Assembly (NCBI GenBank): GCA_963920765.1 | Contig: OY987251.1 | Coordinates: forward strand, 3,908,501-3,972,500 | DNA: 64,000 nt | Reading direction: 5' to 3' | From: Ulota crispa | Lineage: Eukaryota; Streptophyta; Bryopsida; Orthotrichales; Orthotrichaceae | In this document: positions 1 to 64,000 of the stretch, one piece after another | How the letters are laid out: each line of letters opens with the position of its first letter | Position numbering within the stretch: the first letter of the stretch is position 1 | Position numbers and translations under genes: made by a program | Notes under the pieces: model-generated | What the model was told of the DNA's origin: nothing | Database searches by the model: none | The model's input: only the letters and a program-made list of their open reading frames with translations

Positions 1-219
1 CTCTCCGAGAACGACTGGTTCACCCATGCCCTGCACATGCTGCCTGACCGCAAGTGGGACATGCAGCATCACAAGCAATGGCGTGGCAAATTGTCTGGTA
101 GCAGAAACGAGAAACTCTTCGGTTCTCAGGAACGCAAGCTTCTTCATTATTATGTGCAGTCTCGGCGTGCTCAAGGAAATCCTTTGTCAGCCATTCCGTT
201 TTCTTCACTGTCTCCTAAG
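1..219 (+). CDS. Partial exon of an unrecognised gene
   Basis: The first reading frame is open from base 1 to a stop at 253-255 and reads LSENDWFTHALHMLPDRK at its start, a normal-looking mix of residues rich in charged amino acids. A plausible splice donor (AAG followed by GTAACC) lies at 219/220, so this may be an internal exon whose upstream part lies outside the window; otherwise it is a last exon ending at 255. The base composition is richer in GC than the following DNA, which becomes a dispersed repeat from about 245. No matching downstream exon was found before the next gene, so it may be a gene remnant. I do not recognise the protein. An open frame on the other strand (208-20) is less protein-like. 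Confidence 0.3.
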
Positions 220-244
220 GTAACCTTACCCATATCCGAGCGTT

Positions 245-590
245 TAAGGGTTTAGGGTACTTCAAGGTCTCGGAAAATTCAGGATTTTTTTTTGTAGGGT
301 TAGCCTTCCAACAAGCTATCATGGAATGTAATTTTTGTGGACAAAAGTATTGTAGATTATTTTACATTTAAGGGCAAAGTTGCAGCTCATAGGTCCCTAT
401 TAGCAACTCTAGACTACCCTTGAAACTGCTTGGATGTATTCCTATACATGTACTTGACGGTCCCAATCTTGAGCCTCCCACACTAGCTCCTAAACTAACA
501 TGTGATTTGCTTGTGCAAGTGGCATTCATTGCTCCACTTTGGGTTCAAGAATGTGTGGAGATCACCCAAATGTAGAGCACGGCATTGCGG
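245..590. repeat. Dispersed repeat R1, copy 1
   Basis: This block is repeated at 15193-15515 in the same orientation with scattered differences. Shared landmarks in order are AAGGTCTCGGAAAATTCA, AAGCTATCATGGAA, GGGCAAAGTTGCAGCTCATA and CTATTAGC. No terminal inverted repeats or coding frame were seen. It starts just after the open frame at 1-255, so a transposon may have truncated that gene. Confidence 0.6.
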
Positions 591-1632
591 ACCGCTCAGG
601 TAGGTTACCTTAATTCAATTCATCTAGATTTGTTGTGTGAAAACACAGAATTCCAACACTGGAGATAATGGTACTGTCACTTTCTAACTTCATAAAAAAA
701 ACTGAGTCTTTTCCCTCACCTAGTCTTTTTCTCTTTGTTGTAGAATTTGTGTCACTCAAATAAATGCATTGCGTTGCGTGATTGGTCGATTTGACTTGAC
801 CCTAGTCATAGAGACACCCCCACACCTCCCCTTTCTCACAATCTCCCCCTGTCTCTTGTGAGCAAAGTTGCAAGTTGTACTAGCAGGGTTTGCTTTCTCA
901 CTATGAACATTGTTGCATATTATACAAGGAATGTTTCTATACCTCCCCTTTGATGTGCAGGGAGAATTGGCAATTAGTGTATTGCTAGCTCCGGTGAAAA
1001 TGCAAGATAATTGATTGAACTTTGAAGGTACATGATCAAATCTGGCCATTTTTTTAATAAAATGCATAATTATAGTATAAAGGTAGGCAACATCTAATGT
1101 ATTCTTGTGAAAAGTGGGAATTGCCGGATATTAGCATGTAAAGCTCATAAATCTCCCCAAACATTCTTCTCCTCTCTCATGTCCCCTCTTTCACGTGAGC
1201 AAAGGTACAAGTAGGGTTTCTACTTTGCAATCTGTTCCGTCATACTTCCAAAAGAAAAGCTTGCGAGACATTTTTTCAGGAGTGGATTTCTGTATGGGAA
1301 GTTTGGAAGTACTTTAAGTGGTGATTTTGAGAATGTTGGTGCTTGTTTATAGGTACTTTTTTTTGTCCTTTTGATGATTTTTTAGTCTCCATTGAGGGGG
1401 TGAAAGGTTTTTGTTGGTAATATGGATATTGTAATGTGAATTTTTTTTTTTCAAATTACTGCATTTGGAATTGTGACCACAAAGGGGCACTCTTTTCTTC
1501 GAGATGAGCTATTAGGATTTCAGGGTTTTGCATGTGTGTAACATGAAATGGTACACTAACTATGTTATGTGGGATTGGAGTTCAATTACAATGGGTGAAG
1601 GCTTAATGTGGCTCGCTACAATTATGTAATAT

Positions 1633-1749
1633 GGAATGGACGTTGGGAGGAGTGTTGTTGAATATAATTTGCCAGTTATAGCGAGCGGCAAGAGTTGTGA
1701 GTGGGATTGGCAAATTATATTCAACAACATTCCTCCCAAAGTCCATTCC
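1633..1749. repeat. Near-perfect hairpin, 42-bp arms
   Basis: The arms at 1633-1674 and 1708-1749 are inverted copies with only a few mismatches, beginning GGAATGGAC and separated by a loop of about 33 bases. It is probably a small fold-back MITE. A related degenerate arm lies near 1821-1850. Confidence 0.6.
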
Positions 1750-2192
1750 GTTGAGTAATCATCTCTTGTAAGGTATTTTTGACTAGTGGTTGCCATTCAT
1801 TTAGGGTTTATATACACTTTCAATGCTATTGGGAGGATTATGTTGGATTGCAAAAAGGCGTCCTAAAAAGCTCATAATACCGAGCAAGAGCTGATTACGT
1901 AAAAGACAATATTTTTAGTTACTTGGGTTTATCCTATTAGTGAAGACCCTCAATATTACTAGTCTTTTTGTAATGTTTTCAACCTTCTAACCAAATAAAG
2001 CAACACTAAAATCTTGACACAGGTTACCAAGTCTTCTAGTGAAATTTCAATGGAGCTTATTATTATTTGGTAATTAATGTTACAAGCACATTGATTACAA
2101 GATGGAATTACCCTAGTTTCAAAAATAAGAATAAGAACTAATGACAAGTGAACCAATTTTAAGATATGCAAGTTATGGACGATGAATGATAA

Positions 2193-2333
2193 CACTAAGA
2201 TATCTCTTCAAGGAAACCATGGTCAAATCTACAAAAAGTTGTTAAAGATTGTGACCTAATCTATAGTATATTGTAGATTAGGTCACAATCTTTGTTAACT
2301 TTTTGTAGATTCAACCATGGTTTCCTTGTAGTG
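2193..2333. mobile_element. Fold-back MITE, possibly CACTA-like
   Basis: Two arms of about 57 bp (2209 onward and ending 2328) are inverted copies around a short AT-rich centre. The outer ends read CACTA on the left and TAGTG on the right, like the two larger elements at 13349-13468 and 23382-23668. No clean 3-bp target duplication is visible, so the assignment to the CACTA group is tentative. Confidence 0.5.
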
Positions 2334-2639
2334 GATGAGAATCACAAAAGACAAAGTAGGATTGCAAGAGATGTAGGCTATTAAGTAGACTCTAAGAAAT
2401 AAGATGTTGAACTTGGAAATGAACTAGGACAACTCTTCATACAAACTTATACAGAAGCTAGAACTGCAAGAGTTTAAAAGTTGTAGTCTCTAAGCCAAAC
2501 ATCCTAGTATAATTCTTATATTTTTTCTATAAAGGTTCTTGCCAAAATCTTACATATGAATTTTGTATGCTTGTATATATTCCCTCTCCCTCTAAAAACA
2601 TCTAAAAAGCTTCTTTGTAGAGGATTAATTGTGTTTTTA

Positions 2640-2867
2640 GTCTCTGTGCTAGTGACACATGCATTCTAGAATCAATATACCATCTACCAAATGTATGCAA
2701 AATCTCCATTTTTTGTGTCACTGTTTAGGCACCCAAATTTCATGCAAAAAGTACCATATATTTACATGGTTTGTGAACGCTGCTAGCTCCTCATTATTTT
2801 TGTCTTTGTGCTAGTGACACATGCATTCTAGAATCAATATATCATCTACCAAATGTATGCAAAATCT
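2640..2867. repeat. Direct repeat pair, about 67 bp
   Basis: Copies at about 2640-2707 and 2801-2867 share TGTGCTAGTGACACATGC and the following 45 bases almost unchanged. The spacer contains a segment (near 2731-2760, GGCACCCAAATTTCATGC) that recurs inverted near 3343-3375. The text TACTCCCTATGTCCC at about 3103 resembles Stowaway MITE ends, but no matching right end was found. Confidence 0.45.
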
Positions 2868-4151
2868 CTAACTTTGATGTAGCTGATTGATTTAGCCCTT
2901 AAAAAGTTAACCCTTAGATAAACACAATGATTTTTTGACTTAAATAAACATGATTTTTTTTAAGGTTAGACATTATTACGGTTGAAAATCTTTTGGTCTA
3001 AAAAAATCTAGACTTTTAAGAATGAAACATATTTGATTGCCTAATATTTTTTATAATTGTTTTTGGAGGAAATCATCATAGGTTGTGATATGAATATCAT
3101 ATACTCCCTATGTCCCTCTAAAAACATCTAAATTAGACACATTATGTGTACCACTAAAAAGCTCCCATTTGCTAATTTCAAATGCTGAGAGAACGTTTGT
3201 TATTTTCAATGATCTCACGGGGGCAAATTAAGAGATCAAGGAGCATCCTCTCCTAGCAAGCTTGGTCTTGCCCATATGAGGTACCATTGTTGCTACTAAT
3301 TTTTAAATCATCAATAATGAGGTCACAACAAATACAAATATAGTGTTTTTTGCATGGAATTTGGGTGCCCAAACAGTTTCTTGTTGATATTCAATTTGAT
3401 TTTACAAGTATGTATATGATATATTTATCTACCTTCATGTAGATATGAACTTTCTATGTTCCTAAATACATGGAGATCTCTCCTTGTTTTGAATGTAGTC
3501 TATATCCCAACGTTTTGGATGTATATTTCAATGTTTGGCATATATTTCCAACTTGAATATATCTTTTGGAAGCGTCTCCCAATGTCTTGCAAAACGAATA
3601 TCTTTTATGAATTATCACCAGTGGATGTTGAATAATCCGCAAGTAGTTAATATATATGACATCTAATAACAATTTAAAAACTGAAATCATGCACATGATT
3701 CCTACTCATGATTTTGAATATCTTGTTTTCTTTTTCTTTTTTTAAGTATTCAACAGGATATGAAACACACCTTTTTATAGCACATGTGTATATTTGTTGA
3801 AAACTCCTCAAACCTTTTGGGGTTCATAAGCGCAGAAGCTATGGTGGCAGCAAACGCATGAGGAACATTACTTTGTTTTTGTGCAATTTTTTTGCTAAAA
3901 GGTGACATAATTTTTTTGAGAGAATATTTGGCAATAGATTCTTCCTTTTCAATTGGATGAGTTGCTCAATTACCCCACAATCTCGAGATGAAACCCCTCT
4001 TTCTAGATGAATGTGGACTAATTTTGACAAAAATAAAATTTCACCTGTATTTTGCACCTGGCATCCATCAAGATGTAAATTCACTTTCTCCTCTACCAAA
4101 CTCAATGAAAAGAAAAAGGGAGGATTTCATGGTAAACCTAAAGTTTGCAAT

Positions 4152-4405
4152 GTTTACATACATACCCTTGCTTTTTCAGAAATTACACAAATACTTTTGG
4201 ATTATAATTTTTAAACGTTTATTTGTTGTGCTCATATTTTCTTCAAGACCAATGTTGAAGAAGGGAATGTAATGAAACAAAAAAGAAGTAATGTGTGCAC
4301 AAAGGAAGAAAGGAAGTGACATGCACAACAAAACAAAAAGCCTAAAAAGATTGGTCCAAGGATATTTGTGTAATTTCTGAAAAAGTAGGGATATCTATAC
4401 AAATA
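4152..4405. repeat. Fold-back element with imperfect 45-bp arms
   Basis: The left arm reads CTTTTTCAGAAATTACACAA and the right arm carries its reverse complement, TTGTGTAATTTCTGAAAAAG. Text related to the left arm occurs again at about 6380-6440 in the first intron of the ribosomal protein gene, so this is a dispersed family. Confidence 0.5.
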
Positions 4406-5163
4406 TGCTAGGAAATAAGGCAATTTTTGGGGGCCAAGGAAAAATATGTTGACAAATATTTGCCTAAATCTTTCCTCAAACTTTGACTAGCAATCATTAC
4501 ACTAGAAAATTTTGGTAAAAAAATGGATGATGTTGGCAAATTCTTCCTCAACTAAGCACCAGATTTACCAGATTTTGGATGAAGTTTACTGTTTACTAAC
4601 ATAAGTAGAAATAGACTTTATGAATGAATGTGTACGGGTCATAAATTCTATCCAGCTGTATCCAAATTTTCCTTACCTCGGGAGTAGCATTCTCTAAATT
4701 GGCTAAATTTAGCAAGATTGCTAACAAATTTTTCTTGTAGATTAAAAAAATGTAAGCTTTCCGATGTTAAATCTGAAAAATTTAGCTTTTTAGCAGTGTT
4801 TTTAGCCACTTGTGCTAAAAGTGAAATTCATATTTGGGATCACTGCTGGGGTGCGTGTCACTCTATTATCGAAAATACAAAAAATAAATTCAGTTCAGGA
4901 ATATCCATGAAAATTTCCCAAGGAGAAAACCATCATCGGGAACAAGATAAGAGAATAGACCCCACGTTCCCCGTACACATACACCGTACTATACGGATAG
5001 GATACGTATCTCGTGCTCTACTATCTGTTTTCCTGGCCAAGCTCCCTCTCTCGCTCTCTCTCTCCAGTCTCCACCCTCTTCACCTCACGCCATTTCCGTC
5101 GCCAATTCCCATTCTCTCCCTCAGAATCACAACTTCCTCAATTCCCTGATCGTCTCACACGCC

Positions 5164-8100
5164 ATGGCCACGTCCGCAGCGTCGTCCATGCTGCTGGAGT
5201 TCTCCTCCCTCACAGTCCTCCCCCACAAGACTGGCAAGAATGTGGCTACTACTGCAGCGACGCCGAGCTCCGGAGTAGGAGTGAGCCGGAATGGATTGCG
5301 AGCCATGGGATTGCATTCGAGGACCTGGCGGGACGTGAAGAAGGACGTCGGACTCGCCCGAGCACGCGTGTGTGCCGTGGCGGAGCTTTTCGAGTCGGAG
5401 ATTTTGGGGTCGGACGAGGACGCTGCTGCAGCGGAGGAGGCGGCTCCTGTGAAGACCGTGAAGCCCAAGACGGGCAAGGCTGCTTTGCTCTTGAAGAGCG
5501 ACCGAGTGAGTCTCTCTCCCCTTCTTTCCCAGTGTCTTGACCTAAAATTGCTCTCTTGGGTTGAACCACAAGCGTTTTCAAAACCCTAAAACGTTTTCAA
5601 AACCCTAAAACGTGAATTTCAATCAATATGGAGTTGTATGTTATACTAGTATAGAGGCACACGCTTTGCGTGAGTAGGACATGTATGATTAATGCAACAT
5701 TCAAATTGATGTCTCATAAATTAATTGGTCTAAAATCTAATCTTGATGTACTATACAAAAATCAATATCTCGCTACTGGTCTAGAATCCAATCCACATGC
5801 ACCATCATTTTGGTCTTTTTTGAGACCAACATTACCAATTGCTTTCATCACAATGCTACTCTTTTATATTTGCTAGGAGGCGCTTGGCGTTTTATTGATT
5901 TCTAGCACATGGTTGGAGGGCGTTTGGTGTTCTATATTTGGGGCATCCTTTATTGTTTCAACTTCCACCAAAAAGTTCTACAAAATTTTGGAAATGAACA
6001 TGGTTAGAGGGGACTTGGTGTTCTATATATAAGGCGTCCTTTGTTGCTTCAACTTATACCAAAACTTCTAGAAGATTATGGAGAAGGGCGCACTTAGGAT
6101 AATCCTCCCACTTAGTAGTATAGATATGGAGTGTATCTAGACCAGGGCAGTATCTAGATACACTCCATATATAACATACGACTCCACATTTATCAAAATT
6201 CACGTTCTAAACTCTTACTCTCATCCCAACCAGGGGTTCTAATCTCGCTTTTAAAATGAACGAATGATTCCATGAACATGTGTCGTTAAACATGTTTGAA
6301 AGAGTTGTAAGGATAATCGTACAGTAGATTCTTTTTTAGGGAAAATTTAGATGGATACTCCTGAGATTTGTGATATTTGTATGTATAAATACCCCTGGAT
6401 TTTCAGAAATTGCACAATAACCCTTGTTGGACCATAAATTTTGAGGCGTTTCTCATCCAAACCAGGGGTTCTAATTTCGCTTTTAAAATTAACGAATGTT
6501 TCCATGAACATGTGTTGGTAAACATTTTTGAAAGAGTTATAAGGATACCTGTAAAGTAAAGGGAATTGCTAAAGCCACACCCCTATGAGCATGTAATTGG
6601 AGAATTTAATGCTATTTTTTCTTTTATTCAAGTGGTGCATCGTTCATTCAATCACGACTGTACCACCTCTTTGAAAGAAAAAAGAACAAACACAATTTTT
6701 GTTGAGTTGAATTTTTATTGTACAATTGCTATTTTTTTAATGTGTTTTTGCTTCAAGTAATTCAAAAGTCCTATATTTTTAGTTTCAAATTCAAGCACCT
6801 ACAATTTTTTTGAATGTAGCCTTAGAATGATAGAGGTGAAACAAATTGAAAAAATCAGCATTAAATTCTCACATTTCATGCTCAAAGCACTCCTTAGAGT
6901 GTGGCGTTAGCAATTTTGAGTGTGGCTTTAGCAATGTCCTGAAGTAAATTCTTCTTTGGTGATTGTCTTTCGCAATTGTCGTATTGCTATGTTGAGTTGC
7001 AATTCACCTTTGAACTTGGCCAGGTGTACCCCTTGCACATTTTATAATGCCGTTATGGCTTTTGCAATGTGGGAACTATGCTGTAAGTTGTCGGTAGTTT
7101 TTTTATTCTTCCTTTGTCTTAAGTTGCTTTCTCTCATTACAATGGTAAATTTTTGTGTTTTGGTTTCTCGTAAATGTTGAGAGTGTTGAATTCGAGTGAA
7201 GTGGTGTTCTTATATTCTGTGTGAAGAAGTTATGAATTGTTGAGGTTGAAGCAGTTAGGTTCTAACTACAAGCTTAGAGTACCCTAATTTGAAAATGTAT
7301 AACAGCAGTCAAAACCTTTCTACTGTTTTATGCACTCAATTAGTGAAAACTTTGAATTTTTATAATGATTCATATGATATCTAGATAAAACGTGTTTTGG
7401 TGCGTCAGAAGTCGTTCTAAGTTGGATATCAAATTATTTTCATAGAGAAGACGTTTATATTTGCAATGGAGCACTCTTTTATGCGTGGTGAAAGAGCTCA
7501 AGATTAATGCACGTGGGTAATGTGAAAGTAGAGCTTTGTCACAAAAAAGTGCGCATTGTGCCATGGGATGTTCATTCCAAAACAAGGCCCTGTCCTGTTA
7601 CCATTACTTGACATGATCTTAATGGTTGGATTCCATTAAATCATTTTCAATCTAGGGTCCAAAGTATGACATTATAATCCTAAAGAAGGATAAGATTATG
7701 ATATCTAACCAAACTCAATGAATGGCCCAGAAGTAGGATAAAGAGTCTAAAAGGTACGAGCTCTAATCTAATCATGCTTAACCAAGGGTTCAAAAAGTAG
7801 GATAAGGAATGACAGGATTAGGAGCTTTAACCATGCTCCTCTTCACACCTAATGCTTCATTACCACCTTCATATAATTATCTTTCTTTGAGGTAATGTCG
7901 GTGTTTATTTCTTAAGGGTTTTCTGAAAAAAAAATTGAAGAATAACTTGTGGGGGTGTGTTGGCAGACGAGGTCAAAGCGGTACTTGGAGATTCAGAAGC
8001 TCAGGGAAAAGAAAAAGGAGTATGACCCTGACACCGCAGTGCGGCTGTTGAAGGATACAGCCAGTCTCAAATTTATTGAAACTGTGGAGGCCCATTTCCG

Positions 8101-10781
8101 CCTTAACCTCGACCCTAAATACACAGACCAGCAGCTCCGTGCCACAGTAAAGCTCCTCCTTAACCCTGGTTTTTCGCTGGTGTTTTTTTTTGCTGTTTTG
8201 TTCAACTTTTTTAAGGTAAAAATTTAAAGTACTTACTACGTTACTGCAATTCTGAAAACCCTTTGGTTTCTGATTCTTAGTGATAATACTGCAGGTGTCA
8301 TTGCCAAAGGGAACAGGACAAACAATTAGGGTTGCTGTCCTTACTCAGGGTGAGTGAATTCCTCTCAATTGATAACCTAGTGTTACGCAGAAAATAACAA
8401 CAAAAAGCAAAAACTTATCAACAGTTATGTTAAACATCTGAAGCACCAATAACCGTAAGAATTTTAACGCTTTTGAGTGTGTCATATGGGGACTTTTTTT
8501 TGTTCAGAATGTATTATTTTTTTGGCCAATACGTACAATGTACTTTATTGTTTGTGATGATGCAACGTTTCACTTCATTTGTATAATTTTAACCTACAGT
8601 AATTCTCCGTGTTAGTGCAAGAAGGCTTAGGATTGAAGTAAAGGCTGTTTCCACAAAGTTTGGATTGAGATCTATTAGATGGTTCAACTAGGTGTTTGGA
8701 AAAACAATTGGATCTCTTTACCTTAATGATTTCATGGGCTGAAAATCTTTTACATTGTATAGAAAGATGCGCCTTGTTTAGGGCTTATCATTTATATAAA
8801 AGCCTCAGAAATAGTACAATTGTTTGAGATACCGTGCCTTCTTGCACTACCACAGAGAGTTCAGAAGCACTAAATATGTATTTTGTCTGAGAACAGCGCA
8901 CATCGATACATTCATTTTCTACCTAGCCTTGACTGCTTTTAGGTTTGGTGGTTTAGTTGTCTTTTGAATAGTGATTAGTAAGTTTGGGTTTTGATATTTT
9001 CTGCTTCTACAGGTGAGAAGCAGCAGGAGGCCAAGAGTGCCGGTGCAGATTTTGTCGGAGCTGAGGATTTAATTGATGAGATTTCTAAGGGATTCATGGA
9101 CTTCGACAAGCTTATTGCTACTCCGGACATGATGCCCAAGGTCAAACAAAAATCTCACCTTCTTTCTCAAATGTTTGACTCAAATTCTACAAGTTTACAT
9201 TTAAGCCGTAAATTCCCGAACTAAAAATAAAAATAAATTCCAATTTGGAAGCTAATGCCCACACTTTAAATAAGACAAAACCCCTACTTTGGAAGCTACA
9301 GTAGTGCTCAAACTAGGAAGAGAAACTTCACTTTAGAAAGCACAAGTCAAATATAAGAACTTTTGTGAGCATGCTTCTCTTAATTAAAAAAATGTAGGAT
9401 ACGGTTTCATCTTCGTACTATTGATATGTTTTGTTACCTTCTTAGAAGCCTTTGGAATAATTTATTTCCAAATTCTAAACACATAGAATTGCCTCCCCCC
9501 TCATCTGTTTTTTTCTTTTTCTTATTCCTTTATTGGGTGTAGCTATTATTGGGCACTCGGGGGGTTTAAATCATTGTTGAGTACACCTTGTGGTACTCAT
9601 AAATACGTGAAGAGAAGTAGCTAAAGTTTCTTAAGCTGTCTGTTTTTTTCAGGTTGCCAAACTTGGAAGACTTTTGGGTCCTAGAGGTTTGATGCCCAAC
9701 CCAAAGGCGGGCACAGTTACCACTGACGTTACTAATGTACATTCCTGAACCCATTTCCTATGTAGAGCGCAACCTGCATTATATCAAACCTTTTTGTAAT
9801 TTTTTGCAATGTTTTCAGTGTTTTGGTGATTTTGCATGGAGAGTTCTAGGATACATTTCGCCGTTGAAACTGTAGTGTTGGAACAAAACTTGGATTCTAA
9901 AGTATAATTCGTAGATCGTGAAAGATGTATTTGTGTATTTCTCTATGCAGGCTATTGGAGAATTCAAGGCAGGAAAGGTGGAGTACAGAGCAGACAAAAC
10001 TGGAATTGTCCATGTACTCTTTGGAAAGTCTGACTTCTCAGGGGAAGACCTCTTGACAAATCTAGTCTCTGTTGCGGTAATCTCTCTCTCCCTCTATCTC
10101 TCTCAACCTACCCTTTTCATTCATTTCAACCTATGAATTTCATTATATCTAAAATAATACTTCCAATCGCGTACCGCCCAAAACAGAAATTAGAAGTTAT
10201 ACTTTGGAAACCGATAGTTATAAGAACATATTTCTTATGTTAAAAATATAGGGTATGTTTTTGTTGTTTTATGAACAAATTTTATTACCTTGAAGCCCTT
10301 TGATACGACTCATTTTGATCAAGCAGCCACTTTTGGTCATATGAGCAACTTATAACACAAATAGCGAAGTACATCTTATTCACTTTTGTATATTTTTGTA
10401 CAAAACTTCGCTGAACAAATTCCATCTATTACAATGAGCGAAAATGTCCGTTTTAAAGATGTCTCTTAGGGTTAAGTTAAGCGTCAACATTATTCTCTTT
10501 CTGATTATGTTATTGGCTGAAGCAGTAGATACTAAATTGTTGCTTTTCTTTTTATTGATCTCGTGTTACATAGTATCGAATTATGGAGATTCTCAAAAAT
10601 AAAATGGTCTCTTTTCAAACTTTTTTTTTGGACTTTGATGTTACAGAACTCTGTGGATTCAAACAAGCCTTCGGGAGCGAAGGGGGTGTATTGGAAGTCA
10701 GCTCATATTTGTGCGACCATGGGACCCTCTATTCGCATTAACGTTTCCGAATTGAGGGACTACAAGATTCAGCAAGCGTAG
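5164..10781 (+). CDS. RPL1: Chloroplast 50S ribosomal protein L1 (uL1c)
   Basis: This nuclear gene encodes plastid ribosomal protein L1, which binds 23S rRNA at the L1 stalk and helps release deacylated tRNA. Seven coding exons join without a frame break: 5164-5505, 7967-8146, 8295-8349, 9013-9140, 9653-9736, 9951-10076 and 10647-10781, giving 349 residues. All junctions follow GT..AG. Exon 1 encodes a Ser/Ala/Thr-rich N-terminus of about 70 residues typical of a plastid transit peptide, then a plant-type acidic and Lys-rich linker. The L1 core begins at [19 protein letters not shown], and the L1 signature [15 protein letters not shown] lies in exon 5. The start ATG (GCCATGGCC) is the first in frame and heads the transit peptide. 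The upstream leader is CT-rich, as in many plant translation genes. The 2.46-kb first intron carries several transposons. Recognition is confident; exon 3 (55 bp) is the smallest and rests on frame and homology. Confidence 0.93.
5611..6204. mobile_element. TIR element in L1 intron 1, carrying a Helitron
   Basis: The ends are inverted repeats of about 35 bp: CGTGAATTTCAATCAATATG on the left and, read in reverse complement, CGTGAATTTTGATAAATGTG on the right. Inside it, 5646-6124 is a separate Helitron. The remaining interior forms a short palindrome near 6126-6170. No target duplication is clear. Confidence 0.55.
5646..6124 (-). mobile_element. Short non-autonomous Helitron
   Basis: Read on the minus strand, the element starts TCTATACTACTAAGTGGGAG and ends with a small hairpin (CACGC..GCGTG) followed by GCCTCTATACTAG. 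These are the Helitron hallmarks: 5' TC, a 3' hairpin about 10 bases before CTRR, and insertion between A (5645) and T (6125) without target duplication. At 479 bp it can encode nothing. Longer relatives lie at 31074-33396 and 54127-55564. Confidence 0.65.
6228..6562. repeat. Direct repeat pair in L1 intron 1
   Basis: About 110 bp beginning CCAACCAGGGGTTCTAATC at 6228 recurs from about 6455 with few changes (AACGAATG, CCATGAACATGTGT and AAAGAGTT are shared). The spacer resembles an arm of the fold-back element at 4152-4405. The pair may be the two halves of a duplicated or nested repeat. Confidence 0.5.
6564..6935. mobile_element. MITE family M1, copy 1 (L1 intron 1)
   Basis: The ends are inverted: ATTGCTAAAGCCACAC on the left and GTGTGGCTTTAGCAAT on the right, with a second inner GTGTGGCGTTAGCAATTTT. 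A close copy is at 13925-14325. The element is about 370 bp and non-coding. Confidence 0.65.
8604..8858. mobile_element. Small TIR element in L1 intron 3
   Basis: Inverted ends TCTCCGTGTTAGTGCAAGAA (left) and TTCTTGCACTACCACAGAGA (right) bound about 255 bp of non-coding DNA in the intron between exons 3 and 4. One copy only was seen in the window. Confidence 0.5.
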
Positions 10782-11123
10782 ATATTATTATTATTATAAT
10801 AATAGGTTCATTTTCTTTTTTCACATTACGCTCCTGGGTGGTAGAAAATGTGAGCAGATTTTTGTGTTTGTTTGACCTTGACTACGTGGACAATTCTTTT
10901 TGAACTTGTATCCTCCGCAGTTGCTGCACTTCAAATTTTATTGTTAGTAGGTTTCTAATACTAGTTCTTTGTTTTGGGGAAGGAGTTCACTTCTTACACT
11001 TGCATTTGGGTCGCCCTTGGGGAAATAGTGTTGCTATCACGCCTTGGATGAAGACTAAAGAGAGAAAAAAAAAACACTTCCGCCATTTCCACACACTTAA
11101 TTGTTCACCAAATTTTAAATTAA

Positions 11124-11469
11124 CCCTTAAAGGACGGATGGATCACTGTGGCTTGCCCTGCATGTAGCATTCTACAGTGTTTTGCACATGGGCACCAGTA
11201 GTATTGCTTCAAAAAGTTGGAAAAGTTGAAAAAGTCAACAGTGCATGGTGCCCTCGTGAAAATTACAAGAAAGGCAACTCGGGAGCTAACACCATGTATC
11301 ACAATTTGGGTTACAAAATAAAATGAATGTATCTCAAGAGGTAATTTTTTACCTTCCATGATGCACTATGCTTTTGAAAAAAAATTAGATCAAAATCAAT
11401 CTTTTTCTGGAATACAAAATTTTCTTTCGTAGGCAACAAACGTTTTTCATCTGTGCCGATGTTTAGGGG
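11124..11469. mobile_element. TTAA-flanked TIR element, 346 bp
   Basis: TTAA (11120-11123) precedes CCCTTAAAGGAC and TTAA (11470-11473) follows GATGTTTAGGGG. The ends are imperfect inverted repeats shared with the longer elements at 12099, 19792, 31237, 54290 and 61204. No coding frame is present. Confidence 0.6.
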
Positions 11470-12098
11470 TTAAGCACATACTTGAAAGTACAGAAAGGGG
11501 GACAAAAGTCATTAAAGTTCGAAGTGCAGATTGTTGCTCCACCATGTCCATACATCTATGAGAATGTCATTTACATTATTGCTCACTTATATCTTTTTGG
11601 TTGTAGACTATTTTTTTGAATTTGAGAGCGCCTCAATTCAACCAAGTGTCTTGCAAGTTAAGAATAGAGATGTGGGTAAGTGGTAGTGGATTTATAGTAA
11701 TTTTAGGAATTTTTTTTGTAGAAAGTCAAATTTCCTTACTACCACTTCTCGTTTGGTACTCAAACTTTTAAAATCTTTAATCTCTCATTCTCATCTGCCA
11801 AGAAATGTAGTTAGATTTGAAATTTGGGGAGGAATTGATTAAAGGAATTTAGAATACTCCCTTAAATTCTACATGAACTAAGACTTTAATTTTGAAAAAG
11901 TATTGGATGTGAACAAGTCCTGTGCAAACGTAAACTTTGTATTTCAATCAAGTCATTTTGTTAGGTTCTTGTGTTGGTTTGTTAGGGAGAGAAGAATCTA
12001 TATTTTTATCTCCCACGCTAGTCTTAATGTTGAGAGAATTCTCAGGAAGAAATTAAAATAAACCTTGGGTTCTATTTACTTTGCTAGTGCCACTTTAA

Positions 12099-13022
12099 CC
12101 CCTACAGGACGATTGTTCCTTCGGGGGACAAGTTAGACTTTGGGCATGTACCTATGGCTAAACTACTTTGTGTGATTTTTTTTAATTTTTGTGGAAGGTG
12201 GAGAATTCAAAGATCTTTGCGGGCATTTAAATTTTTCTTCATTCTGACATTTGATGAAGTTATGCATGAGTTTATGAAAATTTGGGTAGGACTGCCTACC
12301 CAGGCAGCCCAAAAACTTCTTTAAAAATTACGTTTTTTTTAAATTAAAATTTGAAATTGGTTCTTTAGATTTTTTTTATAGGTGAGAAGCTTTTAATCAT
12401 TCAATTTCAATCAATGAGATCAAAGTTATGAGGAGTTTTTGTTTGTGGGAGGTTATGGATTCTCTACTCTAAAATAAACTTTGAAGTCCTTTATTTTACT
12501 CAATTTTCATTATTTTGGAAAAAAAAATTAAACCAAAGGAAGTCGATTGTTTATCACAACAATATGACCGTTAGGATTTGTATTTTTCTTTTGATAATTA
12601 AATTCTTAACAATTTAGTGATTTGACTCATTCTTTACTTCTTTTTACTTACTGATTTTTCTCATGTGTTGTAAGTTCCAATTGATTTGAAAATTCTCCCA
12701 CACATACCTAACTTGATTTCCTACATGGAAAAAAAAAGCGCAACTTTCGGTAGAGCAACTTTTTGGTATAAGAGTGATCAAAGGCTTCTGAAATTTTTGG
12801 GCAGCATGGAAAAAAACTTTTTTTTTCACTTTAGATGTAAATATCTCACTCCTCTCCATCTAGAATGAGCTAATTTTTTTCCCGTAAGTACCTCTTCTAG
12901 TCTAGGGCAAGATTCTACAGTTGGATTTCCCAAAAAAAAACATAAAATTCCTTTTTTCTAAACCTCCTAGAGTGACAATTTTTAGTGATTTTAATAGAAA
13001 AAAGGGCGTGGTCCTTTAGGGG
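12099..13022. mobile_element. TTAA-flanked TIR element, 924 bp
   Basis: The element lies between TTAA at 12095-12098 and TTAA at 13023-13026, with ends CCCCTACAGGAC and GTCCTTTAGGGG. The whole length resembles 61204-62137 in the same orientation: both contain TTTGGGCATGTAC, GACATTTGATGAAG, TCTCTACTCTAAAATAAAC and CCCACACATACCTAACTTG. The left end also matches the right end of 54290-55216 in reverse. It is non-coding, so it would need a transposase from elsewhere. Confidence 0.7.
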
Positions 13023-13348
13023 TTAAACACCTAATGTAACATAACATAGTAGTTTAGAGAAGTGTGCATGTTGTCTCCTCTCTACCATTCACAGTTAATA
13101 TACATATCTTGACATGCAATTGGTCATCAACATTGGTTTTGTAATATTGATTTTTGCATCTTTTACAAGTGGCATTATATTTAAAAATATTCCATGTTTT
13201 GGGTTATTCTTACCAAAAAAACGTGTCTTGAATTTCAAATGTGTAAAGAATCGCCTTTGACATATTGACGTTGCTACGAAGTATGTGAAAGTCTATAAGT
13301 ACTCTTTAATGTATGAATACTTTACTCTTGGTGGCACTCCTTGTGCAA

Positions 13349-13468
13349 CACTACTAGAAAATGGGCATTTTATGACTCTGATTTATGACTATCGTGAGTC
13401 ATTTAGAATTATGAATGACTCACAATAGTCATAAATCAAAGTCATACCATGCCCATTTTCTAGTAGTG
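13349..13468. mobile_element. CACTA-end MITE, 120 bp fold-back
   Basis: The ends CACTACTAGAAAATGGGCA and TGCCCATTTTCTAGTAGTG are perfect inverted repeats, and almost the whole element folds on itself. The flanking triplets (CAA and CAG) agree at two of three bases, near the 3-bp duplication expected of CACTA (CMC) transposons. Confidence 0.7.
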
Positions 13469-13863
13469 CAGTGACATCAAAAAGTGTAACAAGAGAGTTG
13501 CATTTGGAAATAGGAGATGATTTCAAGCTCATCTTTGCAAGAATAGAAGGTCAAATGTCTAAGCTAAATCTGTAAGCTAAAGTTCCATAGATAATACCAT
13601 TTATAACTTATTAAATAAATAGTTATTTACTGAAGATTGTATATTTACTTAAAGTAATTTCTTTTATGGCACCAATCATGTTGGATACGTAGATGTATCA
13701 AACTCCAAATTGCTGACACGTGTTTATTTCACATTGATAATAAATTGGATGTTCATTGTATATCAAAACCACCATATTGACTAGGAGCTATAGATCAAAG
13801 TCACCAATTTACTTGCAGCACAAGATTATCTCTATCAATGCAATAGAACCTCATCAACAAGCG

Positions 13864-13864
<1 letters not shown>

Positions 13865-13922
<58 letters not shown>
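13865..13922. repeat. (TA)n microsatellite
   Basis: About 58 bases of uninterrupted TA dinucleotides lead directly into the MITE at 13925. Shorter TA runs follow at 14329-14352, suggesting the MITE inserted into a longer TA tract. Confidence 0.9.
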
Positions 13923-13924
<2 letters not shown>

Positions 13925-13926
<2 letters not shown>

Positions 13927-14325
13927 TGCTAAAGCCACACTCAAAACTGCTAACGCCACACTCCTGTAAACATGTATTTTGCAAATTTAATGCTATTTTT
14001 TTTATTCAAGTAGTCCATCATTTGTTCAATCATGGCATTACCAAGTCCTTGAAATAAAGAAGAAATTTAATACAAATTTTTGTTGAAATTTTATTAAACT
14101 ATTGTTAATTACTTGATGGATTTTTGTTTTAAGTAATTCAAAAGTCCTATATTTTTAATTTCAAATTCAATTACCTACAACTTTTTTTAATATAGCCTTA
14201 GAATGATAGAAGTGAAACAAAGCTTTTAATCCAAATCTAAAAAATGAGCATTAAATTTTCACATTTCATATTCAAAGCACACCTTGGGGTGTGGCGTTAG
14301 CAATTTTGAGTGTGGCTTTAGCAAT
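13925..14325. mobile_element. MITE family M1, copy 2
   Basis: This copy has the same ends as 6564-6935 (ATTGCTAAAGCCACAC and GTGTGGCTTTAGCAAT) and shares the interior text AAGTAATTCAAAAGTCCTAT. It splits a TA microsatellite. Confidence 0.7.
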
Positions 14326-14353
14326 TCTCTAGATAGATATATATATATATATA

Positions 14354-14786
14354 GGGAATTGATATATGTACCACACCCTTTCAATTACTATAACACACTC
14401 CCAAAGTAAATTTTGGATTTCTACAATCAAAAAGCTGAATTTGAGAATTCGGAATTCAGATTTGGACTTAGAGACCATGATTTAGTCTAGAATCATAAAA
14501 AAAGTTGCAATTCAAAAACACCCAATGAGAAAGTTTAGTTAGGGAGAAAAATGTTACTCTTACTTTTGTTTGTAAAAAAGGATAAACTTTTTCATTAGGT
14601 GTTGTTGAATTGCAACTTTTTTGTGGTTCTATACAATATCATGGTCTCTAAGTCCAAATCTGAATTCCAAATTCTCAAATTTAGCTTTTTGATGATAGAG
14701 ATCTAAAATTTATTTTGGGGTGTGGTATAGTAATTGAAAGGGTGTGATACAGTAATTGAAAGAGTGTGGTACACATATCAATTCCC
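14354..14786. mobile_element. MITE family M2, copy 1 (fold-back)
   Basis: The ends are GGGAATTGATATATGTACC and GGTACACATATCAATTCCC, and most of the 433 bp is a long imperfect fold-back (TTGCAATTCAAAAACACC against GGTGTTGTTGAATTGCAA). ATA flanks both ends and may be the target duplication. Copy 2 is at 21309-21716. Confidence 0.75.
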
Positions 14787-15192
14787 ATACATACATATAT
14801 ATACATATATATATGAAAATATCAATGGGCTACAAAATGATTTTACAAGTTCAAGAAAAGCAAGGCATGCATTATGATTCAGTGTGGAGAAGCACGTTTG
14901 TCTTAAAATTATCCACTAAAGTAAATATTAAGGGGTTTCAGTCTTGGAGGTGCCACAATTTAGTTAAGTTGCCTATATGGTTTCATATTTTTGGATATAA
15001 TAATTGTGATCTACCCAAGCATCTCATTTTTCAAAGTTGAAACCTCAACTCATTTCATTTAATATCAAATAAATGATTATATGGACATCACAAAATTTAG
15101 TATAATTATAATGCATCTACGCTAGGATATCAAAAAGACTTGAAAGTGGTGTGATAATGGGCCAACTAAGGTAGACCTAGACTGTTTAATGG

Positions 15193-15515
15193 TTTGGGGT
15201 ACCTTAAGGTCTCGGAAAATTCAAGAAATAGACTATAGGGTGAGACTTTCAATAAGCTATCATGGAACGTAATTTTGGTGGAAAAAAGTCGTTTATATTA
15301 TTATATATTAAAGGGCAAAGTTGCAGCTCATAGGGTCCCTATTAGCGACTCTAGACTAACCTTGAAACTACCTGGATATGTTTCCATAGTGGCACTAGAT
15401 GGTCCCAATCCCAACTGTCCCAAAGTAGCTTAGCAATTGACATGTGATATTCACTACTCCACTATGGGTTCAACAATGTGTTGTGAAAGCCTCAAATCTA
15501 GGGTGCGGGATTGAG
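15193..15515. repeat. Dispersed repeat R1, copy 2
   Basis: This is a direct copy of 245-590. Shared words include AAGGTCTCGGAAAATTCA, GGGCAAAGTTGCAGCTCATA and ACATGTGAT. No function is seen. Confidence 0.6.
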
Positions 15516-15678
15516 GGGTTGGGAATGGGTGTGTCTACTTTACACCACATTGTTTGAAGGGGCACTCTTACACATGGAGTTTCAAATAGATATCTTTTTA
15601 TGCAAACAACCACCTCTAAAGGTGGTTTGTGGCAATTCAAGCTGCAAATGAGCACTTATATGGTGTGGTATACGCACT

Positions 15679-16094
15679 TAAGGTAGGAGCACCCCTCATT
15701 GTTAGTTTCCCCATCCCCAACACCTACTTGTGTCAACGATGTTAATGATTGACAATTAAAAAGAAATTGGTTATGGGTGACAAAGTGATGCTAGTGACAA
15801 AGTGATGGGTTTGGGTGACTGGCATGACGGTTTTGAGTACCCTATCACACTATTTAAATACTCCTCAAGTTAATATTATGAGCGTATGAGCACACTTACG
15901 TCTCCTACACCCCAACTATATAGTTTTAGTGATTTTGGACTTTGAAAAATCTTTGTGAACAAATGTTTGCAATTGGAACCTTCAAGTTGATGCCAATATA
16001 TTTAGTTTCCTCTTCCTAACAACACTATCTTTTTCAAAGTTCATAAATGATTTTCCTACCCCAAAACCCTTAGTTTCACGCTTATGGGTGCTCC
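15679..16094. mobile_element. Tourist-like MITE family M3, copy 1 (diverged)
   Basis: The left end reads TAAGGTAGGAGCACCCCTCA and the right end CTTATGGGTGCTCCGAGAG, matching the ends of the 318-bp copies at 23925-24242 and 29317-29634. The right terminus has decayed and the interior is about 100 bp longer. Confidence 0.6.
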
Positions 16095-17074
16095 GAGAGC
16101 ATACATCAATGTTAACACAAAATTGTTCAAGATTATACCTCCTAATGAGAAATTATACCACATGAACAACCAAATCTATTGTGTACGTGGTCCACTTTGG
16201 ACCACCTTAAAAGAATCTCAAATTCATATGTGACGTTTCCACAAACACGAATTGAATACCACATGACTCAAGTTCATTCCAATTGCACTACTCTACTTAC
16301 TTCCAACCAATTGGAGGTCTACAAGAGTGAAAAATCAACAATAAGCCACCATTTCTTGTAACTCTCTAATCACATAAAAAATAGAACACTTGAAGATTTA
16401 GAGGAAATGTTGGCCCCTTTGAAAACTGCTTATCACAACGGTAAAGCAAATTTGCAAATTTAATCCAAGCTTAATTATGCGTTTTTCATCTAAAGAGAGC
16501 TCAATACAAATGCTATGAAGATTTACAGCTACGCATTTTAACCACCATGTATGAATTTTATGCACAATTCAAGTCTCAGGCCATTTTAAAACGTGAGATT
16601 GTAAACCACTACTCACAAGTCAAAAGACAATATAAGAACCCATTTTGATTCCAAAATACTTGCTAATTTTGCTAATTGAAGGCAAACTGATATGTTAGGT
16701 TTAGGATGTCCAGCGTCACCACCTTAACCGGGTCAAGAAATTTGCAAAAAGCTTTTGAAAAGTTATACAATACTCAAGTATGCTGTAGAAAATCATCCAT
16801 TAATATAAGTGACTACATTGAAACACTTCATAACCAATACAATCCATTTGCGGATTTGAAACTCCTCAAGCTAACACAGGTTCTGCTTAATAACTATTCA
16901 TATGGTCTAGCTTCAAAAAAAGAAGGTAGAAGTCTGCTAATACTCTTTGATATATGGTATATCAGTCCCGTGGGTATGGGCTTTAGGATATGAAGAAAAG
17001 CTAGACTTACAAAATTGAAACAGCAACAGCTTTCACAGGAGCTCTCCCACATGGTCTTCCTAAACTGAGAAAGC

Positions 17075-18918
17075 TTAATCCTTTGCAAATGAAGGTTTTC
17101 GTCGATTAACCTTCTGCTTGTAAAAGTTCTTTCCACCTTGTTGTTTCTGATCTTGAATCTCCGTATACTTACGTTTCCTGCCATGACAAACCAAAAGCCT
17201 TGAATAATCTCTTACACAAGAAATTTCAGAACAATTAAAACATTCACGATTCTCGTTCAGTGGAAAAAGCCAAATCTGATATTTTGTAAATTCGCCAGCT
17301 CCAGCACGAAGAACTGATAATGATGATCCAGATATCACACCTGTAGGATTTGAGCTGAGGATTTGAAAGAAGTTCATCCGCAAAAGTCTCTTTACGCTCT
17401 TTCTTAGTCAACCTGCTTGAATAAAACTCGGTTGGTCCTTCAATGTATCTTCCCACCTGCAAACCAAAAAAATCACAACATTAATTTCGTATAGAAAGAG
17501 TACGAGAAAGGGATAACTTCTAAGGCTCGTTTTGAATAGCCATAAATACAAAGTCATACATTCAAAACCTCTCCAAACAATCACACCAAGATAGAGTTTA
17601 CAAAACAACAAATAACCATGGAAAATATAAATTCATGAGCCTGAGCTAGAATCAGTTCAATCTTACTTCAAAGATAAAACTATGGGTTTGAAGTAAAGTG
17701 TATGTTACGTACTTTTACGAGAAAAAAGAAACCTAAACTATGAAGACTGGAACTCAAGACCATAGCTAATAAAAAGCAATACAGTATTGAAAACTGCAAT
17801 TTCTACCTGGAAGAACTTTGGCACGCCCTTCGTGTCGTTGGTCTTGTAATGCTGTTTAGGGTCAACAACATTCCTGAGCTGCAAAATAAACCAGATTCCA
17901 GACCAAAAAAATCGTTAGTAATCTACAGGAACTACCCACTAAAGTAGGCTATCTTCTCAGAACAGCAAGCATAGTGCTAGAAAGACTGATTATTGATACA
18001 GAAATCCTAAAATAATATATACACAAGCACTAAGCAGGAAAAATCAACTTCGTATGAACCAAATTGAGACATAAACCCTAAACTCCACATTTTCAGAGGT
18101 TAGGTTTAAAGTTGAAGGAAACTTATGAAAAATCCAAATCCTAAACTACTGCTACCTCATGAGAGCAATCAAGAGGACTAAGAAGAGCATACCTTCAAGA
18201 GTTGTAAATCGCGCTTCAACGCTGGCGTAATGGTGGGGGCTGGCATATCGAACCTGCAAACTCACAAAATTTGGTAAAATTCAGAAAAGCAAGACAATCT
18301 GACAATCAGATTAACCCTAATTTGATGCAATCAAGGGAGTTGAACCATACCAGAAAAGTAAGACAATCCGACAATCATACTAAACCCTAATTTGATACCA
18401 TCAAGGGCGACTGAAGTTAAACCATACCAGAAAAGCAAGACGATCCGGCAGTCAGACTAAACCCTAATTTGATGCAAAATCAAGGGCGATTAAAGTTGAA
18501 TCATACCAGAAAAGCAAGATCATTCGACAACCAGATTAACCCTAATTTGATGCAAAATCAAGGGCGATTGAAGTTAAACCACACCAGAAAAGCAAGACAA
18601 TCCGACCCTAAACCCTAAACCCAAATTTGATGCAAAATCAAGGGTATTTCAAGTTGAACCATACCAGTTTTTTCCAGCACTTTCGTTGACATCCTTCTGG
18701 GCCAGCTTCCGCTGCTTCTTCTCATCCAAAGGAGGCAAGTACAACCCATCGACCAAATTCTTCTGTTGCAGTACGTCCTGAGGTTTGTACTTCGCCAAAA
18801 CGCCAAACTCGCACTTCCCGGCGGCTTGGATCTTCGGCAGACCCGTCTCAGGTGCCCAAACGATGTTGAGATCCTTCACGCTCGGGCCTGCAGAGAGTGC
18901 CAATTCGTAGTCGGCCAT
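17075..18918 (-). CDS. FCF2: rRNA-processing protein FCF2 (TdIF2-like)
   Basis: FCF2 is a nucleolar factor of the small-subunit processome needed for early 35S pre-rRNA cleavages; its animal relative is DNTTIP2/TdIF2. Five exons on the minus strand (18918-18665, 18253-18193, 17878-17807, 17456-17341, 17177-17075) join in frame to 201 residues. The Fcf2 domain fills the C-terminal half: FDMPAPTITPALKRDLQLLK, VVDPKQHYK, then the diagnostic EGPTEFYSSRLTKKERKETF and a basic tail with RKRKYTEIQ. The N-terminus (MADYELALSAGPSVKDLNIV) is short compared with animal homologues, leaving little beyond the domain. The ATG at 18918 is the first in frame and follows a GC-rich leader. A telo-box lies upstream at 19060-19069, common in plant ribosome-biogenesis genes. 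Intron 1 contains tandem copies of its own splice-donor region, described separately. The gene converges with RPL1. Confidence 0.92.
18344..18667 (-). repeat. Tandem repeat of the FCF2 exon 1 splice donor, about 79-bp unit
   Basis: The donor context of exon 1 (minus strand CTG followed by GTATGGT) occurs five times at 77-80 bp spacing: 18344, 18421, 18500, 18578 (one change at the donor, GTGTGG) and the authentic copy at 18658-18667. Each unit also contains CCCTAATTTGATGC and AATCAAGGGCGA-like text. The authentic site is the copy next to the coding exon. Confidence 0.85.
18606..18622. promoter_or_regulatory. Interstitial telomere-like run in FCF2 intron 1
   Basis: CCCTAAACCCTAAACCC is two and a half plant-type telomere units. 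As a telo-box in the first intron near the 5' end of a ribosome-biogenesis gene it may bind Myb-type or telomere-repeat factors; this role is inferred from known telo-box genes. It may also simply derive from the surrounding tandem repeat. Confidence 0.4.
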
Positions 18919-19640
18919 CGTTCTTGTTGGCTCTGGACCTCAAGGGAGGAGGCTCTGCATCCACAAAAGCTACCCTGAGGAAGTTTAGTCTGAGTAGTAG
19001 CTACCTTACTCGAAAAGCGAGTCGCTATACGGCCATAGCGTACATGCTTGCCTTCGCTAAAACCCTAAATGTTAATGTGCCTCTGAGTGTAAGAGGTTTC
19101 AAGTGATGCAGGATTCGGAGCAAAATTCGAGGCAGAGATTGGAGCAGGGCCTTGCTCCTGTGCAGGCTAGCCGGTCGATATTCACGTTCAAAACATTCAG
19201 AGCAGAGTTCAGTGGAGAGTTCGGAGCAGGGTCGAAGCAAAGTTTGGAGGGGAATTCGCTGGCCTTGGAGTTTAGGGTTTGGAGAATGCCACGTACGTAC
19301 GACAAATCCTGTGACGTGGCTTCCAGCTTTCGCCTGCGTCCCTCCACTCTTGCCACGTCAGCTGCTTTCGATGGAGGGCCTCCATCGTATAATTTTCTGG
19401 CTACAGAAACGCACCTGTCACCAGTGGGTTTGTTTAAAAATGGAGGGACTGCTTCTGGTTTGTTCAGGATTGGCGGTGTTACCAAAAAAATGTCCCGATG
19501 GAGGCCTTCTCGGTAATTTGACTCTTTTCACAAAAGTAGAGATGTGGACAAAACGATCCATTTTTCACTCAAACCTTTTATGCATAATCAATTCTTCATC
19601 AAATCCAAAACCGATTAAAAAAATTTAAAGCTTATAAAGG
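18919..19640. other. GC-rich upstream region of FCF2
   Basis: This region is richer in GC than the flanks and probably holds the FCF2 leader and promoter. It has short overlapping open frames on both strands (for example 19103-19516 plus), but the text is repetitive (GGAGCAGGG, TTCAGAGCAGAG, GTTCGGAGCAGGG) and shows no recognisable domain. From about 19640 the sequence becomes AT-rich. Confidence 0.4.
19060..19069. promoter_or_regulatory. Telo-box upstream of FCF2
   Basis: AAACCCTAAA lies about 140 bp before the FCF2 start codon. Telo-boxes are enriched in promoters of plant ribosomal and ribosome-biogenesis genes, often with other elements; no second element was confidently seen. Confidence 0.45.
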
Positions 19641-19791
19641 GGGACAATATGGATTAAATTTTGAAGAGTAGATTATTCCCAATTCTGTGCCTTTAATTCA
19701 TGTCAAATGCAATTTTACACTACCAAATTTGCTATATTCATCAACTTTTGATCTTCTTCCAGCAACTTTTTTAGCTTTTAACCACCTTTAA

Positions 19792-20544
19792 CCCCTAAGT
19801 GCCTAGAGTTTTTTCACCAAAATGAGGGTTTCTGGAGACTTACAACTTTGATACATTATATCTTAGTCAATTGGATGATCCACAAAAAGTGACCATTGAA
19901 AACAATGGAACACCTATTTGAAAAAGGGCTTGCAAAGTTTGGGAACAATTGACCATGGGAGATGGGAGATTATCGCATTTGATCAAACAACACGTGATGG
20001 CAAAATCTCATTTTTTGGCAGGTAATTGCTACTTATTGATTTTTACAAAATTCTATAAGCCCTTGATTCATCTCAAATTTTGTGGGTAGCAAGATTAGAT
20101 GTGAATGCACACACTTGTAAATTATTGAAAATTGCACTTTGTTTTATGTCAAGTTTTATGGCTTCAAATTGCTATTGCACAAAAAACAATGATCACCATA
20201 GTTGGTGACGGTTGCCATAATAAGGGTTTAGAACATGCTTGAACCCTTACCAACAACTTTCCCGCTACCACAAAGCACACACAAGGAAGCTTGCAAGGGA
20301 TATTGACCGGTTGCAACTTGTAGAATGCCGCTTACCACCATGCCCCGTATGGTGTTTCACCCAATCAAATCTCTTGGAGCACTTGTACAACATTTGACTT
20401 TCCTCACCATTACTCCATTGGCATGGACAACTTAAATGCCTCCATAATTGTAGTTTATAACAAGATTAGAAATTTAGATCTAGTTTCTCAAATAAACATT
20501 TGAAATCTGCAACAACAGTATATTGTCGCTGGGGCGCTCAAGGG
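19792..20544. mobile_element. TTAA-flanked TIR element, 753 bp
   Basis: TTAA at 19788-19791 is followed by CCCCTAAGTGCC, and GGGGCGCTCAAGGG is followed by TTAA at 20545-20548. The right end resembles that of 50145-51872 (GGACGCTCAGGGG preceded by GCAACA words). It has no coding frame. Confidence 0.65.
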
Positions 20545-20548
20545 TTAA

Positions 20549-21308
20549 GAGCTTGAAATTGCCTCAACTCAAGCAAACCTCTTGTAGATAGAATAAGGGA
20601 CACAATGTACTAAACTTTGACATGAATCAAATTAAGAAAAGTGTTAATAAAAAAGCATTAAAAAAACATCAAATTACAATTAAATTACTTTTAAAATCAT
20701 TACAAGTCCCCTATCAATCTAAAACCAATGCAAAATCTATCTATTATTAGAGCTTTTGAGATTTGTAATTTGTAATTTTGAATTTAGTGAAGTATTGATT
20801 ACGTGGAAGGATGTGACTCAAGAATGGATCTTTAAGGCCCCATCTCTATACTCGGTCTCTACATCAGTTTTTTTTTTTCAACTCACTAGATTCAGAGTAT
20901 CAACTCCAAAATCTTCAGATTGTCTTTCATCCTCCATGATTCTTGCCCCATCCAATTACGTTCAAATTGGAACTTTTAAATTCTTCTTTTTTTAAATGGA
21001 CTATCAGTTTGTGTAAAATAGAGTTCGAATTTTTAATTTTGAGAAACATAGACTGAGTCCTTTTTTTTGGAAAAATATTGCAACATAATTTCTTCATGGA
21101 TAGAAAAGTGAGAAAGTATTATGTTTGCAAAAGGACTGTAATTTCTATTTTAACCAAATTATTTTTACTCCTTTATCTTTATGGAATTTCCACTTTTTTA
21201 AAAATTAGTTTCAAGTTGTTTTATTGGTTTGAGTCTTTGAATGTCATGAGATTTGCCAATGAGTAGTTTGAAACAATTGTTTCTTTATCTATTTATTATT
21301 TTTGTTTT
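20549..21308. other. AT-rich intergenic DNA, nothing recognised
   Basis: No gene, RNA or repeated element was recognised. The open frames at 20756-20995 and 21078-21266 are short, rich in Phe/Leu/Ser and have no visible domain. Confidence 0.5.
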
Positions 21309-21716
21309 GGGAATTGATATGCATCCCACACCTTCTTGACTATCCCACCACACCCTGGGGTAAATTTTTGATTTCTACCATCAAAAAGCTGAATTTGAGA
21401 ATTTGGAATTCAAATTTGGATTTAAAGACCTGGATTTTGTCTAGAATCACAAAAAAGTTCTAATTGAACAACACCCAATGAAAAAGCTTAGCTTGGGGGA
21501 AAAGTATAACTTTTACTTCTATTTATAAGAAAGATATATTTTTTCATTGGGTATTGTTCAATTATAACTTTTTTTGATATTTTAAACAAATCACAATCTC
21601 TAAGTCCAAATCTAAATTCCAAATTCTCAAATTCAACTTTTTGATGGTAGGAATCAAAAATTTACCCCGAAGTGTGGTAGAATAGTCAAGAAGGTTTGGG
21701 ACGCATATCAATTCCC
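21309..21716. mobile_element. MITE family M2, copy 2 (fold-back)
   Basis: Its ends GGGAATTGATATGCATCCC and ACGCATATCAATTCCC match those of 14354-14786, as does the interior (CATCAAAAAGCTGAATTTGA and its inverted partner). Like copy 1, it folds along most of its length. Confidence 0.75.
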
Positions 21717-21983
21717 TTTTATTTTTTGTAGGAAGTAAACTTGGCATAACCTTTGACTGCATAAAGGACAAGAATCCTTTTTAATTCTTTAGATTGAGTT
21801 GACATTGATAATGAAAAATTTGCAAAAGAAAATTGAAGAGAACACTAAATTTCACACTTCAAAAAAATGCACCTTTTAAGAGTTATTTTGTTGTTGTATT
21901 TGTAAAAGATCTTTCAAATCTTATAAATAAATGTAGATTTTTGTATCATTCTTCTACAATATACTAACATTTGTTTGTATGGC

Positions 21984-22676
21984 ATCCACCCCCCATCCAA
22001 ATGCAATCCACCTTCCATCCAAATGCAATCCACCTTCCATCCAAATGCAATCCACCTTCCATCCAAATGCAATCCACCTTCCGTCCAAACCGCATCCACC
22101 CTCCGTCCAAACCGCATCCACCCTCCATCCAAACCGCATCCACCCTCCATCCAAACCGCATCCCAAACCGCATCCACCCTTCATCCAAACCGCATCCACC
22201 CTTCATCCAAACCGCATCCACCCTTCATCCAAACCGCATCCACCCTTCATCCAAACCGCATCCACCCTTCATCCAAACCGCATCCACCCTTCATCCAAAC
22301 CGCATCCACCCTTCACCCAAACCGCATCCACCCTTCACCCAAACCGCATCCACCCTTCACCCAAACCGCATCCACCCTTCACCCAAACCGCATCCACCCT
22401 TCACCCAAACCGCATCCACCCTTCACCCAAACCGCATCCACCCTTCACCCAAACCGCATCCACCCTTCACCCAAACCGCATCCACCCTTCACCCAAACCG
22501 CATCCACCCTTCACCCAAACCGCATCCACCCTTCACCCAAACCGCATCCACCCTTCATCCAAACCGCATCCACCCTTCATCCAAACCGCATCCACCCTTC
22601 ATCCAAACCGCATCCACCCTTCACCCAAACCGCATCCACCCTTCATCCAAACCACATCCACCCTTCATCCAAATTG
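21984..22676. repeat. 22-bp minisatellite, about 31 copies
   Basis: The unit CATCCACCCTTCATCCAAAC plus CG repeats head to tail. Three zones differ in the unit: an initial zone with CCAAATGCAATCCACCTTC, a short CCTCCGTCC/CCTCCATCC zone, and a long zone alternating between CTTCATCC and CTTCACCC blocks. One partial unit (near 22158-22165) breaks the phase. Because 22 is not a multiple of three and the unit has no stop, all three plus frames are open through it; this is not a gene. Confidence 0.95.
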
Positions 22677-22967
22677 CACCCTTCACGGCATCCAAGTTTC
22701 ATCTACCTTTTATTCAAATAACAATCGCTTTCCATCTACATTGCATCTATAATATATCCAAGTTTCATCCAAATTAGTATGAAGGGAAATCATACTATCC
22801 AAAACTATACACTAATTGACGTAAGGGCTTCTCCAGCCTTGTACTTGCAAGGTCTAACACATTCCAAACATGAATGAGAAGTGCTCAAGGCCCCTCAAAA
22901 TTCTCTCATGGCAGTGCATTCTAGTGTGTCAAAGTAATGACCCTTCAAAACACTATTCATCTTAAGA

Positions 22968-23358
22968 TTAGGGCATCACCACTAGGCCCCCAAAAAATTG
23001 CCTTGCTTCGGGCTTGGAACAAGAAGGGCCATCAGATTTGGAGGTCGGGGGCCACCATCATGGCATGTTGAGAGGCCAAGGAGCCTTGGCCCCCATTGGC
23101 TCCCTTCTTTTATGCTCAAAAAGAACAAATTGTGAGCAAATCACGTTAGAGAAGAAAGGTGCGCCTCTTGTCTCATGAGGTTTTGGAGGCCAAGAGGGTG
23201 GCTTGAAAACAAGGCAATTTTTGAGGCCATGGCAAGTTTTGGGGTCCCCTTTCCAAAAGGTCATCCATTTTTGGGGTTGGGTGGGGCTCTTTTTTGGGAG
23301 TAGGCCGGCCTCTTCACAAAAGGCCATCCATTTTGTAGGACGGGTGGTGATGCTCTAA
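22968..23358. mobile_element. Nested TIR MITE, 391 bp
   Basis: The ends are TTAGGGCATCACCACTAGGC and (reverse complement of the right end) TTAGAGCATCACCACCCGTC. It interrupts the M4 element; the empty site survives at about 24590-24605. Confidence 0.6.
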
Positions 23359-23381
23359 GAGCTTTATCCTATATCTCCTTT

Positions 23382-23668
23382 CACTACAAGAAAAAGGGCC
23401 ATTTTTGACTAAGGATTTTGACTACCAAAACACTAAGACTACTACACTTTTGTGACTAGTATTTACGACCACATGTAGTCATAAATAATTTAATTTATGA
23501 CTATGTGTAGTCATAAATTAAATGCTTTATGATAAAGTGAAATTATTCAATCATAAATTAATTATTTATGACTACATGTGGTCATAATACTAGTCACAAA
23601 AGTGTAGTAGTCTTAGTCTTTTTTGTAGTCAAAATCCTTAGTCAAAAATGGCCCTTTTTCTTGTAGTG
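23382..23668. mobile_element. CACTA-end MITE with TTT target duplication
   Basis: The ends CACTACAAGAAAAAGGGCCA and TGGCCCTTTTTCTTGTAGTG are perfect inverted repeats, flanked on both sides by TTT (23379-23381 and 23669-23671), the 3-bp duplication expected of CACTA elements. Most of the 287 bp folds into a long hairpin. It is non-autonomous. Confidence 0.8.
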
Positions 23669-23826
23669 TTTGGTAAATGATTAAATGACTATTTATGGGA
23701 CATGCTTGAAGTACAAGGGCCATATTTGAAGTGCATGACCAGAGAGTAAGAATTTTGAGGGCCCTTCAAAAATAAATGTAATCTCTTGAAGTGTCAAGTT
23801 TGAAGTGCAAGGCTGGAGATGCTCTA

Positions 23827-24788
23827 AGAGCTTCTCCACCCTTGCATTGGCCAGGTTTGACACACTCCAAGCACACACGATAAATGCTCAAGGCCCCTCA
23901 AAATTCTCTCATGGCACTCCATTCTAAGGTATGTACACCCATAAGCATCAAACTAAGGGTTTTGAACATGATGAGTATCAATAAATAGCTAGCAAATTAT
24001 AGGATCCTGTTAGGAACAAAAAAATAATAAGTTTGCATTTGCAAATGTATTATTTGGATACTGTGAGAATAAGTTGTGAATTTTTAAAGAGCAAATTGCC
24101 ATTGCACCCATAACCACTTCTAAGATTTCATGTTCACATGTTGTACATCCTTGTCATTACATCTATTCACTTCCAGAGATTTTCTAAGATTTCAAAGGTA
24201 ATCGTTATGGGAACAATGGTGCTTATAGGTGTACATACCTTAGAGCAGCTCCACCCTTGGTCGCCACACTATGCAGGTCAAGAGATTACATTTGTTTTTG
24301 AAGGGCCCTCAAAATTCTTGCACCCTAGTCATGCACTTCAAACATGGCCCCCACACTCCAAGCACGCCCCATAAATAGTGATTTGACCATGCACCAAATG
24401 CTAAAGCGCACTAAAGTTAGGATGAATAGTGTTTTGAAGGGTGCATGCTTTGACACTCTAAAATAGAGTGCCATGAGAGGATTTTGAGGGGCCTTGAGCA
24501 TTTATCATCTGTGCTTGGAGTGTGTCAGACCTGGCCAGTGCAAGGGTGGAGAAGCTCTTAGAGTGTCAAAGCAAGAACCCTTCAAAATACTATTCATCCT
24601 AACTTTAGTGAGCTTTATCCTATATTCCCTTTGGTGCATGCTCAAATCACTATTTATGGGACGTGCTTGGAGTGTAAGGACCATGTTTGAAGTACATGAC
24701 TAGAGAGCAAGAATTTTGAGGGCCCTTCAAAAACAGATGTAATCTCTTGAAGTGTCAAGTTTGAAGTGCAAGGCTGGAGGTGCTCTAC
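23827..24788. mobile_element. Cluster of further M4 fragments with a nested M3 MITE
   Basis: A left end (AGAGCTTCTCCACCCTTGC, 23828 on) is broken by the M3 element at 23925-24242. It is followed by an M4 unit running from about 24241 (GAGCAGCTCCACCCTTGG) to 24562 (CAAGGGTGGAGAAGCTCTTA), then a right-hand fragment to 24788 (AAGGCTGGAGGTGCTCTA). The pieces share CTCAAGGCCCCTCAAAATTC or its inverse. Confidence 0.55.
23925..24242. mobile_element. Tourist-like MITE family M3, copy 2 (318 bp)
   Basis: Ends TAAGGTATGTACACCCATAAG (first 20 bases count) and its inverse CTTATAGGTGTACATACCTTA bound 318 bp. That is exactly the length of copy 3 at 29317-29634, to which the interior is similar in inverted orientation (ACAAATTCACAACTTATTC-like text). 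Confidence 0.7.
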
Positions 24789-25394
24789 GGAGTGTAGTAT
24801 AGAGTTGTAGATCCTACAGAGCACAAGTGCACAACCATGATGCCAAGACCACACCAAGTGCGGCGGCAGTCGTTTTTACGTGCAACCACAAATCCCTTGG
24901 ACGACACTTGCGTGCATTGCAACTCGCCACTTTTGCAGCATTGACCTCGGCACTCACGCCACCACCACCGTTGCCCCAATTTCAAACCCCGCCATCTCCC
25001 CTTTTCTTCTGCCTCGTCACTCCCAAAACGCCATCATCCTACCGTCCAAATTCAGCATTCAGCATTCGGCATTCAGCACTTCCCGAGGTCCGTCAATGCA
25101 TGATTTCCCGTTCCATGCCCTTGCTGCGAATTTGGGTTCCTGTTTGCCGTCGTTTTTCTCGTGGGTTCCTGATTGCCGTCCATCTTCTTGCTGAGACCCT
25201 TTTGTCTACGCTTCTTGCAAGAGGATTATCGACTTTGGAATATCAAATTTGAGGTGTGCAAGAGTTAGGGTTTTGAGGGTTTGTGTGGTGGGGGTGGCTC
25301 TGTGTGCTTCGGTTGTGATTTGCTCAGTATGTACAGAAACGTGGAGGCTGACGAGTAGAGGGCAACGTAAGCTGAGAGAGAGAGAGAGAGAGTC
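24789..25394 (+). promoter_or_regulatory. GC-rich promoter and leader of the gene at 25395
   Basis: The composition changes from AT-rich transposon debris to GC-rich DNA at about 24840. A (GA)n tract at 25375-25392 ends three bases before the start codon, a common arrangement in plant 5' leaders. Short open frames here (24827-25252, 24880-25194) have no recognisable domain and are probably leader or promoter sequence. No TATA box could be assigned with confidence. Confidence 0.4.
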
Positions 25395-27307
25395 ATGGCG
25401 ACGTTACCATCGTCCTCCAGCCTCTCTGCTGCGCACGTCGAGGTACATCCGACAACGACGACGGAGAATGCAAGCTCATCGACGCATCCCAAGATTTCCG
25501 ACCTGCGGCAGAACATCGGTGAGAGCGTGGATCGGCTGTTGGACGAGTCTCACCGCTTCAAATCCGCCGTGCGTGCTGCTTTTGAGCAGTTCCAGCTTCC
25601 TCGGCCTTCGAATGAGCTCCCCCTCAACCAACTGCTCCCTGCTCTTCAATTCTTTATCCACGTAAGAGCTCGAAACCCTAAGATTTCGCTCTTGCAATCA
25701 ATATTCTTTTTGCTCTTACAAAAGTAGCCGTTCCATGTATGTTTATTTTTTTGAGTGGGTATGACTGGTAACCCCTGAAGGTCCAAACTAGTTTTCATTC
25801 TTTTAAACCTTTGATTGTACCATATGGCGACTCTTTTTTTATTGACCTTCAGATGCAATGTTCTTTACTTGTTACAGTGACGTACAATTTTAATGCATGG
25901 TCGATTTTGTTTCTTTGTAATATGATTAATGGAATGGATCACTTCAATACCCATGAAATCTTAGTTCTAATAGGGGCTGACGCTTCTTGCTATGCCTTTT
26001 TGCCTCTTACAAGGCAACATGAGTTCTTTAGGGTTCATCCCCTGTCTTTTCTTTAGGGTTTTCAATGAGAACTAAATGCGTGATTTGAGATTTTTGAATC
26101 TGGACGTGTACAGTATTTTGCTAGTATCCATGTGTTAGATCATTTGCATCCTAAATTCACGTGGATTCCAAGGTTAGTTTATATGACGGAGGACTCCGAA
26201 GAGAAAACTCAGCCTATTATTGAACTTCTGTCCAATCTCTTGAATGGCCTCAAGGGTTCTCTTCAAAGACTTTCATAAATCATAAGCTTCTATGGAGCAG
26301 AGCAAGTAGGGTTTCTTAGAAGACTGGGGTTTAGTTTCTAGGCTAACTTAAAATTTACTAAAAGGAGTTACCTACACTAAATATTGCATTTAGGTTGCCT
26401 TAACAATTAGGTTGCCTTACCTTGGAAAGTTGTCTCATGACTTACCCGCCACTTGGATGCCCATGCGAGTTTCTACATACTACAGTATTTACTGTGCATC
26501 TCGTTTTGTCCAAAGTTTCAAATCTTCTCGCCCTACCCTTCTTCCTGGCTTTGGCGTTTGTTGATGAAAATTACTGTATTATGTCAACTAATTAGTGTGG
26601 GGCAACATAAACGCACGCAATATTCAGTGTAGTAATCTTATTGATCTTTGGTTTTATCAACAAACCAGGGTCCTTGTATTCTTTGACTTCGCTTCCTTCC
26701 ATACCCCCATAGAACGTTGTGCAGACGTGTTCGTTGTTAGGCTCTGGCCGATCGTGTGATCACAGAGAGACCTTTCATGAATTATGTAGAAGTTTTTTCT
26801 TTATGACTTCTAAATACGGTTTTTGAGACAATCTAGATTCTCTGACAATTCTGTTGTTTCGATGTGAATCTTACCGCCATGTTTGTAAATATAAATAATT
26901 TTCAAGCTTCAGAAGCTTTTTACCGGAGTTTCTGATGCACTGTCTTTGCACTGCAGAGGCTCTGTGACGGTCTGGACCCCAAGTGTGGAAAGCTGGTGTT
27001 GCGGCCCATTTCTGAGGAGGACATCCATGGCTCCTTGCGAAGCAACTCTTCACTGGCTCTGCACCCGCTTCTCACACTCCAGCAGTTTGAGCTCTTTGCA
27101 AGGGAGTTGTTGAAGCGGGTGGCTCTAGACCGGGGCAAGCGACTGGGCTTGTTCATGATCGGTGGCATTTTTGCAGTCCACATGGCCAAGAGTGCAGTGA
27201 AGAATATTCCTATTCTGGGTGGACCTATTGGCGCGTTTGCCAACGTCTTGATTCCTACGACCCTGTTAGGACCCGCTGTAGGTGTTGCAGGTGCCCTGTA
27301 TTTGTAG
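25395..27307 (+). CDS. Unknown two-exon protein with hydrophobic C-terminus
   Basis: Exons 25395-25661 and 26957-27307 join through an intron of 1295 bp with standard GT (CACGTAAG) and AG (CTGCAG) borders in phase 0, giving 205 residues. The N-terminal 30 residues are Ser/Thr-rich. Residues about 33-90 look helical and amphipathic (DLRQNIGESVDRLLDESHRF). Exon 2 begins RLCDGLDPKCGKLVLRPISE. The last 55 residues hold two hydrophobic, Gly-rich stretches (LGLFMIGGIFAVHMAK and the terminal LIPTTLLGPAVGVAGALYL), which could be membrane segments. The start is the first ATG after the GA tract. I do not recognise the family; the even composition and clean splice suggest a real, probably conserved, plant gene. 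A membrane-anchored or plastid/mitochondrial location is possible but not shown. Confidence 0.75.
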
Positions 27308-29316
27308 TAGCCCTGGAGCCTTTTGGGTGTATTCTTTTTCCACATTTTCCCATGCTTTGGACCTGGCTCCTCCCTGTTATTTGGGCTATACATATGACGT
27401 AGAGTAGCGTTTTGGTCGAGTTGAAGTTGTGGTGGTCACCTTCGTCCATTTAGTCACAGGATTTGTCAACCTTTTTCTGGTACATGGGCCATGCAGGAAA
27501 ATGCTTACTGCAGCTCTCAAAGCTCTACAGACAGACCTGGGATTAGCTGCAAGTGCTTCCAAGCATTGCTTTGTGCCTTGGCTTGTAAAGAGAACACGTA
27601 AATGCATATGTCGCCACATTTGATGAATGCTTTTTTTAAAAACAAATTGCTGAAGTTTCTAATTAAGTGCAAGTTTTCTGAAATGTTTGAAATGAAATGT
27701 TTGAAATTACAGTATTTGAATATATTCGAAGGATTTCAACCCGTGTAGAAAGTTGGGTAGAAATTTAGATCGGAACTTAGGTGAGACTTTGTGTGGAATA
27801 TGTGTATTGTGAATGTCGTGATTGTAATTTTGATTGTACTCGTCTGACAACCTGAAATTCCATTCCATGACTTTGGCTTGGATTCTCTTGATTCTGAACA
27901 AAAACTCTCTAGGATCAAAGTATTGAGAGCTCGTAGTGGTAGGCTTTCCTTTGATAGCCAATATATTGAATATGAGGGTGCAGTTCTTCTATCTTATGGT
28001 ATGTTTGAGTTAGTACCTTCATCTAAAGATACTTTGTTGTAGATAAATACTGCCAAATTTGGTTATTATTTAATTGAAAACTTATTGATAGACCCTTGCC
28101 TATTCATAAAATGTTTGAATGTCATTGAATTTTGGAGAATAAGGTGGTAGCACCCATAGCTGATAACGCCCCATTCCCAACTAGTAAGGGGTGCTATTTC
28201 TACCATGAGCAAGGATAGGTGCTTTGGAATGCATTTTTCTAACATTTTCAAGGCTGGGGCCAATCAAGTCATGCCACATGTCCCAAAGTGAGGTAGAAAG
28301 TAATGAGTTGAAATTAGTTTGGCTAGTATTAGAAATGCATACATCTAGACATTGGCAATGGGTGAAAAATACTTTTGGACTCCCAAAATTCACAATAATG
28401 TCAATTTTGCAAATAAAATTATGAAAAATTTGCAATCCCAATATTTCTTATCTTCCTACATGGGAAAATTATTTTTTTGCCTCAAACTCTTTGTATTTTT
28501 TTGCAAAATCGCTTAAGTTATCGGTTATGGATGCTTCCACCTTAGTACAAAATGCCCTTGGTAGTTTGATGTACGACCTCAAGTAATTTATGCTAATTTT
28601 GCTTCTAAACTACATGACGTTGACCACTACAACCTTCTAATTCTTTTTTGTTACTACTATACTTCAAGGGCATTTTGAGAAATTGTCAAAAGTTGGAAAT
28701 ACTTTGCTCATTTTTGAAAAAAATTCAAAAATTAAGGGTATTAAAGTAGAGTGTCTTGACCATTTCACAAAAAGCCAAGTAGTTTAAGGTAGGAATACCA
28801 TAAACAGTTATCCCCTCTACTTGGAGAGGAGACTGTTCTGAAACCAACAATAGTTGGCTCTAAAAAAGATTTTGAAAGATTTTGAAAAAATGCTATTTTC
28901 TCGCATTTGATTGGTTCACACCTATTTTGGAAGAAGTTTCTAGAGGTAACCATTTAAGGTACACCTATGAAATGAGAATAGGGTCCCAATGAAGAATGCA
29001 CATTTATATTGCATAAAATATTTATTCTTGAGTAATTTTTTTTTTTTTTTTTTGTTCTTCCTTATCCTTGTTTTTGCACAGATTGAGCTTCATTTCTCAA
29101 GAAATTCCCCATATCTTATCAAGCTAAGTGGCTTATTTTTTACCGTTTATGGTATTTCTACCTTAGTAAACTTATCTTGTTTGACTGAAAACTTGGCATT
29201 GTCTTTTCAACAACCACACATAAAGCATTTCATATCTTGCCCACTCTTATACGGATGTGCTTCAATTGCGTATGCTAACTATGACTGCTGATCTGAAGTT
29301 ACTTTCATACTGCCAT

Positions 29317-29634
29317 TAAGGTAGGAGCACCCATAAGTGTTAGTGTCCCCATAATTGTTGCCTTTAAAATCTTGGAAAATTTGTGGAAGTAAGTAGATGT
29401 AATTACAAGGATGTCCAACATGTGGACATGAAATCTTAGTGTTGGTTGGAGGTGCAATGGCAATTTGCTCTTTATAAATTCACAACTTATTCTTACAATA
29501 TCCAAATAAAACATTTGAAAGTGCAAAATCATTTTTTTTCTGTTCCTAACAGGATCCTATAATTTGCTACATGTTTATTAATAGTCATCATGTTCAAAAC
29601 CCTTGGTTTGATGCTTATGGGTGCTCCTACCTTA
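29317..29634. mobile_element. Tourist-like MITE family M3, copy 3
   Basis: Ends TAAGGTAGGAGCACCCATAA and TTATGGGTGCTCCTACCTTA form a 21-bp perfect inverted repeat around 318 bp. The matching place in copy B (about 51961-51970, CCCGTTACGAG) lacks it, which fits insertion at a TTA target. TTA/TAA targets are typical of PIF/Harbinger MITEs, and a broken Harbinger transposase lies at 62.6 kb. Confidence 0.8.
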
Positions 29635-31236
29635 CAGGAGTTGCAAAGCTTGGTACATTTTATAGGTAAATCTTTATTTCCTAGTGGCCCTTTTCATGAG
29701 AGGAAAATCTTGATTTCTCATAAAGGGTGCTGTTTGTTAGTTTCTCAACCTAAAGATGTTGCCTACCAACGTGTTGGGTGTATTTATACAAAGACCATTT
29801 ATTACTTGAAGAAATGACTTTATGACAAAATGTCAAAAAAATCCCCAAAAAATCTTAGTTAATTGGTAGTATGTTTATGACTTGGCTTAAAATTACGACT
29901 CCAATGAAATTCATGTGCTACTGAAATACCCCATCTATATAGAACAAAGGAGAGCATATACAATACAACAACATCCTTTAGGGGTTAAGAGAGCCTATAT
30001 TTGCTTATGTTTACACCTCACTAGCTGTGTAAAAAGTTTTGTTTTTATCATGAATAAATGTGTTTTCTAGGAGAAATGGGCTTCAAAAAACAATTGTCAT
30101 TTCTTCTTGCAAAACATCTTTTGGAATTTTTTTTTTTACCCTAGGTTTGAAATCCCCTATTTGTATTCAATGGGTTACAAAAATTAACCATTATTCAACA
30201 AAGCTACAGGTTTGTTGCATTAAAATCTAGGAGTTTAAATGTTTCCATTATAACTCGATAAATTTGTTCACAAGTGTGTACACATTACTTATACATGAAT
30301 GTTGATTGGTGTATTTTATGTACTTGAAGTAGCTCATGTAAACATCAATCGTAATTTCATTATACAATGATATTGTGCAAATAATTTTCATGACAACAGG
30401 TTAAATCTTTGCTAAAGTAGATTTTCTTTTGTTAATTGATCTTTTTTCCTAATTGCAAAAAGCTAGAAAATGGTTAGTTTTCCATTCATTATGTTTTCTA
30501 TTATTTGTCCTGCAAATGCTGTAAGATGCTTTCTTGTATAAACATCAATAATTATACAAAATAATTTTGTTCTTTTGAGTTTAGCCTTTCAAGTTTGCAA
30601 CATGGACATAGATATAAAACATGAAGGTGAGAGAGGCTATTTGGTATGTGCTTGATGAGGCAATTGTTATATTAAAGAACATTTTATTTCAAACTTTAAA
30701 AAAAATATAGTAAACTTTTCAAAAAATAAATGTCTTTGTAAGTGGTGCAAACACAATAAAAAAAACTCACTAAAGTATGTAAAAAGTGCCAACATGGTGG
30801 ATCCAAGGTTTAGTGGTGCATTCACGTGCATTTGTGCATGGGCTTGAAAATGAGTAACTATAGATTAGTCATTTCACAATTCTCTAAAAACTCCTAATTT
30901 TGGATAAAGGACTCTTTTTAAATGTTTCAAATGCTTTTAGTAGAGTGTTGTGGCTTTGCATTCTATTATTGTGGTTACTAATCTATCTTTATTTGATCAA
31001 AGTGGAGGTTTCAAAAATGAGAATTGTTTTATATTTTTGTAAGCATGCATACGGCATGTGGTTTTAATTTATACTAGTATACATGCACAGGCTTTGCATG
31101 AGTTGGACATGCATGGATAACGCAACATTCAACTTTACAAAAAAACAACAACATCTCATGAATTAATTGGTCTAGAATCTAATCCTAATGTATTACGTAG
31201 AAAATCTCTTATAACTTGTTCAAAATCTAACCTTAA

Positions 31237-31876
31237 CCCCTCACCACCCATAGAATTTTGGAGTATCTCAAAATTTGCTTGAAAGTGAATAAAGTGCCAG
31301 CATTTTGATCAATCATATTAATTTTCTCTGAAGCGCAACCATAAAAACTCAAAGTAGACATGTTATACATCACATAGGAAAAGAAATCACAGAAATATCA
31401 CTTGTGGATTTAAAATTATAATGTTTGATCATGAGGGTTTTAAAATTGCAAAAGTGATTTGAGTCTTTCAATCTCCTTTTTGCATCTCAAACCTAAAACT
31501 AAGGGTACCAAAAAAATGTATATAAAGTATAGCATGTATAACCCCAATCAATTTATGGCTTCTCAAAATCTATTCTACAATTTTTTGAATTGAATTTGTA
31601 ATGTGATTTTTTCTCCACGTTCTAGTATACTTGAGGCTCATTTCCAAGAGCCTTCAACACTAGAAAGTGAAGATTTACAAAGGACACCCTTGCACAAAAT
31701 CTTGAATAGACAAATCTTTTTAATTCATTTTCAAAATCAGACTCCTAATGCTAAAACTAAATTTCAATAAGAATTTAAAAATAATAGTAATCACTAAAAA
31801 AAATCTTGAAAAAAGGTCGCGCATCTCTGAATAAAATTCAAAGGGGCCCAATTTGGGCCCCGTGGGCGATGAAGGG
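31237..31876. mobile_element. TTAA-flanked TIR element, 640 bp (copy A only)
   Basis: TTAA (31233-31236) precedes CCCCTCACCACCC and TTAA (31877-31880) follows GGGCGATGAAGGG. Copy B at 54282-54296 has a single TTAA here, the empty site. It landed in the TTAA that already bordered the element at 31881. Confidence 0.7.
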
Positions 31877-31880
31877 TTAA

Positions 31881-33057
31881 CCCTTAAAGCCCTGCAACCT
31901 TTATTTTGTCAAAAGACCCTCAAAATTGTCATTTCTATCACAAAGAGTAATTTTTTTGAATATCGGTCATTTTGCATATCTAACCATAGGATCTTGTACT
32001 AGACTAGTATAAGAATGTAGAAAAAAAAATCCAAAAACTTTGACCTCATACAATAGAACTCTTCTAAACTGATATGGTTGGGACCCCAAGAACTAGATTA
32101 GTTTAAGTAAGTTATTAGTTAGTTTTGTAGAAGTGTAAGTGAAGTGCCCTTGAGGTTAGTGCCTAGATAGCACAAAGGAGCATTATTACTGTTGCATTAA
32201 TTGCTTTGGTTTATGATTGACATATAGTCTGACATTGAGATTTGTTTTATATATTAGATTATAGAGGATATCTATTTGTAGGATATCGGTTTAGAGGAGT
32301 TCTACAGTAGATTGCAAGATATTTGCATTTAAAGTGTAAAAAAATTAACGTTTTTGCACCTTACATGACTAGCTTATTTGACTTTGAACTTTTTTAACTT
32401 AAAAATTTTGCACCACAAAGTTTGAAGTTTTATTATTTTATGGTAACAAATTGAGTTGAAAATTTTTGGAAAAAAATCAAAACAGAATTCACTTAATTTT
32501 CATTCTTAAAAAAACATTGAGTAGAAGAAGGTATGAGATTAAACAAAAACTTAAATTTGTTGATAACCATGCAATGGAATTGAAACACAATAAATCCAAT
32601 GGTGAGATTGTTTTGGAAAGCAAACTTCACCCTTTCCAACAAGTTTTTTTGAAAAAATGTTAAACTTGCATTCAAAAATGAAGTTTATAAATTATTTTTT
32701 CAAGAAGATGCTCAAATTGCCCAAAATACAAGATTGTTCATAGCTTTCTCATAAGTAGCCCAAATGGAATGAATCAAAGCTTCATATGTCGGCAAAACTA
32801 TAACCTACAAGAATTTATTATTATTATTTTTTCAAGTTTTGTAAAAATAAATTTGCTACTGATCTCCCCAAATTTGTGCTTATCTAGGCATAACTTTTGC
32901 TCTAAGCCATAGATTGGAATAACAATGATATTCCCCAAAATCTAATGTGTTTTTCTATCTTCAAAAAAAGTTTCAAAAAATCAAGACAAAAATTAAGGCC
33001 ATGGGTACTTGCCCAAAATCCCTTTTGTCCCTTAAGGGAACAACAGGGCTTTAGGGG
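31881..33057. mobile_element. TTAA-type TIR element (copy A), with nested MITE
   Basis: The ends CCCTTAAAGCCCTG and CAGGGCTTTAGGGG are inverted. The right-hand TTAA has become TATA. The counterpart in copy B is 54290-55216. The extra length here is the 261-bp MITE at 32049-32309. Confidence 0.6.
32049..32309. mobile_element. TIR MITE, 261 bp (copy A only)
   Basis: The ends TAGAACTCTTCTAAACTGATA (first 20 bases count) and, inverted, TAGAACTCCTCTAAACCGAT bound the element. Copy B reads straight through (TGACCTCACAAATTGCAAG near 54451), giving the empty site. Confidence 0.7.
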
Positions 33058-33810
33058 TATATGCATTGTCATTTTGATCCTTATTTAAAACCAAAAATAG
33101 TAATTGCCTTTATCACAATGCTACCTTTATAGATTTTGCTAGGAGGCAAATGGTGTTTGGATGTTTTTCTAGCACATGGTTGGAAGGCACTTGGTGTAAT
33201 GCATTTGCAAGGACATCCTTTATTATTTCAACTTCCACCAAAAGGTGCTAAAGGATTTTGGAAAAGGACATGGTTGGAGGGTGCTTGGTGTTCTATGTCT
33301 AAGGCATCTTTTAATACTTCAACTTTCACCAGAAAATTTGGTTCTAAAAAAAGGCACTAAATCACTAAAGGTTAGGCTCCCACTTAGTAGTATAGATGTG
33401 GTTTTGTTTGACCTTTTACAAAAAAACGTCGCAATAGAATTTTAGCAAGTTTAATGTGAACATGTGAGAAATGGTGCAACTATTTTTGTTAATATGTTGA
33501 ATTAAGAGGTGGAATTCATGTGGGATGCTTGCAATGCATGCACTTTTAAAAATGCAATTGCAAGCTATCTTGATATGTACGGCAATGCGTTCATATAATA
33601 ATTATTTTGTAAACTGTGAAGAAATTAGGGTGGGGCAACCTAAACGCAATGTTATAAGTGTAGTGAATAACGTGCACTGGAACTGAGATTGCTTGATATT
33701 GTGCTTGATATCGTTTTCGATGAACATATGGCGAGTTCTGTACATCCAAAACTGATTTTGTCATGTTTGTTTGGAGCATACAGATGATTTTTGTTACCGA
33801 TGCAATTGAT

Positions 33811-34411
33811 AGGAGAATTCTGGAAGCACAGTCTCCGATGCTACAGTGTCTTCGTCGTGTCTGCCTCCGTCCTCGTCACTGCTCCGGGCCTCCGGTCGGA
33901 AGCGCTGGGGTTTGTTACGCGAGCTCCGACTTCTCCCTCACCACCAGGTCTCCATTGGCACGCAAGCCTTCGCCGTATCGCTCTCCAGATGTGTGAGGAT
34001 TTCGTCGAGGTCGGAGAGAGCTTGGCTTCGGCGACTTATGTCTGGAGTGAGGGAGTTTGATCGCGTACGTGGCCATTCCTAATGGCGATTGGCTGTACCG
34101 CTTTGGAGTTGTGTGAGGGTTTGGTGGAGGTCGGAGAGAGAGCTTGGCTTCGGAGACTTATTCGTGGAGTGAGGGAGTTTGATCGCGAACGTGGCCATTC
34201 CTAACGGCCATTGGCTGTACCGCTTTGGAGCTGTGTGAGGGTTTGGTGGAGATCAGAGAGAGCTTGGCTTCGGAGACTTATTCGTGGAGTGCGGGAGTTT
34301 GACTGCGACGTGGCTAACCCTAACGGCGAGCTCAGGGAAATGTCGAGAGCCGGCTGTTGAGAGGGGATCGCTGCATTTGGAGCTGCTTGGTGGAATTTGG
34401 CGTTGCACGAG
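33811..34411 (+). promoter_or_regulatory. GC-rich promoter/leader region of the kinase-NLR gene (inferred)
   Basis: Composition rises abruptly in GC where repeat copy A ends. The region includes the 121-bp tandem repeat at 33985-34326 and ends in a consensus splice donor (GAG followed by GTGAGT at 34411/34412). I infer a non-coding leader exon spliced to the acceptor at 39385, just before the kinase coding exon. Small open frames in this interval have no recognisable domain. Confidence 0.35.
33985..34326 (+). repeat. 121-bp tandem repeat, nearly three copies
   Basis: The word CTTGGCTTCGG recurs at 34021, 34143 and 34263 (periods 122 and 120), with surrounding shared text GTGTGAGGGTTTGGTGGAGG, GGAGTGAGGGAGTTTGA and GCGATTGGCTGTACCGC-like blocks. 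A partial fourth copy may extend to about 34390. The unit is GC-rich and lies in the inferred promoter or leader. Confidence 0.85.
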
Positions 34412-37400
34412 GTGAGTGTCCTTCAAAACCTCGCCACTCTCATCACTTAACTTTGTGGAGAACTCTATATTTCTTCTTTTGATGGCTGAGACACCTGAAA
34501 TAGCCATTTGCCGTTTTACCGCGGAGAGCGAGGTTGCTGCAGTCAGGTTTGGTCAACTCCGTTCAAGAGTGTCTGTGCTTGGATAGGGTTTTTGTCTGAA
34601 TACGATGCCAAGCACTCTTTTGTTGTCATCCTGTTTATAGCAGGTGTACATTTTTGACCAAGTCAATGTGTTAGGCTGTTGGTAGTAGTTGTCGCAGAGG
34701 TCCATGCTACTTGTCTTGATACCGTTTTGTCGTTTGGTACTTTGCCTGATGTTCATAGTTGAGGCTACTGGAGGAGAGGTTTGGCTCAAATGTGAGGGTT
34801 TTTGTGAAAGCTTTGATGTTTCAATCATAATGTTATGGTCGGATCTGGTTGGGGAGACTTTGCCATGAGCAAAATGAGGTTGGGAGCATTACGGTTGCAG
34901 CTCACGGAGTGGCTGGGTCTTTGTAGTGATTTTGCAAGTTGGATTGTACAGCTTGTGAGATTCTGTGGTTGTTGGTTGTCAGGCGATTGTGTGATGGTAG
35001 AGGATGATGTTCTAGCAGTTTGGGTAGAAGTAGCGTTTAGGGTGAAGTAATGTTTGGTGTTTCTGTGTGACTTGTTTAAGTGGACAATTTCTCTTTGGAT
35101 TGATTGAATTTGTTGTTCTTAGATTGTTTGAGATTGCTTGGTACTTATTCTTTTGTTTTAGCAATTACGGTTCTAGCATCTTAGTGGATGTTGCATCTGG
35201 CTATGTGGTGAGTAATTTTAGGGTGATGCTTAGTGCAACTTTACAGCAAATTCTAGAGAGGCAAGTGGTGACCATCTAGTTATTGTTGTAGCATAGCCGA
35301 TCTGATTTGTACTTAGCAATGCTGATTTTACTTTGTTGGCTTTGAAGGTTCTGGGTGATGGGTTTTTTTCCTTAGCATTGATAAAGGAGAATTAGGGTTT
35401 TGCTGAGACTATGACAAACACATTAAAGAAGAGGGTGGTATGCTGTCATCAAGTGATTTGGCATTTGCTCTAGTCCTGGAATTGCAAGGATGAATTGCAA
35501 GGTGGATTATGGAGACCCTAAGCTTTTGTCATGCAAGATTCTTTGTGTTTTTATTTGAATTTTGCTTTAGTGTCAAATGATGTTTTGTACTAAGTTGGCC
35601 AATATGATGCTTTGCTTGTGATCTTAGTTTTTTTTTTTTTTTTTTTGAATCTTTGATTTGTTTGATACAATTGAAATGAGCCCATAGTTAATTGATGTGG
35701 GTTGAGCATAGGTATGTGTCACTTGACGTAGTTTTGGTACTATGACGGTCTAGGTTGAAGCACGTTCACAGTTTTTGTGAATGGATGAATCTCTACCCAC
35801 TTTTGCATTTTACAACCGATTGAGTCAATGAAACTGCACCTTTTGAGTCCTCGACAAAATGTATTGCTAGCTGAATTTCGCAAGCATACAAAGTTGGAAA
35901 TGTTGCATTTTCTTGAGGATTACTTTTGGCTTCTCAAAGCTTGAAATTAGATGTGTGCTATTTGTACATCAGCTTTTTCAGCTTTTTCATCTAAAAGCAC
36001 TCCTCAATGAGCTTTTGATTGTTGCCTTTTTGGTTCTTTTGTTCCTGACACCTCCTTTGAGGAGAAAATTTGCATGTTTACCTTTGTTGAGAGCGTTGGT
36101 TGAAAGGATTAGGCTTGTGGTTTAGTAACCCGTGGGGAGTTGTGTTGCCTAATGTATTGGCGTTGACTACACGCTTATTGAATGTTTTGGTGCACCCTAT
36201 TTGGATATTCTCATTTTTGAAAACATGGTTGTTCTAGCCCATTCTATTTGTAGTCATGCTCATTGACGTAGGAAAACCTTCTCACTAGGATTAGTACATT
36301 GGGAATCTTACGGTTCTTCCCTCTTTTGTATGTGTGTTTTTGAGTTTCCAAGTCTCGTTCTTGCGCTGCGTGCTGAATCTACAAGCAAAAGGAAAAAGAG
36401 TGTTTGTTTGTTTGGAGAGGAAATCATCTAGAAGTCCAAATTTTTCTCATTTGGAAAATTGCGCGTCTATAGATGGAGGATTTGTGTTGATTTCCCATGC
36501 TTGATGCATGATTGGTATTTCTTTGTTTGATTTGTGTTTGGAGTGGATTGGCCGAGATTGTTGCAGGTTTAATGTAGACTAAATGCCAATTACAAGGTGT
36601 GGAATTAGGATTCAATAAGGAGGAGCAGTTGTATGGCCTACCTTGATATGACAAGTAGCCTCTTTCAAATTGGCTCTAGATTTATCACAAGGAAAGCCAT
36701 AGTAGCAAACAACACTTTGTTTCTCATCCACCAGTGACAGAGGTTTTATCTTTTGATCTCAATGCTTGAAAATGTTAGAAGTTATACAAAGGAAGTACAA
36801 AAGTTGTTAGAAATTATGTCTTGCGAGACCATATTAGGTAAATTGGGAAAAACAAAGGTCTTATTTTGTACTATACCTCAAACCCAAAAAGTAACTTTAA
36901 ACCAGATTCAAAGGTATCAAATTCAATCTGATTCACTAAGATTTTTTCCCTCCCAAATTCCTCCTTTCAGGTGAGGGCTTGTGTACCAAAAAAAACGTTG
37001 GAGCTCAAATTAAGGTGATAACCTTAATCTGAGCAAGTCCCAAAATGTGTTGTTTTTCCCAATTTAACTAATATGGTGTTGTGCTCTATATGAAATAATT
37101 GTCCATTGTCCTCTTTATGTAAAGAGCAGCATGAAGCACTATTTTCTAGGTGTTTTTGCTGTAAAGTGTTAGGCAACTTTAAGTTGTTGAAGATTGAATG
37201 ATTTTGCATGTTGTATAGGACAGTTATTAAGGGTTAAACTTGTTTGGCAGGTGATGTAAAATTGCTTGATTTGTTGAGTGATTGTCCTCACTTCTTTTTA
37301 AACGTATGAAATTTGTAGAAGATAATTTTTGGGTGACAACTATTTGAGTCAGCATTGATTTTGGTTGTCCAATCCTCAAGCAAGCACAAGGACTGCTTGT

Positions 37401-39385
37401 AGGGTGAGGCCCTAATTGTCAAGGCTAGCGTATTGGCAAAATTCAGAGATTGAAGTATTTGTTTGAAGAAGGTTAACCCAAACTAACACAAGAAAGCGCT
37501 TTTGAGGTCTTCCCTCTCTTGGTATTGTGGTAGTGGAAGTCAGCAAATGGCTTGGATGGAATGGTGGAATCATTTTATTGCAAGTAGAAGACCAGATCTT
37601 GAATGTCAAGTAGGGAGGACATGCTTTGTAGTGATGTTATAATTATGTGAATAATAGTTGTTTTAAAACATGTGTCTTTGATCACCTGTCTCTTTTGTGG
37701 GTTCAGTTGAGAGGAACACTAGATGCAAGGGGCGATACTTGCATGAGGAGGAACATTGAATTTAAGAGGCAATGCTGGCTATGGTCAATCCACATGTTGT
37801 TGGTTTTTTATTAGGACTTAAAAAGATGATGTTGAACATGTCCATGTATACAAAGTTGTGGGTGGGTGGCTTTACTTGCCAATTTCAAATGTTATGTTGC
37901 ATTAGCTTGTTTGAGTTGGAACACATGGATAGGTGGTAAAGTACGTGACGTGTTTAGGTAATGGGAAGTTGGTTGGTGATTGGTCCTTGCATGTGGGAGT
38001 ATTGGAGATTTTGGTTTTGTGAGAGGTGATGTTGAGGATGTGGGTGTCGAGCTTGGCAAAGTGAGATCTTGCTTCCTAGAATTTCCTTGGTGTAATGTCT
38101 TGTATGTTGTTGTGGTTTTCTTGTTACAAAATTGTTTGTTGTTGAAGGGTACAAAGATATCATATGATTTGGTGCATCATTTGTAATGTTTTTCATTGAA
38201 ACCCTTCACCATTGCAAAGATCTAAAACAATGATTTTATGGCAATTAGAAGTGTTGCAAGACTTAGTATGGGTGTATTGTGAATGGTGATTTAGTATTGG
38301 GAGAAGAGTTTGTACTATGCAATTTAGAGTGTGCATTCTTCAACTTTCTAAAGGTTTGATATTATTGTTTGATGCTGCATTCATTGTTTTGATTATAATG
38401 CAAGGATTATTTGAAATGTACTAGAGAGGTAGTGATGTTGTGTTAGGTGATGTTGTGTTAGGTGATGTCCTATTTCTATTATGGAGAGTGGTTGCCATTT
38501 AATCATAAATATTTTTGTTGCCTCACTATCCAAGGTTTTGGACTTATGTTGATGAGCACATATTATGTGGTATTGATTGCTTAGGTGTTCATGTAAATGG
38601 TTTGTTAGTATTGGGTGGTGTATTATGCCAATCTTGGATTTATTATGCAAACCTTGATTATTTGAAAGGTCCCTCGCTAAGCATAAATATATTTTTTGAA
38701 AGGACTTATTTTAGACATTATAATAAATGAAGATACTAAATTATGATAATTGGTAACAAAGACCAAGGCTAGGATCTTACAATTTTTGAGGCATAGTGAT
38801 TTTTATTGGCAGTTTGTAATGATTATCACAAAGATTAATGTGAAAGCATTGGATTATAACTTTGGATGTCTTCATTGTAAAATTTTGTTTTCTATATTGA
38901 GAGATGTTATTGTGTGAAGTAGTGCTTAAAGTATGTTGGCATTTTTGCATGGTCTTGGGTGTATGCGGTAAATTTATGTTGAAAGGTTTGAAGGTTGATA
39001 TGCCACCATTTTCCTTGACAAGTTGCAAGCTTTATTGGTCTTTAATGATTCAAATAAAAATGAAGTCTTAGAGTTCATTGGGTGCAACACAAATTTGAGC
39101 TGAAGATGAATGCCACTTTTTTTTTATTGGGTGTTTCATGTGCATGCATAGTTGTCACTTGTTGATGGAATTGTTGGTTTTTGATATGTAGAATTCCCAC
39201 CATGTGCTTGAAGAATGTTTAATGTAACTTGATCTGTTTGAAATTTGTTATTATTCATTGCTCAACTATTTTGGTGAGCATGTAATTAGCAAAGTTTGTT
39301 TTGTATATTACAATATTGCATGTGTTATGTTTAAGCAATGGTTGCGTTTCACTAATCATGTTGATACCTTCATTTCAATTTTCAG
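34412..39385 (+). other. Inferred leader intron of the kinase-NLR gene
   Basis: Between the donor at 34412 and an acceptor at 39384-39385 (CAATTTTCAG) the plus strand is markedly rich in T and G, as plant introns are, and holds no credible coding exon. A TIR MITE sits at 36829-37076. If transcription starts elsewhere this may be plain upstream DNA; transcript data would settle it. Confidence 0.35.
36829..37076. mobile_element. TIR MITE, 248 bp
   Basis: The ends CCATATTAGGTAAATTGGG and, inverted, CCATATTAGTTAAATTGGG extend about 28 bp (through AAAAACAA). One copy only was seen. Confidence 0.6.
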
Positions 39386-39460
39386 GTGAAAATGGCATGA
39401 TTTGAGGTCAAAGTTCTTGGAATTTACAAATTGTTTTTTGTGACTTTCATCAACTATTTG

Positions 39461-42400
39461 ATGGCCAAACTTGTGAGAGTTGTGAAGGCTCTTGTATCAA
39501 AATTGTCAAGAGGGACAAATGGTTTGGGACATCCTTCTGCCACAAATAACAATGGTGTAAATGTGGAGGCTAGTCCTTTGGAAAATCTTGGTATTGGAAG
39601 ATGTGGTGGTGAAAGGTCAAACAATGCAAGAGGTTCTAGAAGTCTTTCCATGGAGCGGAATATTGGGGAGAATACAAGATCATCCAACCAAGGTCTCTTT
39701 GACTTGTCCAATGATGGTGGAGATGTGGAAATAGTCTCTATCAAGCTACCTTCCACTTTAGAAAGTGAGGATCCCTTCTTTCAATGGTATGAAGTGCAAA
39801 GCAAGAAGGTTGACCAAATATTGGCACAAGGTGAGAGGCAAATGTTGAATGCAAAGAAATGCCAGCATATGATCAAGAAACTTCGAGAAGCAGTGGATTT
39901 GATGTTGAAGATGATACGTGCATCTAGAAGAGCCAAGGAGTTCAATTGCATCTTGAAAGATCTATATCGAGTTGCCATGAAGGCATTTGCATTAGTAAAG
40001 AAGTGTGGAGGTGAAGACTTGGTTGTTGGAGCTGTTTATCAATTGGAGAACCAAGAATCCTTTCGAGAGTTGTTGTTGGAGTTGGAGTGTTGCTATAATG
40101 CATCATGTGCCTTGATCCATAAGATTCAACCTAAGTATGAGGTTAGGTCTTTGGACTTTGGTAATGCATCATATGTGGATGTTGAGCTTGATCAAGCAAC
40201 ATTGAAGGGGATGTTGGAGAATGTTGAGATTGTATCTCAAGCATCAAATGAGTCATCCAAGTTGAAGAAGTATCTGTTGAAGAGATTGAAGGACTTGGAG
40301 GAAGTACAAGGAGGTGAGTTGGACACATTGGAGTTTGCAGATTGTGGCGCGTTTGAGAAAGGCAAACAACTAGGTGAAGAGGGAGGGTATGGTTCAGTTT
40401 ATGAATCAAAGTGGTTGGGCTTGCCATGTGCTACTAAGGTCTTGCGTAGTGATGGAGATGAATGTGATGAGATGACTATGGCCAATTTTCGCAAGGAAGC
40501 AAGTATCTTGGCAGGCTTGAATCATCCAAATCTTGTAAAGTTCATGGGGATGGGAGTAGGTGACAAGGGATGGCCATTTTTGATGATGGAGAAGATGGAT
40601 AAGAGTGTGGCAAGCTTGATGAAGGAACACATCGAGGGAGATGGATATGGTCTTCCGCTTGATGTAGCAATTGATATCATCCAACAAGTAGCAAGTGGCA
40701 TGTATTACTTGCATGACATGCATGTTGCGCATCGTGACTTGAAGCTCGAAAATGTGTTGTGGATGAAGTTAGATGGGGGTGAGGAGTGCCATTCAAGTTT
40801 TGGTGGCTTTGGTAGTGTGAACTTGACGGATTTTGGGATTTCCAAAATTGAAGTGGGGGATGAGAGCTTGGTAGAGGCAGACAATATGGGCACCACAGTT
40901 TATAGGGCCCCGGAGACAATGAGAATATGTGGAGGTATGAAGGGAAGTTATTTTGCAGCGGATGTGTATTCATTTGGCATCATGTGTGCTGAGTTGTTGT
41001 ATGGGGTAGTGGAATTTGAACAACCATATGATTCTTGGAAGGACTTGTACAAGAAGATTGAAGGTGGCATGTGCCCCAAATTGCCAAGCGGTTGTGGAGA
41101 ATTTGCTACTTTGATAAGGCAATGTTGTTCTTTTCATCATGTGGAAAGGCCAACGTTTTTGGAAATATGGAAGCAAGTCACATGTTTGAAGACCAGCTAC
41201 TTAATAGGAGAGGAGTTGTGTTCACTCACGTGCTGTACAGACAAGGTATTATGGGGAATGTGTTTGCTTGAATGTTGTACAATATATGATGTTTTACCTT
41301 GATGAGGATTGAATTTAAATTTCATTTGTATTGGCTGTTTAAGCATTGAGTTGTTGGTGTTAATATCAAAAGGTGGGTGTTGTAGGTAAATGCAAGTGAG
41401 CAAGCTGAAGTGCATTCAAAGTTGTATGGTGTTGATGAGAAAGTCAAAGAGGTGCAAGTCTGTCTTGAAGGAGTAAATACTTTGGGCATTGTGGGTATGG
41501 GAGGAGTAGGTAAAAGCACTATTGCTCAAGCTATATTTGATGCAAAAGAAGGCAACCAAAAATTCAAGAAGAGATGCCTTCAGCATATTGGAATGCTTGG
41601 AAGTGATGAAGAATGCTTGGCAATATTGGAGAAGATGTTGGAGAAGTTGGATGTGAAAGTGAAAGTGGAAGACTTGGTGCATGGGAGAAGGGAGTTGGAG
41701 AAGGCCTTGAAAGAGAGCAACATCCTCCTCATATTGGATGATGTATGGAATGGGATCCATCTTAGCAACATCATTTCTCCAGGCACTTTATTGTTGTGTA
41801 GAAACTCAAGGTTGATTGTGTGTTCACGCAATTGGGATGTGATAAAAGATCATGCGGAAAGGAGATATGATATGCAACCATTGAGCGACAAAGAGTTGTG
41901 CATGAAGTTGTTCACTATGCATTGCTTTGGTGGTAGTGAGGGTGGCGTTCCAAAAGAGTTGGTTGAAGTGGGTGAACAAGTTGTGGAAGCTTGTAAGGGC
42001 TTGCCTTTGAGCTTGAAGGTACTTGGTGCATTCTTGCGTGGAAAGGAGAGATTGAGGAGTTGGGAGAGAGTGTTGCAGCGATTGAAAAGAGGGAGGTCAC
42101 CACAAGGTGGAGATGATTGGAGGATATTTGAGGTGTTGAAGATAAGTTTTGATGGGTTGGAGGAGTTGGAAAAGAGGATATTTTTGGACATTTGTTGTTT
42201 TTTCCTTGAAGATGTGTATGGTGAAAGGTTGTCAATAGACCATGATTGTTCCAGACAACTCACCCATGGAGAGAGTGCATTGATCAAAGCATTTGAGATG
42301 TTGATACATCGTTCGCTATTAGAAGTACATGATGGTATGTTAGGAATGCATGATCAACTTCGTGACATGGGTCGCAAGATTGTGGAGTGGAAGGTTCATG

Positions 42401-45400
42401 GTCAACATGGTTGTAGCGTTGGAGAGACAAAGTATGGTGGTACTCGACTTCATCATCTTGGTTCAAGAGAACTTGAGCAAATGAAAGAAAAGGTGAGGGC
42501 GTTCTATAAGTTTGATATGGCATGTTGTTATTTGGATGAAAATACTTTGAATTTGTTAATGCATAGAAGGTTCATAATTTCTTATTTTTGATATGTGGTT
42601 ATTTCATTAATTGGATAGCTTGAATGTATTTTGACATGATTGATTTTCAAATGGGTAGATTAATTGATGTGTTTTACAATTGGATTTCTAGGAGCTCATT
42701 ATGTGAAATGTTGTGTGTGACTAGAATTTTGATTTTGGGAAAGTTGAAGGCATTTCATGTGAAGTGTTGAGAGACAATGCCTCTTTGGAGAAGCTTTTGA
42801 TGGAAGGAGCATGTTCAAAATTGCGTATTTTGCTAATTCAAACAGGTATGGATGGACAAATTGCTTAATGGATGCTATGAAGTATTACATTATTTGGAGA
42901 AATTTGATGATGGTATTTAGCTAGATTTGATAAGTGTTAGCATGTTTATACACAAAGCTCTTTGCACATCAAAGAAATGTGTATGATATGAGTATTTAGA
43001 CTTGTTTTTCTTATGTGACAAGATTGGTGCAAATTCTATTAAACAAGAACATTGATTTATTTCACAAGGCTTGTGTCTCAATGTGTTACAATATTCTAAA
43101 TAAAGAGAAGAGGAGTTCTTTGCATTTTTTACTTTGTACAAGTTTCATGTGTAACACTCAAGTTCTAATAAATAATGACAAGCTTGAGGTTAAAAGAATT
43201 TGCAAAATGTAATGATGTTTTTAAAACTATTATTGTTGTGAATATTGTATTTGATTTTTGCATATGTATGTGTGTTGTTGCAAAATCTAAGGGTTTTTTA
43301 TATAAATTGTCAAATGTAGATTTCAAGAAAGTACCATTGAGCTTCACTAAATTGACAAGTTTGACAACATTGGAACTTTTCGGTGCTCAAATGGAAAGGT
43401 TACCAAAGGGATTGAAATATTTGAAGCTTGTGAGGTTTTTAAGACTCAGATTATGTGGCAAGTTGAAGTTTCTTTCCAAAGAATTGGCACATATGACATC
43501 TTTGACATCACTTGATTTGAGGGGGTGTTCCATACTATCGGCAATACCTAAAGAATTGGGGAACTTGTCATCTTTGACATCACTTGATTTGAGTGAGTGT
43601 TCCAAGCTATCAGCAATACCCAAGGAATTGGGGAACTTGTCATCTTTGACATCACTTGATTTGAGTTGGTGTTCCATACTATCAGCAATACCCAAGGAAT
43701 TGGGGAACTTGTCATCTTTGACATCACTTGGTTTGAGGGCGTGTTCCAAACTATCGGCAATACCCAAGGAATTGGGGAACTTGTCATCTTTGACATCACT
43801 TGATTTGAGTTGGTGTTCCATACTATCAGCAATACCCAAGGAATTGGGGTACTTGTCATCTTTGACATCACTTGATTTGAGTGAGTGTTATGAGCTATCA
43901 GCAATACCCAAGGAATTGGGGAACTTGTCATCTTTGACATCACTTGATTTGAGGGAGTGTTCCAAGCTATCAGCAATACCCAAGGAATTGGGGAACTTGT
44001 CATCTTTGACATCACTTGATTTGAGTTGGTGTTCCATCTTGTCAACAATACCCAAGGAATTGGGGAACTTGTCATCTTTGACATCACTTGATTTGAGTGA
44101 GTGTTATGAGCTATCAGCAATACCCAAGGAATTGGGGAACTTGTCATCTTTGACATCACTTGATTTGAGGGAGTGTTCCAAGCTATCAGCAATACCCAAG
44201 GAATTGGGAAACTTGTCATCTTTGACATCACTTGATTTGAGTGAGTGTTCCAAGCTATCGGCAATACCCAAGGAATTGGGGAACTTGTCATCTTTGACAT
44301 CACTTGATTTGAGTGGGTGTTCCATACTATCAACAATACCCAAGGAATTGGGGAACTTGTCATCTTTGACATCACTTTACTTGTGGGGGTGTTCCAAACT
44401 ATCGGCAATACCCAAGGAATTGGGGAACTTGTCATCTTTGACATCACTTGGTTTGAGTACGTGTTCCATACTATCAACAATACCCAAGGAATTGGGGAAC
44501 TTGTCATCTTTGACATCACTTGATTTGAGTTGGTGTTCCAAACTATCGGCAATACCCAAGGAATTGGGGAACTTGTCATCTTTGACATCACTTGATTTGA
44601 GTAGGTGTTCCATACTATCAGCAATACCCAAGGAATTGGGGAACTTGTCATCTTTGACATCACTTGATTTGAGTAGGTGTTCCATACTATCAGCAATACC
44701 CAAGGAATTGGGGAACTTGTCATCTTTGACATCACTTGATTTGAGTAGGTGTTCCATACTATCAGCAATACCCAAGGAATTGGGGAACTTGTCATCTTTG
44801 ACATCACTTGATTTGAGTGAGTGTTATGAGCTATCGGCAATACCCAAGGAATTGGGGAACTTGTCATCTTTGACATCACTTGGTTTGAGGGCGTGTTCCA
44901 TCCTATCAACAATACCCAAGGAATTGGGGAACTTGTCATCTTTGACATCACTTGGTTTGAGGGCGTGTTCCAAACTATCGGCAATACCCAAGGAATTGGG
45001 GAACTTGTCATCTTTGACATCACTTGATTTGAGTTGGTGTTCCAAACTATCGGCAATACCCAAGGAATTGGGGAACTTGTCATCTTTGACATCACTTGAT
45101 TTGAGTAGGTGTTCCAAACTATCAGCAATACCCAAGGAATTGGGGAACTTGTCATCTTTGACATCACTTGATTTGAGGGAGTGTTCCAAGCTATCAGCAA
45201 TACCCAAGGAATTGGGGAACTTGTCATCTTTGACATCACTTGATTTGAGTTGGTGTTCCATCCTGTCAACAATATCCAAGGAATTGGGGAACTTGTCATC
45301 TTTGACATCACTTGATTTGAGGGCGTGTTCCAAACTATCAGCAATACCCAAGGAATTGGGGAACTTGTCATCTTTGACATCACTTGATTTGAGTGAGTGT

Positions 45401-47464
45401 TATGAGCTATCGGCAATACCCAAAGAATTGGGGAACTTGTCATCTTTGACATCACTTGATCTGAGTTGGTGTTCTATCCTATCAACAATACCCAAGGAAT
45501 TGGGGAACTTGTCATCTTTGACATCACTTGGTTTGAGGGCGTGTTCCATCCTATCAACAATACCCAAGGAATTGGGGAACTTGTCATCTTTGACATCACT
45601 TGGTTTGAGGGCGTGTTCCAAACTATCGGCAATACCCAAGGAATTGGGAAACTTGTCATCTTTGACATCACTTGATTTGAGTTGGTGTTCCAAACTATCG
45701 GCAATACCCAAGGAATTGGGGAACTTGTCATCTTTGACATCACTTGATTTGAGTAGGTGTTCCATACTATCAGCAATACCCAAGGAATTGGGGAACTTGT
45801 CATCTTTGACATCACTTGATTTGAGTGAGTGTTATGAGCTATCGGCAATACCCAAGGAATTGGGGAACTTGTCATCTTTGACATCACTTGGTTTGAGGGC
45901 GTGTTCCAAACTATTGGCAATACCCAAGGAATTGGGGAACTTGTCATCTTTGACATCACTTGATTTGAGTTGGTGTTCCAAACTATCGGCAATACCCAAG
46001 GAATTGGGGAACTTGTCATCTTTGACATCACTTGATTTGAGTAGGTGTTCCATACTATCAGCAATACCCAAGGAATTGGGGAACTTGTCATCTTTGACAT
46101 CACTTGATTTGAGTAGGTGTTCCATACTATCAGCAATACCCAAGGAATTGGGGAACTTGTCATCTTTGACATCACTTGATTTGAGTGAGTGTTATGAGCT
46201 ATCGGCAATACCCAAGGAATTGGGGAACTTGTCATCTTTGACATCACTTGATTTGAGGGAGTGTTCCAAGCTATCAGCAATACCCAAGGAATTGGGGAAC
46301 TTGTCATCTTTGACAGCACTTGATTTGAGTGAGTGTTATGAGCTATCGGCAATACCCAAGGAATTGGGGAACTTGTCATCTTTGACATCACTTGGTTTGA
46401 GGGCGTGTTCCATCCTATCAACAATACCCAAGGAATTGGGGAACTTGTCATCTTTGACATCACTTGGTTTGAGGGCGTGTTCCAAACTATCGGCAATACC
46501 CAAGGAATTGGGAAACTTGTCATCTTTGACATCACTTGATTTGAGTTGGTGTTCCAAACTATCGGCAATACCCAAGGAATTGGGGAACTTGTCATCTTTG
46601 ACATCACTTGATTTGAGTAGGTGTTCCATACTATCAGCAATACCCAAGGAATTGGGGAACTTGTCATCTTTGACATCACTTGATTTGAGTGAGTGTTATG
46701 AGCTATCGGCAATACCCAAGGAATTGGGGAACTTGTCATCTTTGACATCACTTGGTTTGAGGGCGTGTTCCAAACTATTGGCAATACCCAAGGAATTGGG
46801 GAACTTGTCATCTTTGACATCACTTGATTTGAGTTGGTGTTCCAAACTATCGGCAATACCCAAGGAATTGGGGAACTTGTCATCTTTGACATCACTTGAT
46901 TTGAGTAGGTGTTCCATACTATCAGCAATACCCAAGGAATTGGGGAACTTGTCATCTTTGACATCACTTGATTTGAGTAGGTGTTCCATACTATCAGCAA
47001 TACCCAAGGAATTGGGGAACTTGTCATCTTTGACATCACTTGATTTGAGTGAGTGTTATGAGCTATCGGCAATACCCAAGGAATTGGGGAACTTGTCATC
47101 TTTGACATCACTTGATTTGAGGGAGTGTTCCAAGCTATCAGCAATACCCAAGGAATTGGGGAACTTGTCATCTTTGACAGCACTTGATTTGAGTGAGTGT
47201 TATGAGCTATCGGCAATACCCAAAGAATTGGAGAATTTGTCATCTTTGACATCACTTGGTTTGAGGGCGTGTTCCAAACTATCAGCAATACCCAAGGAAT
47301 TGGGGAACTTGTCATCTTTGACATCACTTGATTTGAGTGAGTGTTATGAGCTATCGGCAATACCCAAAGAATTGGAGAACTTGTCATCTTTGACATCACT
47401 TGATTTGAGGGCGTGTTCTAAACTAACGGCTATACCCAAGAAATTGGCGAACTTATCTCATTAG
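39461..47464 (+). CDS. Protein kinase-NB-ARC-LRR immune receptor (kinase-NLR)
   Basis: Four exons (39461-41245, 41386-42492, 42725-42845, 43320-47464) join in frame to 2385 residues. Residues 1-297 form a low-complexity start and a helical region (about 110-290). A Ser/Thr kinase spans about 298-575: glycine loop GEEGGYGSV (305-313, with Glu at the second glycine position), Lys326, HRD 424-426, DFG 457-459, APE 483-485, so it is probably active. NB-ARC follows: P-loop GMGGVGKST (632-640), Walker B LLILDDVW (Asp713/714), GLPL 800-803, IFLDICCFF, and MHD 916-918. From 1070 to the end come 55 uniform 24-residue LRRs. This is the moss-type kinase-NLR (PNL) class; such proteins are thought to sense pathogens and signal through the N-terminal domain. 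The ATG at 39461 is preferred; the frame extends ten codons upstream without ATG. Splice sites are GT..AG throughout. Ligand and signalling are unknown. Confidence 0.9.
43514..47461 (+). repeat. LRR array: 55 in-register 72-bp units
   Basis: Unit starts fall at 43514 + 72k for k = 0-54 with no insertion or deletion; the last unit is cut at the stop. The consensus residue unit is DLSxCSxLSAIPKELGNLSS plus LTSL. Variation between units is concentrated in five codons: D/G/Y, S/R/W, E/W/R/A/G/T, S/Y and K/I/E. An A/T difference in the SAIP/STIP word appears mostly with the Ile type. Elsewhere nearly all units share the same bases, with a few silent alternations (TCA/TCG, GGGAAC/GGAAAC). Units 29-40 and 41-52 form an 864-bp tandem duplication. 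The two LRRs before 43514 are ordinary and diverged. Confidence 0.97.
45530..47219 (+). repeat. 864-bp higher-order tandem duplication in the LRR array
   Basis: Twelve units (45530-46393) recur as 46394 to about 47219 with the same order of cassette types. They even share rare marks: TTGACAGCAC at 46310 and 47174, CTATTGGCA at 45911 and 46775, and GGGAAACTTG at 45646 and 46510. By eye the copies look identical or nearly so. Confidence 0.9.
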
Positions 47465-48430
47465 TTATGACTTTCCTTCTAAGCTATTTGCAATATCCAA
47501 GGAATTGAAGAATTTGTTATCTTTTATTGTTGCCTATGTTTGACAAGTATTCCAAATTGTTGTCATTTTGCATAGAGCAAAGAGTCTATTGCTTTTTTGA
47601 GATGATATTGTAAATTACTTATAATATCTAAAGAACAATAGAGTTCTTTCAAAAAAAATCCTTTATGTTTCTTTAATATTCAAAATCAGGTTTTATTTAA
47701 GTGACTTTCTTGTGTTTTACTTTGTTTTAAAATATGTCAATGGTTTTTTTATTGATGTTATTATAAGCGTTAGCGTGACATAGAGGATCCAAGTTGTAAC
47801 AAAGAAAGTAGGGCTTCTATCCTTTGGGATTTGAGAATTTGTTGAAATATGAAGTAGTTTTATTTTGGATTGGTTGTCATTCTTTAAAAACACAAGTAGG
47901 TGCTAAAAGGTTAGAAATGTTTTCATTTTATTTTTAAGGGTTTTATTGCCTAATTGTTTCATTAGAAGAAAATAATTGGCCATTATATTTGCACTTTGGT
48001 GTATGTCTTTTGAAGTTGGAAATTATAAGAAAATCTTCTATACACTCTAGTATTGTAATGTTTCCATTTTCAAATAACTGATTTAATAAACTATAAAATA
48101 TGGTGGTGTAAACTTGGGATTCCATTTACTTTTGGCATGCATCCCACATATGGCTTGGTCTATGTGAATGAAATGTGCATAATCCAATCACAATAGTTGA
48201 CCATCCTCTAAAGATGTAAAGCTTATTTTATTGGTATTAGCATCTACAGCAATTAACTTCATCTTATGGCATTTGAAGAACCATTTGACTTTGTCATCAC
48301 ATGGTTTGATAGTAGTTGTGCTTTATTATTGTTTGTTTCTACTTATGAATATTATCCAAGGCATTGGGCAATTTGACCTTTTGGACATCACTTTAGTTTG
48401 GTTGGTGTTATCCTTTAAGGGCATCATTTA
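47465..48430 (+). pseudogene. Decayed LRR units after the kinase-NLR stop
   Basis: Directly after the stop, AAGCTATTTGCAATATCCA and AGGAATTGAAGAATTTG echo the LRR unit. At about 48285-48420, ATTATCCAAGGCATTGGGCA, then GGACATCACTTTAGTTTGG and TTGGTGTTATCCT echo it again. They are out of frame and interrupted. They suggest that the array once ran further or that a second array decayed. The rest is AT-rich and non-coding. Confidence 0.6.
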
Positions 48431-50144
48431 ACACATTGAACAACTTTTTTTTGACGTAAAGAAAAACATGGAATTGGTAATATTTGACTTTTATGATTAG
48501 AATTTTGAGACCTCTACGTGGAGATCATTGAGTTTGAAAGAGAACATGTATATGCATATGTTGGCACATTTGATGAATGCTTTTAAAAAAACAAATTGCC
48601 GAAGTTTCTAATTAAGTATGAGTTTTTTGAAATGTTTGAAATTATAGTATTTGAATATATTTGAAAGATTTCAACCCGTGTAGAAAGTTGGGTAGAAATT
48701 CAGATCAGAACATAGGTGAGACTTTGTGTGGAATATGTGCATTGTGAACGTCATGATTGTAATTTTGATTGTACTCGTCTGACAACCTAAATCTCCATTC
48801 CATGGCCTTGGCTTGGATTCTCTTGATTTTGAACAAAAACTCTCTAGGATCAAAGTATTGAGAGCTCGTAGTGGTAGGCTTTCCTTTGACAGCCAGTATG
48901 TTGAATATGAGGGTGCAGTTCTTCTATCGTATGGTGTGTTTGAGTTAGTACCTTCATCTAAAGATACCTTGTTGTAGAGGATTATTGCCAAATTTGGTTA
49001 TTATTTAATAGAAAACTTACCGATAGACCCCTGCCTAGTAATAATATGTCCAAATAAGGTGGAAGCACCCATAGCTGATAACGTCCCATTCCCAACTAGT
49101 AGAGGGTGCTATTTCCACCATGAGTAAGGATAGGTGCTTTGGAATGCGTTTCTTGACTTTTTCAAGGTTGGGGCTAATCAAGTCATGCAACATGTCCCAA
49201 AGTGAGGTAGAAAGTAATGAGTTGAAATTAGTTTGGCTGGTATTAGAATTGCATACATCTAGACATTGGCAATGGGTGAAAAATACTTTTGGACTCCCAA
49301 AATTCACAATAATGTCAATTTTGCTAATAAAATTATGAAAAATTTGCAATCCCAATATTTCTTATCTTCCTACATGGGAATTTTTTTTTTTGCCTAAAAC
49401 TCTTTGTAGTTCATTGCACAATCATTTAAGTTATTGTTTATGGATGCTTCCACCTTAGTACAAAATGCCCTTGGTAGTTTGATGTACAACCTCAACTAAT
49501 TTATGCTAATTTTGCTCCTAAACTACATGATGTTGACCACTACAACCTTCTAATTCTTTTTTGTTACTACTATACTTCAAGGGCATTTTGAGAAATTGTC
49601 AAAAGTTGGAAATACTTTGCTCATTTTTGAAAAAAATTCAAAAATTAAGGGTATTAAAGTAGAGTGTCTTGACCATTTCACAAAAAGCCAAGTAGTTTAA
49701 GGTAGGAATACCATAAACGGTTATCCCCTCTACTTGGAGAGGAGACTGTTCTAAAACCAACAATAGTTGGCTCTGAAAAAGATTTTGAAAGATTTGGAAA
49801 AAATGCTATTTTCTCGCATTTGATTTGTTCACACCTATTTTGGAAGAAGGTTCTAGAGGTAACCGTTTAAAGTACACCTATGAAATGAGAATAGGGTCCC
49901 AATGAAGAATGCACATTTATATTGCATAAAATATTTATTCTTGAGTATTTTATTTTTATTTTTTTTGCATTCTTCCTTATCTTTGTTTCTACACAGATTG
50001 AGCTTAATTTCTCAAGAAATCCCCAATATCTTATCAAGCTAAGCGACTTATTTTTTACCGTTTATGGTATTTCTACCTTAGTAAACTTATCTTGTTTGTC
50101 TAAAAGCTTGGCATTGTCTTCTCAATAGCCACACATAAGCGTAA

Positions 50145-51872
50145 TCCCTGAGCGCCCAAAGTTGAATTAGCTGTAGAGGGGGGCAATGAGGACTTGGGCA
50201 TAAAACTCAATGTAACTTTTTGAAAATGGAGATCCGTGAAGATGGACTGTTGAAGTTGGCAAAGGGAAGCTGCTATTGCAATAGGTTCAAGTGTAGGGTG
50301 TTTCCACTGTACTTTGTAAGATATTATATTGGTCAAACCTCAGCTGACCATGAGCAAATGAGTGAAATTCTAGGTGGTTATGGCATTCATCATGGCCTTA
50401 CAACCGCTAGTAGCAAGATTTGTGGCTGAAATTTTACCAGACTCTTCGACTGTAAGGTACACAAGTGTTTGCAAATTTTCACTTTCATCTCACAAATTGT
50501 TCACTCACAAACACACATTGATTGCATGTTCCTAAGAGCATTGCAAGGGCCAACGATCGGGGAAGTACATTGGATTACTGACATAGTGGCAGGCTGGCAG
50601 CTTGTACAACTGTGTGGGATGTGCCACCTGCAATTTCCCGCGCTGGATGAGCAAGCATTGACACCCGAAGTGACAGAGTAGGCGCACATCAACACTCACA
50701 GGTGGTTGCACTTTCAGAAGCTAGCTCGTTCAACAAGCGCGCCACCACCCCGACAGCAAAAAAGCCTCAAAAACTACTTCAAGACGTTGCAGTTCTCAGC
50801 GAAGTGCATTAGCTTAGCTAGGGTACATGAAAATCATAATTGCCTTTAGGCATGAGACTGGATTCTTCAAAGCCTTTTGGTAAACTCACAAACACAAATA
50901 CCATTACTCCATGCACTTCTATTTAGAGACACTTCCCTTAGACAGCACCACGGTGTACTTGCTAGAGTTTTTATGCTAACTATTACCTCGCACTTCTCCC
51001 TTCTCCACGTGAGTACTGACAAGAACATACAAAAAGTCTGACTTTGAGTCTGACCTATCACCATCCGAGGTCTTCATACATGGACTTGCCGAAAACAAAT
51101 CGTTGAAGCAAACCACACTCTTCCAACATGTAAAGGAAATTATACAAGTTCACAGCTCTCACCTCTTAGAGCGCAACTATTCCATAGGGTGTTTTTGTGG
51201 TAGTTCTTCAAGCCTTCATGCAGCAACAGCCGTTGCAAGTGCTCCCGTCAGCAATTGAATCTGCATCAACTAATGTGCAATACATCGAGCCCAACTTTCA
51301 CCCGTGCAAACTTTAAGCAACAATTGTACCAAGCGTATGCATGAGATGCACAACTGCTTCTCACATAATGTCCAAAGCTAGTGGAGGCAACAACCAACAA
51401 CATCAACAATTCCAAGTACCTCCTAAACTGCAAAGAACCGCATTTTACAATGGGCACTACCCAATTCATGAGGACCCTAAACAGATTCTAGCTAGTCCTT
51501 CACCCACGTAAATCCCAAACAACTCATAAACAAACCACTTACAGATCTTGCACAATCCTCTCGTTGAAAAAGCTGCGTGCTTGCGTATAGCTTGTACATG
51601 GTGTCAAGGCGCGAAACCAACCAAACGGTCAAAAACCGGTGGTTTCTAGTTGCATCGGTCATCTTCACAACCAAAACCCAAACCTCTTCGCTTTGGGCAC
51701 AAAATTCTGCTCTACCTAAACAGTTTTTACTTGGTGCCCCCACTCAGTCCCATCAGGGACTCTAAACCCTACAAGTAGGTACAGTCAAACCGCCTGTACA
51801 CCTCATCTCACTTTAAAAGACCTTAATTTCCAATTTGGAGCAACAGGAAACCGCTCCTAGGACGCTCAGGGG
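50145..51872. mobile_element. TTAA-type TIR element, 1.73 kb (copy B only)
   Basis: The left end TCCCTGAGCGCCCAAAG follows GTAA (a changed TTAA); the right end GGACGCTCAGGGG precedes TTAA at 51873-51876. Copy A lacks it (empty site about 29218-29228). The interior is less AT-rich than its surroundings and holds several short frames (50220-50429, 50469-50681), none with a recognised domain; captured host sequence is possible. Confidence 0.6.
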
Positions 51873-52852
51873 TTAAAGCATTTTGTATCCTGCCCACTAT
51901 ATGGATCTGCTTCAATTGCGTATGCTGACTATGATTGCTAATCCGAAGTTACTTTCATACTCCCGTTACGAGAGTTGCAAAGTTTGGTACATTCAATAGG
52001 TAAATCTTTATTTCCTACTGTCCTTTTCATGAGAGGAAAATCTTGATTTCTCATAAATGGTGTTATTTGTTGGTTTCTCAACCTAAAGATGTTGCCTACC
52101 AAAAGTGTTAGGTGTATTTATACAAAGACCATTTATTACTTGAAGAAATGACTTTATGACAAAATGTCAAAAAATCCCCAAAAATCTTAGTTAATTGGTA
52201 GTATGTTTATGACTTGGCTTAAAATTACAATTCCAGTGAAATTCATGTGCTACCAAAATACCCCATCTATGTAGAACAAAGGAGAGCGTATACAATATAA
52301 CAACATCTTTCAACATCTTTTAGGAGATAAGAGAGCCTATATTTGCTTATGTTTACACCTCACTAGTTGCATAAAACATTTTGTTTTTATCATGAATAAA
52401 TGTGTTTTCTAGGAGAAATGGGCTTCAAAAAACAATTGTCATTTCTTCTTGCAAAACATCTTTTGGAATTTTTTTTTTTACCCTAGGTTTGAAATCCCCT
52501 ATTTGTATTCAATGGGTTACAAAAATTAACCATTATTCAACAAAGCTACAGGTTTGTTGCATTAAAATCTAAGAGTTTAAATGTTTCCATTATAACTCAA
52601 TAAATTTGTTCACAAGTGTGTACACATTACTTATACATGAATGTTGATTGATGTATTTTATGTACTTGAAGTAGCTCATGTAAACATCAATCGTAATTTC
52701 ATTATACAATGATATTGTGCAGATAATTTTCATGACAATAGGTTAAATCTTTGCTAAAGTAGATTTTCTTTTGTTAATTGATCTTTTTTCCTAATTGCAA
52801 AAAGCTAGAAAATGGTTAGTTTGCCATTCATTACGTATTCTATTATTTGTCA

Positions 52853-53562
52853 CTAGTATAGGCACCCATTGGTCCAATGGGACGCAAAATAAGATCAAGT
52901 TCAATGACACAAAACATTTCTTCCTCAAGATAATAATTCTTACTTTTTGTCAACATACTCCAATTTCAAATTTTACTCATGCACTAAACATTTGTCATTG
53001 TTTACAAAACATTCCCTTACAACCCAATTTTTTTCAATACCCTTAGAGTTTTTATTCATGCATGCAATAAAAGGAAAGTCGCAGTTTTTCACGCAAAAAA
53101 ATATTATTTATTTTCTACCAACACAACTTTTTTACCCACATGATAATTATCCACTCAATTTTTTTAATATATTTTTGCTTTTTACCCACACAAATTTGTC
53201 ACATTTTATTATTATTTACGCACACATTTTTTTATGCAAACAATTTTTTTACCCATACATTTTTTTCTCATGTAAATTTTTACCCATTCAAGTTTCTTAC
53301 CCATGCAAGTTTTTACCCATGCAAATTTTTACCCATGCAAGTTTTTACCCATACATGTTTATTTACCCATGCAATAAAAATACTACAATAAAATAAAAGT
53401 GTTGCTAAACGGGTAAATCATATTTTGTGTTTCTTACCCAACCATGTTTTTACCCAGGCATGTTCATTTACCCATGCAAGTAGGTAATAGTAATAGGTAG
53501 GTAATTTCTGGTAGGTCAAAAGCCTCATCAAGCGGTAAAACATATTCTATTATGTAAACAGA
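52853..53562 (-). mobile_element. Non-autonomous Helitron, 710 bp (copy B only)
   Basis: On the minus strand it starts TCTGTTTACATAATAG and ends with a perfect hairpin (CCCATTGG..CCAATGGG) then TGCCTATACTAG. It sits between A (52852) and T (53563). Copy A reads across without it (TTTGTCCTGCAAATG near 30510), so the empty site confirms a precise insertion with no target duplication. The inside has tandem TTTACCCATGCAAG-like words (about 53170-53480). Confidence 0.75.
53270..53480. repeat. Short tandem words TTTACCCATGCAAG inside the Helitron
   Basis: TTACCCATGCAA and close variants (ACCCATACATG, ACCCAGGCATG) recur about every 14-18 bases. The open frames across this stretch are products of the repeat. 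Confidence 0.7.
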
Positions 53563-54126
53563 TGCAAATGCTGTAAGATGCTTTGTTTTATAAACATCAA
53601 GAATTTTACAAAATACTTTTGCTCTTTTGAGTTTAGCCTTTCAAGTTTGCAACATGGATACACATATAAAATATGAAGGTGGAAGAGGCCATTTGGTATG
53701 TGCTTAGTGAGGCAATGACTCTATTAAAGAACATTTTACTTCAAACTTTAACAAAAAATATAGTCAATTTTTCAAAAATATAAATGTCTTTGTAAGTGGT
53801 GCAAACACAATAAAAAAAACTCACTAAAGTATGAAAAAAGTGCCAACATGGTGGATCCAAGTTTAAGTGGTGCATTCACGTGTATTTGTGCATGGGCTTG
53901 AAAATGAGTAACTATAGATGAGTTATTCCACAACTCTCTAAAACTCAAAATTTTGGATAAATGACTCTTTTTAAATGTTTCAAATGCTTTTAGTAGAGTT
54001 TTGTGGCTTTGCATTCTATTGTTGTGGTTACAAATTTGTCTTTATTTGATCAAAGTGGAGGTTTTAAAAATGAGAATTGTTCCGTATTTTTGTAAGCATG
54101 CATATGGTAAGTGGTTTCAATTTATA

Positions 54127-55564
54127 CTAATATGCATGCACACGCTTTGAGTGAGTTGGACATGCATGGGTAACGCAACATTCAACTTTACAAAAAAAAA
54201 ACAACATCTCACAAATTAATTGGTCTAGAATCTAATCCTAATGTACTATGTAGAAAATCTCTTATAACTTGTACAATACTTAACCTTAACCCCTAAAGCC
54301 CTGTAGCCTTTATTTTGTCAAAAGACACTCAGAATTGCCATTTCTATCACAAAGAGTAAAAAGGTTTGAAAATTGGTCATTTTTCATATCTAACCATAGG
54401 ATCTTGTACTAGACTAGTATAAGAATGTAGGAAAAAAAATCCAAAAACTTTGACCTCACAAATTGCAAGATATTTGCATTTAAAGTGGAAAAAAATTAAC
54501 CTTTTTGCACCTTACATGACTAGCTTATTTGACTTTGAACTTTTTTAACTTAAAAATTTTGCACCACAAAGTTTGAAGTTTTATTATTTTATGGTAAAAA
54601 ATTGAGTTGAGAATCTTTGGAAAAAAACCAAAATAAAAAACACTTAATTTTCATTCTTAAAAAACATTGGGTAGAAGAATGTATGAGATTGAACAAAAAC
54701 TTAAATTGTTGATAACCCTACAATGGAATTGAAACACAATAAACCCAATGGTGAGATTGTTTTGGAAAGCAAACTTCACCCTTTCCAACAATTTTTTTTG
54801 AAAAAATGTTAAACTGGCATTCAAAAATGAATCTTATAAGTTATTTTTTCAAAAAGATGCTTAAACCGCCCAAAAGACAAGATTGTTCATAAATTTCTCA
54901 TAACTAGTCCAAATGGAATGAATCAAAGCTTCAGATGTAGGCAACACCATAACCTATGAGATATATATACATATATATTTTTTTTGTTCTCAAATTTTGT
55001 AAAAATAAATTTGCTGCCCAATCTCCTCAAATTTGTGCTTATCCAAGCATAACTTTTGCTCCCAAGCATAGATTGGAATAAAAATTGTATTCAACAAAAG
55101 CTAATGTATTTTTCTGTCTTCATAAAAAGTTTCAAAAAATCAAGACAAAAATTAAGGCCATGGGTACTTGCCCAAAATCCCATTTGCCCCCTAAGGGGAC
55201 AATAGGGCTTTAGGGGGTTTATGCAGTGTCATTTTGGTCCTTTTTTAAAACCAAAAATAGTAATTGCCTTTATCACAATGCTACCTTTATAGATTTTGCT
55301 AGGAGACAATTGGTGTTTGGATGGTTTTCTAGCACATGGTTGGAAGGCATTTGGTGTAATACATTTGCCAAGACATCCTTTATTATTTCAACTTCCACCA
55401 AAAGGTGCTAAAAGATTTTGGAAAAGGACATGGTTGGAGACTTGGAGGGTGCTTGGTGTTCTATGTCTAAGGCATCTTTTAATGCTTCAATTTACACCAA
55501 AAAGTTCTGTTGTAGAAAAGTGCACAAAGTCAATGAGGGTTGGGCTCCCACTTAGTAGTATAGA
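54127..55564 (-). mobile_element. Non-autonomous Helitron (copy B)
   Basis: This is the counterpart of 31074-33396 in copy A. The minus-strand 5' end is TCTATACTACTAAGTGGGAG; the 3' terminal CTAG has changed to TTAG. It carries the TTAA element 54290-55216. As both A and B have it, it predates the duplication. Confidence 0.6.
54290..55216. mobile_element. TTAA-type TIR element, 927 bp (copy B)
   Basis: TTAA (54286-54289) precedes CCCCTAAAGCCCTG; the right end is AGGGCTTTAGGGG followed by a degraded TTTA. Its right end matches the left end of 12099-13022 in reverse (GGTACTTGCCCAAAATCCC-like against TTTGGGCATGTACC), so these are one family. Confidence 0.65.
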
Positions 55565-55740
55565 TGTGGTTTTGTTTGACCTTCCACAAATAAAATATGT
55601 GGCAATGGAAGTTTTAGCAAGTTTAGTGTGGATATGTGAGAAAATGGTTTATGGTGCAACTATTTTTGTTGATATGTTGAATTAAGAGGTGGAATTCATG
55701 TGGGATGCTTACAATGCATGCACTTTCAGAAATGCAATTG

Positions 55741-56371
55741 GGTAGTTCCATGATCGGTTAACCCAAAAACGGCGGATAAAACGCCATAAAAAGTCCATAA
55801 TTTTGAGATTTTTGCAAGCATGGATCACAAAGTGTTTGTTTTTCTTTATACAAATACATGCATTATAAAAAAAATCAAGTCCATGAAGCCATTTGAAAGG
55901 CTTTTGCAATAGAAAAACAAAATAAACAAAATAAATGTTAAAATCATTAAGATATTGCCGCCTAAACATTCATCCTTGATTTGGGCACTAAAAAGTCCAT
56001 AGCTTTTATTGTGTATCACTTGTCTAAAATTATAGCACGTTTTTGAAATACTTAAAAGATGCTAAATCACATATGTAGTCCCTATGTACGCATTATAGCT
56101 AACTTGATACATTATGTCTATCATTTTCATAGGATGTTGTGAATGGGAGAGTTCAAATATATGCATTGAAAAGTCCCTTATTTCTTAGATTATCAACTTT
56201 AATAAATATTGATTATATATTTTGTTTTATGAACAAGTATAGAACATATTCACTAATTTAGGATGCTTCCAATCTCTTCCTTTTATAAGAAATAAGCCTT
56301 ACAATGAAAACATCTTCCTAAAAGTTGAATGGGACACGCATTTTGGGTCAATTGACTATGCAATTGCCCAA
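55741..56371. mobile_element. Unclassified 630-bp insertion (copy B only)
   Basis: Copy A reads AATGCAATTGCAAGCTATC at about 33550 while copy B has GCAATTGGGTAG, 630 bp, then GCAATTGCCCAATTGCAAGC. CAATT may be the target duplication. The ends GGGTAG and, inverted, GGGCAATTG are only weakly inverted. No coding frame is convincing. Confidence 0.5.
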
Positions 56372-56514
56372 TTGCAAGCTATTAAGATATGTATGGCATT
56401 GCTTTCATATAATAATTATTTTGTAAAGTGTCAAGAAATTAGGGTGGGGCAACCTAAACACAATGTTAAGTGTAGTGAATAACATGCACTAGAATTGAGA
56501 TTGCTTGATAAAAA

Positions 56515-56918
56515 GGATAGTCATGGCACTTTTGAAGATGGAAAGATAATGGAGATTGAGAATTTGTGGAGAGAAACGAGGAGCCAATAGGAGCAAGTTA
56601 TTTGTGAAAGTGCTGTGACACCCCATTTGTGTGGTTTGGAGAATGAGAATGGAGAATGCAAGGTAACTTTATTCCTTGACCAATCAAGAAGGGGGCGACT
56701 TACAACACCAGGTAAAACTAGGAAGCCGTGTGGGAAAACCAAGTAGTGGTGAATTATTAGCTTGCTAAACTTCATGGCCTCTGTTCTTCACCTCCAAAGG
56801 AAAATAATGGGTAGCTAAGAAGTTTAGCACGCGTAGCTAGACAGAGCTTCCAACAACCACTAGCTACTTGACATGCTTGCATTCTCCAGATCTGTTCACA
56901 AAAGTGCCATGACTACCC
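56515..56918. mobile_element. TIR element, 404 bp (copy B only)
   Basis: The left end GGATAGTCATGGCACTTTTG and, inverted, the right end GGGTAGTCATGGCACTTTTG form a 20-bp TIR. Copy A has the unfilled site (GCTTGATATTGTGCTTGATA, about 33690-33710). Confidence 0.75.
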
Positions 56919-56975
56919 CTATTGTGCTTGATAGGTGATATCGTCTTGGATGAACTGAGGGCAAGTTTTGTACAG

Positions 56976-57838
56976 TACCTAGCAACCATGAATCGTCCCC
57001 TCCCTTGCTGGAATTTAAAGAACTTTTCATACCACATAGCAAAACTGGATTTTTGTTGTTTTGGGTGATAGGTATTGATTCTTATGCAATCCCAACCAAG
57101 CATACTAAATTTTGATTCCTAAAAACCAAAACCCTATTTTTGGTGAATTGTTTTGTATTAAATTCATGATTTTACATGAAAATTGATTGAAGAAAGTCTG
57201 TGATGAATTTTTGAGATTTGATTGCTTGGAAGTGTAGGTATCCATGCTCACATCTTTCCTTCTAACAAGTATTTCCAAAAAATGCTCCTAAATTCCTTCT
57301 ATAATGATTTCAATGTTGAGATGAACATGTTCAAATTTTGCAAAATACATGTTTCTTCATGACAATCAGATTTTGTTATTTGACTCATACTCTATGACTA
57401 AATTTGTGCCTTTGAACACAAAAATATATTTACTTAGCCAAAAGCTAGTTTATAAACAAAAATATATATTTTACAAATTTTGATCCTACCACAATCCAAA
57501 TCGAACTCAATGTCAATCATAATTTTGTTACTTAGAGGTATTTTTTTAACATGAAAAAGGTACATATAGATGTTTCCTACACATCCATGCAATCAAATCT
57601 CAAATATTCGTCACCAATTTTCTTCAATCAATTTTCATGTAAAATCATGAATTTAATACAAAACAATTCACCAAAAATAGGGTTTTGGTTTTTAGGAATC
57701 AAAATCTGGTATGCTTGGTTGGAATTGCATAGGAATCAATATCTATCATCCAAAACAACAAAAACTCAAATTTGCTATAAGGTATGCAAAATTCTTTGAA
57801 TTCTAGCAAGGGAGGGGACAATTCATGGTTGCCAAGTA
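56976..57838. mobile_element. Large fold-back element, 863 bp (copy B only)
   Basis: The ends TACCTAGCAACCATGAAT and ATTCATGGTTGCCAAGTA are inverted, and similarity between the two halves continues almost to the centre (arms above 250 bp are clear; for example CACCAAAAATAGGGTTTTGG at 57658 against its inverse near 57130). Copy A reads across the site (GTTCTGTACATCC near 33735). Confidence 0.75.
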
Positions 57839-57895
57839 TTGTTCATCCAATATTGATATTTGCGTGTTTGTTCAGAGGATACAAATGAGTTCTAT

Positions 57896-60749
57896 TAGTG
57901 TATGTCAGACATAAGTTATCACAGCTTCCATAATTCAAGTTATGGAACCCAAGTTATGGGCTTCCATAACTAGGGGTTATGAGTGTCCCATGTCAAAGTT
58001 ATGCACTCCCATAAGCCCCTTAACACACATAGACGTTATGACTATTCATGTGTCCTACTTTATTCTTGGGGCCAAATTGAGGGTTTTGGGCCAAAATCTT
58101 CAAATTTTAACCAATCGGATTGCTTGGTTCACCCAAATGAGCCCAAAGGGCTTTATATTGGATTTGGGCCAGAACTACCACTAATCCTACATGGCGTCCT
58201 AGATGGCACTATTTTGGCGCCAATACTTTGGGCCCAAGTGATGAAACCAGGGCAAGGTTGAGATAGCTTTATACATGGTTGAGTTTGTTGCACAACCTAG
58301 GGCCAAATTGGAGGCCCAAAGGTCTTCAAATTGGGCCAACCTTCCATCAGGCCCCACACAAGTAGAAAACTTTTGTCCAAAACAATAGAGAATCAACAAT
58401 TTCTTGTTGTTTTGCGCACTTGCACAAGCTAATTGACTAATTTAACAAAATTCTGTCAAAAACTACCTAAGTTATGTTGTTTTGGACACCATCAACTAAA
58501 TCAAGAGAAATTCCAAATTCTTCAAGAATCATTTTTGAAAACTTTTGGGATTCTTTGAGAGTCTTTGAGAATGTTTTGGAATGTTTTGAAATATTATTGG
58601 AATCTTTGGGAATATTTTTGGAATCCTTTTGGGATCTTTGAGGATCTTTTATTGATCTTTTATTTTTCAAGAATCTTTGAGAATCTTTTTGGAATCTTTG
58701 AGAATCTTGGATTTTAGGAATCTTTGATAATCTTTGAGAATCTTTTAGAATCTTTTTGGGATCTATCTAGAATTCATTAAAATTCTTCAAAATCTTTATA
58801 AAAATAGAATCTTCTTAAAACTTTTAAAATTCATCAAAATACTTCAAAATCTTATATACATATAAAAACATACAATGTTTATGGGTTGTTTTTGGAATCT
58901 TTTCAAAATCTTTTTGAACATTGAAATATATTGAAATTTCAAAAACCAATAGAATCTTTCAATATCTTTTAGAATCTTTTGGAGTTCTTGTTGCATATTG
59001 AAGGTTATTTTAATTTGCTTTTCACAATTTCATATGAATTGAAATTAGTAGATTTTAAAGTCCACTAAAAACATGCATGTTTTTGAAAACTTGGTTGTTT
59101 TTTTTGTTTTGGTTGCATTAATTGAGTTCACTTTTTTGTTGAAATCAACAAATTTTTGTTTAGATTAACTTTTTTGTCCAAATCAACAAAATGGTGAATT
59201 TAATCAACATTACCAAAATAACAAAAAAATCCAAGTTTCTACTAGTGACGACCAAAACAACAAAAAATCAACAGTTTCTTGTTGATTTTGGATACTTTTG
59301 GGCACAACTTCACAAACTTAACAAAATTTCATAAAAATTGTACAACATTTTATTGTATTAGAGACCACAATTTTTTAATTAAAAAAATATAAAAATTGCC
59401 CTTCAAATTTTTGAAAAAATCAAATTCATCCCTTAAAGATTTAAATTATCAAAAATACCCTTGGCTTTAAAAAATATATCAATTATATCCCTAATGTTTT
59501 GGAAAAATATGGAATCTGCTCCTCAACTATTTTGAATTATTGAATGTATCCTTGTGCAGTTTTAAAAATATCTTTTATCTTTGTTTTTGTGTAAAGATGC
59601 CAATTAATCTTTATTCTTAGATTTTGAATATACCATAAATACCTCTAGTTTTTTTGGGCCTTTCTAGTGCAATTCTATTTTAAATATTATATCAACAATA
59701 AGAATCACTATGCAGTCATGCAATAGTATTTGCAATGATAACTCTATATGCAAAAATCCTACCAAGAGTTTCAACAACTTGACTTTAACATTGAACTTGC
59801 ATTTAATAACTTGCTTCTATTTTTAATAATTTTCATTGTCATTCTAGTAATTACAAGAAATTGTAATGAAAAACAATGAATTATGGGAACTTCCAATATC
59901 CTCAAAAATAACCAAGGTTATAGCTTAATTGATATTCTTACATAAAATGGAAGGTAATTTTCATATTTCAAATAACACAAAAGCATAGTTGCTATTTCAA
60001 AATAAAAGAGCATTTTTTATATTACCCTAAAATACTAGGGGTAGGGTTCATACTCTAACAAAAAAACAAGAGTACTTTTTTATTATTTAAATCACTAAGG
60101 GGTGAATTTAATATTTTGGAAATTTTGAAGCACATTTTTTATATTTTCCTTGCTTTTAATAACTGGATCAACAAGAACATTAACATCTTATAAAATATTT
60201 TTTGAATCTTTAAAAAGGATATGAAAATCTTCAAAACATTATAGAATCTTGTTCAATCTCTTGGATCCTTTGAAATTTTGATTTCATGATTGCAACCTTT
60301 TGATTTTGTAACTATTTAGAATTTGATGTTTTTCAAAACTAGCAAACTATGGAGGCTATTTATAAGAAATTTTTTTTCAAAAAAATTAAAACTAGAAAAA
60401 TTAGAAATGAAGCCAACCCTCACTTGCAACAATTATTATGAGATTTATGTGTCTCAATCAAAAGTTATAACAAAAATCAATGGGGGTGGAAATAGTTTTT
60501 TTGTTTTCTATAATTTATGAACACTTTCTTTGATTTTTGCTCATAACTTCTGATTGATCTAAAATCTGAAAAAAATTGTTTGAGGTGAAAGTAGATTACA
60601 TTAATCAGTTTCTTGTAGTTTTAAGTTTTTTTGGAGAAAACTCCTTTACAAGGCCATAATAGCCTCCAAAGTCTACTAGTTTTGCAAAGTAAATAAGTAT
60701 ATTCACATATACTATACAAATGAATTTTTATATTACTATGTGCACATGT
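57896..60749. other. AT-rich intergenic DNA
   Basis: No gene is supported. Bases 57905-58020 repeat AAGTTATG and CTTCCATAA words; 58060-58340 has two loosely similar GGCCCAA-rich stretches. From 58541 to about 59000 short AATCTTTGAG repeats dominate. The rest is low-complexity AT-rich sequence with no feature I can name. Confidence 0.5.
58541..58870. repeat. Imperfect short tandem repeat (AATCTTTGAG-like)
   Basis: GAATCTTTGAGAATCTTTT and variants recur about every 11-25 bases, drifting into ATTCATCAAAATACTTC-like words. Similar words return near 58900-58990 and 60190-60250. Confidence 0.7.
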
Positions 60750-60930
60750 GAATGTGAGTGGTGTAGTGGTCATGAGTAGTGGATGAAGGGGCTTTAATGT
60801 CAAGCCCAAGGTCTAGGTTTGACCTCCAGCCCAAGTGCTTCAGGCTTGCGCCCTTGGTGACGGTGTTGCAATTGCTGTTGCATTGCCTAGCCAGGCTTGG
60901 ACTTTTCAATTTTATTTTTAGCATATGATT
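60750..60930 (+). mobile_element. Possible tRNA-derived SINE
   Basis: A box A-like TGGTGTAGTGG (60759-60769) and a box B-like GGTTTGACCTCC (60816-60827, one base from the GGTTCGA core) lie about 46 bases apart, as in tRNA-derived RNA polymerase III promoters. A CG-richer body follows and the copy ends in T-rich sequence at about 60905. Only one copy is present, so the call rests on the promoter boxes. Confidence 0.4.
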
Positions 60931-61203
60931 TTTTTTTAACATTAATTATGATAAAAAACACATGAATTACAATTAGACAACAAATGAATAACAAAAATTA
61001 ACAAAAAAAACAAAAATCAACATAAAAACAAACTACTCTTGTCAAAAAGTACCCCAATCAACTTGACCAAATCAATAGTTTCCAGTTGAAATTTTGTTGA
61101 ATTTCTATGAAATTTTCTACTAGAGCCAACCCATGTATAAAGTTGCATCTTAGTCCTCACACACATGCATCATGCTATGTTGTACGCTTAGGTCTGCAAT
61201 TAA

Positions 61204-62137
61204 CCCCTAAAGACCCAGTTGTCCTCCCGAGGGACATTTGAAATTTTGGGCATGTACTTATAGCTAATCTAGTTTTTGTGATTTTCTAAAACTTTTATTG
61301 AAGGTAGGGAATTCCAAGACCTACTCGGAAATCTTTTTTTTTTGTCATTTTGACATTTGATGAAGAAGTTATGCAAGAATTTCTGCTGCCCAAGAGAGGG
61401 AGGGCAATTCAGGCAACCCAAAAACTTCTTAAAAATTTGTATTTTATAAAAATAGAAATATGAAATTGGTTCTTCAGATTTTTTTATATGTGAGAAACTT
61501 TGAATCATTCAACTTCAATTGCTGAGATGAAAGTTATGAAATGTTTTAGTTTGTGGGCAATTATGGATTCTCTACTCTAAAATAAACTTTGAAGTCCTTT
61601 ATTTTCCACAATTTTTAATATTTTGGAAAAAAAAAACTAAACCTAAGGAAGTTGATTGTTTATCACAACATTATAATGGTTGGGATATTCATTTTTTCAT
61701 TTTGATAATTAAATTCTTAACAATTTAGTGATTTGACTCATCCTCTACTTCTTTTTACTTACTATTTTCTCCCATGTGTTGTGTAGTTCCAATTGATTTG
61801 AAAATTCTCCCACACATACCTAACTTGGTTTGCTACATGGCAAAAATAAACCTCAATTTTGTCTAGAGTACTTTTTTTTATGTAAGTGTAGACAAAGGCT
61901 TCTGAAATTTTTTGGACAGCAGAAAAAGAAACCTTTTCTTTCACTTTAGATGTAAATATCTCCCTCCTCTCCATCTAGGATGACCTGATTTTTCCCACAA
62001 GTACCTCTTCTAGTCTAAGGCAAGATCCTATGGTTGGATTTGCAAAACAAACTTTATTTCCTACTTTTCTACTCATTCCTCCCAAAGTGGCAGTTAACAG
62101 TGACTTTCACTAGAGAAAATTGCCTAGGCCTTTACTG
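61204..62137. mobile_element. TTAA-flanked TIR element, 934 bp
   Basis: TTAA at 61200-61203 precedes CCCCTAAAGACCC and TTAA at 62138-62141 follows a decayed GGCCTTTACTG end. It is collinear with 12099-13022 over its whole length and non-coding. Confidence 0.7.
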
Positions 62138-62141
62138 TTAA

Positions 62142-62629
62142 TGTTGTTGTGATGCAAATTAGAGCATGTTCTGAAAAGTTTCACTACACCTAAATAAAAG
62201 AAAAAGTAGATAATATAGGAAGGAGTTTCAGAGACAGTGAAACCTCTAGTTATAGAAGCTTATACTCTATTTCTTCTACAAATGACTTCTACTTAACTAG
62301 AGAGAGGTTACTACAGTTTACTTTAGTTGAAGTAATCATTGACCAATAGTAAAGATGTACTCTAACTTTATGTTCTCTTCCTAAAGTACATAGTTTGATA
62401 CCTTTTGGGGATAAAGAGATATGTACTTCTTTCTTCTTTTGCACTTTGGTTTAGGATGTTTTTGTAGATTTGTTTAGGAAGCAAAATTGTATTTCAAGGT
62501 TTACGTCCATTGGTTTAGTTTGAAATAGGCTGTAGCTAGAATCTAAGGGATTTCCCCAAGCACAATGCTCTCTACCCAACAACGCCCTCAACCATGTCTA
62601 GCCACAACTACAGTTAGAGCCAACATCTT
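62142..62629. other. Intergenic DNA before the Harbinger relic
   Basis: AT-rich DNA without a recognised feature. It may contain the 5' part of the Harbinger element, but no terminal repeat could be paired because the right end is not in the window. Confidence 0.4.
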
Positions 62630-63952
62630 TTGCGAGGATTGTGTCAGCAAGTGCAGGTTGCCCTTGAGGTTGATTTTTTGAACATCATGGTTGGCATACT
62701 CTTCCATGAAACACCCTTTTGGCCACTCCCCAAAGAAGAGGCTATCTTATTTGGCCAACTGCACCTTAGGGTAGTAGCTCACTTGAGAGAGCTAGAAACA
62801 ATGCGGTACTCTATGCCACGGATCATGTGGCCAAAGACAAATGCATACATGGACTCAAACTTTGAACGCATGTCAGAGGGCGACTTTTGATAGCAATGTC
62901 AGATGGACCGCAACTCGTTCTGGCAATTGTGCATGCTTCTGGAAGCAAATCCAATTTTCCACAACAACTCAATTGTTCAGCAGAGGGCCATTGGAATCCA
63001 AGTTGCAGTGGCAGTGGAGTGCTTTGGTAACGATGGTAATGGTGCGTTTGGCGGCTCAATCAAAAGGATCTATGGCATCGGATACGGCACGGTGAGTCTT
63101 TACACCAATCGCGTGATCACGACGCTTGTCGACATTGCTGCACAGGTGGTACGGTGGTCGTCAAATACAGAGGGCCAAGCAATAAAGATAACATTTGCCA
63201 AAGATGGCTTCTTTGAGTGCAACAACTTGATTGACGGCACGCACATCTGCCTAAGTAAGCGCCTTGGTGGAACCAGCGCAAAGACGTACCTTGACCAAAA
63301 ACACAACTACTCGATTGGTGCGCAAGTCATTTGTAACAATGAGCACCGGATTTGGTACCTTCACATTGGATATCCAAGCAGCTGTGCCGACATCTCGGTG
63401 TTTTGAGAGATGGACCTATGCAAGCGTGCCCACCTGTACTTTTGGAAAGGCGAGTATCTCCTTGTTGACTTAGCATATCCATCAACGCCAACTAGCGTTC
63501 CTCTCTATAACTCTATAAGGGTGCAGATGCATGGCAGGACCAAATACGCCGTTTCAACTTTTGTGCTGCGCATGTCCGTGTTGCCAATGAGCACTGCATT
63601 GGCTTGTGGAAGGGAACGCTTTGCATTGTTGAGGGAATTGCGGCTAGTTTCAAGAAGGAAGACTGTAGAGGCGGACGTTGCACACGCAATACGGTGGACA
63701 GTGGCTTGCACGGTGTTGGGAAACTTGTTGATCAATTGGAGGGATGAGTGGAGGGATGAAATGGACAAAGTTGACCATCAAAACAAAGAGGAAGATGAAA
63801 ACGAAGATGCACGGCTTATTTCTCCGCAGGAGCAAGCAGAGATTTACCACATAAGCTCCAACAAAGGACAAGCGTTTAGAGAGCGCATCAAGGACGGTTG
63901 CTTACATCACCAAACGATGGATGCAAATAGTTTCCTAAATATCTCTATGTGA
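62630..63952 (+). pseudogene. Broken PIF/Harbinger (HARBI1-type) transposase
   Basis: The translation resembles the HARBI1/PIF nuclease. A helical N-terminal part (NSFWQLCMLLEANPIF) is followed by LIDGTHICL with the first catalytic Asp (codon 63233-63235), HNYSIGAQVICN, YLLVDLAYP with the second Asp (63467-63469), and, in a different frame, RVANEHCIGLWKG with the expected Glu (codon 63589-63591). Disruptions seen: a frame break near 62890 upstream of the main frame, an in-frame TGA at 63404-63406, and a frameshift between about 63535 and 63560. It is therefore inactive as read. The family recognises TIRs and inserts at TTA/TAA sites, so intact relatives elsewhere could mobilise the Tourist-like MITEs. 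The companion Myb-like protein of Harbinger elements is not in the window, and terminal repeats were not found. Confidence 0.8.
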
Positions 63953-64000
63953 CAAGGCCAACAGCATTAACTACATAGTGCATTTAGGTTTCCTTATCAA

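What the first reader, a model, noticed from the sequence alone, without database searches (positions are those of the whole stretch)
43514..47461. Cassette-like LRR array: 55 identical-length units varying at five codons
Seen: 55 units of exactly 72 bp without a single indel. The backbone is nearly invariant at the DNA level. Differences concentrate in five codons per unit (consensus LTSLDLSECSKL, positions 5, 7, 8, 10 and 11). I count about 14 residue combinations reused many times (commonest: D-S-E-Y-E 11 times, D-S-R-S-I nine, G-R-A-S-K seven, D-S-W-S-K six). Known: in LRRs, positions 5, 7 and 8 face the ligand on the concave sheet; fungal NLR-like proteins (for example het-e/het-d WD40 arrays) and TAL effectors have high-identity repeats with variable recognition residues. 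Inference: this is a modular recognition surface kept uniform by unequal exchange or conversion and diversified at contact positions, possibly a fast-evolving specificity system in a plant receptor.
Basis: partly seen in the sequence, partly recalled or inferred. Interest (0 to 1): 0.92.

Follow-up and report, generated by a model that had tools for sequence, protein, structure and literature searches.

The report
Plant immune receptor with near-identical repeats
A gene from what is probably a moss looks like an intracellular immune receptor and carries 55 almost identical leucine-rich repeats that differ mainly at exposed positions; close sister genes have very different repeat numbers, which suggests a plant counterpart of the fast-changing repeat receptors known from fungi.

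Summary
In detail: 55 units of 72 bp at 43502-47461 (+), no indel, 29 distinct DNA units, mean identity 91.7%, 70% of differences in five codons, 85% in seven. The array fills the last exon of a predicted 2,385-aa kinase-NB-ARC-LRR gene of the moss PNL kind, with its phase-0 intron. Cassette reuse is partly an exact 874-bp repeat at 864-bp offset. Seventeen further arrays, of four backbone types, were read in the same genome; positions 5, 7 and 8 vary in 14 of 14 tabulated. Paralogue pairs with nearly unchanged flanks differ in array length: 34 vs 6 units (4 mismatches in 5,568 flank bases), about 20 vs 40, 26 vs 37 at 98% flank identity. Best reading: a recognition surface remodelled by in-register unit exchange and diversified at exposed residues, working like fungal het-d/het-e repeats but made of LRRs. 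Formal positive selection is only moderate; dN/dS within the same codons is near 1 in three of four sets. Ligand, expression and population variation are untested. Listings of ten paper searches showed no such moss arrays.

The parts
39461..41245 (+). Predicted exon 1 (start codon not verified): N-terminal region and protein kinase domain, about 40352-41173; HRD and DFG motifs present (motif names recalled)
   Evidence: Pfam Pkinase E 3.7e-37; ORF; gene model open to the stop
41246..41385 (+). Predicted phase-0 intron between the kinase and NB-ARC exons, the feature given for the moss PNL class
   Evidence: GT..AG and frame read from sequence; PNL feature from Xue 2012
41386..42492 (+). Predicted exon 2: NB-ARC (about 41464-42153) and winged-helix domain (about 42157-42384)
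   Evidence: Pfam NB-ARC E 1.2e-32, WHD_ROQ1 E 3.3e-6
42725..42845 (+). Predicted small exon 3 (linker)
   Evidence: Splice sites and frame by inspection; a similar 'EGIS/EGIY' segment opens the frames of C3, C6 and C7 paralogues
43320..47464 (+). Predicted terminal exon 4: a few divergent LRR-like turns, then the whole cassette array and the stop codon
   Evidence: ORF 43175-47464; splice model; Pfam LRR families
43502..47461 (+). Array of 55 x 72-bp (24-codon) LRR units, consensus LTSLDLSECSKLSAIPKELGNLSS; variable codons 5, 7, 8, 10, 11, less so 13 and 14
45486..46359 (+). First copy of the perfect 874-bp direct repeat (end of unit 28, units 29-39, most of unit 40)
46350..47223 (+). Second copy of the perfect 874-bp repeat (end of unit 40, units 41-51, most of unit 52), offset 864 bp

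Best explanation
The array is the C-terminal sensor of an intracellular kinase-NB-ARC-LRR receptor (moss PNL kind). Its last exon behaves as a coding satellite: exchange in exact 72-bp register (unequal crossing-over or gene conversion) adds, removes and copies single units and blocks of units, which keeps the backbone uniform and lets array length and cassette order change while the rest of the gene hardly changes. Each unit folds as one LRR turn; the positions on or next to the beta-strand (5, 7, 8) and the following loop (10, 11) hold most unit-to-unit differences. Shown here: gene architecture, uniform register, a recent block duplication, different array lengths in near-identical paralogues, localisation of variation, predicted LRR fold. 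Inferred: the variable face binds non-self or altered-self ligands, binding switches the NB-ARC, and the kinase signals; turnover plus selection on cassettes generates recognition specificities, as in fungal het-d/het-e receptors.
For: Domains in order kinase, NB-ARC, WHD, LRR; one open model of 2,385 aa with GT..AG introns. Array and block repeat. Thirteen further arrays in the same genome; 543 of 555 detected spacings over 14 arrays are exactly 72 bp and positions 5, 7 and 8 vary in 14 of 14; four more arrays with the same 72-bp period. NB-ARC matches next to 18 of 18 arrays read and kinase matches next to 17 of 18. Paralogue pairs: C10 3.77 vs 3.80 Mb, flanks 4421/4423 and 1143/1145 identical, 34 vs 6 units, the six readable as an in-order subset (0-2 differences each, some with several equal matches); C3 2.72 vs 2.75 Mb, 5' flank 3075/3077, about 20 vs 40 unit lengths; C10 2.96 vs 2.995 Mb, flanks 98%, 26 vs 37. 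Backbones differ by locus within subfamilies: 0 or 1 of 300 label permutations reach the observed net difference in 24 of 25 pairs (permutation treats units as independent). Diversity: nonsynonymous at 5, 7, 8 over array-wide synonymous is 1.10-6.06 in 14 arrays, against 0.16-0.66 for the other 19 codons, 10 and 11 left out. Only 2.0% of residues at 5, 7, 8 are V/I/L/M/F/P/C, though 27.8% of one-step nonsynonymous changes would give these or a stop. AlphaFold2 of the first 14 units: pLDDT 90.3, strand at unit positions 3-5, helix at 17-21; best structural matches are LRR proteins.
Against: No ligand, expression or population data. Tree-based counts do not prove positive selection: dN/dS using silent changes in the same codons (5, 7, 8) is 3.45 in the window (one silent event only) and 0.85, 0.96 and 0.71 in the three other sets; in 4 of 14 arrays same-codon synonymous diversity at 5, 7, 8 exceeds the nonsynonymous. 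With single-nucleotide changes, the nonsynonymous rate at 5, 7, 8 over the silent rate elsewhere is 1.07 (p 0.49, window), 1.62 (p 0.006, C10 set), 1.34 (p 0.011, C6/C7 set) and 0.97 (p 0.60, C3), on trees of units that recombine. Codon 13 varies mostly silently and 10 and 11 also show silent change. Within a subfamily the locus signal is small (net 0.09-0.51 of 57 nt in the C6/C7 set), and some between-array means are no larger than within-array means (9.8 against 10.7 of 72 for C6 17.32 and C7 17.97). The array difference between duplicates may have arisen with the duplication, in one or few steps, so no rate is measured. Some sister genes look broken: frameshift in the C10 3.27 array, stops in NB-ARC or kinase matches at C10 3.30, 2.96, 2.995 and 3.99 (introns could cause some). 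A 2025 review holds that canonical NLRs are absent from mosses and that mosses lean on other immunity (passages). Which process (crossing-over, conversion, slippage) acts is not resolved.
Confidence: 0.6

Rival explanations
1. Neutral coding minisatellite: unequal exchange homogenises the array and the exposed positions are merely free to drift; array length and cassette identity have no recognition role.
For: dN/dS within codons 5, 7, 8 is near 1 in three of four sets; several paralogues look broken; codon 13 is mostly silently variable.
Against: Backbone constrained (other 19 codons 0.16-0.66 of silent diversity); aliphatic residues strongly depleted at 5, 7, 8 (2.0% against 27.8% of one-step outcomes, which include stops); nonsynonymous rate at 5, 7, 8 exceeds the silent rate elsewhere in the two largest sets (p 0.006 and 0.011); the same positions vary in 14 of 14 arrays.
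Confidence: 0.22
2. Scaffold or dosage reading: the long LRR solenoid is a structural platform (multimerisation, intramolecular inhibition, kinase substrate docking) and unit number tunes size rather than specificity.
For: 55 near-identical units would give a long regular solenoid (inference); the helix positions 17-21 are almost invariant.
Against: Does not explain why diversity is focused on 5, 7, 8 in 14 of 14 arrays; near-identical duplicates differ almost six-fold in length.
Confidence: 0.1
3. Assembly artefact: unit numbers and block duplication come from mis-assembly of a repeat.
For: Reads were not available; short-read assemblies of such arrays are unreliable in Podospora (abstract and introduction).
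Against: 275 Mb in 157 contigs suggests long reads (inference); intact 1,429-aa frame over 55 units; many loci with distinct backbones and lengths; the array is only about 4 kb.
Confidence: 0.05
4. Targeted mutagenesis of the variable codons (a regional hypermutation mechanism).
For: Variation is confined to a short stretch of each unit; the silent rate at 5, 7, 8 is also somewhat raised in the C10 and C6/C7 sets.
Against: Interleaved codons 6 and 9 have silent and replacement rates at or below the rest of the unit in all four sets, so the pattern follows codons, not a region; variants are also spread by whole-unit copying.
Confidence: 0.03

Closest known systems
Moss PNL (kinase-NBS-LRR) class, Xue et al. 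2012 PMC3352924 and Tanigaki et al. 2014 PMC3991678
   Same: Domain order and phase-0 intron between kinase and NBS
   Different: Near-identical, length-variable LRR arrays are not mentioned in the parts read (abstracts and named sections); Tanigaki's homology search with a P. patens gene gave 8,594 LRR-like sequences
Podospora anserina HNWD receptors het-d, het-e and het-r (NLRs with high internal conservation; PMC1805685, PMC12222747)
   Same: NLR-type sensor of repeats over 80% identical, hypervariable codons at the predicted interaction surface, a gene family, repeat-number variation
   Different: WD40 repeats, NACHT and HET domains in a fungus; here LRR, NB-ARC and kinase in a plant, with up to about 100 unit lengths rather than about 11; function there proven, here not
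Melon Vat / Pm-w NLRs with R65aa repeats (PMC10807702)
   Same: Highly conserved LRR repeats whose number (1-7) varies, probably by unequal crossover, and goes with specificity (passages)
   Different: CC-NLR, 65-aa repeats within a conventional LRR domain, few copies
Highly variable NLRs of Arabidopsis (hvNLRs, PMC8226289)
   Same: In one example gene, variability at LRR positions 3, 5, 7, 8 and at 8, 10 (passage)
   Different: Allelic variation in conventional divergent LRRs, not between near-identical tandem units
Lamprey variable lymphocyte receptors, tomato Cf-2/Cf-5 and TAL effectors (recalled; no sequence fetched)
   Same: Similar unit lengths or modular repeats with variable recognition residues (recalled)
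   Different: Somatic assembly, extracellular receptors, or a DNA-binding code; no homology tested

Membership tests
Moss PNL class (PK-NBS-LRR) | N-terminal protein kinase domain | tested here: met
   Pfam PF00069, E 3.7e-37
Moss PNL class (PK-NBS-LRR) | Central NB-ARC | tested here: met
   Pfam PF00931, E 1.2e-32, then WHD_ROQ1
Moss PNL class (PK-NBS-LRR) | C-terminal LRR domain | tested here: met
   Pfam LRR families; AF2 LRR fold
Moss PNL class (PK-NBS-LRR) | Phase-0 intron between kinase and NBS | tested here: met
   Predicted intron 41246-41385, GT..AG, phase 0, by inspection; no transcript data
Moss PNL class (PK-NBS-LRR) | Genome is a moss | tested here: inconclusive
   An LHCII of the genome scores best, after one 620-residue chain (9vfj_2), with 8htu_U and 7xqp_a (409 bits against 394 for the next); that these two are Physcomitrium patens is recalled
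Moss PNL class (PK-NBS-LRR) | NBS clusters with P. patens PNL genes | not testable with these tools
   No P. patens NBS sequence was at hand
Fungal HNWD receptors (het-d/het-e/het-r) | HET domain, NACHT, WD40 repeats | tested here: not met
   Kinase, NB-ARC and LRR instead; works like, is not a member
NLR with high internal conservation (as a mode of evolution) | Repeat units over 80% identical within a gene | tested here: met
   91.7% mean in the window; mean over 80% in 12 of 14 arrays
NLR with high internal conservation (as a mode of evolution) | Few hypervariable codons at the interaction surface | tested here: met
   Positions 5, 7, 8 in 14 of 14 arrays; strand at 3-5 in the model; that this is the ligand surface is established LRR knowledge, not measured
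NLR with high internal conservation (as a mode of evolution) | Positive diversifying selection at these codons | tested here: inconclusive
   raised replacement, moderate p values in two of four sets, same-codon dN/dS near 1 in three of four sets
NLR with high internal conservation (as a mode of evolution) | Repeat-number polymorphism among individuals | not testable with these tools
   Only paralogues in one genome: 34 vs 6, about 20 vs 40, 26 vs 37
hvNLR (Prigozhin and Krasileva) | 10 or more alignment positions above 1.5 bits across ecotypes | not testable with these tools
   Definition; one genome only

The most novel reading that the evidence does not exclude
Moss kinase-NLRs form a plant recognition system of the het-d/het-e kind: array length and cassette order differ between individuals and set recognition specificity (of pathogens, symbionts or other moss individuals), so that each lineage carries its own repertoire created by unequal exchange of LRR cassettes and selection on three exposed residues per unit.
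Probability: 0.4. Interest if true: 0.86.

Novelty: new variant of a known kind. Interest (0 to 1): 0.64.

Why it matters
Plant NLR specificity is usually discussed in terms of point changes and allelic series in divergent LRRs. Here a class of plant NLRs appears to use highly uniform, easily resized LRR arrays with variation focused on the exposed strand. A fungal survey reports high internal conservation as enriched in WD, ANK and TPR repeats of fungal NLRs, found no LRR motifs there, and puts highly conserved repeats of those three types at 0.4% in green plants (passages of PMC4986451). If confirmed, this is a convergent solution with a different fold; it would also explain why LRR parts of moss NLRs may be missing from older annotations (inference), and it offers plants with a haploid body and good genetics in which cassette order can be linked to recognition.

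Tried and rejected
Hypermutation of a region: rejected because interleaved codons 6 and 9 stay at or below background. Cassettes reused independently throughout: partly rejected, because 11 whole units and most of a twelfth are a block copy. Exchange between loci as the main force: little support, since at most 3 exact units are shared by any two of 14 loci. A relative outside plants: one scan of genome contigs gave 26 loci of bacterial LRR proteins, best-segment identity at most 53%. A first pattern with GAA in codon 8 found nothing in the genome; a backbone pattern gave 218 places. Comparing residue composition with base composition was uninformative because the base composition is itself shaped by the residues. 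Naming the species was not possible. Paper searches, judged from their listings, without a description of such arrays in mosses: (open-licence PMC only); 11 papers were opened in part. Looked at without use: DeepLRR (passages).

Rows left out: C10_3.99 (4 units, degenerate) from the tree sets, the composition counts and the pairs; C10_3.80 from the pairs. The pre-array unit of C10_3.80 was counted as a seventh unit and in the composition and internal-repeat counts; it was dropped from the trees and. Units with stops were dropped from the trees. The four loci are not. The C8 locus at 15.28 Mb was not fetched.
Full report
WHAT IS THERE. Tandem Repeats Finder reports one array of period 72 at 43497-47454. 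In register with the reading frame there are 55 units of 24 codons at 43502-47461, every spacing 72 bp, inside a 1,429-aa open frame whose stop codon follows the last unit. There are 29 distinct DNA units and 22 distinct protein units, mean pairwise identity 91.7% over 1,485 pairs. Codons 1, 2, 4, 9, 15 and 19 are identical in all 55 units. Codons 5, 7, 8, 10 and 11 hold 70% of all pairwise differences, and 85% with codons 13 and 14.

BLOCK DUPLICATION. Units 29-39 and 41-51 are identical at DNA level. The exact repeat is 874 bp at an offset of 864 bp, 45486-46359 and 46350-47223. Shorter exact repeats link units 15-19 with units 35-38 and 47-50. Part of the cassette reuse is therefore copying of blocks: without units 41-52 the commonest combination falls from 11 to 8.

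THE GENE. Upstream frames match a protein kinase (PF00069, E 3.7e-37), NB-ARC (E 1.2e-32) and a Roq1-type winged-helix domain (E 3.3e-6). By inspection I place exons at 39461-41245, 41386-42492, 42725-42845 and 43320-47464. All three introns are GT..AG and the joined frame is open for 2,385 residues with one stop at its end. The start codon and any upstream exon are not verified and there are no transcript data. The kinase/NBS intron is phase 0, the feature that Xue et al. 2012 give for the moss PNL class (results section read; they suggest the class is moss-specific, section 12; kinase-NLRs of monocots are noted by Chia et al., passages). An LHCII gene of the same genome scores best, after a 620-residue chain (9vfj_2), with chains 8htu_U and 7xqp_a, 409 bits against 394 for the next. 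That these two are from Physcomitrium patens is recalled. I take the genome (275 Mb, 157 contigs) to be a moss; this is an inference.

PARALOGUES IN THE SAME GENOME. A backbone pattern with up to 3 mismatches occurs 218 times, and a four-unit protein query gave 187 matches, a lower bound. I read 13 further arrays in full or in part: C10 at 2.96, 2.995, 3.27, 3.30, 3.77, 3.80 and 3.99 Mb, C6 at 17.32 and 11.46, C7 at 20.75, 20.67 and 17.97, and C3 at 3.65, and four more (C3 at 2.72 and 2.75, C8 at 15.18, C6 at 11.39). Together with the window that is 18 arrays. NB-ARC matches lie next to all 18, and kinase matches next to 17 (none listed for C6 11.39). Over the first 14 arrays, 543 of 555 detected spacings are 72 bp. 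Backbones fall into types: IPKELGNLSS on C10, with many VPKELGNLSS units at 2.96 and 2.995; LPEGVGNLTS on C6 and C7, with V-A before it; the same with T-S before it on C3; LPEAFGNLVA on C8. The C6 17.32 Mb array spans about 100 unit lengths, but only part is in one open frame.

DIFFERENT ARRAYS IN NEAR-IDENTICAL GENES. C10 3.77 and 3.80 Mb hold duplicates of one kinase-NLR gene in opposite orientation. Their flanks agree at 4421 of 4423 sites on the 5' side and 1143 of 1145 on the 3' side, without gaps, yet the arrays have 34 and 6 units. The six units can be matched in order to units 1, 8, 30, 31, 33 and 34 of the longer array, with 0, 2, 0, 0, 1 and 2 differences; some have several equally good partners. 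C3 2.72 and 2.75 Mb agree at 3075 of 3077 sites upstream of arrays spanning 20 and 40 unit lengths; their downstream parts align poorly (999 of 1,235 sites, 134 gap columns). C10 2.96 and 2.995 Mb have 98.07% and 97.90% identical flanks and 26 and 37 units. The window gene and its nearest paralogue at 3.99 Mb have 97.2% identical 5' flanks (88.1% on the 3' side), 55 against about 4 to 5 units, and the latter's kinase match has a stop. Two cautions: gene conversion of the flanks could make them look young, and the array change could have come with the duplication itself; a rate is not measured. Either way the arrays differ where the flanks do not.

CONCERTED EVOLUTION. On the 19 backbone codons, locus labels separate units more than permuted labels do in 24 of 25 within-subfamily pairs (0 or 1 of 300 permutations reach the observed value); the exception is C10 2.96 against 2.995 (24 of 300). 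The permutation treats copied units as independent, and the locus signal is small in the C6/C7 set (net 0.09-0.51 of 57 nt). Some between-array means there do not exceed within-array means (9.8 of 72 between C6 17.32 and C7 17.97, against 10.7 within C6 17.32). The subfamily signal is large: about 25-29 of 72 between the well-filled C10 arrays and those of C6 and C7, against 6.0-8.9 within those C10 arrays. Identical units are rarely shared between loci, 0 to 3 per pair, so exchange appears to be mostly within a locus.

SELECTION. Pairwise diversity gives a nonsynonymous value at codons 5, 7 and 8 of 1.10 to 6.06 times the array-wide synonymous value in 14 arrays (2.59 in the window), and 0.16 to 0.66 for the other 19 codons (10 and 11 left out). 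The two lowest ratios are from the smallest arrays. In 4 of 14 arrays the synonymous value at 5, 7, 8 themselves exceeds the nonsynonymous. Counting events on trees is less favourable. With silent changes in the same codons, dN/dS at 5, 7, 8 is 3.45 in the window (18 replacements, 1 silent), 0.85 in the C10 set (which includes the window), 0.96 in the C6/C7 set and 0.71 at C3. Using single-nucleotide changes only, replacement at 5, 7, 8 relative to silent change elsewhere is 1.07 (p 0.49), 1.62 (p 0.006), 1.34 (p 0.011) and 0.97 (p 0.60). Units recombine, so these trees and p values are approximate. Two observations speak against plain drift: only 2.0% of residues at 5, 7, 8 are V, I, L, M, F, P or C, although 27.8% of one-step nonsynonymous changes would lead to such a residue or a stop, and the interleaved codons 6 and 9 do not share the elevation. 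I conclude: strong focusing on exposed positions, probable but not proven diversifying selection.

FOLD. AlphaFold2 on residues encoded by 43322-44509 (the flank and 14 units, single sequence) gives pLDDT 90.3 and pTM 0.85. In each cassette the strand lies at unit positions 3-5 and the helix at 17-21. Foldseek against the PDB lists LRR proteins such as SHOC2, Leptospira LRR proteins, internalin A and plant receptor ectodomains; a few of the 50 rows are large complexes whose chain is not named. Sequence search returns plant LRR receptor kinases, SHOC2, Roq1 and others. That positions 5, 7 and 8 face the concave side is established LRR knowledge (recalled) and fits the strand register; coordinates were not measured.

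COMPARISON. Podospora het-d/het-e receptors have repeats over 80% identical, four hypervariable codons at the predicted interaction face, variable repeat number and concerted evolution (PMC1805685 abstract and part 2 of the results; PMC12222747 abstract and introduction). By its anatomy the array here works like these, but it is not a member: LRR for WD40, NB-ARC for NACHT, kinase for HET. Dyrka et al. [quoted passage not shown] whether they looked at plant LRRs I did not see. In plants the nearest case I saw is melon Vat with 1-7 conserved 65-aa LRR repeats whose number goes with specificity (passages). In an Arabidopsis hvNLR the variable LRR positions are 3, 5, 7, 8 and 8, 10 (passage). Persi et al. 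report fast divergence of repeats within proteins as general, and 24 aa as the dominant repeat period in Arabidopsis (passages). Chia et al. describe kinase-NLRs of non-flowering plants and a modest, variable cell-death response to a P. patens kinase domain (passages). Against an NLR role, a 2025 review holds that canonical NLRs are absent from mosses, while listing kinase-NBS-LRR genes in P. patens (passages). The listings of ten paper searches showed no description of such arrays in mosses; the library holds open-licence papers only.

VERDICT. Real, recent and repeated in this genome: a known class of NLR with an unusually uniform and readily resized LRR array. New variant of a known kind; the recognition role is the likeliest reading and is testable.

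Noticed in passing
G000 C10 3.77 and 3.80 Mb (L070/L025/L045 and L069/L067): Duplicate kinase-NLR genes in opposite orientation, arrays about 28 kb apart, with 4 mismatches in 5,568 flank bases but 34 against 6 LRR units: a good pair for studying the mechanism.
   Followed up: yes
L061 (G000 C6:17320501-17328500): An LRR array of about 100 unit lengths, part of it in a 2,345-aa open frame, downstream of kinase and NB-ARC matches; the fetched stretch ends soon after the last detected unit.
   Followed up: partly
window 43548-45455 and 45474-47399, minus strand: Long open frames (635 and 641 aa) opposite the array; probably a side effect of a stop-free 72-bp period, not genes.
   Followed up: no
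window 62894-63403: Weak DDE_Tnp_4 match (E 4.9e-5, just below the family cut-off), next to an open frame at 63407-63949 without a Pfam match: perhaps a fragment of a Harbinger-like transposase (that name recalled).
   Followed up: partly
window 21982-22673: A 22-bp minisatellite of about 23-32 copies, open in all three forward frames.
   Followed up: no
window 33990-34327: 122-bp tandem repeat, 2.8 copies, upstream of the receptor gene.
   Followed up: no
G000 C4:21.39-21.77 Mb: Eight of the best chlorophyll a/b-binding matches lie within 0.4 Mb.
   Followed up: no
L074 (G000 C8:15183001-15189000): A more distant kinase-NB-ARC gene (35% NB-ARC identity) with 32 units of exactly 72 bp but a different backbone (LPEAFGNLVA) and higher divergence (15 of 72): the 24-codon array seems old, its homogeneity recent (inference).
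   Followed up: partly
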